Of a stretch of 64,000 bases of DNA, positions 1 through 64,000 are shown piece by piece. Each line of letters starts with the position of its first letter. Positions within the stretch are counted from its first letter, which is position 1. The position numbers and the translations under genes are program-made. Source of the stretch: Microbacterium sp. zg-Y1090 (GTDB lineage Bacteria > Actinomycetota > Actinomycetes > Actinomycetales > Microbacteriaceae); assembly GCF_030246945.1 (NCBI RefSeq), contig NZ_CP126742.1, positions 2,914,001 to 2,978,000 on the forward strand. Direction: 5' to 3'. A model generated the notes under the pieces. It was not told the origin of the DNA, searched no databases, and worked only from the letters and a program-made list of their open reading frames with translations.

Positions 1-319
1 TGATCACGACGGCGGCGATCGCGGCGGGGATGAGCGCCCAGAGCTGGTCGAGCAGCAGAGTGAGCACGAGCGTCGCGGCGATCAGCAGGACGAGGGCGAC
101 GCCGTAGCTGATCAGCTGCACCGAGAGATAGCGGCGCGAGATCTGATGCCACACCCCCTGCTCGAGCGCCAGCCGCCCCTCGCCGCGCGGCTCGACGAGG
201 CGGTCGTAGGTGCCGCTGTCGAGGGCGTCGTCGATGCGGGTCGTTGCAGCCGGCTCGACTTCGGCGGGGTCAGTGGTGGGAGGGAGTGGTGTCCGGCCCG
301 GGGGCTGGGGGTTCGTCAT
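1..319 (-). CDS. PH-domain-like membrane protein, 3' end outside window
   Basis: This is the first 106 codons of a minus-strand gene that runs off the left edge. The N-terminal 35 or so residues are proline-rich and probably disordered. They are followed by a basic/amphipathic stretch (WHQISRRYLSVQLISYG) and a hydrophobic segment that looks like the paired membrane helices before bacterial PH (YdbS/YdbT-type) domains. It follows the DUF3180 gene and its ATG lies about 50 nt inside that gene's 3' end, so translational coupling is likely. The PH assignment rests on this layout and on the usual folK-DUF3180-PH gene order in related genomes, because the PH domain itself lies outside the window. 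Function unknown, membrane location likely. Confidence 0.6.
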   Translation of the reverse strand, partial: MTNPQPPGRTPLPPTTDPAEVEPAATTRIDDALDSGTYDRLVEPRGEGRLALEQGVWHQISRRYLSVQLISYGVALVLLIAATLVLTLLLDQLWALIPAAIAAVVI

Positions 320-767
320 CGTCGTCCTTCCGGATGGTGCAGAGCTGTTCGGCGACGAGCCCTGCCGCCACCAGGATCGCCCCGCCGACGGCTGCCGCCA
401 CGAGAGTGCTCAACGAGCCTAGCGACGGATCCGACGGGCGCGTTGCGACGAAGGCCCCCATGCCGACCGCGAAGCCCGCAACGGCGGCGCCGAGGATGCT
501 CGACGCCTTCGCGAGCATGGCGATGCGCAGCGCCTGGAAGGGGTTGACCGGCGGCGCCTCGGGAGAGGCGACCCCGCGGGTGGCCCGTGAGATCGGCAGG
601 GCCAGCACGATGAGGATCGCCCCCAGCGCCACGAGCAGGACGGGCAGCATGAGCGACGGGGTGAACGTCGGTCGCCCGGCGGCGGTGAGCGCCTGGTCGA
701 CGATGAAGCCGGCGCCGAGGCCGAGCACCCCGGCGACGGCGAGTACGGCGGCGCCGGTGCGCTTCAC
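270..767 (-). CDS. DUF3180 family membrane protein
   Basis: A 165-residue protein with four hydrophobic segments in two pairs (around residues 6-24, 36-54, 82-104 and 117-138) and an acidic, proline-rich tail. The start is a GTG whose GTGA overlaps the folK stop, giving the 4-nt overlap typical of this operon. A longer open frame upstream is only folK read in another frame. Position directly after folK and the overall size fit the DUF3180 family, which is conserved next to folate genes in Actinobacteria and has no known function. A role in folate synthesis is not shown by the sequence. Confidence 0.75.
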   Translation of the reverse strand: MKRTGAAVLAVAGVLGLGAGFIVDQALTAAGRPTFTPSLMLPVLLVALGAILIVLALPISRATRGVASPEAPPVNPFQALRIAMLAKASSILGAAVAGFAVGMGAFVATRPSDPSLGSLSTLVAAAVGGAILVAAGLVAEQLCTIRKDDDDEPPAPGPDTTPSHH

Positions 768-1318
768 GATCGCCCCCCGTCGGTCTGCAGGGCGCGCAGA
801 AGCTCGTCGACGCGGCCGCGGCCGGGGAGCACCGCGTCGGGGTCGACGCTCAGCCACGGCCGCAGCACGAAGTCGCGCTCCGCGGCCCGGGGGTGCGGCA
901 GCAGCAGCGCGGGATCGTCGCTGCGCACGTCGCCGTAGGCGATGAGGTCGAGGTCGAGGGTGCGGTCCTGCCAACGGGCGGCGCCCGGCACGCGGACAGC
1001 ACGGCCGTGGTCGGCCTCGATGGCGTGCAGGAAACCCAGCAGCACGCTCGGAGCCAGCCGGGTCTGCAGCACCGCCACCGCGTTGAGGTAGGCCGGCGCG
1101 TCGGGGTCGGGGCCGTCGGGGGTGAGCGCGATCGTCTCGATCGGCTCCGAGGCGACGACGTCTGTGGTCAGCGGCAGCCGCGCGAGGCTGCGCAGCGCCT
1201 CGGTCAGCGTCGCCTCCCGGTCTCCGAGGTTCGCCCCCAGCGCGACGACGGCGCGCACCGGCGGCGCGTCCACGCGGTCGTGCTCGGAGCGGAAGCCCTG
1301 CGCGAGTCGGCGGCTCAT
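764..1318 (-). CDS. folK: 2-amino-4-hydroxy-6-hydroxymethyldihydropteridine pyrophosphokinase
   Basis: A 184-residue HPPK, the enzyme that moves pyrophosphate from ATP to 6-hydroxymethyl-dihydropterin. After a short basic N-terminus the family start ALGANLGDRE is clear, followed by SEPIET, PAYLNAV and the signature RWQDRTLDLDLIAYGD, which holds the magnesium-binding Asp pair. The C-terminal LLPHPRAAERDFVLRPW motif is complete. It is the fourth gene of the folE-folP-folB-folK run and its ATG overlaps the folB stop by 4 nt. The product supplies FolP encoded just upstream. Confidence 0.96.
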   Translation of the reverse strand: MSRRLAQGFRSEHDRVDAPPVRAVVALGANLGDREATLTEALRSLARLPLTTDVVASEPIETIALTPDGPDPDAPAYLNAVAVLQTRLAPSVLLGFLHAIEADHGRAVRVPGAARWQDRTLDLDLIAYGDVRSDDPALLLPHPRAAERDFVLRPWLSVDPDAVLPGRGRVDELLRALQTDGGRS

Positions 1319-1686
1319 GGCATCCGCCCTCGGGTCACGGTGACGCTGACGTCGCCGAAAGGCACCGGGATGGGCGCGGCCGGCTTGTGCACGGTGACTC
1401 GCACCCGCTGCACGAGGTCGCGGGCGAGCACCGTGTCGGCGATGCGGGAGGCCAGGGTCTCGAGCAGGTCGACGGGGTCGCCGGCGAGGATCGCGGCGAT
1501 CTCCTCGGCCAGCTCGCCGTAGTGCACCGTGTCGGCGACGTCGTCGCTGCGGGCCGCGGCCGCCAGGGAGAGGAACAGCACCACATCGGCGACGAACTCC
1601 TGCCCGTCGCGGCGCTCCTCGGGATACACCCCGTGGCGCCCGAAAGCGCGGATGCCGGTGACGGCGATCTCATCCAGGTCGCTCAC
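1315..1686 (-). CDS. folB: dihydroneopterin aldolase
   Basis: A 123-residue FolB. It cleaves 7,8-dihydroneopterin to 6-hydroxymethyl-dihydropterin and glycolaldehyde. The family hallmarks ITGIRAFGRHGVYPEER near the N-terminus, the central SLAAAARSDDVADTVHYGEL and the C-terminal RVTVHKPAAPIP are present. The length is normal for the family. It is joined by ATGA overlaps to folP upstream and folK downstream, so the block is one translation-coupled operon. Confidence 0.96.
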   Translation of the reverse strand: MSDLDEIAVTGIRAFGRHGVYPEERRDGQEFVADVVLFLSLAAAARSDDVADTVHYGELAEEIAAILAGDPVDLLETLASRIADTVLARDLVQRVRVTVHKPAAPIPVPFGDVSVTVTRGRMP

Positions 1687-2489
1687 GCGGCCGCTCCGTT
1701 CTGCCAGGCTGCTGCGACGGCCAGCGCGTCGCGGGTCGCGGCGACATCATGCACGCGCACCGCCCAGGCGCCGGCCTGCGCGGCCAGCACGCTCGTCACG
1801 GCGGTGGCGAGGTCGCGGCGGCGCTCGTCGGCCTCGGGCTCGGGCAGCGCCGCGGCGAGGAATCCTTTGCGGCTCGCGCCCACGAGCACGCGCAGGTCGA
1901 GGGCGGCCAGCTGGGGCAGGTGCCCGAGCACGGTCCAGTTCTGCTCGCCGCGCTTGGCGAAGCCGAGCCCCGGGTCGACGATGAGGCGCTCCCGGCGGAT
2001 GCCGGCCTCCTCCGCCGCCGCGACGCGTGCACCGAGCTCGGTGACGACGTCGGCGACGAGGTCGTCGTAGACCGCGCCGGCGTACATGTCGGTGGCGTGG
2101 CCGCGCCAGTGGCCGATGGCGAAGTCCACCCCCGCCGCTGCGACAGCAGCGAGCATGCCGTCATCGGCGAGGCCACCCGAGACGTCGTTGACGATGCGCG
2201 CGCCCGCCGCGACGGCCGCCGCGGCGGTGTCGGCGTTCATCGTGTCGATGCTGACCACGGCTCCCGTCTCCGCCAGGGCGGCGACCACCGGCAGCACGCG
2301 GGCGCGTTCGACGGCGGATGCCACGCGCTCGGATCCCGGACGGGTGGACTCTCCGCCCACGTCGAGGATGTCGGCGCCGGCGGCCAGCAGGCTCAGCCCG
2401 TGGGCGATCGCGGCATCCGCGTCGGCGTACCGACCGCCGTCGCTGAAGGAGTCGGGGGTGACATTGACGATCCCCATGACGAGCGTCAT
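1683..2489 (-). CDS. folP: dihydropteroate synthase
   Basis: A 268-residue DHPS, which condenses 6-hydroxymethyl-dihydropterin pyrophosphate with p-aminobenzoate and is the sulfonamide target. The N-terminal GIVNVTPDSFSDGG loop, the DVGGESTRPGSE loop, VSIDTMNA, IVNDVSGG, DPGLGFAKRGEQN and LVGASRKGFL are all present, covering the pterin and pABA sites. The start is the ATG that overlaps the folE stop (ATGA). The frame stays open further upstream, but that part is folE read out of frame. No obvious resistance-type insertion is seen. Confidence 0.96.
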   Translation of the reverse strand: MTLVMGIVNVTPDSFSDGGRYADADAAIAHGLSLLAAGADILDVGGESTRPGSERVASAVERARVLPVVAALAETGAVVSIDTMNADTAAAAVAAGARIVNDVSGGLADDGMLAAVAAAGVDFAIGHWRGHATDMYAGAVYDDLVADVVTELGARVAAAEEAGIRRERLIVDPGLGFAKRGEQNWTVLGHLPQLAALDLRVLVGASRKGFLAAALPEPEADERRRDLATAVTSVLAAQAGAWAVRVHDVAATRDALAVAAAWQNGAAA

Positions 2490-3076
2490 CGTGCGCCTCC
2501 CGCCAGCAGCGTCATGATCTCCGCGCGCGCGGCAGGCTCGGCCAGCTCGCCGCGGGCGGCGACGGTCACGGTGGAGGCATCGGGCTGACGACCGCCGCGC
2601 ATCGTGACGCACTGGTGCGTCGCGTCGAGCACGACCACCACCCCTCGGGTGTCGATGGCGCCGGCGATGGTGTCGGCGATCTGCTCCCCCAGTCGCTCCT
2701 GCACCTGCGGGCGAGCGGCGAGGATGTCGACGACCCTCGGCAGGGCGCCGAGGCCGACGACCTGCTCGCCGGGCAGGTAGGCGATGTGCGCGTGACCCGC
2801 GAAGGGCAGCAGGTGGTGCTCGCACATGGAGCGGAACCGGATGTCGCGCAGCATCACCGCGCCGGAGGGCAGCGTGTCGGGCGCGGGGCCGCGGGAGACG
2901 CTGATCGTGTGGGCGAGCGGCTCGCCGGGGTCAGCGCCGACGCCGGCGAAGAACTCCGCATACGCATCGGCCACCCGCTGCGGCGTCAGCCGCAGGCCGG
3001 GACGGTCGGGGTCCTCACCGATCGCCTCGAGCAGCTGACGCACGAGGACCGAGATGCGCTCACGATCGACGGACAC
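2486..3076 (-). CDS. folE: GTP cyclohydrolase I
   Basis: A 196-residue type I GTP cyclohydrolase (GTP to 7,8-dihydroneopterin triphosphate), first gene of the fol operon. The zinc-site CEHHLLPF motif, the GEQVVGLGALPRVVD segment and the second zinc Cys in ATHQCVTMRGG are present. The start is GTG, chosen because a TAGGCT -10 box ends 6 nt before it, as in other leaderless genes here. It follows ftsH by only 9 nt, so it may be read both from its own promoter and from upstream. Confidence 0.96.
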   Translation of the reverse strand: MSVDRERISVLVRQLLEAIGEDPDRPGLRLTPQRVADAYAEFFAGVGADPGEPLAHTISVSRGPAPDTLPSGAVMLRDIRFRSMCEHHLLPFAGHAHIAYLPGEQVVGLGALPRVVDILAARPQVQERLGEQIADTIAGAIDTRGVVVVLDATHQCVTMRGGRQPDASTVTVAARGELAEPAARAEIMTLLAGGAR

Positions 3077-3085
3077 GCTCCGAGC

Positions 3086-3088
<3 letters not shown>
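3077..3088 (-). promoter_or_regulatory. leaderless -10 box for folE
   Basis: TAGGCT on the minus strand (3083-3088) with a 6-nt gap to the GTG start of folE. Transcription would begin at or next to the start codon. The box overlaps the stop region of ftsH. No convincing -35 was identified. Confidence 0.55.
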
Positions 3089-5089
<2,001 letters not shown>

Positions 5090-5242
5090 GGTGCGGGCCG
5101 ACGCCCGGTCCCTTTCGTCGGGGGGAGGCCCGCTGACGCAGACGGGCGACAATGTCCCAGGCTACCGCCGGAGTTCATGGACCGACTGTGCATTCGCCCA
5201 GGGCGTACAGCACGCCGGGCGGCCACCGCATGCGGCGAGGCG

Positions 5243-5794
<552 letters not shown>

Positions 5795-5806
5795 TCTTCG
5801 ATTCTA
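5795..5806 (-). promoter_or_regulatory. leaderless -10 box for hpt
   Basis: TAGAAT on the minus strand (5801-5806), 6 nt before the hpt ATG. It shares its TAG with the stop codon of tilS (5804-5806), so the promoter lies inside the end of the upstream gene. Confidence 0.55.
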
Positions 5807-6853
5807 GATTCCCGTCGGGGGTGCCGTGAACTCGACCAGTCCGCCGCGGCGCGCGGCGCGGCACCCCGGCAGGTCGATGGGGCCCTGCCCGGCCCAGTCG
5901 GTCACGAGACGGGCGACCTCGAGGGTCTGGGTGCGGGTGAGCGAGGCGCCGAACTCGCTGGCGACGACGTGGCGGATGATGCGTTGCCGCAGGGCCGGCG
6001 GGTTCGCGGCGAGCGCCGCCGCCGACACCGCGATGCCCGCCTCAGCCGGCTGCACGATGTCCTCGATGGTCTCGTCGATCATCTCGGCGAACGCCTCGGC
6101 GTCTTCCCGCAGCTGTTCCGCGGTGCGCGCGAGCGCTTCGGCGACTCCCGGGCCGAGTTCAGTCTCGAGCACCGGCAGCACCGTCTCGCGCACCCGCACG
6201 CGGGCGAAGCGCGGGTCGGTGTTGTGGGGGTCGTCCCAGGGTTCGAGGCCGGCGGCCGCGCAGGCGGCCCGGGTGATGGCGCGGCGCACCCCCAGCAGCG
6301 GCCGCACCCAGCGCAGACCGCTGTCGTCGCGGCGCACCGTGGCCATGCCGGCCAGGCTCGTCGCGCCCGATCCGCGGGCGAGGCCCAGCAGCACCGTCTC
6401 GGCCTGATCGTCGAGGGTGTGGCCGAGGAGCACCGCGGCTGCGCCGGTGGAAGCGGCGGCCGCGGCGAGCGCGCGGTACCGGGCGTCGCGCGCGGCGGCC
6501 TCGGGGCCGCCCGGCGCGGCGGGGTCGATGGTCACCGCGACGACCGTCGCGTCGATGCCGAGCGCTGTCGCGGCGGCTGCGGCCTGGGCGGCGACAGCGC
6601 CGGACCCGGGTTGCAGACCGTGGTCGATGGTCACACTGCGCACGCGCAGGCCGAGCTTCGGCGCCTCGAACGCCGCGGCGGCGGCCAGGGCCAGCGAGTC
6701 GGCGCCGCCGGAGAGGGCGACCACGACCTCGCCGCGCCCGGTATCTCCGCTTCCACCGCCGTCCCCGCCCGACGGTGCCGCGGCGGCGATCGGCTGCAGC
6801 GCCGCGCGCACGGCGCGGCGGATCTCGGCGACGGCAGGGCTCAGCGAGGGCAC
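5804..6853 (-). CDS. tilS: tRNA(Ile)-lysidine synthetase
   Basis: A 349-residue TilS, which puts lysine on C34 of the tRNA-Ile CAU anticodon so that it reads AUA. The N-type ATP pyrophosphatase loop SGGADS is at about residues 48-53, preceded by a glycine-rich low-complexity insert. TIDHGLQ, GHTLDDQAET and the RPLLGVRR segment follow, then a C-terminal substrate-binding region. The start is a GTG with a TAGCGT -10 box 6 nt upstream (6860-6865). The length is normal for actinobacterial TilS, which lacks the long C-terminal domain of the E. coli enzyme. Confidence 0.93.
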   Translation of the reverse strand: MPSLSPAVAEIRRAVRAALQPIAAAAPSGGDGGGSGDTGRGEVVVALSGGADSLALAAAAAFEAPKLGLRVRSVTIDHGLQPGSGAVAAQAAAAATALGIDATVVAVTIDPAAPGGPEAAARDARYRALAAAAASTGAAAVLLGHTLDDQAETVLLGLARGSGATSLAGMATVRRDDSGLRWVRPLLGVRRAITRAACAAAGLEPWDDPHNTDPRFARVRVRETVLPVLETELGPGVAEALARTAEQLREDAEAFAEMIDETIEDIVQPAEAGIAVSAAALAANPPALRQRIIRHVVASEFGASLTRTQTLEVARLVTDWAGQGPIDLPGCRAARRGGLVEFTAPPTGI

Positions 6854-6865
6854 GCGACCACGCTA
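6854..6865 (-). promoter_or_regulatory. leaderless -10 box for tilS
   Basis: TAGCGT on the minus strand (6860-6865), 6 nt before the GTG start of tilS. Same layout as the folE and hpt promoters in this block. Confidence 0.5.
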
Positions 6866-6912
6866 GCCCGCGCACGGCGCCGGGCGGGCGGAGGCGCCGG
6901 CCACGTGCCGGC

Positions 6913-6998
6913 GTGCACAACGTCGTCAATCCGCCGGCCGGGGACGCCCCACAGGCCAGAGACGGGCCGCCACCGACCGGCGTCGCGACGCTGTGCAC
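6913..6998. repeat. 86-bp palindrome-ended repeat, copy A
   Basis: The element begins gtgcacaacgtcg and ends cgacgctgtgcac, so its 13-bp ends are inverted repeats with one mismatch. A second copy of exactly the same length starts 171 bp away. About 67 of 86 positions agree, without gaps. Similarity continues past the right end (gtgcacgcggc then a gcac..cagcg stretch). No gene is seen between tilS and ppa. It resembles a REP or MITE-like element but encodes nothing recognisable. Confidence 0.75.
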
Positions 6999-7083
6999 GC
7001 GGCACCGCGCGCACGCAGCGCCGGATGGGTCGAAGGCCATCGGCCGCGGCTGGATCCGGGCTGGCGGGTACGGACGCCACCGC

Positions 7084-7169
7084 GTGCAGAAGGTCGGTGA
7101 TCCGCGGGCCGGCAGCGCCGCATGGTCCCGATACGGGCCGCCGCCCACCGGCGTAGCGACGTTGTGCAC
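7084..7169. repeat. 86-bp palindrome-ended repeat, copy B
   Basis: Same orientation and length as copy A, with ends gtgcagaaggtcg and cgacgttgtgcac (two mismatches as an inverted repeat). The best-preserved parts are the ends and a central acgggccgcc block. It lies about 95 bp upstream of the ppa promoter. The 85 bp between the copies show no clear feature. Confidence 0.75.
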
Positions 7170-7264
7170 GCGGCCCCGTGCACACAGCGGCGCCGAACGC
7201 CCCGCTACCCGACGGAATCACCCGCCACCGGCCGTTTCACACCCGGTTCACGCCCACGGACGGG

Positions 7265-7293
7265 TTCAAGCTCCCGGGTGTGCCGACTAGGCT
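7265..7293 (+). promoter_or_regulatory. probable promoter of ppa
   Basis: TTCAAG (7265-7270), a 17-nt spacer and TAGGCT (7288-7293) form a plausible housekeeping promoter. The leader would be about 33 nt and carries an AAGGAG ribosome site (7320-7325) 7 nt before the ppa ATG. Confidence 0.5.
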
Positions 7294-7332
7294 GGTCGCC
7301 GCATCCCACCCACCTCTTGAAGGAGCACCAGC

Positions 7333-7866
7333 ATGGGCGCGTACGACGCCGTCATCGAGATCCCGCGCGGCAGCCGCGTGAAGTACGAGGTCGACCACGG
7401 CACCGGCCGGGTGTACCTGGACCGTGTGCTGTTCACCCCCATGGGCTACCCCGCCAACTACGGGTTCTTCGAGAACACCCTCGGCGAGGACGGCGACCCG
7501 CTCGACGTGCTGGTGCTGCTGGACCGCGACCTCTACCCCGGCGTCATGGCGAAGGTGCGCCCCGTCGGCGTGCTGAAGATGAGCGACGAGGCCGGCGGCG
7601 ACGACAAGGTCGTGGCCGTGCTCGCGAAGGACCCCCGCTGGGCCCACATCCAGGACGTCGGCGACCTCGACGACTGGACCAAGAACGAGATCAACCACTT
7701 CTTCGAGCACTACAAGGACCTGGAGCCCGGCAAGTGGGTCAAGGTCGACGAGTGGGCGGATGCCGCCGAGGCCGAGCGCCTGGTGAGCGAGGCGTTCACC
7801 CGCTTCGAGGAGCACGAGGGCGAGACCCGCACCCAGGGTGAGGGCGAGGCTCCCCGCACCGTCTGA
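7333..7866 (+). CDS. ppa: inorganic pyrophosphatase
   Basis: A 177-residue family I soluble pyrophosphatase, which hydrolyses PPi to drive biosynthetic reactions. The sequence has the substrate-site run [15 protein letters not shown], the MGYPANYGF segment and the signature [10 protein letters not shown] with the metal-binding Asp residues, then DDKVVAV and [15 protein letters not shown]. The C-terminal 20 residues are an acidic extension. It has a clear AAGGAG site. It is flanked by the repeat pair on the left and converges on the M23 peptidase gene on the right. Confidence 0.97.
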
Positions 7867-7919
7867 CGACGGCGGGTTCTGCGAAGGGCGGGTGCTGCGG
7901 CATCCGCCCTTCGTCGTTG

Positions 7920-9368
7920 TCAGACCGAGATGCCGCGGTTGCGCAGGAACGGTGCGGGGTCGATGCGCACGCCGCCGGAGTAGATCTCGAAGTGCAGGTG
8001 GCATCCCTGCGAGATGCCGGTGTCGCCGGCGTAGGCGATCACCTGGCCGGCGGAGACGTTCTGGCCGTACCCGACGGCGAAGCCGCCGTGGCGGATGTGC
8101 GCGTACGCGCTGACGATGCCGCCACCGTGGTCGATCTGCACGTAGTTGCCCCAGCTGGGCGTCCATGCGGCGAAGACCACGCGGCCGGCGGCGGCAGCGT
8201 AGATCGAGGCGCCGCAGCCGTTGGCGAAGTCGATGCCCTTGTGGCCGGACGTGCAGTATCCGTTGGAGCAGATGGTGCCGCGGTTGCCGAACCAGGAGCT
8301 GATCCAGCCGCCGTGGGGCCGGACCCAGCCTTGGCCGCCGCCGGAACCGCCGGGGGCGCCGCCTCCGCCACCGCCTCCGCCGCCACCACCGCCACCGCCA
8401 CCACCGCCACTGGCGGGCGGCCGGGCTGCGTTCTCGCGAGCGATGCGCTCGGCTTCTTCGCGGGCGCGACGCTCGGCTTCTGCGGCTGCCTCGCGCGCCT
8501 TGCGCTCCCGCTCTTCGCGGGCTTTGCGCTCGGCCTCAACGCCCGCCTGGTAGCCGGCCACGGTCTTCGCCGTATTGTCCTTGAGCGCGGCGAGCTGGGC
8601 CTGCAGGGTGCCGAGGTGCTCAGTCTGGGCGGCCAGTGCGGCCTGAGCCGCCTCTGCAGCCGCCTGCGCCTGCACCATCGCGGCTTCGGCCTGCTTCTTC
8701 AGCTCGTCGCGTGCTTCACGGGCGACGGATGCCTGATCGCTGAGGCTCTGCGCATTGTCGCGGGCGCTGACGGCGTCGGTGTAGACGGCCTGGTTCGCGG
8801 CGAGGAGCTTGTCCATCGTGCCGAGGCGGGCGAGCAGATCGTCGGCGGTTGCGGCGGAGCCGGAGAAGAACAGCTCCAGGGATGTGTCGTCGCCGCCGTT
8901 GCGGTAGAGCTGCGCGGCGACGCGTCCCGCCTTCTGAGCGGCTTCGAGGGCTCGCGCCTGTTCGGCATCCGCCTGCGCCTGCAGCGACTCGGCGCGCTCG
9001 ACGGCCGCCTCGTAGGCCTCCTGCGCCGCGAGGTAATCGAGCGCCAGCCGCTCGGCCTCGGCCTGCTTGTAGGCGACGTCGGCGGTGAGGTCGTTGATCA
9101 GCTTCTCGATGCGACCGATCTCGGCACCCTTGGCCGCCTCGTTCTGCTTCGCGCGCTGCACGTCGTCCCACGAGGGGTATCCGGCGGCGAAGGCGATCGG
9201 GGCGAAGGGCGCCGCGAGGGCGCCGGCCGCGATCAGGCCGAAGGCGCCGACCGTCAGTGCGCCGCGCCGGGTGACACCGCTGGCGAGGGCGCGCTGCTCC
9301 GCGGGCGTGGGACCGCAGCCGCATTCCTCGGGGTCGTCGATGCGACGGAAACGCACGCAGCACCTCAT
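7920..9368 (-). CDS. exported coiled-coil M23 family peptidase
   Basis: A 482-residue secreted cell-wall hydrolase candidate. The N-terminus is Cys-rich (RCC..ECGCG) and then has a twin-arginine-like TRRGALTVGAFGLIAAG signal ending near AFAAG, so Tat export is possible. The middle (about 80-330) is a long Ala/Glu/Gln-rich coiled coil of the FtsX/EnvC-like type, followed by a run of about 18 glycines and a C-terminal LytM domain. The zinc ligands appear as HKGID and HLHFE, with AYAHI between. The start was set at the ATG before RCCVRF; upstream in-frame codons read through the promoter region. Such proteins usually cleave peptidoglycan cross-links at division. Glycines in the linker are encoded by a repetitive ccaccgcc-type tract. 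Confidence 0.88.
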   Translation of the reverse strand: MRCCVRFRRIDDPEECGCGPTPAEQRALASGVTRRGALTVGAFGLIAAGALAAPFAPIAFAAGYPSWDDVQRAKQNEAAKGAEIGRIEKLINDLTADVAYKQAEAERLALDYLAAQEAYEAAVERAESLQAQADAEQARALEAAQKAGRVAAQLYRNGGDDTSLELFFSGSAATADDLLARLGTMDKLLAANQAVYTDAVSARDNAQSLSDQASVAREARDELKKQAEAAMVQAQAAAEAAQAALAAQTEHLGTLQAQLAALKDNTAKTVAGYQAGVEAERKAREERERKAREAAAEAERRAREEAERIARENAARPPASGGGGGGGGGGGGGGGGGAPGGSGGGQGWVRPHGGWISSWFGNRGTICSNGYCTSGHKGIDFANGCGASIYAAAAGRVVFAAWTPSWGNYVQIDHGGGIVSAYAHIRHGGFAVGYGQNVSAGQVIAYAGDTGISQGCHLHFEIYSGGVRIDPAPFLRNRGISV

Positions 9369-9604
9369 CTCTTCGCCTGTTGGGGGGAGTCGAAGACGAT
9401 CTTCACAGTAGCAACAGGAGTCACATCCGCAACGGCTCACGCGGCATCCACCAGGGGTGAGGACGGATGCCGTCACGCCCATCGTGGGCCCTCGCGGGCC
9501 CGCCGGCGGACACGACGCGCCCTCGATTGGCGTTTTGGCCCAGCAATGCATATGCTTGAGCGTCGGTAAGCGTGAGCACCGGGTTCGTCCCACAGGGTTC
9601 ACTC

Positions 9605-9677
9605 GGCCCCATCGTTTAGCGGCCTAGGACGCCGCCCTTTCACGGCGGTAGCACGGGTTCGAATCCCGTTGGGGTCA
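9605..9677 (+). tRNA. tRNA-Glu (TTC)
   Basis: A 73-nt cloverleaf: acceptor GGCCCCA pairs with TGGGGTC (one G-T), anticodon stem CCGCC/GGCGG, loop CTTTCAC with anticodon TTC at 9639-9641, T-loop GGGTTCGAATCCC. CCA is not encoded. It is first of a Glu-Asp-Phe cluster. Confidence 0.96.
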
Positions 9678-9698
9678 CACCTACAATTGAATATGCAT

Positions 9699-9772
9699 GG
9701 CCCTGTAGCGCAGTTGGTTAGCGTGCCGCCCTGTCACGGCGGAGGTCGCGGGTTCAAGTCCCGTCAGGGTCG
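9699..9772 (+). tRNA. tRNA-Asp (GTC)
   Basis: A 74-nt tRNA with acceptor GGCCCTG/CAGGGTC, discriminator G, anticodon stem CCGCC/GGCGG and anticodon GTC in loop CTGTCAC. It lies 21 nt after tRNA-Glu. Confidence 0.96.
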
Positions 9773-9842
9773 CTCCAGAGCGACGGGCCCTTTTTCGGAA
9801 GGGCCCTTCGTCTCGGACGCGGCAGTCATCGCACGGCCGCGC

Positions 9843-9915
9843 GGCTCTGTAGCTCAGTTGGTAGAGCGCACGACTGAAAATCGTGAGGTCACGGGATCGA
9901 CGCCCGTCGGAGCCA
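9843..9915 (+). tRNA. tRNA-Phe (GAA)
   Basis: A 73-nt tRNA with acceptor GGCTCTG/CGGAGCC (one T-G), anticodon stem CACGA/TCGTG and loop CTGAAAA giving anticodon GAA. It is 70 nt after tRNA-Asp. CCA is not encoded. Confidence 0.96.
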
Positions 9916-9942
9916 CAAGGATGACCGTTACAGTCATCCCAG

Positions 9943-9976
9943 AAACCCTCGCCTAGCTTCTACATGGCGGGGGTTT
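9943..9976 (+). terminator. probable terminator of the tRNA cluster
   Basis: AAACCCTCGCC and GGCGGGGGTTT form an 11-bp stem with one mismatch around a 12-nt loop, 28 nt after tRNA-Phe. There is no long T-run, as is usual in high-GC actinobacteria. Confidence 0.6.
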
Positions 9977-10339
9977 CGCTTTTCCCTGGTGAGATCGGTT
10001 TCTGTTCCGGTCGTGGCAAGCCAAGTCCCCGGGCGTTGAGCGAGCGAAGCGAGACGAAACGCACTGATCGGATGCGTTCAGGACAACTTCGGCTGGCGCT
10101 TGGGCCGGCCTGGGGCCGGTTGGCACCCGAATTTGCGCGCGGTGAACGCATCTGGGAATCGTCGTCCGGCATCGATGCTCCTGGGTCGTGGGGCTGCGGT
10201 CTCCGTCGTCGGAGATGGTCATGGTGGCGCCAGCGTCTCACGGATCGCCGTGCGCCGACCGGATCCTCTCCGGTTTCGGCCATCGACGCCCGCCCGACCT
10301 CGCCGCCACCGGTGAAACGTCGCCGCAACGTCATGCGGA
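9977..10339. other. gene-free stretch after the tRNA cluster
   Basis: About 360 nt with no convincing gene on either strand. Short open frames here have no start context and a low-complexity composition. The one recognisable item is a gagcgagcgaagcgag-type motif at 10034-10061 (starting cgttgagcg and ending gacgaaacg), which looks like a short intergenic repeat word. No tRNA remnant was recognised. Confidence 0.5.
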
Positions 10340-10351
10340 TAGCGTTCGCTC
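10340..10351 (+). promoter_or_regulatory. leaderless -10 box for the LysE-type exporter
   Basis: TAGCGT (10340-10345) ends 6 nt before the ATG at 10352. The gene has no ribosome site in front of this ATG, which supports leaderless initiation. Confidence 0.5.
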
Positions 10352-10984
10352 ATGATCCCGATGGAGAACCTCGTCGCCTTCCTGGCCGCGTCGGTGATCA
10401 TCATCGTCATCCCCGGGCCGAGCGTGCTCTTCGTCATCGGTCGCTCGCTGGCCCTCGGCCGTCGAGCCGGCGTGCTCAGCATGGTGGGCAACGCCCTGGG
10501 CACGATCCCCGCGGTGGTGGCCGTCGCGTTCGGTGTGGGTGCGATCGTCGCGTCGTCGGTCGTCGCCTTCACCGTGATCAAGATCGTCGGCGCCCTCTAC
10601 CTGGTGCACCTCGGGCTGCAGGCTCTTCGTCATCGGCATGCGTACGCGCAGGGCGGCGGGCGGATGCCGGCATCCGCCTCGGGCCTGCTTCTGCAGGGCT
10701 TCACCGTCGGAGCGACCAACCCCAAGACGATCGCCTTCTTCGTCGCGGTCCTCCCCCAGTTCGTCGCCCCCGCAGCAGGCGCGGTCTGGGTGCAGCTTCT
10801 GCTGCTGGGCCTCACCTTCCAGCTGCTGGCGCTCGTCTGCGACAGCGTGTGGGCACTCGCGGCCGGAAGCGCGCGCACGTGGTTCGAAGGATCGCCGCGG
10901 CGGCTGTCGACGCTCTCCGCGGCAGGCGGAGTGATGATGATCGGGCTCGGTGGGGCTCTCGCCTTCACCGGATCCTCGGGGTGA
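10352..10984 (+). CDS. LysE/RhtB family amino-acid exporter
   Basis: A 210-residue integral membrane protein with about six hydrophobic segments. The family hallmark is near the N-terminus: IPGPSVLFVIGRSLALGRRAG, with the PGP motif, then GNALGT and GLLLQGFTVGATNPKTIAFF. Members export basic or neutral amino acids or homoserine lactones; the substrate cannot be told from the sequence. The first ATG is preferred over a second three codons later because of the -10 box spacing. It is followed by a strong bidirectional terminator. Confidence 0.9.
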   Translation: MIPMENLVAFLAASVIIIVIPGPSVLFVIGRSLALGRRAGVLSMVGNALGTIPAVVAVAFGVGAIVASSVVAFTVIKIVGALYLVHLGLQALRHRHAYAQGGGRMPASASGLLLQGFTVGATNPKTIAFFVAVLPQFVAPAAGAVWVQLLLLGLTFQLLALVCDSVWALAAGSARTWFEGSPRRLSTLSAAGGVMMIGLGGALAFTGSSG

Positions 10985-11024
10985 CGCGGATCGGCTGAGC
11001 CCCCCGCTCGCTCCAGACACAGCA

Positions 11025-11062
11025 GCGCCGTGGCGGAGCCGATTCGGGCTCCGCCACGGCGC
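11025..11062. terminator. bidirectional terminator
   Basis: A perfect 16-bp stem, GCGCCGTGGCGGAGCC and its complement, around a 6-nt loop. It sits between two convergent genes (LysE exporter on plus, membrane protein on minus), so it can serve both. Confidence 0.85.
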
Positions 11063-11104
11063 ATGGGGTGCTGCTCGCGTAGCCGGGTGTCCGGCGGGCG
11101 ACGG

Positions 11105-12082
11105 TCAGACCGTGGCCAGCGGCTCCGTCTTGCGGGAGACCGGCCGGGCGGCCGGCGCCTCAAGAGGAACGTTCGCCTCGCGCACCTCCTGGTACTGGGG
11201 CAGCTCGGTGTAGAGCTCGTCGCGCAGGGGGTTCTTGCGCAGCTTGATGATCGTGCGCAGCTGGTAGGCCGCCACGGCGATGTTGGCCGCCAGCGAGATG
11301 GCCGAGACCACGAACAGCGCGGTCGGGTTGTGCGACGACTGCACGGCGAACGGCGACGAGGTCACGAAGGTCGGCACCGCCATGGTGAACATCATCCACA
11401 GGGCCAGGGTGTGGGCACGGTGCTGCAGCCAGGCGCCCTTCTTGATGAAGAATGCGGGGATGGTGCAGGAGATGAGCAGGGCGGCACCGGCGTAGAACGA
11501 GTGGTCACCGACGCAGTTGTAGACGTAGGCGAAGTTCCAGAGGTCGTAGGCGATGACCCAGAACCACATCATGTCGGGCCAGATCATGTCCTTCGACTTG
11601 TCACGCGACACGATGATGCCGGCCCAGCCGCAGATGGTGACGAGGTTCAGGATGCCGGCAATGGCGTTCATGTAGTTCCAGGGGCCGCCGACCATGAAGA
11701 CGCCGTCGTGCATACCCTGCAGGCCGGCCACCTCGAAGTCGCGGATGACGGCCTCGCCGATGTTGATCGCGAGGATCAGCGGGGGGAACAGCAGCATCCA
11801 GCGGTTCGCCGCCAGGCGCGGCACGTAGCGGATGAGCATGAAGCCGAGGCATCCGATCAGGGCCGAGTAGACCTTCACCCAGTGGAACCAGGTGCCCGTC
11901 GACGACCCCTCGCCGGCCGTGTTCGGCCACACGAAGATCGTCAGGAAGATCGGCAGCGCCACGAAGAAGGCGATGCCGGCCCACTTCCAGCGGCGCGTCA
12001 CCTCGTTCAGCGCAATGAGGGCGACCAGGACGACGCCGAACATCGCCCAGGAGTACCAGGGAATCGATTCGTACAAGAACAT
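11105..12082 (-). CDS. multi-pass membrane protein, DUF5692-like
   Basis: A 325-residue protein with about nine to ten hydrophobic helices and a short charged cytoplasmic tail rich in Glu and Arg. Motifs that stand out are WYSWAMFG at the start, FHWVKVYSALIGC, INIGEAVIRDFE, GPWNYMNAIAGI and WFWVIAYDLWNFAYVYNC. The arrangement matches, from memory, DUF5692, a family without known function. The ATG has a GAGGAGAGG ribosome site. A TetR gene is divergent 130 bp upstream, so this gene is the likely target of that repressor. A transport or light/redox sensing role cannot be decided from sequence. Confidence 0.75.
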   Translation of the reverse strand: MFLYESIPWYSWAMFGVVLVALIALNEVTRRWKWAGIAFFVALPIFLTIFVWPNTAGEGSSTGTWFHWVKVYSALIGCLGFMLIRYVPRLAANRWMLLFPPLILAINIGEAVIRDFEVAGLQGMHDGVFMVGGPWNYMNAIAGILNLVTICGWAGIIVSRDKSKDMIWPDMMWFWVIAYDLWNFAYVYNCVGDHSFYAGAALLISCTIPAFFIKKGAWLQHRAHTLALWMMFTMAVPTFVTSSPFAVQSSHNPTALFVVSAISLAANIAVAAYQLRTIIKLRKNPLRDELYTELPQYQEVREANVPLEAPAARPVSRKTEPLATV

Positions 12083-12212
12083 GTGTGTGGACCTCTCCTC
12101 AGCGGCCCGCCGGACGCGTGCCGTCCGGTTAACTAAGGTAGAAATCTGCGCTCACCACGTCATTAGACAATTCGTGTGATGTGTCCAGTCGCGCCGGGCG
12201 CTACCGTGAGGC
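12083..12212. promoter_or_regulatory. divergent promoter region between DUF5692-like and TetR genes
   Basis: A 130-bp divergent intergenic region, AT-richer than its surroundings near 12130-12180. On the plus strand TACCGT (12202-12207) lies 5 nt before the TetR ATG, so tetR is probably leaderless. On the minus strand the membrane-protein gene has a leader with a ribosome site. An operator is expected here; no clean palindrome longer than 6 bp was found by eye. Confidence 0.45.
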
Positions 12213-12818
12213 ATGGCCGAAAGCGCCGATCCGCAGCACCGCTCCGATGCGCGCCGCGCCCTCGCGGCCGCGCTGAAAGCCCGGCTGCGCACCGAGCCGC
12301 TGGACAAGGTGACCGTCACCGAGCTCACCCGCGACTGCGGGCTGACCCGGCAGGCGTTCTACTACCACTTCGCCGATGTGCGCGGCCTCGCGGTGTGGGT
12401 GTTCGAGACCGAGGTGGCCGGCCGCGTCCGCTCCTTCGCGTCGGATCTGGGCTGGGCCGACGGCCTCGTGCGCCTGATGCTGTACATGCGCGAGAACCGT
12501 GCCGCGACGCTCGCGGTGCTCGACGGGCTGGGCCGCTCGGGGCTCGAGCGCTTCCTGTTCGCGCAGATGCGTCCGATCACCGAGTCGGTGGTGGACCGGG
12601 AAGGCGCTCCCGCCCGCCCCCAGGACCGCGTGCTGGTGGTCGACTTCTACACCTCGGCGGTGCTCGCCGTGGTGCTGCGGTGGGTCTCGGACGGCATGGT
12701 CGAGCACCCGTACCGTGTGGTCGGCGACCTCGAGATCATGCTGCACGGCGCGGTGCACGAGTCGGTGCACCGCCTCGATGCGCGCGCCCTCGACGCGCAG
12801 GAGCGTCGGACGAAGTAA
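12213..12818 (+). CDS. TetR/AcrR family regulator
   Basis: A 201-residue one-component regulator. The N-terminal helix-turn-helix is clear: KVTVTELTRDCGLTRQAFYYHF at about residues 35-56. The C-terminal half has the VLRWVSDGMVEHPYRV pattern of the TetR_C domain found in DhaS-like regulators (residues about 145-175). It is divergent from the DUF5692-like membrane gene, the most likely target. The ligand is unknown. The gene ends in front of a strong terminator shared with the convergent serine hydrolase. Confidence 0.9.
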   Translation: MAESADPQHRSDARRALAAALKARLRTEPLDKVTVTELTRDCGLTRQAFYYHFADVRGLAVWVFETEVAGRVRSFASDLGWADGLVRLMLYMRENRAATLAVLDGLGRSGLERFLFAQMRPITESVVDREGAPARPQDRVLVVDFYTSAVLAVVLRWVSDGMVEHPYRVVGDLEIMLHGAVHESVHRLDARALDAQERRTK

Positions 12819-12886
12819 GAAGGAGCTCCGGCGTGAGCGCGTCGTGACGGATCGGCAGCGAGGGCGATCATGTCGACATCGACTGA

Positions 12887-12921
12887 CGTGGGCCGGTCGG
12901 GCCTGTGCCGACCGGCCCACG
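12887..12921. terminator. bidirectional terminator
   Basis: A perfect 14-bp stem, CGTGGGCCGGTCGG and its complement, around loop gcctgtg. It sits 68 nt after the TetR stop and 5 nt from the stop of the convergent serine hydrolase. Confidence 0.85.
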
Positions 12922-12925
12922 CGGG

Positions 12926-14095
12926 TCAGGCGTTGAGCGCGGCGTACACCGCCCGGGTGTAGGCGTCGGACCGCGGTGACCCGATGAGCCCAGGCGACAT
13001 CCGGTTCATCACGTACGCGAAGGTCATGCGGCGATCGGCGTCCGCGATGACGATCGAGCCGCCCCAGCCGCCCCAGAACGCGACCCGGCCTTCGGGGATC
13101 GCGGGCGTGGATGCCGGGTCGGACACCGCGTACCCGAGCCCGAAACGCAGCGGGACGCCGAGCACCAGATCCACTCCCTGGGTGTGCTCGGCGAACACCC
13201 GGTCGATCGTCGCCGGCGACAGCAGCCGGATGCCGGATGCCTCGCCGCCCTGCGCGATGAGCGAGTTGAGCAGGGCGACGGCCCGCGCGTTGCCCTGCCC
13301 GCCGGCGCCGCCGATGCCTGCCGCCCGCCACGGTCGCGTCCAGGTGATCTCGGCTGCGAGGCCCGGTCCGGTGTACGTCTTGAACGCGGGCGAATCCGGC
13401 GGGAGCAGCTCCAGGCCCTGCGGCGGCGGGGGCGGGACGACATTGCTGACGCGGTGGTCCTCGCTCTCGGGCAGGCCGAGCCAGAAGTCCGCCCCGAGGG
13501 GCCCGGTGAGCTCGTCGGCGACGAACTGGCCCAGGGTGCGCCCGGTGACCCGGCGCACCACTTCGCCGATGAGCGTGCCGTAGTTCAGCAGGTGGTAGCC
13601 GCTGGCGAGCCCGGCCGGCCACCAGCCGGGCTGCGCCGCGAGCCGCGCCGCCGCGGCCTCGTCGTCGAGGATGTCGGCGGCCTCGACAGGCTGCGCCCAG
13701 CCGGAGACGCCCGAGGTGTGGTTCAGCAGGTGCCGCACGAGCACCTGCTCCTTGCCTGCGGCGGCGAACTCCGGCCAGTACTGCGCCACCGGAGCGTCGG
13801 GGTCGAGCTCCCCGCGGTCGATGAGCAGCAGCGCGGCGAGCGCGGCGACGGTCTTCGAGATCGACCAGACGTTCGTGATCGTGTCCCGCTGCCAGGGCGA
13901 CGTGCGTTCCGGGTCGGCCCACCCGCCCCACAGGTCGACGACGGGCTCGCCGTCGACGATGACGGCCAGTGAAGCGCCGAGCTCCTCCCCCGACTCGAGC
14001 TGGCGGGCGAACTCGTCGCGGAGTCCCGCGAAGCGGTCGTCCACATGCCCTTCGAGGGGTGCGGCGGGAACGGTCGGCTGAACTGTGGTGGACAT
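12926..14095 (-). CDS. class C beta-lactamase-like serine hydrolase (EstB type)
   Basis: A 389-residue cytosolic enzyme with no signal peptide. The SxxK motif is SISK at residues 78-81. The Tyr motif is in [13 protein letters not shown] and a GGWGGS element near residue 345 takes the place of the KTG/HxG motif. The family includes esterases such as EstB, transesterases and D-aminopeptidases; absence of a signal sequence argues against a role in beta-lactam resistance. A GAGG ribosome site precedes the ATG. Substrate unknown. Confidence 0.88.
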
Positions 14096-14299
14096 CGAGC
14101 CTCCTTGCTCGTTGCGTGTGCCGTCGCGCCGGGACGGCCGAGTGCAGAGAGCATACCGCGCAGTCGGTTTCTTCTGTCCAGTGCGGAATCAGAGCGGGAT
14201 CGAGGACCGCCGGGAGCACCCCTCCCTGTGCACCGCGCCAGCCGCGTCCGGACGAAAGGGATACCCTGTAAGCCCCACCAGCAGACGACAGGACGACGG

Positions 14300-15430
14300 A
14301 TGGATCTGACGATCATCGTCCCGACCTACAACGAAGGTCCGAACGTCGTCGAACTGCTCCGCCGTATCGGCGCGGTGCTGGATGGGCGTGACTTCGAGGT
14401 GCTCTTCGTCGACGACTCCACCGACGACACCCCCGCGATCGTGCGGGCCGCGGCGGCCGCGTCACCCTTCCCCGTGCGGCTGCTGCACCGCGACCGCCCG
14501 GTGGACGGGCTCGGCGGAGCGGTGCTCGAGGGCTTCCGCATGGCACGCGCGCCCTGGTGCCTGGTCATGGACGGCGATCTGCAGCATCCGCCCGAGGCCA
14601 TCCCGTCGCTTCTCGAGCGAGCGGATGCCGGCGACGTCGACATCGTGGTGGCCTCCCGCTACGCCGCAGGGGGCACGTCCACCGGACTGGCCGATGCCAC
14701 GCGTACGACGGTCTCGCTCGCGTCGACGCTGCTGACCAAGTCGATGTTCCCCCGCAAGCTCGCGGGGTGCTCCGACCCGATGACCGGGTTCTTCCTCGTC
14801 GACCGCGGCGCGCTCGACCTCGACGCCCTGCACCCGCGCGGATTCAAGATCCTGCTGGAGATCCTCGCCCGACGGCAGCTGCGCATCGGCGAGGTGCCGT
14901 TCAGCTTCGCGCAGCGCCACGCCGGCGCGTCGAAGGCGTCGTTCCGTCAGGGACTGCGCTTCCTCACGCAGCTCACCGCGCTGCGGTTCGGCCGCATGTC
15001 GGCCTTCGCCCTGGTCGGCGGGTTCGGCGCCGTGGTGAACCTCGCCATCATGTGGGGGCTGATGCGCCTGGGCGTCGAGTACGTCGTGGCCGCCGTCATC
15101 GCCAGCGAGGTGACGATCATCGGCAATTTCCTGCTGCTGGAGTACCTCGTCTTCGCGGACATGCGGGCCGAGTCGGGGCTCATGCGGCATCGGTTCGCCA
15201 AGTCGTTCCTTTTCAACAACGCCGAGGCGATGATCCGCATCCCCGTGCTGTGGCTGCTGGTGGAAGCGACACACATCTCGGCCGTGCTGGCGGCCGCCCT
15301 CACCCTCATCGCCGCGTTCATCGTGCGGTTCGTCTTCCATGCCCTCGTCGTCTACGCCCCGCGCCGCAGCACCCGGGCGGCGGCAGCGGCGGCCGCCCGG
15401 CGCCGAGTGCGCCTGGGCGCCGAGCGCTGA
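14300..15430 (+). CDS. glycosyltransferase family 2 - GtrA fusion
   Basis: A 376-residue fusion. Residues 1 to about 215 are a GT2 domain of the polyprenol-phosphate mannose/glucose synthase type: TIIVPTYNEGPN, FVDDSTDDT, the metal-binding MDGDLQHPP and DPMTGFFLVDR. Residues about 230-350 form a four-helix GtrA domain (FALVGGFGAVVNLAIMW, IIGNFLLLEYLVF). The pair would load a sugar on a lipid carrier and move or use it at the membrane for wall or glycan assembly. The start is the ATG before DLTIIVP; a TACCCT -10 about 35 nt upstream would give a short leader. The C-terminus is very basic. Confidence 0.9.
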   Translation: MDLTIIVPTYNEGPNVVELLRRIGAVLDGRDFEVLFVDDSTDDTPAIVRAAAAASPFPVRLLHRDRPVDGLGGAVLEGFRMARAPWCLVMDGDLQHPPEAIPSLLERADAGDVDIVVASRYAAGGTSTGLADATRTTVSLASTLLTKSMFPRKLAGCSDPMTGFFLVDRGALDLDALHPRGFKILLEILARRQLRIGEVPFSFAQRHAGASKASFRQGLRFLTQLTALRFGRMSAFALVGGFGAVVNLAIMWGLMRLGVEYVVAAVIASEVTIIGNFLLLEYLVFADMRAESGLMRHRFAKSFLFNNAEAMIRIPVLWLLVEATHISAVLAAALTLIAAFIVRFVFHALVVYAPRRSTRAAAAAAARRRVRLGAER

Positions 15431-15440
15431 CGGCCCCTCC

Positions 15441-15515
15441 CGCGAAATCCCGGCTCGCGGATTCCCGGCCCGCGGCATCCCTGCCCGCGGCATCCCTGCC
15501 CCCGGCATCCCGCCC
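15441..15515. repeat. 15-bp tandem repeat, five units
   Basis: Five consecutive 15-bp units: CGCGAAATCCCGGCT, CGCGGATTCCCGGCC, CGCGGCATCCCTGCC twice, then CCCGGCATCCCGCCC. The last three differ little, so the array grew recently. It lies between the stop of the GT gene and the promoter of the redoxin gene and is probably not translated. Confidence 0.8.
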
Positions 15516-15542
15516 GCCGAGCCGACACCCAGTTCACCGCCA

Positions 15543-15554
15543 TAGGCTGGGCGC
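15543..15554 (+). promoter_or_regulatory. leaderless -10 box for the glutaredoxin-like gene
   Basis: TAGGCT (15543-15548) ends 6 nt before the ATG at 15555, with no ribosome site between. Same layout as several other genes in the window. Confidence 0.55.
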
Positions 15555-15815
15555 ATGACCGAGCAGACCGCCTCCCTCACCGTGTTCGGCGCCGACTGGT
15601 GCCGAGACTGCCGTCGCACCAAGGCACAGCTGGACTCGTTGGGTGTGACGTACACCTACATCGACCTCGAGGCCGACCCCGCCGCAGCCGACGTCGCGCG
15701 TGAGATCTCCGGCCGCATGAACATCCCCGTCGTCGTATATCCGGATGCCACCTTCCACGTCGAGCCCGCCAACTCCGACGTGGAAGCCAAGCTGCGCGAA
15801 CTCTCGCTGGTCTGA
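15555..15815 (+). CDS. glutaredoxin/mycoredoxin-like protein
   Basis: An 86-residue thioredoxin-fold protein. The dithiol motif is DWCRDCRR (Cys about 16 and 19), followed by TYIDLEADPAAADV and the cis-Pro region NIPVVVYPD. Size and the IPVV..PD part fit the NrdH/mycoredoxin group, which reduces mixed disulfides with mycothiol or feeds ribonucleotide reductase. The CRDC motif differs from the usual CGYC or CVQC, so the partner is uncertain. The MFS gene starts 13 nt downstream and may be co-transcribed. Confidence 0.85.
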   Translation: MTEQTASLTVFGADWCRDCRRTKAQLDSLGVTYTYIDLEADPAAADVAREISGRMNIPVVVYPDATFHVEPANSDVEAKLRELSLV

Positions 15816-15828
15816 CCGCGGCACCGCC

Positions 15829-17271
15829 ATGGGCACGGGAGCGACACCGCACGGCTTGAGCCGCGAGACCGTCGCCCGCTACGCCGCCGGGTCGATCGGC
15901 ACGGGGGGCTTCGCCACCCTGCCCGGCCTGGTGCTGACCTACTACCTCACCGACAACCTCGGCGTCACGGCCCTGCTGGCCGGAGTGATCGTCACCGCGG
16001 CGAAGGTGTGGGACGTGGTCGTGGACCCGCTCATCGGGGTGTGGACGGACCGCGACCTCGCCCGTCATGGTTCGCGCCGTCGACTCATGGCGCTCGGCGC
16101 CCTGACGCTGCCGATCTTCTTCGCACTGACCTTCGCGGCACCGCCGGAACTGGGACCCACCGTCGCAGCCGTCTGGGTGCTCGTGGCGTTCGTGCTGACG
16201 GCGACGGCGTTCAGCCTGTTCCAGGTGCCCTACGTCGCCCTCCCCGCCGAGCTCACCGACGGCTACGACGCCCGCACGAGGCTGCTGACCTGGCGCGTGG
16301 TCGTGCTGACCTTCGCGATCCTGCTGTTCGGCGCGGGCGGACCTCTGCTGCGCGGCATCACCGGCGACCCGACCACCGGGTACCTCGTGATGGGGATCGT
16401 GGCCGGCGTCGTGCTCGGCGCGGGCATGCTCGTGGCGACGGGCGTCGCCGGACGCGCACGGTCGCGCCGCTCGGCGATGACCGCCGCCGGGACCTCGGCC
16501 GCCGAGCAGGCCGCGCTGACGGCGGATCGCGCCGGCGACGACCGCACGCCGCGCTTCAGCCGCGACGCCTCCACCCCCGGCGGCGGCGCCCGCGACAATT
16601 TCCGCGCCGGGTTCGAGGCGCTGCAGCGCAGCCCGGCGTTCCGCGCCCTGCTCGCGACCTACTTCCTGCAGGCGCTCGCAACCGGCATGATGCTCGCCGG
16701 CGCCCAGTACCTCGCCACCTGGGTGCTGCGATCGGAGGATGCCGTCAGCCTGCTGTTCGTCGCCCTGATCGCCCCCGCCCTGCTCGCCGCCCTGGGCTGG
16801 GGCCGCATCGCGCGCCGGGTCGGCAAGGAGCGCGCGTTCGCCTTCGCCGCCGTCCTGTTCGCCCTCGCGTCGCTGTCGACGGTGTGCGCCCTCTGGTCCC
16901 CGGGCGCCTGGATCTACGCGCCCGTCGCCGTCGCCGGCATCGCCTACGCCGGCATGCAGTCGCTGCCCATGGCGATGCTCCCCGACGTGATCGCGCACGA
17001 CGCGCGGCTGTTCGGCCCCGGACGCGCCGGGGCGTTCGGCGGCATGTGGACGGCGGGCGAGACCGCCGGTTTCGCGCTGGGCGCCGGCGCGCTGGCCGTG
17101 GTGCTCGCCGTCACGGGGTACGTGGCGAGCGTCGCCGGCCAGTCGGTGACGCAGCCCGAGGCCGCCCTCGACGGCATCGTGCTGAGCTTCAGCGTCGTCC
17201 CCGCCGCACTGGTCGCGGTGAGCCTCGTCACCCTCGCCGGATACCGGCTGCGCCGCCGAGACATCGAGTGA
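15829..17271 (+). CDS. MFS transporter, GPH (glycoside-pentoside-hexuronide) type
   Basis: A 480-residue permease with about twelve membrane helices. The N-terminal part reads as a GPH symporter: AAKVWDVVVDPLIGVWTDR, a helix pair, then FQVPYVALPAELT and TWRVVVLTF. A central cytoplasmic loop of about 60 residues (RARSRRS to TPGGGARDNF) separates the halves. Members move sugars or glycosides with sodium or protons; the substrate here is not known. The chosen ATG keeps it clear of the upstream redoxin gene and 13 nt after it, suggesting an operon. Confidence 0.85.
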   Translation: MGTGATPHGLSRETVARYAAGSIGTGGFATLPGLVLTYYLTDNLGVTALLAGVIVTAAKVWDVVVDPLIGVWTDRDLARHGSRRRLMALGALTLPIFFALTFAAPPELGPTVAAVWVLVAFVLTATAFSLFQVPYVALPAELTDGYDARTRLLTWRVVVLTFAILLFGAGGPLLRGITGDPTTGYLVMGIVAGVVLGAGMLVATGVAGRARSRRSAMTAAGTSAAEQAALTADRAGDDRTPRFSRDASTPGGGARDNFRAGFEALQRSPAFRALLATYFLQALATGMMLAGAQYLATWVLRSEDAVSLLFVALIAPALLAALGWGRIARRVGKERAFAFAAVLFALASLSTVCALWSPGAWIYAPVAVAGIAYAGMQSLPMAMLPDVIAHDARLFGPGRAGAFGGMWTAGETAGFALGAGALAVVLAVTGYVASVAGQSVTQPEAALDGIVLSFSVVPAALVAVSLVTLAGYRLRRRDIE

Positions 17272-17333
17272 CGGCGGCGCCCGCCCCACGCCCCCGATCT
17301 AAGCTGGGAGTCCCGACCCGAGGAGCGCACCCC

Positions 17334-19076
17334 GTGGCATCCGCCCCCTCCCCCGCACGCGACACCGCCCCCGGCCTCTCCGACGCGCAGCGCGCGCCGC
17401 TGGACACCGCCGTGGCCGAACTGGCGACCGGCACGCGGGTCTGGGCGCGACTGACGCTCGCCCAGCGTCGCAAGATGCTGCAGCGCATCCGCGCGGCCGT
17501 GGTGTCGGTCGCCGAGGAGTGGGCCGACGTCGCCGCGACGTCGAAGGACCTCGAGCCCGGGCATCCGCTGCGGGGCGAGGAGTGGCTGTCGGGCCCCTAT
17601 GCCGCCCTGGTCGCGCTCGATGCGTACATCGAGACGCTCGGCGCGCTCCTGCGCGGCGCCAGCCCGCTCGACGGGCTGAAGGTCGACGAGGCGCCCGGCG
17701 GACGGGTGCGCGTGCACGTGCTGCCGACCTCCGGCATCGACGCCCTGCTGCTGTCGGGCTACACCGGCGAAGTGTGGCTGCAGCCGGGCGTCAGCGCCGG
17801 TGAGGCGGCCCGCACCGCAGGCCTCGGTCAGCTTCCCGGCGCCCCCGAGGGCGGCGTGGGGCTCGTGCTGGGAGCCGGCAACGTCACCGCGATCCCCTTC
17901 CTCGACGTGCTGTACGAGCTGCTCGCGTTCAACCGCGTCACGCTGCTGAAGGTCAACCCCACCCAAGACGACCTGGTGCCGGTCTACGAGCGGGCGCTGG
18001 CGCCCCTCATCGGCGCGGGCCTGCTGCGCATCGTGCGCGGCGGCGGCGATGTGGGGGCCTACCTGACGACGCATCCCGGCATCGAGCATGTGCACATCAC
18101 CGGATCGGTGAACACGTTCGACGCGATCGTGTGGGGCACCGGCGACGACGCGGTGTCGCGCCGCGAGGCCGACGACCCGAAACTGACGGTGCCGATCACC
18201 GCGGAGCTGGGCGGCGTGTCGCCGATCATCGTGGTCCCCGGGGAGTGGTCCGACGCGGACCTGCGGTTCCAGGCCGAGCACATCGTGACGATGCGGCTCT
18301 ACAACAGCGGGCACAACTGCATCGCCGGGCAGATCGTGCTCATGAGCTCCGACTGGCCACAGCGGGAGGCGTTCCTCGCCGCGCTGCGGGCGGCGTACGA
18401 CGCCGCGCCGGCGCGATCGGTCTGGTACCCGAACGCGCAGGCCCGGATCGACGCGGCATCCGCCCTCCCCGGCGCGGAGCGCTGCGGGGACGGCACGCGG
18501 GTGCTGATCCGTGCCGACGCGGCGGATGCCACGGCGATGCAGACCACCGAGTACTTCGCGCCGGTGCTCGGCGTGGTCGAGCTCGCCGGCACCGGGCAGG
18601 ACTTCGTCGATGCCGCCGTCGCCCACGCCAACGCCGAGCTCACCGGCACGCTGGGGGCTAACGTCATCATCGACCCCGCGACGCAGGCTCAGCTCGGAAA
18701 CGGATTCGAGGAGGCGATGGCGCAGCTGCACTACGGCACCGTCGCGATCAACGCCTGGACGGCGCTGGGGTTCCTGACCCCGACCTGCTCGTGGGGCGCC
18801 TACCCCGGCGGCACGCTGGGCGACGCGCCCAGCGGCATCGGCATCGTGCACAACGCGCGGCTGCTCGACCGCGTGGAGCGCAGCGTGGTGCGCGGCCCGT
18901 TCCGGCCGTTCCCGCGGTCGATCGGCGCCGGTCAGCGGTTCTCGGTACTGCCGAAGCCGCCGTGGTTCGTCTCGGCGCGCACCGGCGCAGCGGTCAGCGA
19001 AGGCCTCACCCGTTTTCGGATGGACGGCAGTCTGCTGCGGCTGATGGCGACGCTCACCCGCGCCTTCGGCGCCTGA
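17334..19076 (+). CDS. aldehyde dehydrogenase family protein
   Basis: A 580-residue NAD(P)-dependent aldehyde dehydrogenase, longer than usual. The catalytic Glu is in AELGGVSPII, the catalytic Cys in SGHNCIAGQ and the nucleotide-binding GSVNTFDAI segment precedes them. The last 60 residues extend beyond the usual C-terminus and end in a hydrophobic, basic stretch. The GTG start follows a GAGGAG site, with a TAAGCT -10 further upstream; an ATG-free reading frame continues upstream but overlaps the MFS gene. The substrate may be a long-chain or terpenoid aldehyde, inferred only from the neighbouring ADH/SDR/MaoC operon, with which it converges. Confidence 0.88.
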   Translation: MASAPSPARDTAPGLSDAQRAPLDTAVAELATGTRVWARLTLAQRRKMLQRIRAAVVSVAEEWADVAATSKDLEPGHPLRGEEWLSGPYAALVALDAYIETLGALLRGASPLDGLKVDEAPGGRVRVHVLPTSGIDALLLSGYTGEVWLQPGVSAGEAARTAGLGQLPGAPEGGVGLVLGAGNVTAIPFLDVLYELLAFNRVTLLKVNPTQDDLVPVYERALAPLIGAGLLRIVRGGGDVGAYLTTHPGIEHVHITGSVNTFDAIVWGTGDDAVSRREADDPKLTVPITAELGGVSPIIVVPGEWSDADLRFQAEHIVTMRLYNSGHNCIAGQIVLMSSDWPQREAFLAALRAAYDAAPARSVWYPNAQARIDAASALPGAERCGDGTRVLIRADAADATAMQTTEYFAPVLGVVELAGTGQDFVDAAVAHANAELTGTLGANVIIDPATQAQLGNGFEEAMAQLHYGTVAINAWTALGFLTPTCSWGAYPGGTLGDAPSGIGIVHNARLLDRVERSVVRGPFRPFPRSIGAGQRFSVLPKPPWFVSARTGAAVSEGLTRFRMDGSLLRLMATLTRAFGA

Positions 19077-19086
19077 CGCGGCACGC

Positions 19087-19539
19087 TCACTCCGGAACGA
19101 GCAGGGCGAGCGTCTCGGCGACGAGGGCGGGCTTGGCGGCGCCGTCGATCTCGACGGTCGTGCGCATGCCGACCCGCACGCCCTGCGGCGTCTCGTCCAC
19201 CGATGCCAGCTCGCTGACCGCCCGCACGCGCGACCCCGCGCGCACCGGCTGCAGGAACCGCACCCGGTCGAGCCCATAGTTCACCGCCATCGCCACACCG
19301 CCGACCTGCAGCAGCCCGTCGGTGAGCCGCGGCAGCAGCGACAGGGTCAGGTATCCGTGCGCGATCGTCCCCCCGAAGGGGCCGGATGCCGCGCGGTCGG
19401 CGTCCACGTGGATCCACTGCCGGTCCTCGGTCGCCTCGGCGAACGCGGTGATGCGCTCCTGGGTGATCTCGAACCACTCCCCCGTCGCCGAGCTGCCGAC
19501 AGCCCCGGCCAGCCCAGCGGGCGACTCCACCGCGATCAT
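19087..19539 (-). CDS. MaoC-like (R)-specific hydratase/dehydratase
   Basis: A 150-residue hot-dog-fold protein. The hydratase motif is visible as FAEATEDRQWIHVD followed by GPFGGTIAHGYLTLSL, with the catalytic Asp and His. Such enzymes hydrate enoyl-CoA or act in polyhydroxyalkanoate and fatty-acid routes. Its ATG overlaps the stop of the SDR gene (ATGA), and it is the last gene of the ADH-SDR-MaoC operon. It converges with the aldehyde dehydrogenase gene 10 nt away, with no clear terminator between. Confidence 0.92.
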   Translation of the reverse strand: MIAVESPAGLAGAVGSSATGEWFEITQERITAFAEATEDRQWIHVDADRAASGPFGGTIAHGYLTLSLLPRLTDGLLQVGGVAMAVNYGLDRVRFLQPVRAGSRVRAVSELASVDETPQGVRVGMRTTVEIDGAAKPALVAETLALLVPE

Positions 19540-20294
19540 GCGCGCGGCCCGCCGGCGACGTACAGCACCTGGCCCGAGACGAAGCCGGCATCCTCGCGCG
19601 TGAAGAACGCGACCGCAGCGGCCACGTCCTCCGGTGTCCCTCCTCGTCCCACCGGGATCTCCTTCGCCATCGCGGCGACGAAGTCCTCGAACGGAACCCC
19701 CATGCGCTCGGCGGTCGCCCGCGTCATGTCGGTCTGGATGAACCCCGGCGCCACGGCGTTCGCCGTCACCCCGTACCGGCCGAGCTCGATCGCGAGCGTC
19801 TTGGTGAACCCCTGCATCCCGGCCTTCGCAGCGGCGTAGTTCGCCTGCCCGCGGTTGCCGAGAGCCGACGTCGACGACAGGTTCACGATGCGGCCCCACC
19901 CGGCATCCACCATGTGCGCCTGCACCGCCTTGGTCATGAGGAACGCCCCACGCAGGTGCACGGTCATCACCGCATCCCAGTCGTCCGCGCTCATCTTGAA
20001 CAGCAGGTTGTCGCGGATGATGCCCGCGTTGTTCACCAGGATCGTCGGCGCACCCAGCGACGACGTGACCTGCTCGACGGCGGATGCCACGGCGTCGGCA
20101 TCGGCGACGTCGGCACCGACGGCGAGGGCGTGGCCGCCGTCGGCTTCGATCGCGGCGACGGTGTCGGCGCAGTCGGCCGCGTCGAGGTCGAGCACGGCGA
20201 CGGCGTGACCGTCGGCGGCGAGGCGGCGCGCGGTGGCGGCGCCGATGCCGCGGGCGGCGCCGGTGACGATGGCGGTGCGGTCGGAAGAGGTCAT
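19536..20294 (-). CDS. short-chain dehydrogenase, 3-oxoacyl-ACP/acetoacetyl-CoA reductase type
   Basis: A 252-residue classical SDR. NADP-binding TGAARGIG at the N-terminus, NNAG, the catalytic Ser in NLSSTSALG and Tyr-Lys in YAAAK, and the C-terminal SGQVLYVAGG ending match FabG/PhaB enzymes. Paired with a MaoC hydratase, it would interconvert 3-oxoacyl and 3-hydroxyacyl thioesters. The gene sits 28 nt after the ADH gene and overlaps MaoC by 4 nt. Confidence 0.93.
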   Translation of the reverse strand: MTSSDRTAIVTGAARGIGAATARRLAADGHAVAVLDLDAADCADTVAAIEADGGHALAVGADVADADAVASAVEQVTSSLGAPTILVNNAGIIRDNLLFKMSADDWDAVMTVHLRGAFLMTKAVQAHMVDAGWGRIVNLSSTSALGNRGQANYAAAKAGMQGFTKTLAIELGRYGVTANAVAPGFIQTDMTRATAERMGVPFEDFVAAMAKEIPVGRGGTPEDVAAAVAFFTREDAGFVSGQVLYVAGGPRA

Positions 20295-20322
20295 GCGGGT
20301 GTCCTTTCGTCGGGAGATGAGG

Positions 20323-21438
20323 TCAGAAGACGATGAGCTGGCGCAGCTCGCCGCCGGCGGCGAGGCGGTCCATCGCGGCGTCGATGTCGGCGAGGCCGAT
20401 CCGCGAGGTCACGAGGCGTTCGAGCGGCAGCCGGCCGGCACGCCACAGGTCGATGTAGCGCGGGATGTCGCGGGCGGGCACCGCCGAGCCGAGGTAGCTG
20501 CCGATGACCGTGCGCGCTTCGGCTGTCAGCTGCAGGGGCGACACCGCGGCCCGGGCGTCGGGACCCGGGAGCCCCACGGTCACGGTGGTGCCGCCGGGCG
20601 CGGTGAGCGCCAGGGCGGCCTCGAAGGCCCGGGCGGATCCCGCGGCCTCGATCACCGAGGGCACCCGGATGCCGCGCGCCACGGCATCCGCCGGCTCGAG
20701 GGCATCGACGGCGCCGAGCTCGCGGGCGAGCGCGAGCTTGCCCGGCACGGCATCGACGCCGATCGCCTCGAGGCCGAGGGCCACGGCGACCAGCAGCGCG
20801 GCCATGCCCACGCCCCCGAGACCGACGATCACCACGGCGCTTCCGGGCGCCGGGCGCGCGGCGTTGAGCACGGCGCCACCCCCGGTGAGCACGGCGCACC
20901 CCAGCAGCGCCGCGATGTCGGCGGGGACGTCGGGCGGCACCGGCACGACGGAGGTGCGGCTCACCACGGCGTGGGTGGCGAAGCCGCTGACACCGAGGTG
21001 GTGGAACACGGGCTCGGCGGCGTCCGCCCCGGCATGTCGATGCAGTCGCATCCCGCCGCCGACGAGCGTGCCGGCGGTGTTGGCCGCCGTGCCGACGTCG
21101 CACGGCAGACGCCCGTCGGTCGCGCATCCCGCGCACGCGCCGCAGCGCGGCAGGAAGGTCATCACGACGCGCACCCCGGGGCGCAGATCGTCGACGCCGG
21201 TGCCCACCCGCTCGACGATGCCGGCCGCTTCGTGCCCGAGCAGCATCGGGGTCGGTCGGCGGCGGTTGCCGTCGACGACGCTGAGGTCGGAGTGGCACAC
21301 CCCGGCGGCCTCGATGCGCACGAGCACCTCGCCCTGGCCAGGCTCGTCGAGCTCGAGCGGTCCGACGGTGAACGGGCGGGATGCCGCGTAGGGCGCATCC
21401 GCCCCCGACACCTCCAGCACGGCTCCCGTGATCTGCAT
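20323..21438 (-). CDS. zinc-dependent alcohol dehydrogenase (MDR family)
   Basis: A 371-residue medium-chain dehydrogenase. The catalytic-zinc set is seen as GVCHSDLSVVDG and LGHEAAGIVE; the structural-zinc loop is shortened (CGACAGCATDGRLPCD). The Rossmann motif is GLGGVGMAALL and the NAD-selecting Asp follows. The start at MQITGAVLEV has a GAGGAGG site; an upstream in-frame start lacks one. Similar to class III-like and aryl-alcohol dehydrogenases. First gene of the operon, so alcohol to aldehyde oxidation may feed the nearby aldehyde dehydrogenase. Confidence 0.93.
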   Translation of the reverse strand: MQITGAVLEVSGADAPYAASRPFTVGPLELDEPGQGEVLVRIEAAGVCHSDLSVVDGNRRRPTPMLLGHEAAGIVERVGTGVDDLRPGVRVVMTFLPRCGACAGCATDGRLPCDVGTAANTAGTLVGGGMRLHRHAGADAAEPVFHHLGVSGFATHAVVSRTSVVPVPPDVPADIAALLGCAVLTGGGAVLNAARPAPGSAVVIVGLGGVGMAALLVAVALGLEAIGVDAVPGKLALARELGAVDALEPADAVARGIRVPSVIEAAGSARAFEAALALTAPGGTTVTVGLPGPDARAAVSPLQLTAEARTVIGSYLGSAVPARDIPRYIDLWRAGRLPLERLVTSRIGLADIDAAMDRLAAGGELRQLIVF

Positions 21439-21680
21439 CCGAACCTCCTCGTCCGAGCGCGCCGCGACGCGCGTGCGCACCAGCATACCGACTGCGCGGT
21501 ATGTACGCGCCTCGCCCGCCCCGCGCGGCGCTCGCCGCCGGCTCGGGCGTTCTCACAGCTTGCGGATAACGGCGCGCCCTAGCCTGAATCCACCATGGAT
21601 GACCCTCCCTCTCATAGTCCCGCGCCCTCTGACTGCCCAGCCGCCATCGCGGCACGTTCAACGGTCAGGGGGTGTGAAAA

Positions 21681-23048
21681 GTGAACGAGTGGATCATGCT
21701 CGCCATCGGCGTGGTCCTGACGATCGGCACCGGACTGTTCGTGGCCAGCGAGTTCGCGCTGGTGAACCTCGACCGGCATGAGCTCGAGGCGCGGCGCGCC
21801 CGCGGCGAGCGCGGCCTCGACGGCACGATCTCCGCGCTGCGGATCACGTCGACCCACCTGTCCAGTGCGCAGCTGGGCATCACGCTGACGACCCTGCTGA
21901 CCGGCTATACGTTCGAGCCGGCGATCAGCAGCATGCTCCGTGAGCCGCTGCTGCAGCTCGGGGTGCCCGAGGGCGCCGTCTCGCCCCTCGGCGCGGTCAC
22001 CGGCATCCTGCTGGCGACGCTGTTCTCGATGATCGTCGGCGAACTCGTGCCGAAGAACTTCGCCCTCGCCCTGCCGCTGGCCACCGCCAAGGTGGTGACG
22101 CCGTTCCAGCGTGCGTTCACCGCGGTCTTCAAGCCGCTGATCCTGCTGTTCAACAACACCGCGAACGCGATCATCAGGTCGATGGGCATCGAGCCCAAGG
22201 AGGAGCTCTCGGGCGCCCGCAGCGCCGACGAGCTGTCATACCTCATCCGCCACTCCGCGACGGCAGGTCTGCTCGACAACTCCGACGCCCAGCTGCTGCG
22301 CCGCACCCTGCGGTTCGCCGAGCACGACGCGTCGGAAGTGATGACCCCGCGCGTGCGCATGGTCAGCGTCGACGTCGCCGACACCGCCGACACCGTCATC
22401 GCGCAGTCGCGCGCCACCGGGTTCTCGCGGTTCCCCGTGATCGACGGCACCCCCGACCGCGTCGTGGGCGTCGTGCACGTCAAGCACGCGTTCGCGGTGC
22501 CGCTCGACCAGCGCACCGCGACCCGTGCCGACGCGCTGATGAGCGACGTGCGCACCGTCCCCGAGGGAATGGGCGCCGACCACCTGCTCACCCTGCTGCG
22601 CACCGAGGGCCTGCAGATCGCCGTCGTCGGCGACGAGTACGGCGGCACCGCCGGCATCGTCACCCTCGAGGACCTCGTCGAGGAGATCGTGGGCGAACTG
22701 GAGGACGAGCACGACCGCACCCGCACCGGCATCCTGCGCTCGGGCCGCTCGGTCACCTTCGACGCGAGCTGGCGCCCCGACGAGGTGCTCGACCGCACCG
22801 GCGTGGAGATCCCCGAGGAGGGCGACTACGAGACCGCCGGCGGGTACGTCACCGACGTGCTCGAGCGCCTGCCCGAACTGGGCGACGAAGTGCGCCTGGA
22901 TGCCGGCACGCTGCGTGTCGAGCGCATCGACGGGCACCGCATCGTGCGCCTGCGCTTCACCCCCGACGAGCCGGAGACCGATCCCAGCCTCATGACCGAC
23001 CACGACAGAACCGTCGAGAGCATCCTGAAGGGGGCCCGCCATGAGTGA
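21681..23048 (+). CDS. CNNM/hemolysin-family membrane protein with CBS pair
   Basis: A 455-residue protein of the CorB/CorC (CNNM, DUF21) family, linked to magnesium or other ion transport. The N-terminal 200 residues carry the DUF21 helices (GLFVASEFALVNLDRHE, SSAQLGITLTTLLTGY, GELVPKNFALALP). Two CBS domains follow (EVMTPRVRMVSVD, GTAGIVTLEDLVEEIVGE) and then a CorC_HlyC C-terminal domain. The start is a GTG after GGGGTGTGAAAA. It overlaps the next gene by 8 nt, so the two are a translation-coupled pair. Confidence 0.9.
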   Translation: MNEWIMLAIGVVLTIGTGLFVASEFALVNLDRHELEARRARGERGLDGTISALRITSTHLSSAQLGITLTTLLTGYTFEPAISSMLREPLLQLGVPEGAVSPLGAVTGILLATLFSMIVGELVPKNFALALPLATAKVVTPFQRAFTAVFKPLILLFNNTANAIIRSMGIEPKEELSGARSADELSYLIRHSATAGLLDNSDAQLLRRTLRFAEHDASEVMTPRVRMVSVDVADTADTVIAQSRATGFSRFPVIDGTPDRVVGVVHVKHAFAVPLDQRTATRADALMSDVRTVPEGMGADHLLTLLRTEGLQIAVVGDEYGGTAGIVTLEDLVEEIVGELEDEHDRTRTGILRSGRSVTFDASWRPDEVLDRTGVEIPEEGDYETAGGYVTDVLERLPELGDEVRLDAGTLRVERIDGHRIVRLRFTPDEPETDPSLMTDHDRTVESILKGARHE

Positions 23049-24087
23049 GGACATCTGGGGCATCGTCTGGCTGTTCGTCCTGCTCATCGGCAACGCCTTC
23101 TTCGTCGGCGCCGAGTTCGCCGTGATCTCCGCGCGCCGCTCGCAGATCGAGCCCCTCGCCGCCCGCGGCAGCAAGGCCGCGAAGACCACGCTGTGGGCGA
23201 TGGAGCACGCGACGCTCATGCTGGCCACGAGCCAGCTGGGCATCACCGTCTGCTCGCTGCTGATCCTGAACGTGTCGGAGCCGGCGATCCACCATCTGCT
23301 CGAGATCCCGCTGGGTCTCACCGGCCTCACGCCCGAGCTGATCGGCATCGTCGCGTTCGCCATCGCCCTGGCGCTGGTGACGTTCCTGCACGTGGTGTTC
23401 GGCGAGATGATCCCGAAGAACATCGCGTTCTCGGTGCCCGACCGCGCGGCGCTCATCCTCGCGCCCGCCCTCGTGGGCGTCGCGAAGGTGTTCAAGCCGG
23501 TCATCTGGACGCTGAACGCCGCGGCCAACGGCATTCTGCGCCTGTTCCGCGTGCAGCCGAAGAACGAGGCCACCAGCACCTACACGCTCGACGAGGTCGC
23601 CAACATCGTGGAGCAGTCGCGCCGCGAAGGCACCCTCATGGACGCGTCGGGCACGCTGGCGGGCGCGTTCGAGTTCACCGAGCGCACCGTCGCCGACGTC
23701 GACGTGCCGCTGGACGGAATGGTGCTGCTGCCGGTGGGTGCGACCCCCGCCGACGTGCAGCGGGCCGTCGCCGAGCACGGGTTCTCCCGCTACGTGCTGG
23801 CCAGCGACGACGGCGAGCCGCTCGCCTACGTGCACATGAAGGACGTGATGGACCTCGACAGTGCCGAGCAGTTCCACGCTCCGATTCCCGAGAAGCGCCT
23901 GCGACGCCTGGCGACGGTGCACCGCACGGCCGAGCTGGAGGACGCGATGGCGATGCTGCGGCGCCGGGGCGCGCACGTGGCGCGCAGCCTCGACGCCGAC
24001 GGCCGCACCGTCGGCCTGCTGTACCTCGAGGACGTCCTCGAGGTACTGGTCGGCGAGATCGAGGATGCCACGGCGACCGCCGGCTGA
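23041..24087 (+). CDS. second CNNM/hemolysin-family membrane protein
   Basis: A 348-residue paralogue of the upstream gene. The DUF21 part is complete (FFVGAEFAVISARRSQIE, TSQLGITVCSLL, HVVFGEMIPKNIAFS), followed by CBS domains (YVLASDDGEPLAYVHMKDV, GLLYLEDVLEVLVGEIED). It stops right after the second CBS domain and so lacks the CorC_HlyC domain that the first copy has. The pair may act as a hetero-oligomer. It ends just before a 20-bp-stem terminator. Confidence 0.9.
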   Translation: MSEDIWGIVWLFVLLIGNAFFVGAEFAVISARRSQIEPLAARGSKAAKTTLWAMEHATLMLATSQLGITVCSLLILNVSEPAIHHLLEIPLGLTGLTPELIGIVAFAIALALVTFLHVVFGEMIPKNIAFSVPDRAALILAPALVGVAKVFKPVIWTLNAAANGILRLFRVQPKNEATSTYTLDEVANIVEQSRREGTLMDASGTLAGAFEFTERTVADVDVPLDGMVLLPVGATPADVQRAVAEHGFSRYVLASDDGEPLAYVHMKDVMDLDSAEQFHAPIPEKRLRRLATVHRTAELEDAMAMLRRRGAHVARSLDADGRTVGLLYLEDVLEVLVGEIEDATATAG

Positions 24088-24089
24088 CC

Positions 24090-24140
24090 CGCATGACGAA
24101 GGCCCCCGGTGCAGTGCACGCCGGGGGCCTTCGTCATGCG
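24090..24140. terminator. bidirectional terminator
   Basis: A perfect 20-bp stem (CGCATGACGAAGGCCCCCGG and its complement) with an 11-nt loop, 2 nt after the CNNM stop and 6 nt from the hspR stop. It separates two convergent operons. Confidence 0.9.
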
Positions 24141-24146
24141 GTGGTC

Positions 24147-24581
24147 TCAGTCGTGGTCGGGATGCCGCGGACGCCAGAGCACCACATCGGTGGCGCGACG
24201 CACGCGCTTTCCGTGGCGCAGCGTGATCACGCCGCCGCTGGGTCCTGCGGCGAAGACGCGGGCTCCGGGGCGGTTCTCGATTTCGGCGCGCACGCGGCTC
24301 TCGAGGTCGCGCACCTGACGGCGCAGCTCGCGCACATGGTTCTCGAGGTCGACGATGCGGGAGATGGCGGGCAGGCTCATGCCCTCCGCCGACAGGCGCG
24401 CGACTTCGCGCAGCTGTTCGACGTCACGCGGCGAGTAGCGTCGCGAGCCGCCCTGCGTGCGCGCGGGCACGACCAACCCGATGCGGTCGTACTGACGAAG
24501 AGTCTGCGGGTGCATGCCGGCGAGCTCCGCCGCCACGGCGATGGCGAAGATGGGCATGTCGTCGTCGATCTCGTCGTTCAT
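24147..24581 (-). CDS. hspR: MerR-type heat-shock repressor HspR
   Basis: A 144-residue MerR-family protein that represses the dnaK operon. The HTH is AVAAELAGMHPQTLRQYDRIGLV, followed by GSRRYSPRDVEQLREV and the GMSLPAISRIVDLE coiled coil; these are typical of HspR. The start is the ATG before NDEIDDDMP. The C-terminal half is basic. Fourth gene of dnaK-grpE-dnaJ-hspR, so it feeds back on its own operon through the HAIR sites in front of dnaK. A large hairpin separates it from dnaJ. Confidence 0.93.
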   Translation of the reverse strand: MNDEIDDDMPIFAIAVAAELAGMHPQTLRQYDRIGLVVPARTQGGSRRYSPRDVEQLREVARLSAEGMSLPAISRIVDLENHVRELRRQVRDLESRVRAEIENRPGARVFAAGPSGGVITLRHGKRVRRATDVVLWRPRHPDHD

Positions 24582-24602
24582 GCGCTCACCCCCTCCGGTC
24601 AC

Positions 24603-24676
24603 GAGCGTAGGAGATGGCGCGAGGGAAGGAGCGGATGCCACGCATCCGCCCTTCGCCGGTCACATCTCCTACGCTC
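24603..24676 (-). other. two-tier inverted repeat between dnaJ and hspR
   Basis: Outer arms GAGCGTAGGAGATG (24603-24616) and its exact complement (24663-24676) enclose a second hairpin, GCGGATGC-cac-GCATCCGC. The 115-bp gap is the only long one in the operon, so this may be an internal terminator or processing site that sets HspR below DnaK. Confidence 0.65.
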
Positions 24677-24696
24677 ACGACGGCACACATCGCGGC

Positions 24697-25692
24697 TCAG
24701 CCGCGAGCCTTCTGCATGAGGTCGGCGCGCGGGTTGTCCTTGGGCTCGAGCTCGTGGAACCGCTCGAGCGCCTCCTTCGCCTCGCCCTCCAGGTGGGACG
24801 GCACGGCGATCTGCACCTCGGCCAGGAGGTCGCCGGTGCCCTTGGACGTCGCCACTCCGCGGCCCTTCACGCGCAGCACGCGGCCCGACGGCGTTCCCGG
24901 GGCGACGCGCAGCTTCACGGGGTCACCGCCCAGGGTCGGCACCTCGATCGTGGCCCCGAGCACCGCCTCGGTGAAGGTCACCGGCACCGTCACCCGCAGA
25001 TTCAGTCCGTCCCGCGTGAAGACGGGGTGCGGGCGAACGGTCACCGACACGACGATGTCGCCGTTCTCGCCGCCGTCGGGAGACGGGCGACCGCGGCCAC
25101 GCAGCCGGATCTTCTGGCCGTCCTTGACCCCGGCGGGGATCTTCACCTTGAACGGCTTGCCGTCCTCGCCCTGCAGGGTGATGGTCTCGCCCTTGGTGGC
25201 GGTGAGGAAGTCGATCGTGGTGCGCGCGGTGACATCTCCCCCCTTGGTGGGTCCACCGAATCCGCGGAATCCGCCCGAGGTCTGGCCGAACCGGCCGGAG
25301 CCGAATCGTCCGCCCTGCTGGTTGAACATCGAGAAGATGTCGTCGAAGTCGTCCGCCTGGAAGCGCGTGCCTCCGCCGCCGCGGCCCTGACCGAACATGC
25401 TGAACACGTCCTCGAACCCGCCGGTGCCCTGACCGCCCGCCGTGAAGCGGGCGCCCGAGCCCATGGCGCGGATCTGGTCGTACTCGGCGCGCTGCTCAGG
25501 GTCGCTCAGCACGGCGTATGCCTCGCTGATCTCCTTGAACTTCGCCTCCGCGTTGGCGTCCCCCTGATTGGAGTCGGGGTGGTACTTGCGCGCGAGCTTG
25601 CGATACGTCTTCTTCAGATCAGCGTCGCTCACGTCCTTGGCCACCCCGAGCACGGAGTAGAAGTCCTTGTCGAACCAGTCCTGACTCGCCAT
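24697..25692 (-). CDS. dnaJ: DnaJ-type co-chaperone without zinc finger
   Basis: A 331-residue J-domain protein that stimulates DnaK. The J domain has HPD (KYHPDSN) near residue 37; a Gly/Phe region with repeated GRFG/GGF follows (about 75-150), then two C-terminal substrate-binding domains ([46 protein letters not shown]). The CxxCxGxG zinc-finger repeats expected in the operonic DnaJ of many actinobacteria are absent, so it has the CbpA-type layout. It starts 9 nt after grpE. Confidence 0.93.
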
Positions 25693-25701
25693 CGGCTGCC
25701 C

Positions 25702-26391
25702 TTACTCGGTCGGGACCGCGACGACGACCTTGGCCGGACGAAGCTCGGTGGTGCCCAGGCGGTAGCCCACCTCGACGACCTCGAGGATCGTGGGCTCGGT
25801 CGTCCCGGCGGTCGGGGCCTGGAAGATCGCCTCGTGCTGCTGCGGGTCGAACGTCTCGCCGGCAGCGCCGTAGCGCTCCACACCGAGACGGGTGACGATT
25901 CCGCGCAGCTTCTCGGCGATCGCCGACAGCGCCGTGCCCTCGACCAGGTCGCCGTGCTTCTCGGCACGGTCGAGGTCGTCGAGCACGGGCAGCAGTCCCT
26001 TGGCGACCGTCCCCTTCGCACGCTCGATCTCCAGCTCGCGCTGATCCTCGGTACGCCGACGGTAGTTGGCGTACTCGGCCTGCAGCCGCTTGAGGTCCAC
26101 GAGCAGATCGTTGTCCTCGCCCGCGGCGGCCACGCCGGCCGCACCATCGGCACCGGCAGCCTCATCGGACTGCACGGCGGCGAGGATGTCGTCGATGGTC
26201 AGCTCGATGTCCTCGGCCTCGCCCTGCAGCTCGGCATCGGCCTCGGCTGCTGCGTCGCCTTCGGCGTCCCCGGCGGGGGCTGCGGATGCCGAGGCTGCGC
26301 CCCCGTGCGAGTCGGGGCCGGAGGCTCGCGCCTCCGACCCCTCGTCACCGGGGACTCCGTCGATGGGCTCTTCGAAGTCCTTGTCGGTCAT
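25702..26391 (-). CDS. grpE: nucleotide exchange factor GrpE
   Basis: A 229-residue GrpE that releases ADP from DnaK. The first 90 residues are an acidic, Ala/Glu/Asp-rich disordered region. The coiled coil (LLVDLKRLQAEYANYRRRTE) and the beta domain with YGAAGETFDPQQHEAI are conserved, and it ends with LRPAKVVVAVP. It lies 11 nt after dnaK and 9 nt before dnaJ, so all three are co-transcribed. Confidence 0.95.
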   Translation of the reverse strand: MTDKDFEEPIDGVPGDEGSEARASGPDSHGGAASASAAPAGDAEGDAAAEADAELQGEAEDIELTIDDILAAVQSDEAAGADGAAGVAAAGEDNDLLVDLKRLQAEYANYRRRTEDQRELEIERAKGTVAKGLLPVLDDLDRAEKHGDLVEGTALSAIAEKLRGIVTRLGVERYGAAGETFDPQQHEAIFQAPTAGTTEPTILEVVEVGYRLGTTELRPAKVVVAVPTE

Positions 26392-26402
26392 GTCTCGATT
26401 CT

Positions 26403-28376
<1,974 letters not shown>

Positions 28377-28382
28377 TCAACC

Positions 28383-28401
28383 TTGATACGAGTGCTATCA
28401 A
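28383..28401 (-). promoter_or_regulatory. HAIR-type HspR operator, distal
   Basis: TTGATA, a 7-nt spacer and TATCAA, a perfect 6-bp-arm palindrome 112 nt upstream of dnaK, 68 nt from the proximal site. The arms keep CTTGA/TCAA of the HAIR consensus but have ATA in place of AGT. It probably overlaps the dnaK promoter region. Confidence 0.65.
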
Positions 28402-28449
28402 CTTTGCCCGACGTCCCTATCGACCAGAGGGGGCGACGACGCCGGGGGA

Positions 28450-29136
28450 TCAGGCGTCGTCGAGGTACCGGACGACGGCCTGCACACGCCGGTGACCGTC
28501 GGCGTCGACGCACAGACCGAGCGCGTCGTAGATGCGCGACATGTGCTGTACGACCGCCTTCTCGGTGAGGAAGAGAGCGGCGGCGATCGCGGCGTTGCTC
28601 TGGCCCTCCGCGACCAGAGCCAGCACTTCCTGCTGGCGCGGAGTCAGGGATCGGACCGCCGAGGTGGAGCGCCGGGCGCGGTCGACCATGACGGCGACGA
28701 CGTCCGGGTCGAGCACGGTTCCCCCCGCAGCGACGACGGCGAGATCCCGCACGAAGGTGTCGATGTCGGCGATGCGCTGCTTGAGCAGATACCCGACTCC
28801 TCCCGTTGCGCCGCCGGCGCTGCCCGCATCGGGGCCGAGAAGCAGGTGGGCGTAGCTGCGCTGCACGTGCTGCGACAGCACCACCACACCGGTTGCCGGG
28901 TGCGCCGCGCGCACCGCGAGAGCTGCGACCAGGCCTTCGTCGGTGTGCGTCGGCGGCATCCGGATGTCGGTGACGACCAGATCCGGCTCATACCGGGCCA
29001 CGGCATCGCACAGCAGCGCCGCGTCGGCGAGCGACGCGGCCACCTCGTGACCGACATCGGCGAGCAGCAGCTCCAGGCCGCGCCGGATGAGCGTCTCGTC
29101 CTCGACGATCACGATGCGCAGGGCAGTGTCACGCAC
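28450..29136 (-). CDS. NarL/LuxR-type response regulator
   Basis: A 228-residue regulator. The receiver has the acidic pair VEDETLI, the phospho-Asp in DLVVTDIRMPP (about residue 58) and the Lys in YLLKQRIADI. The C-terminal LuxR HTH is LTPRQQEVLALVAEG followed by SNAAIAAALFLTEKAVVQHMSR. It overlaps the upstream histidine kinase by 28 nt, so the two form a pair. The nearest sequence style is LiaR/DegU-like. It ends just before the dnaK promoter region. Confidence 0.93.
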   Translation of the reverse strand: MRDTALRIVIVEDETLIRRGLELLLADVGHEVAASLADAALLCDAVARYEPDLVVTDIRMPPTHTDEGLVAALAVRAAHPATGVVVLSQHVQRSYAHLLLGPDAGSAGGATGGVGYLLKQRIADIDTFVRDLAVVAAGGTVLDPDVVAVMVDRARRSTSAVRSLTPRQQEVLALVAEGQSNAAIAAALFLTEKAVVQHMSRIYDALGLCVDADGHRRVQAVVRYLDDA

Positions 29137-30863
29137 AGATGCGTCCCTTCGGTCTCCGCGCCGGCGATCACCAGCGTGCCGCCTGCGGCATCCACCCGGT
29201 CGGCCAGGCCCCGCAGACCGGTGCCGCCGTCGAACGTCGCGCCCCCGACGCCGTCATCACGGACGTCGAGCCGCAGGGTGCCATCGCGGCGCTCCAGCCG
29301 CACCTCGGCCGATCGCGCCTGAGAGTGCTTGACGACATTGGTGAGCGCCTCGGCGATGACGAAGTACGCGGTGTCGGATGCCGCGTCGTCGAGCGGTCCC
29401 GCACCGCCCACCAGGCGCGTCGGAATCGGCATGCGGTCGACCAGCTCCTCGGCAGCGGCGAACAGACCCCGCTCGATGAGGGCTGCGGGGACGAGGTCGT
29501 GCACGAGGCGGCGCAGGTCGGCCGCGGCGGCGTCGATCTCGCGGCGCAGCCCCGTAGCGCGCTCCGCCACCGCCGCAGGCTCGGCGGAGGCCAGGCGCTG
29601 CGCATCGACGGCGAGCATCACCAGCTGTGACTGCAGCCCGTCGTGAAGATCCCGCGCGATGCGGCGACGCTCGCGGTCGGCCGCCTCGACCAGTCGCTCG
29701 CGGGAGCGGATCAGCGCGCGCCGGCTCGCTCGCAATTCTGCCGTGAGCCTCTCCCGGTCGACCGCGATGGCGACGACGTTGCCTGCCGTGCGCACCAGCT
29801 CGTCATCCCGCAGCAGGCGGCGATCGTATTCGATGGCGCCGATCAGCCGGCCGTCGAGGACGATGCGCGACCATCCCCGGTGCGCCGCCGGGGTCGGCAC
29901 CGCACGGCCTTCCGCGTCGACGTAACCACCCCGTTCCGCCACCCAGAACGACAGCCCCACCGAGGCGTCGCCGAGCGCGCGCGCAATGGCGGTCTCGAGC
30001 ACCTCGCGTGTGGCCGGCGCCGCGCCCAGCCACGTGCCGAGTTCTTCCAGCTGACCGGTGCGGGCGAATCCGCCGCGCAGCATGCCGAGCGCGAAAGCCA
30101 CGGGGACTCCCGCGATCACCAGGTACTGCACCGACGCCTGCACCGCGGAATCGAGCCCCAGCACCCCCACCAGCACCGACCCGCTCAGCGGCGTGGCGGC
30201 GGCGGCGAAGATGCCGTAGGAGAACAGCGGCGCGAGCACCCGGCGGTGAGCGCGGTCGGCCCGACGCAGTCGGCCGGCGAGGATGACCACAGCAGCGGCC
30301 ATCACCCCTGCACCGGCGATCGCCTGCACGGTCAGCGCGGCCCGGGCCACCTCCGGCGCATCCGCGACGACCAGTGCCGGCGCCGGGCCCGCCGGGTCGA
30401 AGAGATACTGCGGCGCCTCGAGCAGCGTGGACAGCACGTACCCCGCGACGACGACGCCGACGGCTCTGCGCGACCTCAGATGTCCGCTCGGGAACGCCAG
30501 CAGCAGATGCAGCATGGCGGGCAGGATCAACGTGGCGCACACGGCACCGATGCCCATGAGAACCGGGACCTCGGTGTTGCCGCACATTGCGAGGTAGACC
30601 GTCATGCCCGCCAGCACGATCAGCTGTCCGAGCGGGTTGCTCGGCCGTCGTCGCCAGGCGATCAGTCCGATGGCGGCGTAGACCCAGAAGATGGCCGTGC
30701 CGGCGACCATCACGGGCCAGTTCGGATCGGCGCGCGGCAGCAGGGCGAGCTGCACCACCCCCAGAACCGCCGCGGCCGCGGCGATCAGCGCCAGGGCGCG
30801 ATGCAGCGAGCGTGCGAGCGCCGACCGGACGGGAACCGGGCGGGAGCCGAGGGGAGGGGTCAT
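29109..30863 (-). CDS. membrane sensor histidine kinase (HisKA_3)
   Basis: A 584-residue kinase. The N-terminal 280 residues carry about eight to nine hydrophobic helices, an unusual large membrane sensor. A GAF-like stretch follows (about 285-370). The dimerisation helix with the phospho-His is ERRRIARDLHDGLQSQL, and the ATPase has DVRDDGVGG and GTGLRGLADRVDAAGGTL. The start is the ATG before TPPLGSRP; upstream residues look random. Paired with the overlapping response regulator. The signal is unknown, possibly envelope stress. Confidence 0.9.
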   Translation of the reverse strand: MTPPLGSRPVPVRSALARSLHRALALIAAAAAVLGVVQLALLPRADPNWPVMVAGTAIFWVYAAIGLIAWRRRPSNPLGQLIVLAGMTVYLAMCGNTEVPVLMGIGAVCATLILPAMLHLLLAFPSGHLRSRRAVGVVVAGYVLSTLLEAPQYLFDPAGPAPALVVADAPEVARAALTVQAIAGAGVMAAAVVILAGRLRRADRAHRRVLAPLFSYGIFAAAATPLSGSVLVGVLGLDSAVQASVQYLVIAGVPVAFALGMLRGGFARTGQLEELGTWLGAAPATREVLETAIARALGDASVGLSFWVAERGGYVDAEGRAVPTPAAHRGWSRIVLDGRLIGAIEYDRRLLRDDELVRTAGNVVAIAVDRERLTAELRASRRALIRSRERLVEAADRERRRIARDLHDGLQSQLVMLAVDAQRLASAEPAAVAERATGLRREIDAAAADLRRLVHDLVPAALIERGLFAAAEELVDRMPIPTRLVGGAGPLDDAASDTAYFVIAEALTNVVKHSQARSAEVRLERRDGTLRLDVRDDGVGGATFDGGTGLRGLADRVDAAGGTLVIAGAETEGTHLCVTLPCAS

Positions 30864-31017
30864 CGGGCACCAGGAGATCGGGGACCTCCATTGTGGCCCC
30901 TGACGGGCCGGCGACCTAAGGACCCAGGTCGCCAGCTTGCGGTGGTGCACCCGCCGAGGCGGACCCGGCCCGCGAGCCACGCGCACGGGCTGCCGCACTG
31001 CGGTCACGCGGTGGCGC

Positions 31018-31029
31018 TAATGTTCGGGC
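31018..31029 (+). promoter_or_regulatory. leaderless -10 box for the UMF1-type transporter
   Basis: TAATGT (31018-31023) ends 6 nt before the ATG at 31030. The gene is divergent from the histidine kinase with 166 bp between. Confidence 0.5.
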
Positions 31030-32439
31030 ATGACCACCTCGCCGGGCGAGGCCCGACACCTGCCCGCCACCGCCGATACCGACGCGCTGCCCGTCATGGG
31101 CCTCGACCTGCGCCGCGACAGCCCTGCGCCACGCAAGACCGTGCTGGCGTGGGCGCTGTGGGACTGGGCGGCGCAGCCGTTCAACACGGTCATCCTGACC
31201 TTCATCTTCACCGCCCTGTACCTCACCACCGACGTCTTCCTCCCGGCCGAGGTCGCCGCCCTTCCCGACGGCGACCGGGTGAAGGAGGTGGCCGAGGCGG
31301 GACTGGCCGCGGGCCTCGGCTGGGGCACCACGATCGCGGGCCTGCTGATCCTCGCGCTGGCCCCCGTGCTGGGCCAGCAGGCCGATGCGGCGGGCCGCCA
31401 GAAACTGTGGCTCGGCATCGGCACCGGCGGGCTGGTCATGAGCATGGCGCTGCTGTGGTTCGTCGAACCCGCTCCGGCGCTGTTCTGGCTCGGCGTGGCC
31501 CTCATCTCCGCCGGCACGGTCTTCAGCGAGATCGCGGGCGTCAACTACAACGCCATGCTCATCGGCATCGCGACGCCCCGCACCATCGGGCGCATCTCGG
31601 GCCTGGGCTGGGGCTTCGGCTATCTCGGCGGCATCGTCGCCCTGATCCTCGTGGTCGTCTTCTACATGTCCGACTGGTTCGGCCTGAGCGAGGACGGCGG
31701 GCTGCCGTTCCGCATCATCGCCGTAGGGTGCGCGCTGTGGACGGTCGCCTTCGCCATCCCGATCTTCCTGCGCGTGCCCGAGCCCTCGCTGGGGCGCCCC
31801 GAGCGGCGCGTCGGACTGCTGCGCGGCTACGGACTGCTCGTGCGCGATGTGATCGACCTGTACCGCACGCCGCAGTCGCGGCCCACGTTCTGGTTCCTGC
31901 TGTCCAGTGCGGTGTTCCGCGACGGGCTGAGCGGGGTGTTCACCTTCGGTGCGATCATCGCCGGCCGCGTGTACGGCTTCGAGTTTCTCGACCTCGTCAT
32001 CTTCGGCATCGCCGCCAACCTCATCGCCGGGGTCTCGACCCTCATCGTCGGACGCTGGGACGACCGGTTCGGCCCCAAGACCGTCATCCTGTGGTCGCTG
32101 ACCGTCATGGTCGTGCTGGCCACGGCGGTCTTCGCGCTGGTGGATGCCGGCCCGATCGTCTTCTGGGTGGGCGGGCTGGCCCTGTGCGCCTGCGTCGGCC
32201 CGGCGCAGGCGGCATCCCGCTCGTTCCTCGCACGCCTGACTCCGGCGGGGCGGGAGGGCGAGATCTTCGGGCTCTACGCGACGACCGGGCGGGCGGCGGG
32301 GTGGATGACCTCGCTGCTGTGGGCGGTGCTCATCTCCCTGACCGGGGCGACGGCGTTCGGAATCCTCGGCATCGCCGTCGTGCTGCTGGCCGGGCTGCTG
32401 CTGCTGCTGCCGGTCGCAGCGCCCGCGCGCGTGCGCTGA
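31030..32439 (+). CDS. MFS transporter, UMF1/Atg22-like
   Basis: A 469-residue permease with about twelve helices. The first helix has the family pattern LAWALWDWAAQPFNTVILTFIF. Other marks are GRISGLGWGFGYLGGI, DGLSGVFTFGAIIAG and GPAQAASRSFLARLTPAGREGEIFGLYATTGR. UMF1 proteins resemble yeast Atg22, an amino-acid effluxer; the bacterial substrate is unknown. The start is supported by the -10 box spacing. Confidence 0.88.
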   Translation: MTTSPGEARHLPATADTDALPVMGLDLRRDSPAPRKTVLAWALWDWAAQPFNTVILTFIFTALYLTTDVFLPAEVAALPDGDRVKEVAEAGLAAGLGWGTTIAGLLILALAPVLGQQADAAGRQKLWLGIGTGGLVMSMALLWFVEPAPALFWLGVALISAGTVFSEIAGVNYNAMLIGIATPRTIGRISGLGWGFGYLGGIVALILVVVFYMSDWFGLSEDGGLPFRIIAVGCALWTVAFAIPIFLRVPEPSLGRPERRVGLLRGYGLLVRDVIDLYRTPQSRPTFWFLLSSAVFRDGLSGVFTFGAIIAGRVYGFEFLDLVIFGIAANLIAGVSTLIVGRWDDRFGPKTVILWSLTVMVVLATAVFALVDAGPIVFWVGGLALCACVGPAQAASRSFLARLTPAGREGEIFGLYATTGRAAGWMTSLLWAVLISLTGATAFGILGIAVVLLAGLLLLLPVAAPARVR

Positions 32440-32452
32440 GGGCCGGCCCCGT

Positions 32453-34162
32453 TCAGCGTTCGCCGCGCAGGCGAGCCAGCCGACGCGCCCAGTGGGGCGC
32501 CGGCACGCCCTCTTCATTGGGCAGCTCCACCTCGAGGCCGTAGTGCTCGCCGATGCGCTCCACGAACTGTTCACGCTGCACCCGCTCGTAGGCCGCCCGC
32601 TCCCGGCGGAACGCCACCACGAGCGCCCAGCAGATCAGCAGCATGACGACGCTGAACGGCAGAGCGATGATGATCGCCGCCGTCTGCAGCGCGACCAGGC
32701 CGCCGGCGATGAGCAGCGCGACCGCGAGCACGGCCGTGATGAGGGTGAACAGCACGCGCACCGGCTTGCTCGGCTCCGGGTTTCCGCCGGTGGCGAGCAT
32801 GCCCATGACGAGGGCGCCGGAGTCGGCGGAGGTCACGAAGAAGATCGCGATCAGGATCAGCGCGCCGATGGTGAGCAGCAGCGTGCCGGGCAGGTACTCG
32901 AACAGCTGGAACAGCGCACCCTCGATGTCCACCGTGCCGTCGGGGCCCGTCATCGCACCGGGGGTGTCGGTCTCGATCTTGAGCGCCGAGCCGCCGAGCA
33001 CCGCGAACCAGAGGATGCCGAGCAGGGTCGGGACGATGAGCACGCCCATGACGAACTCGCGCACCGTGCGTCCCCGGCTCACCCGGGCGATGAAGATGCC
33101 GACGAAGGGCGCCCACGAGATCCACCAGCCCCAGTAGAACGCGGTCCATGCCGCCTGCCACTCCTGGCCCGCGGTGCCCTGGAAGGCACTGACGCTGAAG
33201 CTGAGTCCGATGAAGTTCTGCAGATAGGCGCCGATCGACTGCACCCACTCACGCAGCAGGTAGAGGGTGTCACCGGCGAAGAGCACGAACAGCAGCAGGG
33301 CGGCGGCCAGCACCAGATTCGTGGTGGAGAGCCACTTCATGCCCCTGGTCACGCCCGAGAGCACGGAGAAGAGCACGGCGCCGGTGATCACCACGATGAT
33401 GACGATCTGCTCGACGATGCCGGGGTTCTCGACGAAGCCGGCCGCCGAGAGCCCCGAGCTGATCTGCAGCACACCGAGGCCGAGGCTCGTCGCTACCCCG
33501 AACAGGGTGCCGACGAGGGCGATGGCGTCGATGGCATTGCCCCACCCGCCCCGCACCCGACGACCCATGATGGGCTCGAGCGCCCAGCGGATCGACAGCG
33601 GACGGCGGCGGCGGTGGATCGCGTAGGCGAGCGCGAGACCCACGACGACGTAGATCGCCCAGGCCTGCACACCCCAGTGCAGGTAGGTCTGGGTCAACGC
33701 GGACTGTGTGAGCTGCGCCGTGGTGCCCTCCACGCCCGGCTTGGGCGTCACGAAGTGACTGAGCGGCTCGCTCACGCCGTAGAAGACCAGACCGATCCCC
33801 ATCCCCGCGGCGAACAGCAGCGAGAACCAGACGCCGGTCGAGAACTCGGGCTTGTCGTCGTCTCGCCCGAGGCGGATGTCGCCGAACCGGCTGAAGCCGA
33901 GGAAGAGGCAGAACGCGACGAAGAAGGCGGTGATGGCCACGTAGTACCAGCTGAACCCGTCGACGATGGCGCCCTGGATCGTGCCGAAGAACGTCTCGGC
34001 CTCAGTGGGGAACGCGATCGCGAAGGCGCTGAAGACGAGGGTGACCACCGCAGCCGGTCCGATCACCCAAGGGCTGGGCGTGAAGCGACGGGCGTCGGTC
34101 GGGCTGTCGGCGGGCGCGGGGGCGGCAGGGGCGGGCTCTGCGGGCAGATTCGGGTTGCTCAC
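32453..34162 (-). CDS. BCCT family betaine/choline transporter
   Basis: A 569-residue secondary transporter of the betaine/choline/carnitine family for uptake of compatible solutes. The aromatic substrate-box helix HWGVQAWAIYVVVGLALAY and the family signature WAPFVGIFIARVSRGRTVREF are both present, with about twelve helices from residue 40 on. The start was set at the GTG before SNPNLPAEP because a TACCGT -10 box ends 7 nt upstream; a GTG three codons earlier overlaps that box. The C-terminal 60 residues are charged, the part that senses osmotic state in BetP. Confidence 0.92.
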   Translation of the reverse strand: MSNPNLPAEPAPAAPAPADSPTDARRFTPSPWVIGPAAVVTLVFSAFAIAFPTEAETFFGTIQGAIVDGFSWYYVAITAFFVAFCLFLGFSRFGDIRLGRDDDKPEFSTGVWFSLLFAAGMGIGLVFYGVSEPLSHFVTPKPGVEGTTAQLTQSALTQTYLHWGVQAWAIYVVVGLALAYAIHRRRRPLSIRWALEPIMGRRVRGGWGNAIDAIALVGTLFGVATSLGLGVLQISSGLSAAGFVENPGIVEQIVIIVVITGAVLFSVLSGVTRGMKWLSTTNLVLAAALLLFVLFAGDTLYLLREWVQSIGAYLQNFIGLSFSVSAFQGTAGQEWQAAWTAFYWGWWISWAPFVGIFIARVSRGRTVREFVMGVLIVPTLLGILWFAVLGGSALKIETDTPGAMTGPDGTVDIEGALFQLFEYLPGTLLLTIGALILIAIFFVTSADSGALVMGMLATGGNPEPSKPVRVLFTLITAVLAVALLIAGGLVALQTAAIIIALPFSVVMLLICWALVVAFRRERAAYERVQREQFVERIGEHYGLEVELPNEEGVPAPHWARRLARLRGER

Positions 34163-34175
34163 GGCGTCCACGGTA
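34163..34175 (-). promoter_or_regulatory. leaderless -10 box for the BCCT gene
   Basis: TACCGT on the minus strand (34170-34175), 7 nt before the GTG at 34162. Spacing is one longer than the usual six in this genome. Confidence 0.4.
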
Positions 34176-34245
34176 ACCGGGCACCGCCGGGGGGCGCCCG
34201 CGCTTGCGCGCGGCGTCCACCGTGTGGCAGGCCGCGCGCCGGGGC

Positions 34246-34851
34246 TCAGGCGCCGCGGGAGCCGACGTCGCTCGTGCCGACGTTCGTGCGGTGGAAGTTG
34301 AGCGATGACCGGGATGCCGTCGGCCCCCGCTGACCCTGGTAGCGGTTGCCGTAAGGGCCGGAGCCGTAGGGGTTCTCGGCCGCCGAGGAGAGGCGGAAGA
34401 AGCAGAGCTGGCCGATCTTCATGCCCGGCCACAGCTTGATGGGCAGAGTCGCGACGTTCGACAGCTCGAGAGTGACGTGACCGGTGAAACCGGGGTCGAT
34501 GAACCCGGCGGTGGAGTGGGTGAGCAGGCCGAGCCTGCCCAGCGACGACTTGCCCTCCAGGCGCGCGGCGACGTCGTCGGGCAGGCTCACCTGCTCGAAG
34601 GTGGCGCCGAGGGCGAACTCGCCGGGGTGCAGGATGAACGGCTCGTCGGGGTCGACCTCGATCAGGCGGGTCAGTTCGGGCTGGTCCTCCGCCGGATCGA
34701 TGAACGGGTACTTGTGGTTGTCGAACAGGCGGAAGTAACGGTCCAGCCGCACGTCGACGCTCGAGGGCTGCACCATCTCGGGCAGCCAGGGGTCGAGGCC
34801 GATGCGGCCACCGTCGATCTCGAGGCGGATGTCGCGGTCGCTCAGCAGCAC
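34246..34851 (-). CDS. dcd: dCTP deaminase
   Basis: A 201-residue enzyme of thymidylate precursor supply (dCTP to dUTP, or directly to dUMP if bifunctional). MLLSDRDI at the N-terminus, [16 protein letters not shown], the active-site [13 protein letters not shown] and [15 protein letters not shown] with the catalytic Glu, and [10 protein letters not shown] are present. The start is a GTG with TAGGCT 6 nt upstream. The C-terminal 15 residues run past the usual end. Confidence 0.96.
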
Positions 34852-34863
34852 GCGATCAGCCTA
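34852..34863 (-). promoter_or_regulatory. leaderless -10 box for dcd
   Basis: TAGGCT on the minus strand (34858-34863), 6 nt before the GTG start of dcd. Confidence 0.55.
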
Positions 34864-34900
34864 GCGGCGCGAACTGCGCCGCTGCGCGGCCGGGGCGCCG

Positions 34901-36202
34901 TCACGGGAAGTCGACGATCGCGAACCCGAGCGGCAACTGCCGGGTTCGCGCCTCCGGCCTGGGCAGCGCACCCTGCAGGAAGGTTCCGGTCAAGTAGTCG
35001 TCGGCGTCCGCGATCAGCTCGGGCGCGACCTGCCCCCCGTAGTCGAACCCCGTCAGCGCGTAGGGCAGCGAGTCGGAATCGAGCAGGCTGGGGCCGTCCA
35101 TCAGCTGGAAATGCAGGTGGGAGGCGTTGGCGTTGCCGGTGTTGCCCAGGTGCCCGAGCACCTGGCCGGCCGTCACCGTGTCGCCGATCTCGACCGTGAC
35201 CGACCCGGCGATCAGGTGGGCGTACATCGCGTAGACGCCGTCACCGATGTCGAGCACCACGTGATTGCCGTCGACATTCTCGACGGTGAGCTTCGCCGCG
35301 AGTTCGGGGTCGTGCGCAGGCAGCACGCCCGGGGCGTTTGCCGCCATGCCGTCGAGGATCGACACGACCGTGCCGTCGGCGACGGCGAGGATGTCGGCGC
35401 CGTAGTCGATGTAGCTGTCGTTGCTCGTCTTGTCGCCGGAGTAGAACGCGCCCGCGGCGTTCGTGCGCTTCCAGTCGATCGCGAATCGCTGACTGTTGTT
35501 GAGCTTGCCGTTGACCGACATCACGGAGCTGCGATGGGGAAAGCCCGGTTCGCAGCATCCGTTCAAGGCGATCCAGTCGTCGCCGCGCACCGGCGGCGCG
35601 ATGACGGGCAGCGCGCGACGGGAGATGGCCAGCGGGGTGGCGAGATACTCCATGGCGCCCGGCTCGCCGAACGCCGGCGACAGGGCGCCGGTACCCGCGA
35701 TGCGGTGCAGGAGCACCGGGGGAAGGCTGTCGAGAGAATCGACGGTGAAGTCGATGAAGACCACGCGGCTCGTCTGCGGCGGGATGACCGCACTGTCGAT
35801 GTACCCGGCGGGAAGCCCCCGCAGTCGGTTGCACTCCCCGAAGGTGCAGGACGGGTCCACCAGCGCCGCCCCGGAGAAGCTCGCAATCGTCCGCTCCGGG
35901 TCGGCACCGTCGACGACGTCGATGCGATCCACCGTGGCGGGGACCTGCGTGGCATTGGTGAGCTGGAGGTCGTAGACGACGTGGAGCCGTCCATCGGTCC
36001 CGGGGAACGGCAGAGGCGGTGCGCCGATGGTGGCGACGGTGACCGCCGTGAACGCGTCCGGCACCGTCACACCGGCCGCGGACACCTCGACGGGGGGCGC
36101 ATTCGTGGCATCGGGGAGCGCGGCGGCGGAGCAGCCGACGACCAGCACCGCCCCCGCAGCGATCAGCGGGATGGCCAGACGGAATACGCGGCGAGATGTC
36201 AC
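34901..36202 (-). CDS. M23-like lipoprotein with altered zinc site
   Basis: A 433-residue lipoprotein. The signal peptide ends in the lipobox VVGCS (Cys 24). Residues about 45-200 form a beta-rich domain without a known name and with Cys 119, 124, 216 and 217. The C-terminal LytM/M23 domain has YAHL and SHLHFQ (His 362 and 364), but the first metal motif reads RFAID at 239-243, with Arg where the zinc-binding His of HxGxD belongs. It may be a non-catalytic peptidoglycan-binding form. The GTG start has a GGAG site. It is divergent from the next gene with 109 bp between. Confidence 0.82.
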   Translation of the reverse strand: MTSRRVFRLAIPLIAAGAVLVVGCSAAALPDATNAPPVEVSAAGVTVPDAFTAVTVATIGAPPLPFPGTDGRLHVVYDLQLTNATQVPATVDRIDVVDGADPERTIASFSGAALVDPSCTFGECNRLRGLPAGYIDSAVIPPQTSRVVFIDFTVDSLDSLPPVLLHRIAGTGALSPAFGEPGAMEYLATPLAISRRALPVIAPPVRGDDWIALNGCCEPGFPHRSSVMSVNGKLNNSQRFAIDWKRTNAAGAFYSGDKTSNDSYIDYGADILAVADGTVVSILDGMAANAPGVLPAHDPELAAKLTVENVDGNHVVLDIGDGVYAMYAHLIAGSVTVEIGDTVTAGQVLGHLGNTGNANASHLHFQLMDGPSLLDSDSLPYALTGFDYGGQVAPELIADADDYLTGTFLQGALPRPEARTRQLPLGFAIVDFP

Positions 36203-36299
36203 GCTGATGCTCCAGTTCGTGCGGTTTCTGCGAAGTTATCAGCGGGTGCCGGCGCACCGGTGGGGACCTGAGTCCCCTGTTTCGCCGTCCGGCGATCCC

Positions 36300-36311
36300 T
36301 AGCGTCGTGGC
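36300..36311 (+). promoter_or_regulatory. leaderless -10 box for the 36312 gene
   Basis: TAGCGT (36300-36305) ends 6 nt before a GTG at 36312. This favours the GTG over the ATG one codon later. Confidence 0.5.
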
Positions 36312-37115
36312 GTGATGCAAAAGAGCAGGTCCCGAGTCCACCCCTGGAAGATCGTCGCGGTCGCCGTCGGCGCTGCCGCCGTCGTCGGTGTCGGAGTGGC
36401 GATCGCCATCGGCGCGTCGACCGCGTCGCCCCCTGCGGCAGAGCCGGCCTCGTCCGCGACAGAGCCGTCGGGAGCGCCGGCTGCCGACGGAAGAGTCGCG
36501 GCGACCCCCGAGCAGGCGTACGCCCTCTCGCTGCCGGTGCTGGGCGCGTGGCTCGAGGACGACTTCGACCATGCATGGATCGCGACGGCCGGCACGCTGG
36601 AAGCCGCCGCCGCCGCGCTGGACTACGCGGCGCGCGACGACGTGCAGTACGCGCATTGGGTGGACACCTTCACCCAAGTGCTCGACATCGCCGATGCGGT
36701 CGCCGACGGCGACCAGCAGGCAGCGCTGGCGGCCTACGCTCCACTGTCGGCGCAGCACCCGGGCCCGTACGCCGACGTCATCGTCGATCGGTCCGTCTCC
36801 CGGGTTCCCGCCGATGACGCACTCCCGCATCTTGACGCCCTCGACGCGGCGATCGCCGCCGGCGACCACATCGCGGTGCGCCGATCTGCGGGCGACGTCG
36901 CCGAGGCGTTCGCCGAGGTCATCCGCGCGGCTCAGCTTCACGTTCCGGATGAGGCCCACCAGGTGCTCACCCGCCTGCTGCCCGCGCTGCATGTCGTCGA
37001 CGAGGTGCACGCCGCCGTCCGCGACGACCAGACCGAGGATGCCGCTGCGGCAGCCGCCGAACTGCGCTCCTCTTTCGACACCTTCACCGCCTGGCACCAG
37101 AGCGTGTCCGGCTGA
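36312..37115 (+). CDS. membrane-anchored protein of unknown function
   Basis: A 267-residue protein I do not recognise. A basic N-terminus (KSRSRVHPWK) is followed by one hydrophobic helix (about 16-37), then a Pro/Ala/Ser linker to about residue 62. The rest is Ala/Asp/Glu/His-rich and probably all alpha-helical, with several acidic repeats (EDDFDHAW, DDALPHLDALDAAIAAGDH). Topology suggests an external helical domain held by one N-terminal anchor. It is 29 nt upstream of the 37145 gene, so the two are probably an operon and their products may work together. Confidence 0.75.
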   Translation: MMQKSRSRVHPWKIVAVAVGAAAVVGVGVAIAIGASTASPPAAEPASSATEPSGAPAADGRVAATPEQAYALSLPVLGAWLEDDFDHAWIATAGTLEAAAAALDYAARDDVQYAHWVDTFTQVLDIADAVADGDQQAALAAYAPLSAQHPGPYADVIVDRSVSRVPADDALPHLDALDAAIAAGDHIAVRRSAGDVAEAFAEVIRAAQLHVPDEAHQVLTRLLPALHVVDEVHAAVRDDQTEDAAAAAAELRSSFDTFTAWHQSVSG

Positions 37116-37144
37116 CATCCACGATCACTCAGGGAACGAAGAAC

Positions 37145-39184
37145 ATGAGATTCAACGCCCAACGACGGCAGACATCGCACCGCGCACGCGCTGCACTGGC
37201 CATCCCCTTCGCGGCGGTCCTCGCCGCGGGACTCATGGCCGGGCCGGCATATGCCGAGACCACCGATCCGCAGACCGACCCCTCTGCACCCGCTCCGTCG
37301 GCGACGCCTCAGCTGTCCGAGGCGGAGACCGAAACCGAAACCGGGGGCGGGAACGAAGCCGAGACCGAGACCGGCGCCGATGACGCGGTATCGGTGGCAT
37401 CCCACGCCACGCAGACCGTGCAGCGCAGCGCCGTGCCGACGAGGGCGACCGGGTTCCAGCTGCGGTATGCGTTCGCGCCCGGCGTGCAGCCTGCGAGCCC
37501 GCAGAACGAGTCCGACGTGGCCGCGGAAAAGGCATATGACTGGTCGGATGCCGGCATCCGCTACCTGGCGTGGGACTACCCCATGCCCGATGACGGCCAC
37601 CACGAGGTGACCTTCACCGCCCAGCTGATCGATTACGGAACGCTCACCGACTACACCGTCCGATACACCTCGACCGTGAACCGGACGGCCGGGTCGCTGA
37701 GCGTCGAAACGGACTGCGCCATCCTCCGAGACGGCGCACCGGTGGACTTCGAGAACGAGTCGCCTTTCGCCTGTGACGGGGCCTCGGCTCAGGGAGCATC
37801 GGGAGCCGTGATCGCCTCCGCGGACGTCGCGCTGCACAACTGGTCCACCATCACCGGCATCATCGACGTGCGCAATGCGGGGGACGGACCCGTCATCTCC
37901 CTTGCCGACGGCACCTTTTCCACCGCGAACCAGCAGAAGCGCATCGTGATGAACGGCGAGGCCTGGTACCCCGTCGCCGTGAGCGTGGAGGAGAAACGTG
38001 CTCTTCCCTACGCGACGATCCCCAACGGGGGAACTCTGACCTGGTCCGCCGCGCAGCAGAACTTCGGTCGCGAACAGTCCGAGCCCGACACCCACGCGCA
38101 GGCTTCCTTCGCCTACCGCATTTTGCTCGATGGCAAGGGAACCCCGTACTGGATCAGCGGCTGGGCGGAGAACTACAAGTACCTGTCGGGCAGCGAGCCC
38201 TCCGCCACCTGTTCGATCTACCTGGGCGACCCGAACACGACCGGTGTGCGCGTGCTGGAGAACACGCCGTTCACGTGCGAGCCCACCGGAATGAGCAAGC
38301 CGAACGTCCACACCGACGATGACACCACGTTCCAGGTGCGGATGGCCAGGGTGGACACGGTGGACAGCGACCAGGATGCCAGGAACAACGGCATCGTCGA
38401 CGCCTGTGGCGAGCATGGGAACGGCTGCATCCAGGCCATCGGTGAGCCGACGCTCGACACGGCCGAGGCAGGGAACCCGCGGACCATCGCCACCCAGCCA
38501 CACACGGCGGGTTCGGACGAGCCCCAGGAGTGGAAGTTCGAGCGCACCTGGTCGCAGGAGGTCACGGACTCCGTCGAGCAGACCTTCGGCATCAAGCTCA
38601 GCTACGAAGCAGAGTATGAGCCGATGCCGGGCGAGACCTTCAAGCAAGGAATCGAGTTGAGCTCCGAGACGAGCTACGGCTATGACCTCACCAAGGGGCT
38701 CGAATACTCGTTCTCGAGTTACCCGGAGATCCCGTTCGGCGCCGTCGGACGAATGGTGCAGTACGAGGCCTGGGACCTGTACACGGGTGAGCTGTACTTC
38801 TTCGGCGAGGGCGACTCGTGGTACCGCCTCACCGGGACCACCATCAAGATTCCGGTCGACGCCTCGATGTTCGGCGCCGAATCCCAGACGTTCGACGGAC
38901 ACGTGGATGCGCAGGAGGCCCCGGTGATCGGCGGCGTGGAGTTCCGCTGTTCGTGGAAGGAATCCGCGAGGGCGAACGTCCTCCTCCACAACTCGACCGT
39001 CGAGAAACTCACTCTGTGCGACATCCCCACGAGCTGGGGCGACGAGGTGCCCCGCATTCGAGGGCTCGACGTCGACCCCGACCTGCTCAAGGACGCCCGC
39101 GCGGTGCTCGCCGACGACCTCGCTGCGCTGAAAAAAGAACTCGACAAGCGCAAGAGCGAGCTCGCCGAACTGCGTCGGGGGTAG
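37145..39184 (+). CDS. large secreted protein, possible aerolysin-like pore-forming region
   Basis: A 679-residue secreted protein. The signal peptide ends at AYA (about 37), followed by a Thr/Glu-repeat acidic linker (ETETETGGGNEAETETG). Residues 100-450 are beta-rich with Trp/Tyr and three or four Cys pairs. Residues about 460-575 have long polar strands rich in alternating Ser/Thr/Glu/Tyr (TWSQEVTDSVEQTFGIKLSY, then ELSSETSYGYDLTKGLEYS, then GAVGRMVQYEAW), a layout like the insertion-loop region of ETX/MTX2-type toxins. The C-terminus (645-679) is a charged coiled coil. It is not matched to a named family by eye; an unrelated beta-sandwich is possible. An AGGGAAC site precedes the ATG. Confidence 0.7.
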   Translation: MRFNAQRRQTSHRARAALAIPFAAVLAAGLMAGPAYAETTDPQTDPSAPAPSATPQLSEAETETETGGGNEAETETGADDAVSVASHATQTVQRSAVPTRATGFQLRYAFAPGVQPASPQNESDVAAEKAYDWSDAGIRYLAWDYPMPDDGHHEVTFTAQLIDYGTLTDYTVRYTSTVNRTAGSLSVETDCAILRDGAPVDFENESPFACDGASAQGASGAVIASADVALHNWSTITGIIDVRNAGDGPVISLADGTFSTANQQKRIVMNGEAWYPVAVSVEEKRALPYATIPNGGTLTWSAAQQNFGREQSEPDTHAQASFAYRILLDGKGTPYWISGWAENYKYLSGSEPSATCSIYLGDPNTTGVRVLENTPFTCEPTGMSKPNVHTDDDTTFQVRMARVDTVDSDQDARNNGIVDACGEHGNGCIQAIGEPTLDTAEAGNPRTIATQPHTAGSDEPQEWKFERTWSQEVTDSVEQTFGIKLSYEAEYEPMPGETFKQGIELSSETSYGYDLTKGLEYSFSSYPEIPFGAVGRMVQYEAWDLYTGELYFFGEGDSWYRLTGTTIKIPVDASMFGAESQTFDGHVDAQEAPVIGGVEFRCSWKESARANVLLHNSTVEKLTLCDIPTSWGDEVPRIRGLDVDPDLLKDARAVLADDLAALKKELDKRKSELAELRRG

Positions 39185-39240
39185 CCCGGCGGAGGCCGTG
39201 ACGACCACCGTGCCCCGCCGCCACGTCTTCGGTGCCTCTG

Positions 39241-39281
39241 CAAGCCCCGCGATCCCGCCTTTCCAGGGTTCGCGGGGCTTG
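39241..39281 (+). terminator. terminator after the 37145 gene
   Basis: CAAGCCCCGCGATCCC and GGGTTCGCGGGGCTTG form a 16-bp stem with one mismatch around a 9-nt loop, 57 nt after the stop. The rest of 39185-39489 holds no gene. Confidence 0.85.
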
Positions 39282-39489
39282 ACGGCACGCTGATATCCCT
39301 CCGACCCTCCGTCCCTTTGCGTTTGCGCACGCGCCGAGCGGGTGACACCGGTGGAGGTGCGGAGAGAAGTCGGGGTGTGCTGCAGGTCGCGGTAGAGTGG
39401 TGGAACGGCTCTCCTCCCGAGAGCCGCGTGTGCACTAACGTGTGCACCAGGCCATTCCGGGATCGCCCGTCGCGTTCCTCACCGGCCAC

Positions 39490-39560
39490 GGGGCTGTAGT
39501 TCAATGGCAGAACTTCTGCTTCCCAAGCAGACAGCGCGGGTTCGATTCCCGTCAGCCCCT
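39490..39560 (+). tRNA. tRNA-Gly (CCC)
   Basis: A 71-nt cloverleaf: acceptor GGGGCTG/CAGCCCC, D-arm GTTC/GAAC, anticodon stem TCTGC/GCAGA with loop TTCCCAA giving anticodon CCC, T-arm GCGGGTTCGATTCCCGT. CCA follows directly at 39561-39563, so it is encoded, unlike in the three tRNAs near 9.7 kb. It sits at the left side of the adhesin islet. Confidence 0.95.
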
Positions 39561-39592
39561 CCAGTTGTGACTTCCAGACCCAGGCTGGACTT

Positions 39593-39614
39593 TCCAGACC
39601 TCGTTCGGACCGGT
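39593..39614. repeat. 22-bp direct repeat, left copy
   Basis: TCCAGACCTCGTTCGGACC then GGT; the same 22 bp with one difference recur at 42674-42695. The left copy is 33 bp after tRNA-Gly. The two copies bracket the wall-anchored protein gene. Confidence 0.7.
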
Positions 39615-39776
39615 TAGCTCTCGGCTTCTGCGAAGAGCTCTTGCCGGCGGATACCCCGTGCGGCCGCGAGACCAGCCCCGCATCGCCACGCTCCCCCGAC
39701 CTTGACTCGTGGGTGATCGCCCTCTGGGCCAGCACGATTGCGGGCGAGCATCCGCTTCTGGATAGGGTTCGAAGTG

Positions 39777-42398
39777 ATGATGTTCTCGCGTGTTTCCCGT
39801 ATCCGTCCACATCACACCGCTCGAGGTCTCGCGGTGCTGCTCAGCGCCACGCTGATGTCGACGCTGACCGTCCTGGCCCCGGTCGCGGCGCACGCGGACG
39901 CGGACGGCCTGGCCGCCTCACCGGAGATCACCACGGTTCGATTCACCGACCCGGCGGGTGTGGACTGGACGCCGCCGGCCGGAGTGCGGCGGGTGTCCGT
40001 GACGATGGCCGGCGGTTCCGGCGGCGACATCGTCCGGGAGGGGCAGTCCGCCCCTGGGAGCGGACGGGCCGGGCAGCTGGAGTTCGACCTGGATGTCACC
40101 CCCGGTGAGACGCTCCGTCTCTACGGTGCGACACGCGGCGGCGCGCCGCATACGCAGACCCCGGGCATCGGCTACCTGAACGGCGGATCGGGGGGCAGCC
40201 CGGCCGGCGGCGCGCTGCACGGTGGCGGCGGCGGTGGCGCGGCCGCCGTCCTGCGCGGCACAAACCTGATCGCGGTCGCCGGCGGCGGGGGTGGTGTCGG
40301 CGGTGCTTTGAAAACGGCTCCGACGATCCCGCAGCCGCGCCCCTGGCGGTTCGGTGGCGCTGGCGGCTGGGGCACGAGCGGCGCCGACCTGGCCGGTGAA
40401 GACGGCACCTTCGGGTACCACCCGGGCAAGGGCGGTGCACCTGGCACACAGACCGGCACGTCCGGTACGAACGGGTCCAATGCCGCCCGGCTCACTGCGT
40501 CCGGCGGTGGCGGTGGCGGTGGCGCTGGTTGGCCCTCCGGGACCGGAGGCCAGTCCGGCAAGAAGTTCCTGTCTGCGAGTGTCGGCGGTGGCGGTGCCGG
40601 CGGCACCAGCTACACCAATCCCGACGCGGAGAACGTCCGCCTGCTCACCTCCGTGAACAGCGACGGCTACGTCGAAATCAGCTACCAGAACCCGGTCCAG
40701 CTGACCCTCACGGCGCCGACCCTGTTCCTGGCGGGTGTGCCGCAGGAAGCAGAGGTGACCGTCACCGGCGCGAACGGACTCGTGCCCTCCCCCGGTACGG
40801 TCATGTTCACCGCCGACAACACCTTCGTCGGCCGCGACAGCACCGTGAATGGCCGGGTCGATTTCCGGTTCTCTCTCGCGCAGGGCCGCCACACCCTGAA
40901 GGCCGAGTTCACCTCCCGCGACCGAACGCAGCGCGCCAGCGCAACCCTCGACGTGATCGTCGGCCCCGGCCCCGCACACTCCCTCACCATCCTCGACCAG
41001 CTGCCGCTGCGGGTTCCCACCGCGAGCACCGTCACCGTCGCCGGTACCGTCACCACGGATGGCGCCGCACTACGCGGCGGGGAACCCATCACCGTCGCCG
41101 TCAACGGACACGACACCGCCGGCACCGTCGACGCGGCAGGACGATTCAGCATCCCCGTCACCGCGCCCAGCAGCATCGGAGCGTTCACCGTGCAGGCCAC
41201 GTTCGCGGGCACGACGAACATCGCCGCCTCCGCGAGCGCCCCCGTCCGGATGGAAGCGTACGACGACCAAGCCGTCGTCACCCTCACCCCCACCGCGACG
41301 ACCGCGGTGTACGGTGAGCCGCTCGCCGCAGCGGTGACCGTTCGCCCCGCAGACGGCGCCGGTGTCCCCGCCACCGGCATCGTGCTGCTCACCGACGGCA
41401 CGCAACACATCGCGACGGCCACCCTCGACCAGGCCGGAACTGCAGCATTCAGCGACCTGAAACTGCCGACCGGCGTGACGCAGCTCACCGCCATGTACGG
41501 CGGCGACGAGGTGTACAACGGCGCCGACTCCGCCCCCGCCACCATCACCGTCACCACCGCTGCCACGTCCACCCAGCTCACCGCGGTGAGCGCATCCGGC
41601 CGTGCCGGCGACCCCGTCGAACTCGACGTGGCGGTTGCCGCTGACACCCGCAGCCGCCTCGAACCGGCCGGGCAGGTGGAAATCCTCCGCGACGGCGAGG
41701 TGGTTGCCGTTCTCTCCCCCGGCGATGACACCGACCCCACCCCGTACGACGGCGTGAGCAGGTTCCACACCGAACTGACCGGGACGGCTGCGGGGACCCA
41801 CGCGTTCACGGCCCGGTACCTGCCCGCCGCGGGCTTCGCGGCCTCCGCCTCCGCTGCGCAGACGGTCACGCTCACTGCCCACGCAACCCGGCTAGAAGCC
41901 ACCCCGGCCGAAGTCACGATTACCGCTGGCGACACCGCAACGCTCCACGCGCAGGTCACCGCGCATGCGGTCGGCCCGCTGCCGCCGCTGGATGGCGCGG
42001 TCTCTGCCACTCTCGGCGGAGATGTGATCGGCGCCCCCGGCACCGTCGACCCGAACACCGGGACGGCGGACGTGCACCTGACCGGCCTGCCCGTGGGCAC
42101 CCACTCGGTGCTGCTCACATTCCACCCGGATGGCGTGGACTATGCGGACGCCACCGCGCGCGTCACCGTCACGGTGGCCCCGAACGTTCCCACACCAGCG
42201 GACGGCGGCGACACACCGGCAGCCGGTGGCGACACACCGGCAGCCGGCGGCGAGGGCGGCGGGGGCGGCGCTGACCGACACCAGGCACTAGCGGTATCCG
42301 GGCAGTCCGCGAGTGCGTGGCTCACACCGTTGCTCACCGCGGGGCTGCTCACCACCGCTGGCGTGCTGCTCCTGTTCCGCCGGCGCACCCGATACTGA
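39777..42398 (+). CDS. wall-anchored glycine-rich and Ig-repeat surface protein
   Basis: An 873-residue surface protein. Signal peptide to AHA at about residue 40; a glycine-rich domain (about 50-300; PAGVRRVSVTMAGGSGG, then long GGGGG runs); about five Ig-like repeats (about 305-790), each near 90 residues with AEVTVTG / GTVMFTADN-type strands; a linker with GGDTPAA repeated; then LAVSGQ, a hydrophobic helix and RRRTRY. The end is a sortase-type signal with an unusual LAxSG motif. The start is the ATG pair at 39777/39780; the frame upstream opens only with TTG. Probably adhesion or surface structure. It sits between the two 22-bp repeats. Confidence 0.85.
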   Translation: MMFSRVSRIRPHHTARGLAVLLSATLMSTLTVLAPVAAHADADGLAASPEITTVRFTDPAGVDWTPPAGVRRVSVTMAGGSGGDIVREGQSAPGSGRAGQLEFDLDVTPGETLRLYGATRGGAPHTQTPGIGYLNGGSGGSPAGGALHGGGGGGAAAVLRGTNLIAVAGGGGGVGGALKTAPTIPQPRPWRFGGAGGWGTSGADLAGEDGTFGYHPGKGGAPGTQTGTSGTNGSNAARLTASGGGGGGGAGWPSGTGGQSGKKFLSASVGGGGAGGTSYTNPDAENVRLLTSVNSDGYVEISYQNPVQLTLTAPTLFLAGVPQEAEVTVTGANGLVPSPGTVMFTADNTFVGRDSTVNGRVDFRFSLAQGRHTLKAEFTSRDRTQRASATLDVIVGPGPAHSLTILDQLPLRVPTASTVTVAGTVTTDGAALRGGEPITVAVNGHDTAGTVDAAGRFSIPVTAPSSIGAFTVQATFAGTTNIAASASAPVRMEAYDDQAVVTLTPTATTAVYGEPLAAAVTVRPADGAGVPATGIVLLTDGTQHIATATLDQAGTAAFSDLKLPTGVTQLTAMYGGDEVYNGADSAPATITVTTAATSTQLTAVSASGRAGDPVELDVAVAADTRSRLEPAGQVEILRDGEVVAVLSPGDDTDPTPYDGVSRFHTELTGTAAGTHAFTARYLPAAGFAASASAAQTVTLTAHATRLEATPAEVTITAGDTATLHAQVTAHAVGPLPPLDGAVSATLGGDVIGAPGTVDPNTGTADVHLTGLPVGTHSVLLTFHPDGVDYADATARVTVTVAPNVPTPADGGDTPAAGGDTPAAGGEGGGGGADRHQALAVSGQSASAWLTPLLTAGLLTTAGVLLLFRRRTRY

Positions 42399-42935
42399 CG
42401 GCACACGGGGTGGACGAGCGAAGGTTTCCCCGCCCCGAAATGCGGTACTACGCGAACTGTTCCTGCTCAGCTGTTCGTCGTGGCTTCGCGACGCGTGGGC
42501 GCACGCCAACGGAATCGAGAACAAGCCGGCGGTGAAGTACCCGTCGCGTCCAGCCAGCGAACGCTGGAACGACGGCCGCGTTTGTCTGAACGAGCTTCAG
42601 AACGCGCGCGGTCGACTGCCTACTGAAACCGCGGATTCATCAGTCCGATCTGGGTACGAATCCGGCAAGGCAGTCCAGAGCTCGTTCGGACCGGTGGTCG
42701 GGCACGGAGGCGCGCGGCTTGGCGGGAACATCAGCGGGCGGCCGGCCGTCAGATACGAGGGCCATCCCGCCGCGCCCGAAGAACCCGATCTCCACGCCGA
42801 CCACGCGAACGATGGCGTAACCGGGTGCTCCCCGGCCACGTCAGCCGCGATGAGGCATGTCACCGCACCCCGTGAGGAGGGGAGCCACGCGGCGCCGCCC
42901 TTCACCCAGGAGGCGACGAAGGGAAGGATGGCGGG
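42399..42935. other. gene-poor region after the surface protein
   Basis: A 537-bp stretch with a lower GC content than its neighbours in its first half (around 42440-42660). A plus-strand frame runs through it but starts inside the surface-protein gene and ends inside the nuclease gene, with no ribosome site. No known protein fragment was recognised. It holds the right copy of the 22-bp repeat. It may be leftover DNA at the edge of an inserted segment. Confidence 0.5.
42674..42695. repeat. 22-bp direct repeat, right copy
   Basis: Differs from the left copy (39593-39614) at one base (TCCAGAG in place of TCCAGAC). The distance between copies is 3,081 bp. Confidence 0.7.
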
Positions 42936-43715
42936 ATGGACGCCGGCTACGACCCCCTGTTCCTCGGCCCCGCCGTGCCGCTGCCGACAACTGGGCGACC
43001 TACCGTGCGCCTGGACTACCCGCGCTTCACGGTCGAGCTCGATCCCGAACGCCGGCTGGCCGCGATCACCGCGGTGAACATCGACGGCGCCGCCCTGCGC
43101 GACCTGCCGCGGACGGGCGAGTGGCGGCTCGACGAGAGGGTGCCCTCCTCGCAGCAGGCCGGTCCCGCGATCTACGCCGGGAACGACCTCGACCGTGGGC
43201 ACCTCGTGCGCCGCCGTGACCCGGGCTGGGGCGACGCCGACATCGCCCGCGCCGCCACCGAGGCCACCTTCCGCTACCCGAACGCCGCGCCGCAGGCCTC
43301 CGGATTCAATCAGTCGAAGGAACTCTGGCTCGGCCTCGAGGACCACGTGCTGGAGTACGCGCAGGCCACCGACCAGCGACTGTCGGTGTTCACCGCACCG
43401 GTGCTGGCCGACGACGATCCGCCGTATCGCGGCATCCGCATTCCGCTGCGGTTCTGGAAGGTCGCGGCGTGGCTCTCCCCGGCGGGCTTGGCTGCGACCG
43501 GCTTCATCCTCGACCAGAGCGAGCTGGTCGACACGCGCACCGGCGCCGTGGCGTCGCCACCGCTCGGCGGGTTCCGCACGTTCCAGGTGCCCATCGACCG
43601 CATCGCGGAGGTGACGGGCCTCGACTGGGGAGCCCTGCCCGACGCGGATGTGCTCCGCGGCCAGGGAGTCACTGCTGCCCGCCCGCTCGAGGACCCGAGC
43701 GACATCGTGCTCTGA
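42936..43715 (+). CDS. DNA/RNA non-specific endonuclease (NUC1/NucA type)
   Basis: A 259-residue beta-beta-alpha-metal nuclease. The catalytic DRGH is at about residues 86-89 (NDLDRGHLVRR), the metal-binding Asn is in FNQSKELWLGLEDHV (about 125) and the FTAPVL and VPIDRIAEVTGLDW segments fit the family. No signal peptide is seen, so the enzyme is cytosolic unless exported otherwise, which is odd for a non-specific nuclease. No inhibitor gene of the NuiA type is adjacent. GAAGGGAAGG precedes the ATG. Confidence 0.9.
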   Translation: MDAGYDPLFLGPAVPLPTTGRPTVRLDYPRFTVELDPERRLAAITAVNIDGAALRDLPRTGEWRLDERVPSSQQAGPAIYAGNDLDRGHLVRRRDPGWGDADIARAATEATFRYPNAAPQASGFNQSKELWLGLEDHVLEYAQATDQRLSVFTAPVLADDDPPYRGIRIPLRFWKVAAWLSPAGLAATGFILDQSELVDTRTGAVASPPLGGFRTFQVPIDRIAEVTGLDWGALPDADVLRGQGVTAARPLEDPSDIVL

Positions 43716-43748
43716 CGCGGCGCGGGATGCCGGTGGCGGGCGACCCTG

Positions 43749-44201
43749 CTAGGAGCAGACGGCCGCGAGTTCGTCAGCCGACTCCCGCACGTCCTGGGTG
43801 TCGTCCACGAGGTCGTCGTTGATCTCGGCGAGGAGGGGCGCGTCATCGGCGGCCGCCTGCATCTGGTCGATCAGCAGGCCGACCTCCTTCATGTCCTCGG
43901 TCAGGTCATCGAGCTCGTCGCGCACCCGCTCGTTCGTGACCGTCGCGAGCGAGGCGTCGAGGTCGTCCGTGGCTGAGCGGATCGTCTCGGACGCCCCGGC
44001 GTAGTCCTCGTCGTCGATGCGCGAGAGCGCCTCGGTCAGCGCGCCGTCGGCGTCCTCGGCTGCGGGCACCGCGATATCGCATGCCTCGGGCACCGACTGG
44101 TCGGGCAGCCGCGTCGCCCCATCGGTCGACCCGCCTGCGGCGCAGCCCGAGACGGTGAGCAGGATGAGGGCCGCAAGGGCGCCGGTCGTGGTCTTGCGCA
44201 T
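43749..44201 (-). CDS. small predicted lipoprotein
   Basis: A 150-residue lipoprotein of unknown function. The signal peptide ends in VSGCAAGG (Cys about 19). The mature part is highly acidic and probably helical, with Asp/Glu-rich runs (DDLTEDMKEVG, INDDLVDDTQD) and only two further Cys residues, one close to each end (EACD and AAVCS), which may form a disulfide. The start is the ATG before RKTTTG; the upstream frame is arginine-rich noise. It converges with the nuclease gene 33 nt away. Confidence 0.8.
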   Translation of the reverse strand: MRKTTTGALAALILLTVSGCAAGGSTDGATRLPDQSVPEACDIAVPAAEDADGALTEALSRIDDEDYAGASETIRSATDDLDASLATVTNERVRDELDDLTEDMKEVGLLIDQMQAAADDAPLLAEINDDLVDDTQDVRESADELAAVCS

Positions 44202-44311
44202 GGTGTTCCCCCTGGCGTTCCGGTGTGTTGGCCGCCACGGTACGTCCCGACCGCGCACGACGCCAGGCCCTCGCCGACGCCGCGCGGGGCCCCGCGCCAT
44301 CCCCCGGTCGG

Positions 44312-44323
44312 TAACGTGACAGC
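44312..44323 (+). promoter_or_regulatory. leaderless -10 box for the ThuA-like gene
   Basis: TAACGT (44312-44317) ends 6 nt before the ATG at 44324. Confidence 0.5.
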
Positions 44324-44998
44324 ATGAGCCCGCTCGCCCACCCCACCGCCGTCATCGCCAGCGGGAGCGGCCGATACGCCGACCCGTGGCATCCGTTCCC
44401 CCGCACGAGCGCGCTGTTGGCCGACACTCTGCGCGCGGCCGGATTCCAGGTCGTCGTCGACGACGACGTGGATGCCGCGATGACCCGGCTCGACGATGCA
44501 GCGCTGCTGGTGGTCAACGCCGGCGACCCCTGGCGCGATGACGCCTCCCGCACGAACCGCCCCCCGGCGGCCTCGGTGACCGGTCTCGATCAGGCCCTCG
44601 CGCGCGGAATCGGCGTGCTCGCGATGCACCTGTCGGTCGGCTCCCTCCGCGACTACCCGTCGTGGGCGCCCGCGATCGGAGGCATGTGGATCCCCGGGGC
44701 GTCGTGGCATCCGGAGATCGCCGATGTCGAGATCACCGGCGGCACGCTTCCCGACGGGACCCCCGCCGACGACTTCACCGTGTTCGACGAGCGTTACTGC
44801 CGCCTGCAGCAGCTGGGCGAGCGCTCGGTCGTCGCGACGCACGTCACCGACGGCGAGCGGATGCCGACGGCCTGGGTGCGCACCTACGGCGCGGCCCGCG
44901 TGGCCGTCGACACCCTCGGACACGACGAGCGGTCGTACGACTCGGCGGGACACCGCCGGCTCATCGGCACCCTCGCCCGCTGGGCCGCCGGCGCCTGA
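44324..44998 (+). CDS. ThuA-like domain protein
   Basis: A 224-residue protein of the ThuA/class I glutamine-amidotransferase-like fold. VIASGSGRYADPWHPFPRTS opens the domain; LLVVNAGDPWR, GIGVLAMHLSVGSLRDYP and the metal/ligand pattern PGASWHPEIADVEIT follow, with TAWVRTYGAARVAVDTLGHDE near the end. ThuA proteins are linked to trehalose and other sugar catabolism, but their reaction is not established. It is a lone gene followed by a strong terminator. Confidence 0.82.
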   Translation: MSPLAHPTAVIASGSGRYADPWHPFPRTSALLADTLRAAGFQVVVDDDVDAAMTRLDDAALLVVNAGDPWRDDASRTNRPPAASVTGLDQALARGIGVLAMHLSVGSLRDYPSWAPAIGGMWIPGASWHPEIADVEITGGTLPDGTPADDFTVFDERYCRLQQLGERSVVATHVTDGERMPTAWVRTYGAARVAVDTLGHDERSYDSAGHRRLIGTLARWAAGA

Positions 44999-45011
44999 GG
45001 CCACGACGACA

Positions 45012-45042
45012 CGGAGGGCGCCTCGCGGTGAGGCGCCCTCCG
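45012..45042. terminator. bidirectional terminator
   Basis: CGGAGGGCGCCTC and its complement, a perfect 13-bp stem with loop gcggt, extended by a partial outer stem of cgaca/tgtcg. It lies between the convergent ThuA-like and SDR genes. Confidence 0.85.
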
Positions 45043-45058
45043 TCGTGTCGCGGAGCGA

Positions 45059-45937
45059 CTAGAGGTGCTTGCCGCCGGTGACCGGAAGCACGGCTCCCGA
45101 CGTGAACGAGCCGTCCTCGGAGGCGAGGTAGACGTAGGCGCCGGCGAGCTCCGCCGGCTGGCCGGCACGGCCCAGCGGCGTGTCCTGGCCGAACTCCGCC
45201 AGACGCTCCGCGTCCCAGCCGGTGGCGGGAATGAGCGGCGTCCAGATCGGGCCGGGCGCGACGGCGTTCACGCGGATGCCGCGCGGGCCCAGCTCCTCCG
45301 CCATCGCCTGCACGAAGGCGACCTGAGCCGCCTTGGTCATGGCGTAGTCCACCAGCGAGGGCGACGGGCTGTATGCCTGCACGGATGCGGTGACGATGAG
45401 CGACGCGCCCGGCTGCAGGTGCGGCACGGCGGCACGGGCGGTCCACAGCATGCCGTAGAGGTTCGTGCGGAAGACGCGGTCGAACCCCTCGGTGGGGAGG
45501 TTCTCGATGCCGTCGCGGTCCTTCTGATACGCCGCGTTGAGCACGACGATGTCGAGACCGCCGAGTTGCTCGACGGTGTCGGCGACGATGCTCGTCGCGA
45601 AGGACTCGTCGCGGATGTCGCCGGGCAGCGCGACGGCGGTGCGGCCGGCCTCGCGGATCAAGGCGACCGTGTCGTCGGCGTCGTCCTGCTCCTCGGGCAG
45701 GTACACGATGGCGACGTCGGCGCCCTCACGGGCGTAGGCGATGGCGACCGCCCGCCCGATTCCCGAGTCGCCGCCGGTGATGAGGGCGCGGCGTCCTTCG
45801 AGCCGGCCGCTGCCCCGGTAGCTCTTCTCGCCGTGATCGGGTTCGGGCATGGTGTCGTCGGTGAGACCGGGCTGTTCCTGCTGCTGCGCGGTGAACTCGT
45901 CGTCGTGGTGCTTCTCGCGCGGATCCTGGATGGTCAT
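45059..45937 (-). CDS. SDR family oxidoreductase, stress-type (YhdF/YdaD-like)
   Basis: A 292-residue SDR with a 45-residue charged N-terminal extension (EFTAQQQEQPGLTDDTMPEPDHGEK) typical of general-stress SDRs. NADP motif TGGDSGIGRA, NAAYQ, catalytic Tyr-Lys in YAMTK and the ending GAVLPVTGGKHL are present. The substrate is unknown. A GGAAGGAG ribosome site precedes the ATG. Confidence 0.9.
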   Translation of the reverse strand: MTIQDPREKHHDDEFTAQQQEQPGLTDDTMPEPDHGEKSYRGSGRLEGRRALITGGDSGIGRAVAIAYAREGADVAIVYLPEEQDDADDTVALIREAGRTAVALPGDIRDESFATSIVADTVEQLGGLDIVVLNAAYQKDRDGIENLPTEGFDRVFRTNLYGMLWTARAAVPHLQPGASLIVTASVQAYSPSPSLVDYAMTKAAQVAFVQAMAEELGPRGIRVNAVAPGPIWTPLIPATGWDAERLAEFGQDTPLGRAGQPAELAGAYVYLASEDGSFTSGAVLPVTGGKHL

Positions 45938-46051
45938 GGGGCTCCTTCCGTTGCCTGACCATCGACACTGCCGAACTCGGCGAACGGCGAGAAGGGGCTT
46001 GACACCCTCAGCCCGGAGACGGGAAGCGGTTGTCCGCGCGCGCGAGCGGAC

Positions 46052-47338
46052 TCAGCCCTCTGGCGCGGCGCAGACGGCCGAAGCCGCGATCTGCTCGGCG
46101 TACTGCTCGGCCGTCCACGGCAGGCCGGCGGTCGGAGCGGTCTGCCCGGCGGCGGCGGGCGCCTTCGACGCGATGGCCGCGAGCTCCCACGCCAGATACT
46201 CGCCGATGGCGGCCGTCGCGCGGGAGTTGTTCAGCACGACCGCGACGGCCATGCCCGTCGCCGGGTCGGCGAAGGCCCCGGTGATGTAGCCGGGTACCGA
46301 GCCGTACTGGCCGATGAGCGATCCTGCCTGGTACGCACCGCCGGCGGCGGTGTTCCACGAGGGTGCGTCCGGGCTCACCGGCAACGGCGACGCGAAGCGG
46401 TCCTCCCCCGCCCCGGGCAGGGACGAGGTCGCCAGCGCCTGCACGTAGAGGCCGAGATCGTCGATGTCGGAGACCACGCCGGTGGCGGTGTAACCGCTGC
46501 TCGCGGACAGCGAGGTGAGGTCGCGCGGGGCGAGGCAGTCGACGGCGCCCTCCGCGTTGTCGGCCGAGTACAGTCCGGCCAGGAAAGGCGCCTCGACGGC
46601 GGCGAGGTCACGGGTCGGCGCCGGCAGACCGGTGGCATCCAGCCCGAGCGGCTCGGCGACGTACGTGCGGTACATCTCCGCCGCGGTCATGCCGGTGGCG
46701 CGCTCCAGGGCGATGCCCAGCAGCACGTAGCCGGTGTCGGAATCGACGAACGCCGCCCCGGGCGCGCCGGTGCGGTCCGATCCCATCCCGTACGCGGCCA
46801 GCTCCTTCGGGTTCCACACCCGCTGCGGCGTGGTCAGCACGCGATCGGCGATGCGCGGGCCGTACGACGCGATGCCGCTGGTGGAGTCGCACAGCTGCTC
46901 GAGGGTGATGTCCTCGTAACCGGGCATGCCGGTGATCCACTCCGTCACCGAGTCGTCGCGCGACACGGTGCCGGCGGCGGCCACGGCATCCAGCACATCG
47001 CACGTCATCGCGCGGGTGATGCCGGCGACCCGGAAGCGCATGTCGGTGGTCACGGCCTCGCCGCCGGGCGTGGACGTGCCGAGCCCTTCGACCCATTGGC
47101 CGCTCCACGGTGCCCAGACGCCGACGATCGCCCCGGTGGACCCGGTGGCGACCATCGCGCGCTCGACGGCGGCCTGCAGCTGCGCGCGGGTCTCCTCCGG
47201 CAGCGGGGCATCGACCTGCTCGGGCACGGCCGGCAGCACCGTCGGGCCCTCGCTGGAGCACGCGCTGACGGCGAGCGCCATGCCGACGACGGCGGCGATC
47301 ACGGTCGCAACGCGACGTGCGCGGCGGAACTGCAGCAT
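46052..47338 (-). CDS. lipoprotein resembling a serine hydrolase, catalytic motifs lost
   Basis: A 428-residue lipoprotein; the lipobox is VSAC (Cys 27). The fold of a class C beta-lactamase/D-aminopeptidase is clear from GVWAPWSGQWVEGLG, ITLEQLCDSTSGIASYG, GYVLLGIALERATGM and VPGYITGAF. Yet the SxxK site reads GITR (106-109), the YSN site reads DSD (199-201), and the HxG-type loop reads GQYG. All three catalytic elements are changed, so it should bind but not hydrolyse, perhaps a peptidoglycan-sensing or scaffold role. No frameshift or stop is present, so the gene looks intact and selected. Confidence 0.85.
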   Translation of the reverse strand: MLQFRRARRVATVIAAVVGMALAVSACSSEGPTVLPAVPEQVDAPLPEETRAQLQAAVERAMVATGSTGAIVGVWAPWSGQWVEGLGTSTPGGEAVTTDMRFRVAGITRAMTCDVLDAVAAAGTVSRDDSVTEWITGMPGYEDITLEQLCDSTSGIASYGPRIADRVLTTPQRVWNPKELAAYGMGSDRTGAPGAAFVDSDTGYVLLGIALERATGMTAAEMYRTYVAEPLGLDATGLPAPTRDLAAVEAPFLAGLYSADNAEGAVDCLAPRDLTSLSASSGYTATGVVSDIDDLGLYVQALATSSLPGAGEDRFASPLPVSPDAPSWNTAAGGAYQAGSLIGQYGSVPGYITGAFADPATGMAVAVVLNNSRATAAIGEYLAWELAAIASKAPAAAGQTAPTAGLPWTAEQYAEQIAASAVCAAPEG

Positions 47339-47442
47339 TCGATACCCCCGAAAAGTCCTCCAAAGATTCAAACACACCGCGGCGGGCCTGCCGGTACGCC
47401 TCACCTGGCCCGGGGGCACGCGGCACCGGCGGCAGAGGCCGG

Positions 47443-48798
47443 TCAGGCGCGCGAGCGCATGAAGCGACGCACGTCGGGGTCGACGCGGATATCGCTCGGG
47501 CGCAGCGGCCTGGTGAGGTACAGCCCATCCAGGCTGGTCAGCCGCGACAGCGCGACATAGGTCTGACCCGGCGCGAACGCCCCGGACCCCAGGTCGATGA
47601 TCGCCCGCTCGTAGGTCTTGCCCTGCGACTTGTGGATGGTCACGGCCCACGCCAGCCGCAGCGGGAACTGCGTGAACTCCGCGACGATGTCGCGCGACAG
47701 CGACTTGGATGCCGAGTCGTATGCGTACCGGAACCTCTCCCACACGGTGGGTTCGACGTCGTGCTCGACGCCGTCGACCTCCACGCGCACCGTCGCCCCC
47801 GCGATGCGGGTGACCGTTCCGATCGTGCCGTTGACCCACCGGGGCGGCTCGCCGAAGCCGCCGACGTCGTTGCGCAGGAACATCACCTGCGCTCCCACCT
47901 TCAGCTGCAGCTCCAGCTCGGCGGGGTACGCCGCATCCCCTCGCCCGAAGTCACCGCTGACCTCGGCACGGGCGGTCTGCACCGGTCCGGGCAGCGCGTC
48001 GAGGTGACGGTGGTTGATGCGGTTGACGATGTCGTTGCGGGTGGCCAGCGTGATGATCGGCGGCTCGTCACCGCCGGGCTCGGGCGGTCGTCGCGCCCCC
48101 GCGGTATTGAGCACCTCGGCCATGTCGGCGGTGACCACGCCGTGGCGCACGGCGTTGAGGAGGATCTTGAAGGTCGGGTCGGCCTGGCGGTGGATGTCGC
48201 GCAGTTCGCGGATGTTGAGCGTCGCACCGTGGCGCCCGAGGTCGATGAGACCGCCCTCGGCGTCATCGCCGGACCGACCGGCCCACACGTGGGCGTCGAA
48301 GAACCAGAACGACCGGTAGTGGTCGCGGATGTACCGCATCTCGTCGCCGCGCGGCGGCACCGGCGCCAGCTGATACGGATCCCCGAACATCACGACCTGC
48401 GCGCCACCGAACGGCTCGCTGCGGCGCCCGCGGGCCTGCCGCAGCGACCGGTCGATGGCATCCATCAGGTCGGCGTTGACCATCGAGATCTCGTCGATGA
48501 CCAGCGTGTCGAGGGCGTTGAGGATGCGGCGCGTCTGGTCGGGCTGGTCGAGGTCGCTGTCGGCGATGAGCCCGATGGGCAGTCGGAACAGCGAGTGGAT
48601 CGTCTGCCCCTCGACGTTGAGGGCCGCGACGCCCGTGGGAGCGCAGACGGCGATCTGCTTGTCCGTGTTCCAGGCGAGGTGGCGCAGCAGCGTGGACTTG
48701 CCGGTGCCGGCGCGGCCGGTGACGAAGACGTGCTCGTTGGTGTCCTCGATGAGCCGGAACACCGCTTCCTGTTCGTCGGTGAGAAGCGGGGCGGTCAC
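47443..48798 (-). CDS. PIF1/RecD-like ATP-dependent DNA helicase
   Basis: A 451-residue SF1B helicase. Walker A is GRAGTGKST (about 30-38), motif II LVIDEISMVN, motif III MFGDPYQLAPVPP, and the C-terminal motifs V/VI are WAVTIHKSQGKTYERAI and TYVALSRLTSLDGLYL. Compared with PIF1 it is short and lacks accessory domains. Such proteins resolve DNA structures or assist repair. The GTG start was chosen because conservation begins at LLTDEQEAVF; a longer frame upstream has low-complexity Arg/Pro. Confidence 0.9.
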   Translation of the reverse strand: MTAPLLTDEQEAVFRLIEDTNEHVFVTGRAGTGKSTLLRHLAWNTDKQIAVCAPTGVAALNVEGQTIHSLFRLPIGLIADSDLDQPDQTRRILNALDTLVIDEISMVNADLMDAIDRSLRQARGRRSEPFGGAQVVMFGDPYQLAPVPPRGDEMRYIRDHYRSFWFFDAHVWAGRSGDDAEGGLIDLGRHGATLNIRELRDIHRQADPTFKILLNAVRHGVVTADMAEVLNTAGARRPPEPGGDEPPIITLATRNDIVNRINHRHLDALPGPVQTARAEVSGDFGRGDAAYPAELELQLKVGAQVMFLRNDVGGFGEPPRWVNGTIGTVTRIAGATVRVEVDGVEHDVEPTVWERFRYAYDSASKSLSRDIVAEFTQFPLRLAWAVTIHKSQGKTYERAIIDLGSGAFAPGQTYVALSRLTSLDGLYLTRPLRPSDIRVDPDVRRFMRSRA

Positions 48799-48902
48799 TG
48801 ATTCATGGTCGCACACCCGCCTGGTCGCCGACGGGCGCGCCGCCTCGGGTGTGCAGAGGCGTCGGCTGGGAACTTTCCCGGCAAGCGATGCGTCGCGGTT
48901 CC

Positions 48903-48914
48903 TAGACTGGGGGG
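48903..48914 (+). promoter_or_regulatory. leaderless -10 box for the 48915 gene
   Basis: TAGACT (48903-48908), then six G residues, then the ATG at 48915. The G-run could resemble a ribosome site but is too close to act as one. Confidence 0.5.
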
Positions 48915-50036
48915 ATGGAGTACGGCGAGGCGGGGGTGGCGCCGTTGCGCGCGCCCGTCGATGCACAGGCTCCGGATGCCACGTCCGTGCGCGTCCACCC
49001 GCGTCGACGCCCGCGGCTCGGTGCCGAGCTGACGATGCTCGCCATCATCGGCGTGCTGCTGATCGCGGCGCTCGGGTCCGCCGTCGGCGCACTGTACGCG
49101 CAGTTCTACAGTCCCTCGGCCTTCGTCACGCGGTACGTGACCATGCTCAGCGAAGGGCGTGCGGCCGATGCCCTCGCCGTGCCGGGCGTCGTCGTCGACT
49201 CCGCCGACCTCGAGGCGGCGGGCCTGCCGCCGACGGCATCCGAGGCTCTGCTGCGTCAGGCCGCCCTCGCAGGCCTCTCCGACGTCCGCGTCGTCTCGGA
49301 GGAGCCCGGCGACGACGCGACCAGGGTCACCGTGGCCTACAAGGCCGGCCCCTACCCGGGCGAGACCACCTTCGACGTCGAGCGCGCAGGCTGGCTCGGC
49401 GTCGCCCCGACCTGGCGCTTCGCGCAGTCGCCGCTCGCGGTGATCGACCTCACCGTGCTGGGCGCCATGCAGTTCACCGTGAACGGGTTCGACCTCGACA
49501 AGCGGCAGGTGTCGCCGGACGGCGCCGACGTCGATCCAGCCGCACCGGTGCCGCTGCTCGTGTTCTCGCCGGGCGTGTACTCGGTCGCGGTCGACACGGC
49601 CATCTCCGCCACCCCCGGGGTCGCGGTGCTGTCGGACTCCCCCGCCGCCGGCATCCGCGTCGAGCTGCAGGCGCAGCCGACAGAGCAGTTCGTGAGCGTC
49701 GTGCAGGAACGGGTGGACCAGTTCCTCGCCGAGTGCGCCGCGCAGCAGGTGCTGCAGCCCGCGGGCTGCCCGTTCGGGTTCACCGTGCGCAACCGCATCA
49801 CCGAGCTGCCGACCTGGACGATCGCGCAGGCGCCGGTGGTCTCGGTCGAACCCGACGGCGCGGGATGGAAGATCCCCGTCACCGACGCCGTCGCGCACAT
49901 CGACGTGGAAGTGCAGTCGCTCTTCGACGGCTCGGTGTGGGATGCCGACGAAGACGTCCCGTTCCAGCTGACCGGCACGATCACCGTGCTGCCCGACGGG
50001 ACGGCATCCATCCTCGTCTCCGGCGTCGAAGGCTGA
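48915..50036 (+). CDS. single-span membrane protein of unknown function
   Basis: A 373-residue protein not matched to a named family. A 37-residue basic cytoplasmic N-terminus precedes one helix (LTMLAIIGVLLIAALGSAVG), then a long exported part with alternating beta-rich segments, FVTRYVTMLSEGRAADALAVPGV (an NTF2-like start) and several VPLLVFSPGVYSVAVDT-like strands. It may contain a lipoprotein-LpqB-like or NTF2-like fold. Only two Cys residues are present (LAECAAQ and AGCPFG). Confidence 0.75.
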   Translation: MEYGEAGVAPLRAPVDAQAPDATSVRVHPRRRPRLGAELTMLAIIGVLLIAALGSAVGALYAQFYSPSAFVTRYVTMLSEGRAADALAVPGVVVDSADLEAAGLPPTASEALLRQAALAGLSDVRVVSEEPGDDATRVTVAYKAGPYPGETTFDVERAGWLGVAPTWRFAQSPLAVIDLTVLGAMQFTVNGFDLDKRQVSPDGADVDPAAPVPLLVFSPGVYSVAVDTAISATPGVAVLSDSPAAGIRVELQAQPTEQFVSVVQERVDQFLAECAAQQVLQPAGCPFGFTVRNRITELPTWTIAQAPVVSVEPDGAGWKIPVTDAVAHIDVEVQSLFDGSVWDADEDVPFQLTGTITVLPDGTASILVSGVEG

Positions 50037-50098
50037 CGCGGGCTGAGGCGGGCTGAGGCCTGGCGCCGTGGGGCGCCGCGACGCTCGGGTCGGCAGGC

Positions 50099-52087
50099 TC
50101 AGCGGCCGGCGCGCTCGCGTCGGGCGTCGCGCTCGGCGAGCTGGGCGAGACGCTCGTTGTAGGCGTTGAGCTCCGCGTCACCGCTGCGGTCGGCCTGCCG
50201 GTCGCGCCGGCGCTGGGTGCGCTCGTCGCTGCGGCTCCACTGGATCGCCACGACGAGAGCCAGGATGAGCGTCGGGATCTCTCCCACCGACCAGGCGACA
50301 CCGCCTCCGGCGTACTGATCCTCGAGCGGTGTCGGCCCCCACGTGCGTCCCATCGAGCCGAACCACTCCGCCACCATCAGGCCGGACTGCATCATGATCG
50401 CGATGCCGAAGAACGCGTGCATCGCCATGACCGCGATGAGGGTCACCAGACGGAAGGGGTACGGGTAGCGGTACGGCACCGGGTCGATGCCCACGAGGGA
50501 GAGGGCGAACAGGTAGCCCGAGATGAGGAAGTGGGCGATCATCCACTCGTGACCGAGATGGTCGTACAGCGACCAGCGGAAGAGGTCGGTGTAGTAGAAC
50601 ACCCACAGCGACCCGATGAACATCGCGGCCGCGAACAGCGGATGCGTCACCACCCGGGAGAACGGGGTGTGGACGGCCCAGAGGATCCACTCGCGGCCAC
50701 CCCGGGTGCCGTCGTCCCGCTTGCGGATCGCCCGCGCCGCGAGGGTGACGGGCGCCCCGGCGACGAGGCACAGGGGGATCGCCATCGACAGCAGCATGTG
50801 CCCGACCATGTGCACGCTGAACAGGTAGTCCTGGTAGACGTTGATCGGGCCGCCGGTGACCCACAGCAGCAGCGCCAGGCCGACCAGCCACAGCACGGTG
50901 CGGTAGATCGGCCACGTGTCGCCGCGGCGGCGCAGCCGTCGCACGCCGGCGACGTAGAAGAAGGCGCCGAAGCCGACGGCGAACGCCCACAGCAGGTCGA
51001 TCTCCCACGCGGTGAACCAGCGGTCGATCGTGAACTCCGGGGGCAGCGGAGCCCCGGTGAGGATCTCGGCCGGGGTGCGCACCGGCGGCAGCGACGTGTC
51101 CACCGGCGGCGGCGTGCGCGCGAGCGCGGCCGCCGCGCCGCTGGCCACGCCCATGAAAGCCAGTTCCAGTCCGATGAGGCTCCAGAACCGTCGCGCGGCG
51201 CCGTCGTCGCGCATGCGGCCGATGAGGCGCACCCGGTACCACGCGCCGAAGACGCCGAGGGTGACGAGCGCCGCGATCTTCACCAGCAGCACCAGGCCGT
51301 AGGGCGACGTCAGCAGCTCGAGCGTGATTCCGCCGGCGAGGGCCCGCACCGTGCCGGAGATCGCCACGACGACGAAGGCGACCAGCGCGATCGACGAGTA
51401 GCGGCGCATCACGTCGGCCATCTCGGTGCGGGAGAGCAGCGGGCGCACGAGCACCATGAGCACGAGCCCGCCCAGCCAGACAGCCGCGGCGATGATGTGC
51501 AGCGCGATGGCCATGACCGCCGCGTTGTGGTTCGCGTCGTCGCCGGAGTGACCCTGCGACGCCATCGGGATGAGCGACGCGATCGCGAGCACCGCGACGA
51601 GCAGGGTCGTGGTCCACCCGCGCACCGCGAACGTGAGAACCGTCAGCACCGCGCCCGCGAGGGTGGTGATCAGCCACGCACGGCCGAGCTCCTGCTCGAT
51701 GAGGAAGCGCCCCAGCTGCTGCCCGAACTGGGCACCGGCGCTGGGCGTGGAACCGAGGGCGTTGAGCACCGTGAAGAATCCGGTGACGCCCGCGGAGACG
51801 GTGAAGACGGCCGCGGCGATGGATGCCGCGTCGAGCGCGGTCTCGAAGGCGCGTGTGCCCGCACGCAGCGCGTAGAGGGCCACGACGAGAGAGCCCACCA
51901 TCACCGAGGCGGACAGGTTCACGGTGAGCTTGGCCACCGGCAGACCCCAGCGCACGACCGGCCCGGGGTCGCCCAGTCGCAGCGGCGCGGCCCCGCCACC
52001 GAGAGCCAGCGCCCACGCCAGGACGGCGAGAGCCACGATCGCGAGGATCGCGGGGCCGGCGTACCGGAGGGCGCGGGAGTTCACCAC
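50099..52087 (-). CDS. CopD-CtaG fusion, copper/cytochrome oxidase assembly membrane protein
   Basis: A 662-residue fusion with about fifteen helices. The N-terminal 330 residues fit CopD (copper resistance D): LHIIAAAVWLGGLVLMVLVRP and SSIALVAFVVVAISGTVRA. The C-terminal 290 residues fit CtaG_caa3: FSVHMVGHMLLSMAIPLCLV, YDHLGHEWMIAHFLISGYLFA and VMAMHAFFGIAIMMQSG. Histidines in these helices could bind copper. This fused form is common in actinobacteria and is thought to supply copper to cytochrome c oxidase. The GTG pair at the start is uncertain by one codon. Confidence 0.92.
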   Translation of the reverse strand: MVNSRALRYAGPAILAIVALAVLAWALALGGGAAPLRLGDPGPVVRWGLPVAKLTVNLSASVMVGSLVVALYALRAGTRAFETALDAASIAAAVFTVSAGVTGFFTVLNALGSTPSAGAQFGQQLGRFLIEQELGRAWLITTLAGAVLTVLTFAVRGWTTTLLVAVLAIASLIPMASQGHSGDDANHNAAVMAIALHIIAAAVWLGGLVLMVLVRPLLSRTEMADVMRRYSSIALVAFVVVAISGTVRALAGGITLELLTSPYGLVLLVKIAALVTLGVFGAWYRVRLIGRMRDDGAARRFWSLIGLELAFMGVASGAAAALARTPPPVDTSLPPVRTPAEILTGAPLPPEFTIDRWFTAWEIDLLWAFAVGFGAFFYVAGVRRLRRRGDTWPIYRTVLWLVGLALLLWVTGGPINVYQDYLFSVHMVGHMLLSMAIPLCLVAGAPVTLAARAIRKRDDGTRGGREWILWAVHTPFSRVVTHPLFAAAMFIGSLWVFYYTDLFRWSLYDHLGHEWMIAHFLISGYLFALSLVGIDPVPYRYPYPFRLVTLIAVMAMHAFFGIAIMMQSGLMVAEWFGSMGRTWGPTPLEDQYAGGGVAWSVGEIPTLILALVVAIQWSRSDERTQRRRDRQADRSGDAELNAYNERLAQLAERDARRERAGR

Positions 52088-52106
52088 CCAAGCTTACGTG
52101 GGCACG

Positions 52107-52140
52107 CAGAAGGGGGATGCCTCGCGGCATCCCCCTTCTG
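52107..52140 (-). terminator. terminator of the HU gene
   Basis: A perfect 15-bp stem, CAGAAGGGGGATGCC and its complement, around loop tcgc, followed on the minus strand by the start of the CopD-CtaG gene. It lies 48 nt after the HU stop. Confidence 0.85.
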
Positions 52141-52187
52141 TTATCGCGGGCCGTCGGGACGGCGGCGACGAAGTCTCGTCAGAGGTC

Positions 52188-52475
52188 TTACTTGACGGCA
52201 GCCTTGAGCTTCGAGCCGGCGGTCACCTTGACGCGCTTGCCCGCGGCGATCTTGATCTCCTCGCCGGTCTGGGGGTTGCGGCCGGTGCGGGCGGCGGTGT
52301 CGACCTGCTCGAAGGCGATCCAGCCGGGGATCGAGACCTTGCTGCCCTTTGCCACGGCGTCGGCGACGGTCGAGAACAGCGAGTCGAGCACGCCCGAGAC
52401 GGTGGCCTGGCTCTGGCCGGTGGCGCTGGCGATGCTCGCGACGAGCTCGGTCTTGGTGATGGACTTGTCAGCCAT
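52188..52475 (-). CDS. HU family DNA-binding protein
   Basis: A 95-residue nucleoid protein. ITKTELVASIASATG, VSIPGWIAFEQVDTAARTGRNPQTGEEIKI and the basic C-terminus AAGKRVKVTAGSKLK are the standard HU pattern, with the DNA-intercalating Pro in GRNPQTG. The start is the ATG before ADKSITK; upstream codons lack conservation. A single-copy gene with its own terminator. Confidence 0.96.
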   Translation of the reverse strand: MADKSITKTELVASIASATGQSQATVSGVLDSLFSTVADAVAKGSKVSIPGWIAFEQVDTAARTGRNPQTGEEIKIAAGKRVKVTAGSKLKAAVK

Positions 52476-52667
52476 GGGGTTGTCCTCCAAGGCGGTGGGT
52501 ACCGCCTTCTCGTACTTGGGACCGGAGGCGAGCGCCCCCGGCTGGTCGGATCGACCGTGCCCGAATATACCCACGATCCGCGGAATTACGCGGATTTCGG
52601 CCCATTCTGGGGCACATTCACCGGCGTGTCGCCGGTGACAGTGACGCATGTGACTGCTGTGAACGCG

Positions 52668-52703
52668 GAAAGGCCCGCAGTTCCGGAGAACCGCGGGCCT
52701 TTC
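52668..52703 (-). terminator. terminator of the rpmB-rpmG-rpsN operon
   Basis: GAAAGGCCCGC and GCGGGCCTTTC (11 bp) enclose an inner GTTC-cgga-GAAC hairpin, 20 nt after the rpsN stop. A further small stem CACCGGCG-tgt-CGCCGGTG lies at 52619-52637. Confidence 0.8.
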
Positions 52704-52723
52704 GCGAGGTCAATGACCGGGGG

Positions 52724-53029
52724 TCACCACGACGACTTGGTCACACCGGGCAGCTCGCCACGGTGGGCCATGTCACGGAAGCGGACACGCGAGATGCCGA
52801 ACTTCGTGAGGTTTCCGCGGGGGCGACCGTCGATGACGTCGCGCGAGCGAACGCGCACGGGCGAAGCGTTGCGGGGCAGCTTCTGCAGACCCACGCGAGC
52901 GGCTTCGCGCTCCTCGTCGGTGGACTCCGGCGACACAAGCGCCTTCTTCAGCTCGGCGCGCTTCGCGGCATAGCGCTCCACGACCACCTTGCGCTGCTCG
53001 TTGCGCGCGATCTTGCTCTTCTTAGCCAT
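52724..53029 (-). CDS. rpsN: 30S ribosomal protein S14, zinc-free type
   Basis: A 101-residue S14 ([55 protein letters not shown]). It lacks the CxxC...CxxC zinc motif of the short form, so it is the C-minus variant. It is last in a three-gene ribosomal operon. Such variants are often induced at low zinc through Zur in other actinobacteria, but in related genera they can be the only copy. Confidence 0.95.
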
Positions 53030-53032
53030 GGA

Positions 53033-53203
53033 TCAACGCTCCTCTCGGAATTCGACGTGCTTGCGGATCACCGGGTCGTACTTCTTGAGCACGATGCGGT
53101 CGGGGTTGTTGCGGCGGTTCTTGCGCGTCACGTAGGTGTACCCCGTGCCGGCGGTCGAACGCAGCTTGATGATCGGACGGACGTCCTGAGCCTTCTTGGC
53201 CAT
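53033..53203 (-). CDS. rpmG: 50S ribosomal protein L33, zinc-free type
   Basis: A 56-residue L33 starting [21 protein letters not shown] and ending KHVEFREER. The two Cys pairs found in zinc-binding L33 are absent; the [14 protein letters not shown] segment is normal. The ATG shares one base with the rpmB stop, and the stop is 3 nt before rpsN. Confidence 0.95.
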
Positions 53204-53439
53204 CAGAGCTTCACACCCTTCGCGATCATGTCCTTCACAACCGACTCGATGCCGCGGACGTCGATGACCTTCATGCCCTTAGCGGACACGTTGATCGTGA
53301 TCTTCCGGCCGAGCGAGGGCACGAAGTAGGTCTTCTTCTGCACGTTCGGGTCGAAGCGGCGCTTCGTCCGGCGGTGCGAGTGCGAGATGTTGTGACCGAA
53401 GCCGGGAACAGCTCCAGTCACCTGGCACACTGCTGCCAT
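53203..53439 (-). CDS. rpmB: 50S ribosomal protein L28, zinc-free type
   Basis: A 78-residue L28 ([29 protein letters not shown], then [16 protein letters not shown]). It has a single Cys and so lacks the four-Cys zinc site of the other L28 class. First gene of rpmB-rpmG-rpsN. GGAG lies 7 nt before the ATG. Confidence 0.96.
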
Positions 53440-53563
53440 AGTGATGTCTCCTTAGTACCGTGACACCGGACGGTGCCACCCAAGATCCCTTGTCTGCACC
53501 CCGTTCACCAGAATCGGTGGCAGGGCGCGAACTGCGTGCTGGAGTGCGCGCAGACGAAGAGTC

Positions 53564-53569
53564 AGTCTA
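53564..53569 (-). promoter_or_regulatory. possible -10 box for rpmB operon
   Basis: TAGACT on the minus strand, preceded by TGC (an extended -10 look). It would give a leader of about 117 nt before rpmB. The -35 is poor. No Zur-box-like palindrome was found in 53440-53673. Confidence 0.35.
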
Positions 53570-53673
53570 GCACGGACGGGCGTGTCGCCTTGACGCGCGG
53601 CATCCCTGTGGCCTTGCCCGCTGCCGAGTCGGCCGGCGCTGCGCTCGGTTCCTCCGGGTCACCACGGACGAGA

Positions 53674-54357
53674 TCACACCGCGGGCGCCGGGCCTGCGGG
53701 CGCCGGGCCGGCACCGCGGCCCCACCGGAAGGCCGAGACCGTCGGGTCGCCCGGAATCCAGAACCGCCACGGGAAGGCCGCCGTGCCGGCATGCCCGGCC
53801 ACCCCCACACGGGGTCCCGTCGCCGGCTCCGCGACCGGCTCGACGGGAAGCAGCAGGCGCGCCACCGCACCGTGCCAGGACTCCCCGGTGATGACGTCGA
53901 TGCCGTCGTGCACCGGATGGCGCAGCCCCACCGCGTCGCCGAGGCGGCCCGGGCCGCGGGCGAGGTCGCGGTCGGCGCGCGCGGCGGGTCGGCGGCGGCG
54001 CGCGGCACCCACGCCCTCGACAATCTCTCCGCCGCGCAGCAACACACCGCCGGCGACCCCCTCGGGTCCGCAGACGACGTTGACGCACGAATGGATGCCG
54101 TGACTGAGGTAGACGTACAGGTGCCCCGGCTCACCCCACATCGTCGCGTTGCGGGGGGTGAGGCCCATGCGCGCGTGGGACCCTGGATCGGGCACGTCCC
54201 CGGTGCCGCGGCCGTGATACGCCTCGACCTCGGTCAGCCGCACCGCGACCGTCTCGCCCTCGACGGTCACCTCGAGCACGGCGTCGAGCAGCCGCGGCGC
54301 GACCTCCAGCGCGAGCGCCGCCATGTCGTCGCGGGTCGCAGGGCGGCGAACGGTCAT
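53674..54357 (-). CDS. 3-methyladenine DNA glycosylase (AAG/MPG family)
   Basis: A 227-residue base-excision-repair enzyme that removes alkylated purines. The family motifs LLDAVLEVTVEGETVAVRLTEVEAYHG, GSHARMGLTPRNATMWGEPGHLYVYLSHGIH and VNVVCGPEGVAGGVLLRGGE are clear, with catalytic Glu in EVEAYHG. The C-terminus ends FWIPGDPTVSAFRWG. The ATG overlaps the stop of the upstream exported-protein gene (ATGA), so it is the last gene of the zinc operon; this link is unusual. Confidence 0.93.
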   Translation of the reverse strand: MTVRRPATRDDMAALALEVAPRLLDAVLEVTVEGETVAVRLTEVEAYHGRGTGDVPDPGSHARMGLTPRNATMWGEPGHLYVYLSHGIHSCVNVVCGPEGVAGGVLLRGGEIVEGVGAARRRRPAARADRDLARGPGRLGDAVGLRHPVHDGIDVITGESWHGAVARLLLPVEPVAEPATGPRVGVAGHAGTAAFPWRFWIPGDPTVSAFRWGRGAGPAPAGPAPAV

Positions 54358-55811
54358 TGCGGCGGCACCTGGCACCATGAGGCGTCGAATCCCGTGAGCG
54401 CGACCACGGGCTCACCGTCGTCGAGGGTCACGATGTGCGTCTCCAGGCGCTCGGGCAGCGGCACCTCGTAGAGGTCGTAGGGGTTCGAGACGACGTCCGG
54501 GGCGACGAGCACCGCCGCATACCGGCCGCTCGGCGACACGCAGGTCTGCAGCACGGCATCGGACCCGGGGGTCTCGAACACCGGGCGCGCGGTTCCGTCG
54601 AGGTCGACCACCTGCACCGATGTGCTCACCGGGGTGAGCCCGTCGAAGGTCGTGGTGGTCTGCAGCGTGCCCGTGCCGCCGGGGAGCGGCAGCACGAGGG
54701 CGGGGCGGGTGTCGGACGGGGCGAGCGGCAGCGGGCTCTCGGTGCCGTCGCGCAGGTCGATCAGCGCGAGACCGTCGACGCGTTCCACCGCCGCAAGCGG
54801 CGTGCCGCGGGCGATGCCGTCGATCGCGATCGCGGTGCCGAGCTCGACCGCGTCCGCCCCGGATGCCGCCGACAGCAGGAGCCGGCCGTCGAAGGTGAGC
54901 GCCAGCAGCGACTCGCTGTCGGGCACGAAGCGCCAGTCGGCGACGCGCTGCTCGTCGCCGGGAAGGGCGATCGCGACCGGATCGGCATCCGGTTCCTTCA
55001 GCGACGTGGTGTACAGCACCGCCTCGGCGCCCCCGCCCGCGCCGACGTCGGCCGCGGTGTAGGTGTAGCCGATGAGCTCCCCGCGGTCGGCGCTCTGCAG
55101 ATTCGTGACCCGCCCCTCGCCCGGAAGCGGCAGCGGAATCTGGTCGCCGCCGTTCAGATCCGTGCTGATGAGCGAGGCCTGTCCCTCGTCGCTGACCGAC
55201 ATCACGAGCCGCGTCGCAGTGGCGCGGAAGTCCTCGATGTGCGGGTGCTCGAAGACCGGCACCGCCTGCTCACCGGTGAGGTCGGTGCGGAAGACGGTGT
55301 CGCCGTCGGCAGTGCGCCGCAGCAGGAACATCTCGAGCGGCGGGGTCTTCATCGTCTCGACCACGTCGGAGGTCGGCCCGCCGCCGACGGCCTGCAGCCC
55401 GTCGATGCGCACGGTGTACTCGGTGTCGTCGTGCAGCGGCAGCGTGAAGCGCACGCCGACGCTGCGCCCCGAGGTGTCGACGGTGAACGGCGTGGCCGGC
55501 GTCACGGTCACCTGCGAGGGGTCGACCTCCTGCAGCGAGCGGCTCGTCGTGATGATGAAGCGCGATCCGGACGCCGCGACCGCCGCCTCGGGATCGGACT
55601 GCACCCCGGTGACCCGCGGCCCCTGCAGGGCGGACACTCCCGCTCCGGCTGCGCCCACGAGCACCAGCGCGCCGACGACGACGGCGAACGCCGTGGTGAA
55701 CGCGCGGCGCCGGCGGTCGCGGCTGCGGCCGCCGCGGGCGCGACGGTCAGCGCTGCGGGAGCGGGTGGGGGCGGAGACGGGGTCGGGGGTGCCGGGGCCG
55801 TCAGTACTCAT
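54354..55811 (-). CDS. exported beta-propeller-like protein with Ig-like start
   Basis: A 485-residue protein, N-terminally anchored (basic start, one helix at about 36-61). Residues about 65-160 are an Ig-like module (VDPSQVTVTPATPFTVD, VRFTLPLHDDTEYTVRI). The rest has repeats like DWRFVPDSESLLALTFDGRLLL and TCVSPSGRYAAVLVAPD, suggesting a WD/TolB-like propeller. Not recognised as a named family. It overlaps the TIGR03943 gene by 11 nt and the glycosylase by 4 nt, so it belongs to the zinc operon; a metal-linked envelope role is possible. Confidence 0.75.
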   Translation of the reverse strand: MSTDGPGTPDPVSAPTRSRSADRRARGGRSRDRRRRAFTTAFAVVVGALVLVGAAGAGVSALQGPRVTGVQSDPEAAVAASGSRFIITTSRSLQEVDPSQVTVTPATPFTVDTSGRSVGVRFTLPLHDDTEYTVRIDGLQAVGGGPTSDVVETMKTPPLEMFLLRRTADGDTVFRTDLTGEQAVPVFEHPHIEDFRATATRLVMSVSDEGQASLISTDLNGGDQIPLPLPGEGRVTNLQSADRGELIGYTYTAADVGAGGGAEAVLYTTSLKEPDADPVAIALPGDEQRVADWRFVPDSESLLALTFDGRLLLSAASGADAVELGTAIAIDGIARGTPLAAVERVDGLALIDLRDGTESPLPLAPSDTRPALVLPLPGGTGTLQTTTTFDGLTPVSTSVQVVDLDGTARPVFETPGSDAVLQTCVSPSGRYAAVLVAPDVVSNPYDLYEVPLPERLETHIVTLDDGEPVVALTGFDASWCQVPPQ

Positions 55812-56676
55812 ACGGGTCTTCCGGCTCCTCGATGGGGGTGACCTCGGTGGCGGCGATCGTGAGCGAGCCGTCGGCGTCGGCACGCACCGTGCCGCGCACC
55901 GTCACCCACTGGCCGGTCTCGGGGGGTTCGCCCACGGTCACCGGGACGCTGGCAGGCTGGGCGTCGATCACGCAGTGGGTGATCACCAGACGGGTGAGAT
56001 CGAAGCCGTCCTCACCAGGGGTGACGAAGCCGGTGAGGGTCACCGGGTCTCCCTCGAACGCATCGGGGTTGGTCGCTCCGGCGAACACCGTGGCCCACTC
56101 CCCCACGCCGAACGAGGCGGTGTCGCCGGTCGTGGCCAGCGCGACGGCGTCGGTCCCCTGGAACAGCGGTGCCGCGCCGGTGTCGCGCGACATGGCGAGC
56201 TCCGCCGACAGCGACGCGGGCGGCAGCACGAGGATCGCACCGACGATGCCGGTGGCCAGCACACCGCCCGCGACCGTGGCCGCCGTCGCGGCGGTGCGGC
56301 CGAAGCCGGCCGCGACGACGGCGTCGTGGTCGAGATCGAGGCCGCCGTACTCGACGTCGCGGCCGTCGGAGCCGGCGTCGGTGATGCCGGCCGATTCGCC
56401 GGCCGCGGCCTCGGAGCCGTGGTCGTGCCCGTGGTCGGATTCGGCGCCGAGCGGCAGAGCGAACGAGGCGACGGTGCCGACGAGAGCGACGATCGCGAAC
56501 GCGACGGCGAACCAGGCGGTGTCGGGGTTGATGTAGAGACCGATGCGGCCGGTCGCAGCCAGCACGACGGTCACGGCGGCGAGCGCCGCGGCCAGTCCCA
56601 CGCCGAGCCAGCGCGTGAGCAGCGCCTGCCCGCGGGTGAGCGGATCGGTGTGCGTCGTCGGCGTCCGGTCAGGCAA
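55801..56676 (-). CDS. TIGR03943 family membrane protein
   Basis: A 291-residue protein with two N-terminal helix pairs, a His-rich cytosolic or external loop (SDHGHDHGSE near residue 82) and a C-terminal beta domain of OB-fold character (DPVTLTGFVTPGEDGFDLTRLVITHCVIDAQPA). That pattern with ITHCVIDAQP fits TIGR03943/YcgQ. These proteins are almost always encoded next to a YcgR/DUF318 permease and are suspected partners for zinc or another metal. It overlaps the permease gene by 8 nt. Confidence 0.88.
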   Translation of the reverse strand: MPDRTPTTHTDPLTRGQALLTRWLGVGLAAALAAVTVVLAATGRIGLYINPDTAWFAVAFAIVALVGTVASFALPLGAESDHGHDHGSEAAAGESAGITDAGSDGRDVEYGGLDLDHDAVVAAGFGRTAATAATVAGGVLATGIVGAILVLPPASLSAELAMSRDTGAAPLFQGTDAVALATTGDTASFGVGEWATVFAGATNPDAFEGDPVTLTGFVTPGEDGFDLTRLVITHCVIDAQPASVPVTVGEPPETGQWVTVRGTVRADADGSLTIAATEVTPIEEPEDPYEY

Positions 56677-57712
56677 AGAGGTTCACCCCCGAGCCCAGGG
56701 CGAAGGCGAAGAGCACGACGACGACGGTCACCCCGACCAGCACGCGGGTGCGGAAGGTCGTGCGCAGCAGCGCCAGCATCTTGATATCGACGATGGGACC
56801 GACGATGAGGAACGCCACGATCGCGCCGGGCGTGAACGTCGACGCGAACGACAGCGCGAAGAAGGCGTCGACGTTGGAGCAGATCGACACGATCATCGCC
56901 AGCGCGATCATCACCGCGATCGACAGCGCGGGGTTCGACCCGATCGCCAGCAGCGCCTCCCGCGGCACCAGCACGTGCACCGCGCCGGCCAGGGCCGAGC
57001 CGATCACGAGCGCGGGCATCACGGCGCGCAGCTCGACGACGAACTGGGCGAGGCTGCGGCGCCCGCGGCCGCCGGTGTCGAAGGCGGCGAGCTCGCACGT
57101 GTCGCGGAAGCGGTCGGTGACGAGGGCATCGGGGTCGGGGTGGCGGCTGTAGATCCAGCCGATGAGGTTCGCGACGAGGTAGCCGCCGACGAGTCGGGCG
57201 ATCAGGATGCCGTCGTCGAAGCCGAAGGCCTGATGGGTCGTGATGATGACGATCGGGTTGACGATCGGCGCCGCGATGAGGAACGTCATCGTCTCGGGCA
57301 CGCTGAACCCGCGCATCATCAGTCCGCGGGCGAACGGGACGTTGCCGCATTCGCAGACCGGCACCAGCATCCCGAGCAGCGACAGCACGGCCCTGCGCGC
57401 CCAGGCGCGCCGCGGCATCCACCGCTCGAGGGCTCCCGGCGGCAGCCACACCTGGATGACGATCGACAGCAGCACGCCCAGCACGACGAAGGGCAGCGAC
57501 TCGATCAGCACGCTGATGGCCAGCGTCAGCCCGTCCTGCGCACGCGTGGGCAGCGGCGTCTCGGCGGGCGCGAGCGCCGCGACCACGAGCAGCACGGCGA
57601 CCACCAGCGCACCGAGGCCGAGAGTGGTCAGCAGCCGGGTGCTGCGCTCCGGCCGCGGTCGGGCGGTGCGGGGCGAGCGCGACGTACGGCGACGGGTGGG
57701 GGCGCTCGTCAT
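56669..57712 (-). CDS. YcgR/ArsP-type permease (DUF318)
   Basis: A 347-residue membrane protein with about eight to ten helices. SVLIESLPFVVLGVLLS, the CECGNVPFARGLMMRGF motif (Cys pair) and PETMTFLIAAPIVNPIVI, FALSFASTFTPGAIVAFLIVGPIVDIKML belong to the permease family that includes ArsP. With TIGR03943 it forms the ycgRQ-like pair. The ATG overlaps the zur stop (ATGA), a sign that it is zinc-regulated. Confidence 0.9.
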   Translation of the reverse strand: MTSAPTRRRTSRSPRTARPRPERSTRLLTTLGLGALVVAVLLVVAALAPAETPLPTRAQDGLTLAISVLIESLPFVVLGVLLSIVIQVWLPPGALERWMPRRAWARRAVLSLLGMLVPVCECGNVPFARGLMMRGFSVPETMTFLIAAPIVNPIVIITTHQAFGFDDGILIARLVGGYLVANLIGWIYSRHPDPDALVTDRFRDTCELAAFDTGGRGRRSLAQFVVELRAVMPALVIGSALAGAVHVLVPREALLAIGSNPALSIAVMIALAMIVSICSNVDAFFALSFASTFTPGAIVAFLIVGPIVDIKMLALLRTTFRTRVLVGVTVVVVLFAFALGSGVNLFA

Positions 57713-58146
57713 GGGCGCCCCTCCGGCGCGGCGACCGTCGTGGCAGCGGGCGTGGCATCGGCCGTCGTGCATGCGGCGCACAGGCCGAAGATGTCCACGA
57801 CGTGCTCCGCCTGCGTGAAGCCATGCTGGGCGGCGGTGCGGCGGGCCCACTGCTCGACATCGGTCGCGGCGATCTCCACGGTGCGCCCGCAGCGCCGGCA
57901 GATGAGGTGGTGATGATGACCGTCGGTGCTGCAGGCGCGGTAGAGCGCCTCCCCCTCGGGGCTCTGCAGCTGGTCGGCGTCGCCGGCGGCGGCGAGGCCC
58001 GCCAGTGCGCGGTAGACCGTCGCCAGCCCGATGCCCGTGTTCTCGTCGCGGAGCGTGGCGTGCAGCGCCTGCGCGCTGACGAAGCCGGGCGCCTCGGCGA
58101 GCGCGTCGCGCACGCGCTCGCGCTGCCAGGTGTTCCGCTGGGCCAT
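57709..58146 (-). CDS. zur: Fur-family zinc uptake regulator (Zur)
   Basis: A 145-residue Fur-family repressor. The DNA-binding part has WQRERVRDALAEAPGFVSAQALHATLR and GLATVYRALAGL. The metal sites are seen in DGHHHHLICRRCGRTVE and in FGLCAAC, giving the two CxxC structural zinc pairs. Its place in a znu operon with a Zur box in front supports Zur rather than Fur. A TAGAAT -10 box ends 7 nt before the ATG, so it also has its own promoter. Confidence 0.92.
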   Translation of the reverse strand: MAQRNTWQRERVRDALAEAPGFVSAQALHATLRDENTGIGLATVYRALAGLAAAGDADQLQSPEGEALYRACSTDGHHHHLICRRCGRTVEIAATDVEQWARRTAAQHGFTQAEHVVDIFGLCAACTTADATPAATTVAAPEGRP

Positions 58147-58159
58147 GGCTCCGATTCTA
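58147..58159 (-). promoter_or_regulatory. internal leaderless -10 box for zur
   Basis: TAGAAT on the minus strand (58154-58159), 7 nt before the zur ATG. The 65-bp gap after znuB is the only gap in the operon, fitting a second promoter. Confidence 0.45.
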
Positions 58160-58211
58160 GGGCGGTGGGCTTCGGCGACGGCTGAGAGGGGCGGCGCGCA
58201 GCCGGCGGCGC

Positions 58212-59081
58212 TCAGCCGGCGGCACGCAACCGCTGCACGCGGCCGCGGCGGGTGCCGACGACGCGGCAGACGAGGTAGATGAGGAACGAGATCGTGGTGA
58301 TGTAGGGACTCACCGGCAGGGTTCCCATGACCGCCAGCAGGATGCCGCCGACGGCGGAGGCCACCCCGAACAGCGCCGCCAGCAGCGGCACGGCGAGGGG
58401 ACCACTGCTGACCCGCATCGCGGCGGCCGCCGGAGTCACCAGCAGCGCCATCACCAGCAGCGCGCCGATGATGTGCACCGCGACGGCCACGATCAGCCCG
58501 AGAAGCAGCATGAACGCCAGCGACACCGCAGTGGTGGGCACCCCGCGTGCGGCGGCGGACTGCGGGTCGAGCGAGTCGAAGCGCAGCGGGCGCCAGATGA
58601 GGAGGAGCCCCACCAGCACCGCGGCGCCGATCACGATCAGCCACCCCAGCTGGCCGGACTGCACCGAGACGATCTGGCCGGTCAGCAGGCTGAAGCGGTT
58701 GGCGCTGCGCCCGTCGTACAGCGACAGGAAGAGGATGCCGAGGCCGAGGCCGAACGGCATGAGCACGCCGATGATCGAGTTGCGGTCGCGGGCGCGGGCG
58801 CCGAGGCCGCCGATGATGGCCGCGGCGATGAGGGAGCCCACGATCGAGCCGGTCACGACGTCGACCCCGATGAGGAGGGCCGCGGCGGCGCCGGCGAACG
58901 ACAGCTCGCTGATGCCGTGCACGGCGAAGGCCATGTCGCGCTGCATGACGAACACGCCGATGAGACCGCCGACGAGGCCCAGCACCGCCCCCGCCCACAC
59001 CGAGTTCTGCACGAGACCGAGGATCGCGCCGTACTCCCCCAGCCCGCCGAAGAGGGCGTCGCCGATGTCGTCCCAGTTCAT
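58212..59081 (-). CDS. znuB: zinc/manganese ABC transporter permease (ZnuB type)
   Basis: A 289-residue ABC-3 permease with about eight helices. QNSVWAGAVLGLVGGLIGVFVMQRDMAFAVHGISEL is typical of the family start, followed by SLAFMLLLGLIVAVAVHIIGALLVMALLVTPAAAA. It forms the channel for the metal released by ZnuA. Overlaps znuC by 4 nt. Confidence 0.92.
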   Translation of the reverse strand: MNWDDIGDALFGGLGEYGAILGLVQNSVWAGAVLGLVGGLIGVFVMQRDMAFAVHGISELSFAGAAAALLIGVDVVTGSIVGSLIAAAIIGGLGARARDRNSIIGVLMPFGLGLGILFLSLYDGRSANRFSLLTGQIVSVQSGQLGWLIVIGAAVLVGLLLIWRPLRFDSLDPQSAAARGVPTTAVSLAFMLLLGLIVAVAVHIIGALLVMALLVTPAAAAMRVSSGPLAVPLLAALFGVASAVGGILLAVMGTLPVSPYITTISFLIYLVCRVVGTRRGRVQRLRAAG

Positions 59082-59911
59082 GCGCCGGCCTCGTCGTGGT
59101 GATGGTGGTGGTGGGAGTCTTCGGCATCCGGTGCGCCGACCACGACGAGCCGGCCGCCCGCCCGCAGCACCTCGACGGGTGCGCCGTACAGGTCGGTGAG
59201 CACGCGCGAGGTGAGAACGTCCTCGGGGCTTCCCAGGGTGAAGCGCCCGCCAGCGATGTAGAGGATGCGGTCGACCGCCGACAGCACCGGGTTGATGTCA
59301 TGGGTGACCAGCAGCACCGCGGCATCCGTCCGCCTCCGGTGGGCGTCGATGAGCCCGACGACCGCCTGCTGGTTGGCGAGGTCCAGGCTGGTCAAGGGCT
59401 CGTCGCACAGCAGCAGCCGGGGGTCGTCGGCCAGGGCCTGCCCGACGCGCAGCCGCTGCTGCTCACCTCCGGAAAGCAGCCCGACCGGCCGGTCGGCGAA
59501 CGCGCGGGCGCCGACGGCGTCGACGAGCGCGTCCACACGGGCGCGGTCGCCGCGGCGCGGGATCGGCAGCCCGAAGCGGTGGCCGTCGATTCCGAGGGCG
59601 ACGAGGTCACGACCCCGCAGGGGGGTCTCCGGCGGCAGCGGGCGCTGCTGCGGGATGTAGCCGATGGCGCGGTTGCCGCGGCGCTGCACCGGCCGGCCGA
59701 GCGCCTCGATGCGCCCCGCGCTGAGAGACTCCAGTCCGAGGATCGCCCGCAGCAGGGTGGTCTTTCCCGAGCCGCTCGGGCCGAGTACGGCCAGCAGCTC
59801 GCCCGGCTGCACCTCGAGGTCGAGCCCCGACCACAGGTCGCGGCCGTCGCGGCGCAGGGCCGCCCCGCGGATGCGCAGCGGCGGCGTGGCGGCCGACGCG
59901 GAGCCGCTCAC
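59078..59911 (-). CDS. znuC: zinc/manganese ABC transporter ATP-binding protein (ZnuC type)
   Basis: A 277-residue ABC ATPase: Walker A GPSGSGKT (about 44-51), signature LLSGGEQQRLRVGQAL, Walker B LLLCDEPLTSLD and H-loop LLVTHD. The C-terminus carries six histidines (DSHHHHHHDEAGA), a likely zinc buffer. The GTG start overlaps the znuA stop (GTGA); the frame upstream is znuA read out of frame. Confidence 0.93.
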   Translation of the reverse strand: MSGSASAATPPLRIRGAALRRDGRDLWSGLDLEVQPGELLAVLGPSGSGKTTLLRAILGLESLSAGRIEALGRPVQRRGNRAIGYIPQQRPLPPETPLRGRDLVALGIDGHRFGLPIPRRGDRARVDALVDAVGARAFADRPVGLLSGGEQQRLRVGQALADDPRLLLCDEPLTSLDLANQQAVVGLIDAHRRRTDAAVLLVTHDINPVLSAVDRILYIAGGRFTLGSPEDVLTSRVLTDLYGAPVEVLRAGGRLVVVGAPDAEDSHHHHHHDEAGA

Positions 59912-60891
59912 GCGTCCAGCGCCGCGGCGAGAGCGGCGATGTTGTCCTGCATCCACTCAATGTACGTCGTGTCGTCCGGGAGCGTCTCGGTCATCTCCAC
60001 GATCGGGAGCCCGTCGGATGCCGCGGCGTCGATGATCTGCGTCGTCTCGGCGCCGCCGGTCTGCGCGTTCACCACGACCACGGCCACGTCACCGGAAGCG
60101 AGGATGTCCAGCGCCTCGAGCAGTGTCGCGGGGGGCACGTCCTGCCCCTCCTCCACCGCTTCGCTGAAGGCGGCGGGGGTGCGGTCGACGAGTCCGGCGG
60201 CGGCGGCCAGATACGCGGCGACCGGCTCGGTGACGAAGGCGCCTTCGCCGTTGTGGGCTGCGGCCAGGTCGGCCAGGTCGGCCTCGAGCCCTTCGATGCC
60301 GTCGGCGAAGCCGGCCAGGTTGTCCTGGAAGACGGCGGCGTCGTCGGGGCGCAGGTCGGTGAGCGCGTCGGCGATCGCCTCCGCCACGTGCTCCACGGTG
60401 TGCGGGTCGTACCAGACGTGCTCGTTGAAGCCCTTGACGTGGTCGTGGTCGTGATCGTGATCGTGATCGTGATCGTGATCGGCGTCGTCGGCCTCGTCGT
60501 GCCCGGCGTCGTCCGGCCACTCGGCCGACTCGCGCACGGCGGTGATCACGGGGGCATCCGACCCGCTCGCCTCGATCAGGGCGTCGATGAAGGGGTCGTA
60601 GCCGCCGCCGTTCTCGATGATGAGGTCGGCGCGCTGGACGGCGAGCTGGTCGCGGGCGCTGGCCTCGTAGGCGTGAGGGTCCTGCGCGGTCGACGACACG
60701 ATGGCGGTGACGTCCACGGCATCCCCGCCGATCTCCTCGGCGATCTGCGCCCAGACGCTCGTGGATGCCACGACCTGCAGCACGCCGCTGCCGGACGCGT
60801 CGTCCTGCTCGCCCCCGGTGCCGGCGCAGCCGGCGAGCACGAGCAGAGAGGCGGCGCCGAGCGCGGCGACGGAGAAGGTCTTGCGGATCAT
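59908..60891 (-). CDS. znuA: zinc ABC transporter substrate-binding lipoprotein (ZnuA type)
   Basis: A 327-residue A-1 solute-binding protein. Lipobox VLAGCAG (Cys about 22). The metal ligands are seen as DPHAYEASARD, EHVWYDPHTVEHVA, a Glu/His region later and the C-terminal Asp motif. Between them is a His-Asp run (DHDHDHDHDH), the zinc-collecting loop of ZnuA proteins, encoded by hexamer repeats at 60439-60480. First gene of the operon, with a Zur box at 60913-60927. Confidence 0.93.
   Translation of the reverse strand: MIRKTFSVAALGAASLLVLAGCAGTGGEQDDASGSGVLQVVASTSVWAQIAEEIGGDAVDVTAIVSSTAQDPHAYEASARDQLAVQRADLIIENGGGYDPFIDALIEASGSDAPVITAVRESAEWPDDAGHDEADDADHDHDHDHDHDHDHVKGFNEHVWYDPHTVEHVAEAIADALTDLRPDDAAVFQDNLAGFADGIEGLEADLADLAAAHNGEGAFVTEPVAAYLAAAAGLVDRTPAAFSEAVEEGQDVPPATLLEALDILASGDVAVVVVNAQTGGAETTQIIDAAASDGLPIVEMTETLPDDTTYIEWMQDNIAALAAALDA
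60439..60480. repeat. hexamer repeat coding the ZnuA His-Asp loop
   Basis: Seven perfect or near-perfect 6-bp units on the plus strand, gtggtc twice then gtgatc five times. Each codes His-Asp on the minus strand, so slippage would change loop length without a frameshift. Confidence 0.85.
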
Positions 60892-60912
60892 GGGAACGAG
60901 TCTATGCGCTAC

Positions 60913-60927
60913 TGATAATCGTTCTCA
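60913..60927 (-). promoter_or_regulatory. Zur box upstream of znuA
   Basis: TGATAATCGTTCTCA on the plus strand, an imperfect palindrome matching the actinobacterial/Bacillus Zur consensus TGATAATNATTATCA in about 12 of 15 positions. It sits 22 nt before the znuA ATG, where bound Zur would block transcription. Confidence 0.75.
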
Positions 60928-60962
60928 ACTTGGCGGGTCCCGAGATTCGCGTACCCCGCGAC

Positions 60963-60989
60963 TAACGCGCCCTCGCATCCGGCCGATAG
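60963..60989 (+). promoter_or_regulatory. sigma-28 (FliA/SigD)-like promoter of flagellin
   Basis: TAAC, a 15-nt spacer and GCCGATAG match the flagellar sigma consensus TAAA-N15-GCCGATAA with two mismatches. Transcription would start near 60996, giving a leader of about 70 nt before the flagellin ATG. Confidence 0.7.
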
Positions 60990-60998
60990 GAGATTCCA

Positions 60999-61060
60999 GG
61001 AGTCCACGGACGGACTCCGGGGTCCAGGACGGGCCCCGCACGATCCCCACTCACGGAGGA
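60999..61060 (+). promoter_or_regulatory. flagellin leader with two GGA-loop hairpins, likely CsrA sites
   Basis: Hairpin 1 (60999-61018): GGAGTCC, loop ACGGAC, GGACTCC. Hairpin 2 (61019-61037): GGGGTCC, loop AGGAC, GGGCCCC. The ribosome site CACGGAGGA (61052-61060) holds a third ANGGA. In B. subtilis hag, CsrA binds one GGA hairpin and the ribosome site, and FliW relieves it. FliW is encoded at 63127-63498; csrA is not in the window. Confidence 0.65.
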
Positions 61061-61065
61061 ACACC

Positions 61066-61941
61066 ATGGGAATGCAGATCACCACCAACGTGTCGGCGCT
61101 CAACGCCTACCGCAACCTGTCCAGCACGCAGAACGACCTGTCGAAGTCGCTCGAGAAGCTCTCGAGCGGTCTGCGCATCAACCGTGCTGCGGACGACGCC
61201 GCCGGCCTCGCGATCTCCGAGGGACTGAAGTCCCAGGTCAACGGCCTCAACGTCGCCCAGCGCAACGCCCAGGACGGCATCTCGGTCATCCAGACCGCAG
61301 AAGGCGCCCTGACGGAGGTCCACTCGATCCTCCAGCGCATGCGTGACCTCGCGGTGCAGGCCGGCAACGGCTCGAACAACGCCGAGTCGCGCACCGCGAT
61401 CCAGACCGAGGTCACCCAGCTGACCGATGAGCTGGTTCGCATCGCGGACTCGACGAACTTCAACGGCATCAGCCTGCTGAAGGGCGGCGACGCGCTGAGC
61501 TTCCAGGTCGGCGCCAACGGCGAGGCCTCGTCGCAGATCACCGTCGCCACGGCGGACCTGAAGGATGCGCTGGCATCCATCACCGCCATCACCTACGGCG
61601 CGGACACCGCCTCTTCGACGCACACGCCGGACGCGACGAACTTCAAGTTCGACTCGGCCGTCAACGCGGCACTGGCGATCACGGCGATCGACACGGCGAT
61701 CGAGAAGGTCTCGACCTCTCGCGCCGACCTCGGTGCGGCGCAGAACCGCATGGAGTCGACCATCAACAGCCTCGCCGTCTCGGCCGAGAACCTGTCGGCC
61801 GCGAAGAGCCGCATCACCGACACCGACATGGCGTCGGAGATGGTCAAGTACACCGCTGCAAACATCCTGTCGCAGGCCGGCACCGCCATGCTCGCGCAGG
61901 CGAACCAGTCGACGCAGGGCGTTCTGCAGCTGCTGCGCTGA
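61066..61941 (+). CDS. flagellin
   Basis: A 291-residue short flagellin. The N-terminal D0/D1 domain (about 1-145: ITTNVSALNAYRNLS, LSSGLRINRAADDAAGLAISE, LQRMRDLAVQAGNG) and C-terminal D1/D0 (about 205-291: NRMESTINSLAVSAENLSAAKSRI, ANILSQAGTAMLAQAN) are complete. The variable central domain is very short, so filaments should be thin and smooth. The start is the first ATG with GGAGGA 5 nt upstream; MQITTNV two codons later is the alternative. Controlled by the sigma-28-like promoter and the hairpin leader. Confidence 0.97.
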   Translation: MGMQITTNVSALNAYRNLSSTQNDLSKSLEKLSSGLRINRAADDAAGLAISEGLKSQVNGLNVAQRNAQDGISVIQTAEGALTEVHSILQRMRDLAVQAGNGSNNAESRTAIQTEVTQLTDELVRIADSTNFNGISLLKGGDALSFQVGANGEASSQITVATADLKDALASITAITYGADTASSTHTPDATNFKFDSAVNAALAITAIDTAIEKVSTSRADLGAAQNRMESTINSLAVSAENLSAAKSRITDTDMASEMVKYTAANILSQAGTAMLAQANQSTQGVLQLLR

Positions 61942-61953
61942 TCGCTCATCACT

Positions 61954-61989
61954 GAAGGAGCCCCGCGCCGAGTGGCTCGGGGCTCCTTC
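61954..61989 (+). terminator. terminator of the flagellin gene
   Basis: GAAGGAGCCCCG and its complement (12 bp) around a 12-nt loop that can form an inner GCC/GGC pair; an outer CTCATCA/TGATGAG pair extends it with a small bulge. It lies 12 nt after the stop. Confidence 0.85.
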
Positions 61990-62037
61990 TGATGAGGGGC
62001 GGTCATCACCCCACGAAAACGCACACAGGAGTAGAAG

Positions 62038-63102
62038 ATGACATCCGTTCCGCACCTCGCCCCCCGCCTGCGCTACCTCGCCGGGCGGGCGATGCGGCTC
62101 GATGCGGCATCCCTGTGGACGCGGGCACGCGCGGCGGGTGCCCGCCACGACCGCAATCCGGTCGCGGTCGCCGCCGACATGATGTGGGAGGCCGGCGTCC
62201 ACGGCGTCGGGTTCCAGGACTACATCGACTACGACTTCGCGATCCTCACCCGCGAGGAGCGCGCCACGTACATGACCAACCCGGTCTCGAACCGCTTGTC
62301 CCTCACCTTCGACGACCCCGCCTACCGGCACGTCTTCCACGACAAGGTCGAGTTCAACCGCGTGTTCGATGCGCATCTGCAGCGGGAGTGGCTGGTGCTG
62401 CGCGAGGACAACGCAGACGAGCTGCGCGCCTTCGCCGACAGGCACGGCGTGATCGTCACCAAGGAGCCGCTCGGCCACCAGGGCCGGGGCGTGCACCGCT
62501 ACCACACCGACGCCGTGACCGACTGGTCGGCATTCCACCGGGGGCTGCTCGCGCGGGGTGAGATCCTCGTCGAAGAGGTCATCCGCCAGCACGAAGACCT
62601 GGCCGCCCTCTGCGCCGGCACCGTCAACACCACCCGCGTCACCGCATTCTTCGACGGTGAGACCACCCACATCCTCGCGATGGCGCAGAAATTCGGCCGG
62701 GGCGCGGTGAGCGACCAGAACACATTCGGCGGGTTCTACGCGATGCTCGACGAGCGTGGGCGGGCCACCGGCGCGGGTTACGACTCCTGCAACCGCGTGT
62801 ACGAGACACACCCCGACAGCGGCGTGCGCATCTCGGACTTCGAGCTCCCGAGGTTCGACGAAGTGGTCGCCTTCGTGGATCGCGTCGCACGCGTGGTCCC
62901 CCAGGTGCGCTACGTCGGCTGGGACATCGCCGTCACCGCCCACGGGCCGGTGCTCGTCGAAGGCAACTGGGCCGCGGGCGTGTACGAGAACAAGCCCAGC
63001 GCCACCGGCATCCGCACGGGCCACAAGGACCGTTACCTCACCGCGATCGGCGCGGCGAAGCCCGTCTCGCGGCATCGCACCGGCGAGCGCGTGGCCGCCT
63101 GA
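62038..63102 (+). CDS. ATP-grasp enzyme, sugar-transfer-associated type
   Basis: A 354-residue protein with an ATP-grasp fold of the sugar-transfer-associated class (ATPgrasp_ST). Marks are FHDKVEFNRVFDAHLQREWL, VTKEPLGHQGRGVHRY (the nucleotide loop), EILVEEVIRQHEDLAAL, TVNTTRVTAFF and the C-terminal VRYVGWDIAVTAHGPVLVEGNW, which carries the metal-binding Asp and Glu. The substrate is unknown; the family is seen in polysaccharide and glycopeptide clusters. AGGAG precedes the ATG. It lies between flagellin and FliW, so modification of flagellin or of a surface glycan is conceivable, but that is inference. Confidence 0.85.
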   Translation: MTSVPHLAPRLRYLAGRAMRLDAASLWTRARAAGARHDRNPVAVAADMMWEAGVHGVGFQDYIDYDFAILTREERATYMTNPVSNRLSLTFDDPAYRHVFHDKVEFNRVFDAHLQREWLVLREDNADELRAFADRHGVIVTKEPLGHQGRGVHRYHTDAVTDWSAFHRGLLARGEILVEEVIRQHEDLAALCAGTVNTTRVTAFFDGETTHILAMAQKFGRGAVSDQNTFGGFYAMLDERGRATGAGYDSCNRVYETHPDSGVRISDFELPRFDEVVAFVDRVARVVPQVRYVGWDIAVTAHGPVLVEGNWAAGVYENKPSATGIRTGHKDRYLTAIGAAKPVSRHRTGERVAA

Positions 63103-63126
63103 GCGGCGTCGCGCACCTCCCCGCGC

Positions 63127-63498
63127 TCAGTTCAGGATGGCCCGCACGGGCAGATCCTGCCCCTCGAGGATGACCTGAGCGGCGTCGCCGGTGCGACGGT
63201 TCAGCACCACCGGCGCCAACAGGTTGACCCCCACGCCCTCGTCGGTCATCTGCGCGACGAGGAGCAGCTGCGCATCGCCGGCCGACGTGAGCCCGAGGCG
63301 GCCGGCCTGTGCGTCGGAGAGCACGGGCGCATAGTCGGGGACGACGTCGCGGGGATCGACGAGGAACAGACGCACTGCTGGATCGTCGACGGACCACATC
63401 GCGAACAGTGCGGCGGAGCCCTCGACCGGATCGAGCTCGAACGCCGTGTGCGGAGCGAGCCCGGGAGGCGGGGCGCCGAACCGCAGCGCGACGGTCAT
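63127..63498 (-). CDS. fliW: flagellar assembly factor FliW
   Basis: A 123-residue FliW. FELDPVEGSAALFAMWSVDDPAVRLFLVDP and the family motif EGVGVNLLAPVVLNRRTGDAAQVIL are clear. FliW binds flagellin and CsrA and so links flagellin pool size to its translation. It overlaps flgL by 4 nt (ATGA). The usual next gene, csrA, is absent: only 24 nt separate fliW from the convergent ATP-grasp gene. Confidence 0.93.
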   Translation of the reverse strand: MTVALRFGAPPPGLAPHTAFELDPVEGSAALFAMWSVDDPAVRLFLVDPRDVVPDYAPVLSDAQAGRLGLTSAGDAQLLLVAQMTDEGVGVNLLAPVVLNRRTGDAAQVILEGQDLPVRAILN

Positions 63499-64000
63499 CG
63501 CAGGAAGTCCATCAGGGTCGGTTGCAGGACGCGCCCCGTCACCGCCAGAGCCGATCGGTACACGAGCTCCTGGGCTTGCAGCTTCACCAGGACCTCCACC
63601 GTGTCGACATCCTCCACTGCGGCGCGACGCGCCTCGAGCGTGACCGTGGAATCCAAGGTCGCCTCCTTCGCCCGCTCGATCTGCGACTGTCGGGCGCCGA
63701 CGGCACCCTGCACCCCGAGCATAGTGTTCACGTGCTGATCGATCTGGCCGAGCCGGGCGCCCACGTTCACGCCCGCGCGCAGGTCCGCGGCGATCTGGTC
63801 GACGAGGGCGAACACCGAGTCCGCTCCTGTGCCGAAGACCTGCCCTCCGTCCGCGTCCACCCGCACCGTCTCGCCGTCGGAGACGCGGCGGCGCACCTCG
63901 GATCCGGGCACCCCGCTGAAGGAGTAGTCCGCGGCGAAGGCTCGCGCGTCCGACGTGCCGGCGAACACTGAACGTCCTCGCAGATCGGTGTTCGCCTGAG
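63495..64000 (-). CDS. flgL: flagellar hook-associated protein FlgL, 5' end outside window
   Basis: The C-terminal 167 residues of a hook-filament junction protein; the frame is open to the right edge. QANTDLRGRSVFAGTSDARAF matches the conserved QANT...FAGT core, and the flagellin-like C-terminal helices (QSQIERAKEATLDSTVTLEARRAAVEDVD, VLVKLQAQELVYRSALAVTGRVLQPTLMDFL) end the protein normally. It is followed by overlapping fliW, the common flgK-flgL-fliW order. Confidence 0.93.
   Translation of the reverse strand, partial: QANTDLRGRSVFAGTSDARAFAADYSFSGVPGSEVRRRVSDGETVRVDADGGQVFGTGADSVFALVDQIAADLRAGVNVGARLGQIDQHVNTMLGVQGAVGARQSQIERAKEATLDSTVTLEARRAAVEDVDTVEVLVKLQAQELVYRSALAVTGRVLQPTLMDFLR

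Follow-up and report, generated by a model that had tools for sequence, protein, structure and literature searches.

In Bacillus, CsrA blocks the ribosome-binding site of hag and FliW counters CsrA via a C-terminal extension; a CsrA dimer can bridge sites 10 to 63 nt apart (both from excerpts of PMC7652899). The flaA leader of Campylobacter jejuni has two stem-loops with ANGGA in the loop, the second of them over the ribosome-binding site, with gel shift and footprint data. In other Campylobacter species the flaA stem-loops have compensatory changes, and FliW is found in place of antagonist sRNAs (both from excerpts of PMC4894983). In the Clostridioides difficile fliC leader a pair of sites is predicted, each in a predicted hairpin, and the second one covers the Shine-Dalgarno sequence (excerpt of PMC11898703). 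We found no study in the open PMC literature of CsrA acting on the flagellin leader in flagellated Actinomycetes.

We analyzed the flagellin leader of Microbacterium sp. zg-Y1090 in a window of 64,000 nucleotides and compared it with leaders from the same genus, class and phylum. Because Campylobacter flaA has the same two-hairpin plan, we regard this leader as a variant of a flagellin-leader plan that is already known, and it is highly likely, judging from sequence, to be the RNA arm of a FliW-CsrA-flagellin homeostasis switch. It fits the C. jejuni flaA system in its two-hairpin plan and in the presence of FliW, and it resembles B. subtilis hag (PMC7652899) in having two CsrA-type sites, one over the Shine-Dalgarno sequence, and a CsrA with a C-terminal extension. 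The two-site layout of C. difficile fliC is also alike, although a reporter there needed the second site only (excerpt of PMC11898703). Unlike Campylobacter, in relatives of this species the second stem takes in the start codon and its loop is long, the clade of this species has an extra hairpin, and the phylum is different. Unlike B. subtilis, csrA lies after flhA and not after fliW, one hairpin is in tandem, and the stems and loop are others. The features of the locus, in window coordinates, are as follows.

60963..60989, + strand: probable sigma-28-type promoter, TAACG, 14 nt, GCCGATAG; called from the pattern and its position before hairpin 1
60999..61018, + strand: hairpin 1, a conserved CsrA-type site; stem 60999-61005, loop ACGGAC 61006-61011, stem 61012-61018
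61019..61037, + strand: hairpin 2, a lineage-specific tandem copy; stem 61019-61025, loop AGGAC 61026-61030, stem 61031-61037
61044..61047, + strand: TCCC, a weak counterpart, 4 bp long, of the sequence with which the start codon region pairs in relatives
61053..61060, + strand: ribosome-binding site ACGGAGGA with A-N-GGA; its ACGGAGG is kept across the flagellin leaders of the genus
61066..61941, + strand: fliC, flagellin, 291 aa (PF00669, PF00700)
62038..63102, + strand: ATP-grasp gene (PF14397), convergent to fliW
63127..63498, - strand: fliW, 123 aa (PF02623), 24 nt from the end of the ATP-grasp gene at 63102
63495..64000, - strand: 3' part of a flgL-like gene that runs off the window end (PF00700, 23.8 bits against a cut-off of 23)

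The original prediction had described two adjacent hairpins with 7-bp stems, loops ACGGAC and AGGAC, and a further ANGGA at the ribosome site, and this description and its coordinates proved accurate. Hairpin 1 has arms GGAGTCC and GGACTCC around ACGGAC, with seven Watson-Crick pairs as read from the letters of the leader; hairpin 2 has arms GGGGTCC and GGGCCCC around AGGAC, with seven pairs including one G-U. The stretch CACGGAGGA (61052-61060) stands upstream of the fliC ATG at 61066. GGA starts are spaced 19 nt apart from hairpin 1 to hairpin 2 and 28 nt from hairpin 2 to the ribosome site, both inside the bridging range cited above (excerpt of PMC7652899). Both hairpins form when the leader is folded in RNAfold (-37.5 kcal/mol and a z of -1.93; 7 of 200 shuffles did as well), with pair probabilities of 0.96-1.0. 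A long arm-swapped hairpin built from hairpins 1 and 2 was rejected as the ground state (-23.7 against -34.4 kcal/mol). In the whole window there are five A(N)GGA-loop hairpins with at least seven pairs on the + strand, including these two, and one on the - strand; random 64-kb Markov-1 sequences have a mean of 0.8 per strand (maximum 4), and none of 40 such sequences had two within 30 nt. The other such hairpins in the window are at 38958, 40774 and 3684 on the + strand and at 37221 on the - strand. None of the Rfam 15 families matched at gathering score in six loci; the only match to the leader region of this genome was below threshold and on the opposite strand.

The protein partners of the proposed switch are present. 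The position of fliW near the flagellin gene, 24 nt from the convergent ATP-grasp gene, was as predicted; it is the genome's sole match to PF02623, and we know of no link between the ATP-grasp gene and this system. The start of fliW is overlapped by 4 nt by the gene behind which it stands, which is like flgL, a name that rests on its place and the weak PF00700 match. The prediction was also right that no csrA lies beside fliW. The sole csrA match in the genome starts at contig position 3001422 (PF02599, 81 bits; the contig is 3.07 Mb and the window spans 2914001-2978000), 18 nt after flhA ends and 23.4 kb beyond the window, so that a missing or replaced csrA is rejected. The supposition that csrA normally follows fliW and had been displaced here did not hold for this genus: csrA comes directly after flhA in 29 of 30 csrA-centred and in all 30 flhA-centred loci, two sets that share genomes. 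Its separation from fliW is therefore usual, and nothing is missing. The exception is one genome (G032), whose locus has no flhA; there csrA is on the opposite strand from flagellin and about 1.1 kb upstream of it. Another genome (G001), with a flagellin starting MGLQ, has fliW about 3 kb from csrA, and in Actinosynnema the two genes are adjacent (PMC9019756, from one table).

The closest solved relatives by sequence are chain D of 5dmb for CsrA and chain A of 5dmb for FliW. Arg44, described as an important, RNA-contacting residue of CsrA (excerpts of PMC7652899 and PMC4066749), is kept in all 30 loci of one genus set and in 29 of 30 of the other, including the CsrA of this genome, in which the 53-position domain is followed by about 40 residues. 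A draw of 149 genus genomes contained 37 with flagellin, 38 with csrA and 38 with fliW. The csrA and fliW genomes are the identical 38, and the 37 with flagellin lie within them; the additional genome is 79% complete.

We examined conservation of hairpin 1 in leaders from several sets that partly share genomes, so that their counts are not independent. Flagellin was present in 105 of 366 genus genomes searched. In each of the 105 leaders an A-N-GGA occurs between positions -72 and -30, and at the best site 97 have an unbroken stem of at least four pairs; as background, such a stretch holds A-N-GGA in 486 of 4900 windows taken at random and, for other ORFs, in 19 of 118 leaders (16%). Upstream A-N-GGA was also found in 59 of 60 named actinobacterial flagellin leaders and, in a class-wide draw with flagellin in 46 of 394 genomes, in 52 of 54 leaders. 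For a GGA-loop hairpin (6-nt loop, at least four pairs), the counts are 35 of 37 in the first draw and 49 of 60 among the named leaders, compared with shuffle means of 0.80 and 1.23; in random stretches, GGA-loop hairpins of at least four pairs were found in 62 of 3568. The unbroken stem is missing in 2 of 37, 11 of 60 and 17 of 54 leaders, respectively (37 of the 54 class-wide leaders have it), often through one mismatch at the third pair, as in several of the class-wide leaders. Single named leaders from Acidimicrobiales and Ilumatobacteraceae carry the hairpin, and in flagellin leaders of other phyla it occurs in 11 of 20, against a shuffle mean of 0.25. Some genomes have several flagellin copies (L062, L069, L070 (Dactylosporangium), G785, G746, G827), and many of these copies, not all, have an ANGGA hairpin leader of their own.

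The stem of hairpin 1 changes with compensation. We aligned 70 distinct sites that were selected by ANGGA, with pairing not a criterion, so that the invariant loop of this alignment is by construction; in leaders with several ANGGA sites the 3'-most cluster was used, and one named leader without ANGGA (L095) was left out. Stem cells were paired in 87.6%, compared with 64.5% in shuffles; there were 118 cells with double changes (44.5 in shuffles), and the covariation score was 0.543 (0.154 in shuffles). None of 500 shuffles reached any of these three values. Sliding the stem by one column lowered the paired cells to 49.8 and 56.9%. The number of pairs with a double change, six, is not exceptional (4.7 in shuffles; reached by 51 of 500). 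At the ribosome site, ACGGAGG is present in all 105 genus leaders, and an A at the matching place was found in 11 of 70 other GGAGG sites (ORFs in flagellar loci) and in two of six in the window. These sequence comparisons make it very probable that hairpin 1 and the ANGGA of the ribosome site are CsrA sites of a FliW-CsrA-flagellin switch. With csrA present in the genome and the loop GGA kept among close relatives, neither of the two findings that the original prediction had named as counting against it was made.

Hairpin 2 has a much narrower distribution. Of the 105 genus leaders, 12 have another GGA-loop hairpin downstream of hairpin 1 and before the ribosome site, and 93 lack it. From the promoter-like box to the hairpin-1 loop there are 18-19 nt in the seven tandem leaders that match the box pattern and 17-19 nt in single-hairpin leaders, whereas hairpin 1 is 49-50 nt from the ribosome site in tandem leaders and 28-34 nt in single-hairpin leaders. 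These distances indicate that about 20 nt, one hairpin, were inserted between hairpin 1 and the ribosome site. Hairpin 2 is as far from the ribosome site as the lone hairpin is in single-hairpin leaders. In a tree of FlhA from 29 of 30 genomes (G091 was dropped, its gene being in two pieces; 17 of the 93 single-hairpin genomes were included), the 12 tandem genomes form one branch with a support of 100/100. In a tree of 55 flagellin proteins they do not form one group and five changes are needed; the flagellin of this genome (61066-61941) is placed with those of three single-hairpin genomes that have another cluster type, whereas the FlhA tree and the leader put the genome in the tandem clade. 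We prefer the FlhA tree because the variable middle part of flagellin may have been exchanged or recombined between genomes. We read hairpin 2 as a probable single gain by a duplication of about 20 nt, retained since, with a deviating pentaloop.

It is quite possible that CsrA binds hairpin 1 and the ribosome site only and that hairpin 2 is a by-product of the duplication or a spacer that has lost binding: its loop, AGGAC in 11 of the 12 leaders and AGGAA in one, has no base between A and GGA, and the covariation is thin, with two pairs altered on both sides among seven distinct sequences, a number reached by 100 of 500 shuffles. Against such a loss, GGA and a stem of at least seven pairs are kept in 12 of 12, and 93.7% of stem cells are paired, compared with 86.2% in shuffles (2 of 500 as high). 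That hairpin 2 may also bind CsrA is the least sure part of our explanation. The three-site switch of the original prediction is supported for hairpin 1 and the ribosome site; the third functional site is inferred only, because most of the genus lacks hairpin 2 and its loop departs from A-N-GGA.

By extension from Bacillus and Campylobacter, CsrA binding, repression and partner switching would proceed as follows. When flagellin is in excess, it would hold FliW and leave CsrA free. Free CsrA would bind the loop GGA of hairpin 1, close to the mRNA 5' end; the second RNA-binding face of CsrA would occupy the ribosome-site ANGGA, keeping the ribosome off. Once flagellin is exported, FliW would bind CsrA and repression would end. 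In the clade of this species, the copied hairpin 2 would give CsrA one more possible anchor. A more elaborate scheme, speculative and on balance unlikely, is that the tandem leader is a three-site switch in which a CsrA dimer would bridge either hairpins 1 and 2, with the ribosome site left open, or hairpin 2 and the ribosome site, causing repression. The duplication would then shift the repression threshold or turn the mRNA into a sink for CsrA. In many actinobacteria, under this scheme, the ribosome-site GGA would be displayed by a stem that closes off the start codon, which would couple CsrA binding to exposure of the start codon. The leaders of this genus, 93 with one hairpin and 12 with two, are a natural series for relating the number of CsrA sites to the response.

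The promoter bears on a second alternative, that hairpin 1 is mainly a 5'-end stabilizer of an abundant mRNA, its stem guarding against decay and its loop GGA being incidental. Of the 105 genus leaders, 99 have a pattern of T[AT]ACG/C, 13-14 nt, and GCCGAT or TCGCGA at 17-19 nt ahead of the hairpin-1 loop; this is an uncontrolled count, with a pattern drawn up after the leaders had been viewed. The call at 60963..60989 uses what we take to be the sigma-28-type consensus. The presumed promoter would start the mRNA a few nucleotides before hairpin 1, at a near-constant distance, as suits a stabilizer. However, such a role does not call for A-N-GGA in the loop, which is retained even as the stem varies, and a second ANGGA is retained at the ribosome site. 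We consider this explanation improbable as the main role, but hairpin 1 could be both stabilizer and CsrA site. A transcription attenuator or terminator is suggested by the strong GC-rich stems between promoter and gene and is very improbable, as there is no T run and no terminator-like site in 60850-61120.

A FliA-like sigma gene, at contig position 2980525, scores 125 bits where the family cut-off is 189.6. Flagellins starting with MGLQ (e.g., L005, L009 and L031) are a second flagellin type, with a TCGCGA box instead of GCCGAT. The upstream neighbor of the flagellin promoter, on the opposite strand, encodes a ZnuA-type zinc-binding protein with an alternating His-Asp run (59908-60891, - strand).

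A covariance model of the leader was built from single-hairpin leaders only, 43 hand-picked from 85 distinct leaders, with the leader of this genome and three other tandem leaders excluded. Its score was 40.9 bits for the leader of this genome and 24.2 for the second-best place, with 150 of 2094 first-look candidates scored. Five lower-scoring places (at most 24.2 bits) were inspected as other possible targets and had no clear GGA-loop hairpin leader; the model spans spacer, ribosome site and ATG, and targets unlike that plan would be missed. In a draw of 346 genomes from the phylum, the model matched 16 under stricter filters and csrA was found in 65; six of the 16 have csrA, and a flagellin start was recognized behind five of the 16 matches. 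The modeled motif was not recovered in most csrA-bearing genomes of other classes in this draw. Our claim is for flagellated Actinomycetes, in which these sequences are evidence that a flagellin checkpoint of the Bacillus/Campylobacter type probably operates too.

Outside the genus, the ribosome site may be presented by a second stem. In M[GS]LR flagellin leaders (L033-L112 and L328-L384, from Nocardioides and others), GACTC precedes the ribosome site where the gene starts AUGAGUC, and GACCC, GACCT or GGCCC precedes it where the gene starts AUGGGUC. RNAalifold, given no structure, returned exactly hairpin 1 and this start-codon stem from 26 of 32 AUGRGUC leaders (two near-copies, L364 and L371, one leader without a fitting element, L367, and three with long spacers, L331, L057 and L368, were left out). 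In these 26 leaders 97.7% of the cells of the stem were paired, with double changes confined to one pair (UA in 14, CG in 10, one UG and one unpaired). When start regions were swapped among the 45 M[GS]LR leaders, the best stem score fell from 13.79 to 11.98, with 13.12 as the highest of 1000 swaps; for the full set of 108 distinct leaders it fell from 12.61 to 11.21, with 11.74 as the highest of 300. ACTC is carried by 15 of 15 AUGAGUC leaders. A 2x2 table of unambiguous rows (13, 0, 3, 4) gave P 0.007, uncorrected for kinship and without 2 + 2 rows with both motifs and eight with none; 13 of the 45 leaders have other codons. In the wider leader collection, L342 has no called start, and L343 and L349 are duplicates. 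We take as a new lead that, outside the genus, this stem may close off the start codon, with the ribosome-site GGA remaining in its loop; the covariation of the stem amounts to one base pair.

Within the genus the start-codon stem is not convincing: its score is 12.36 compared with 11.73 for shuffled upstream sequence, and scores of at least 11 occur in 87 of 105 leaders compared with 71.6%. In the leader of this genome the best such stem is of the TCCC/GGGA type with at most four pairs, and in RNAfold the stretch at 61044..61047 preferably pairs with the ribosome site. The stem is absent from the 20 leaders of other phyla (8.95 compared with 9.96). Four leaders from Fontibacillus and Paenibacillus (L081, L084, L098 and L104) have GGAGG in the loop of a perfect 6-bp hairpin with arms AATCAT and ATGATT, a different way of displaying the ribosome site.
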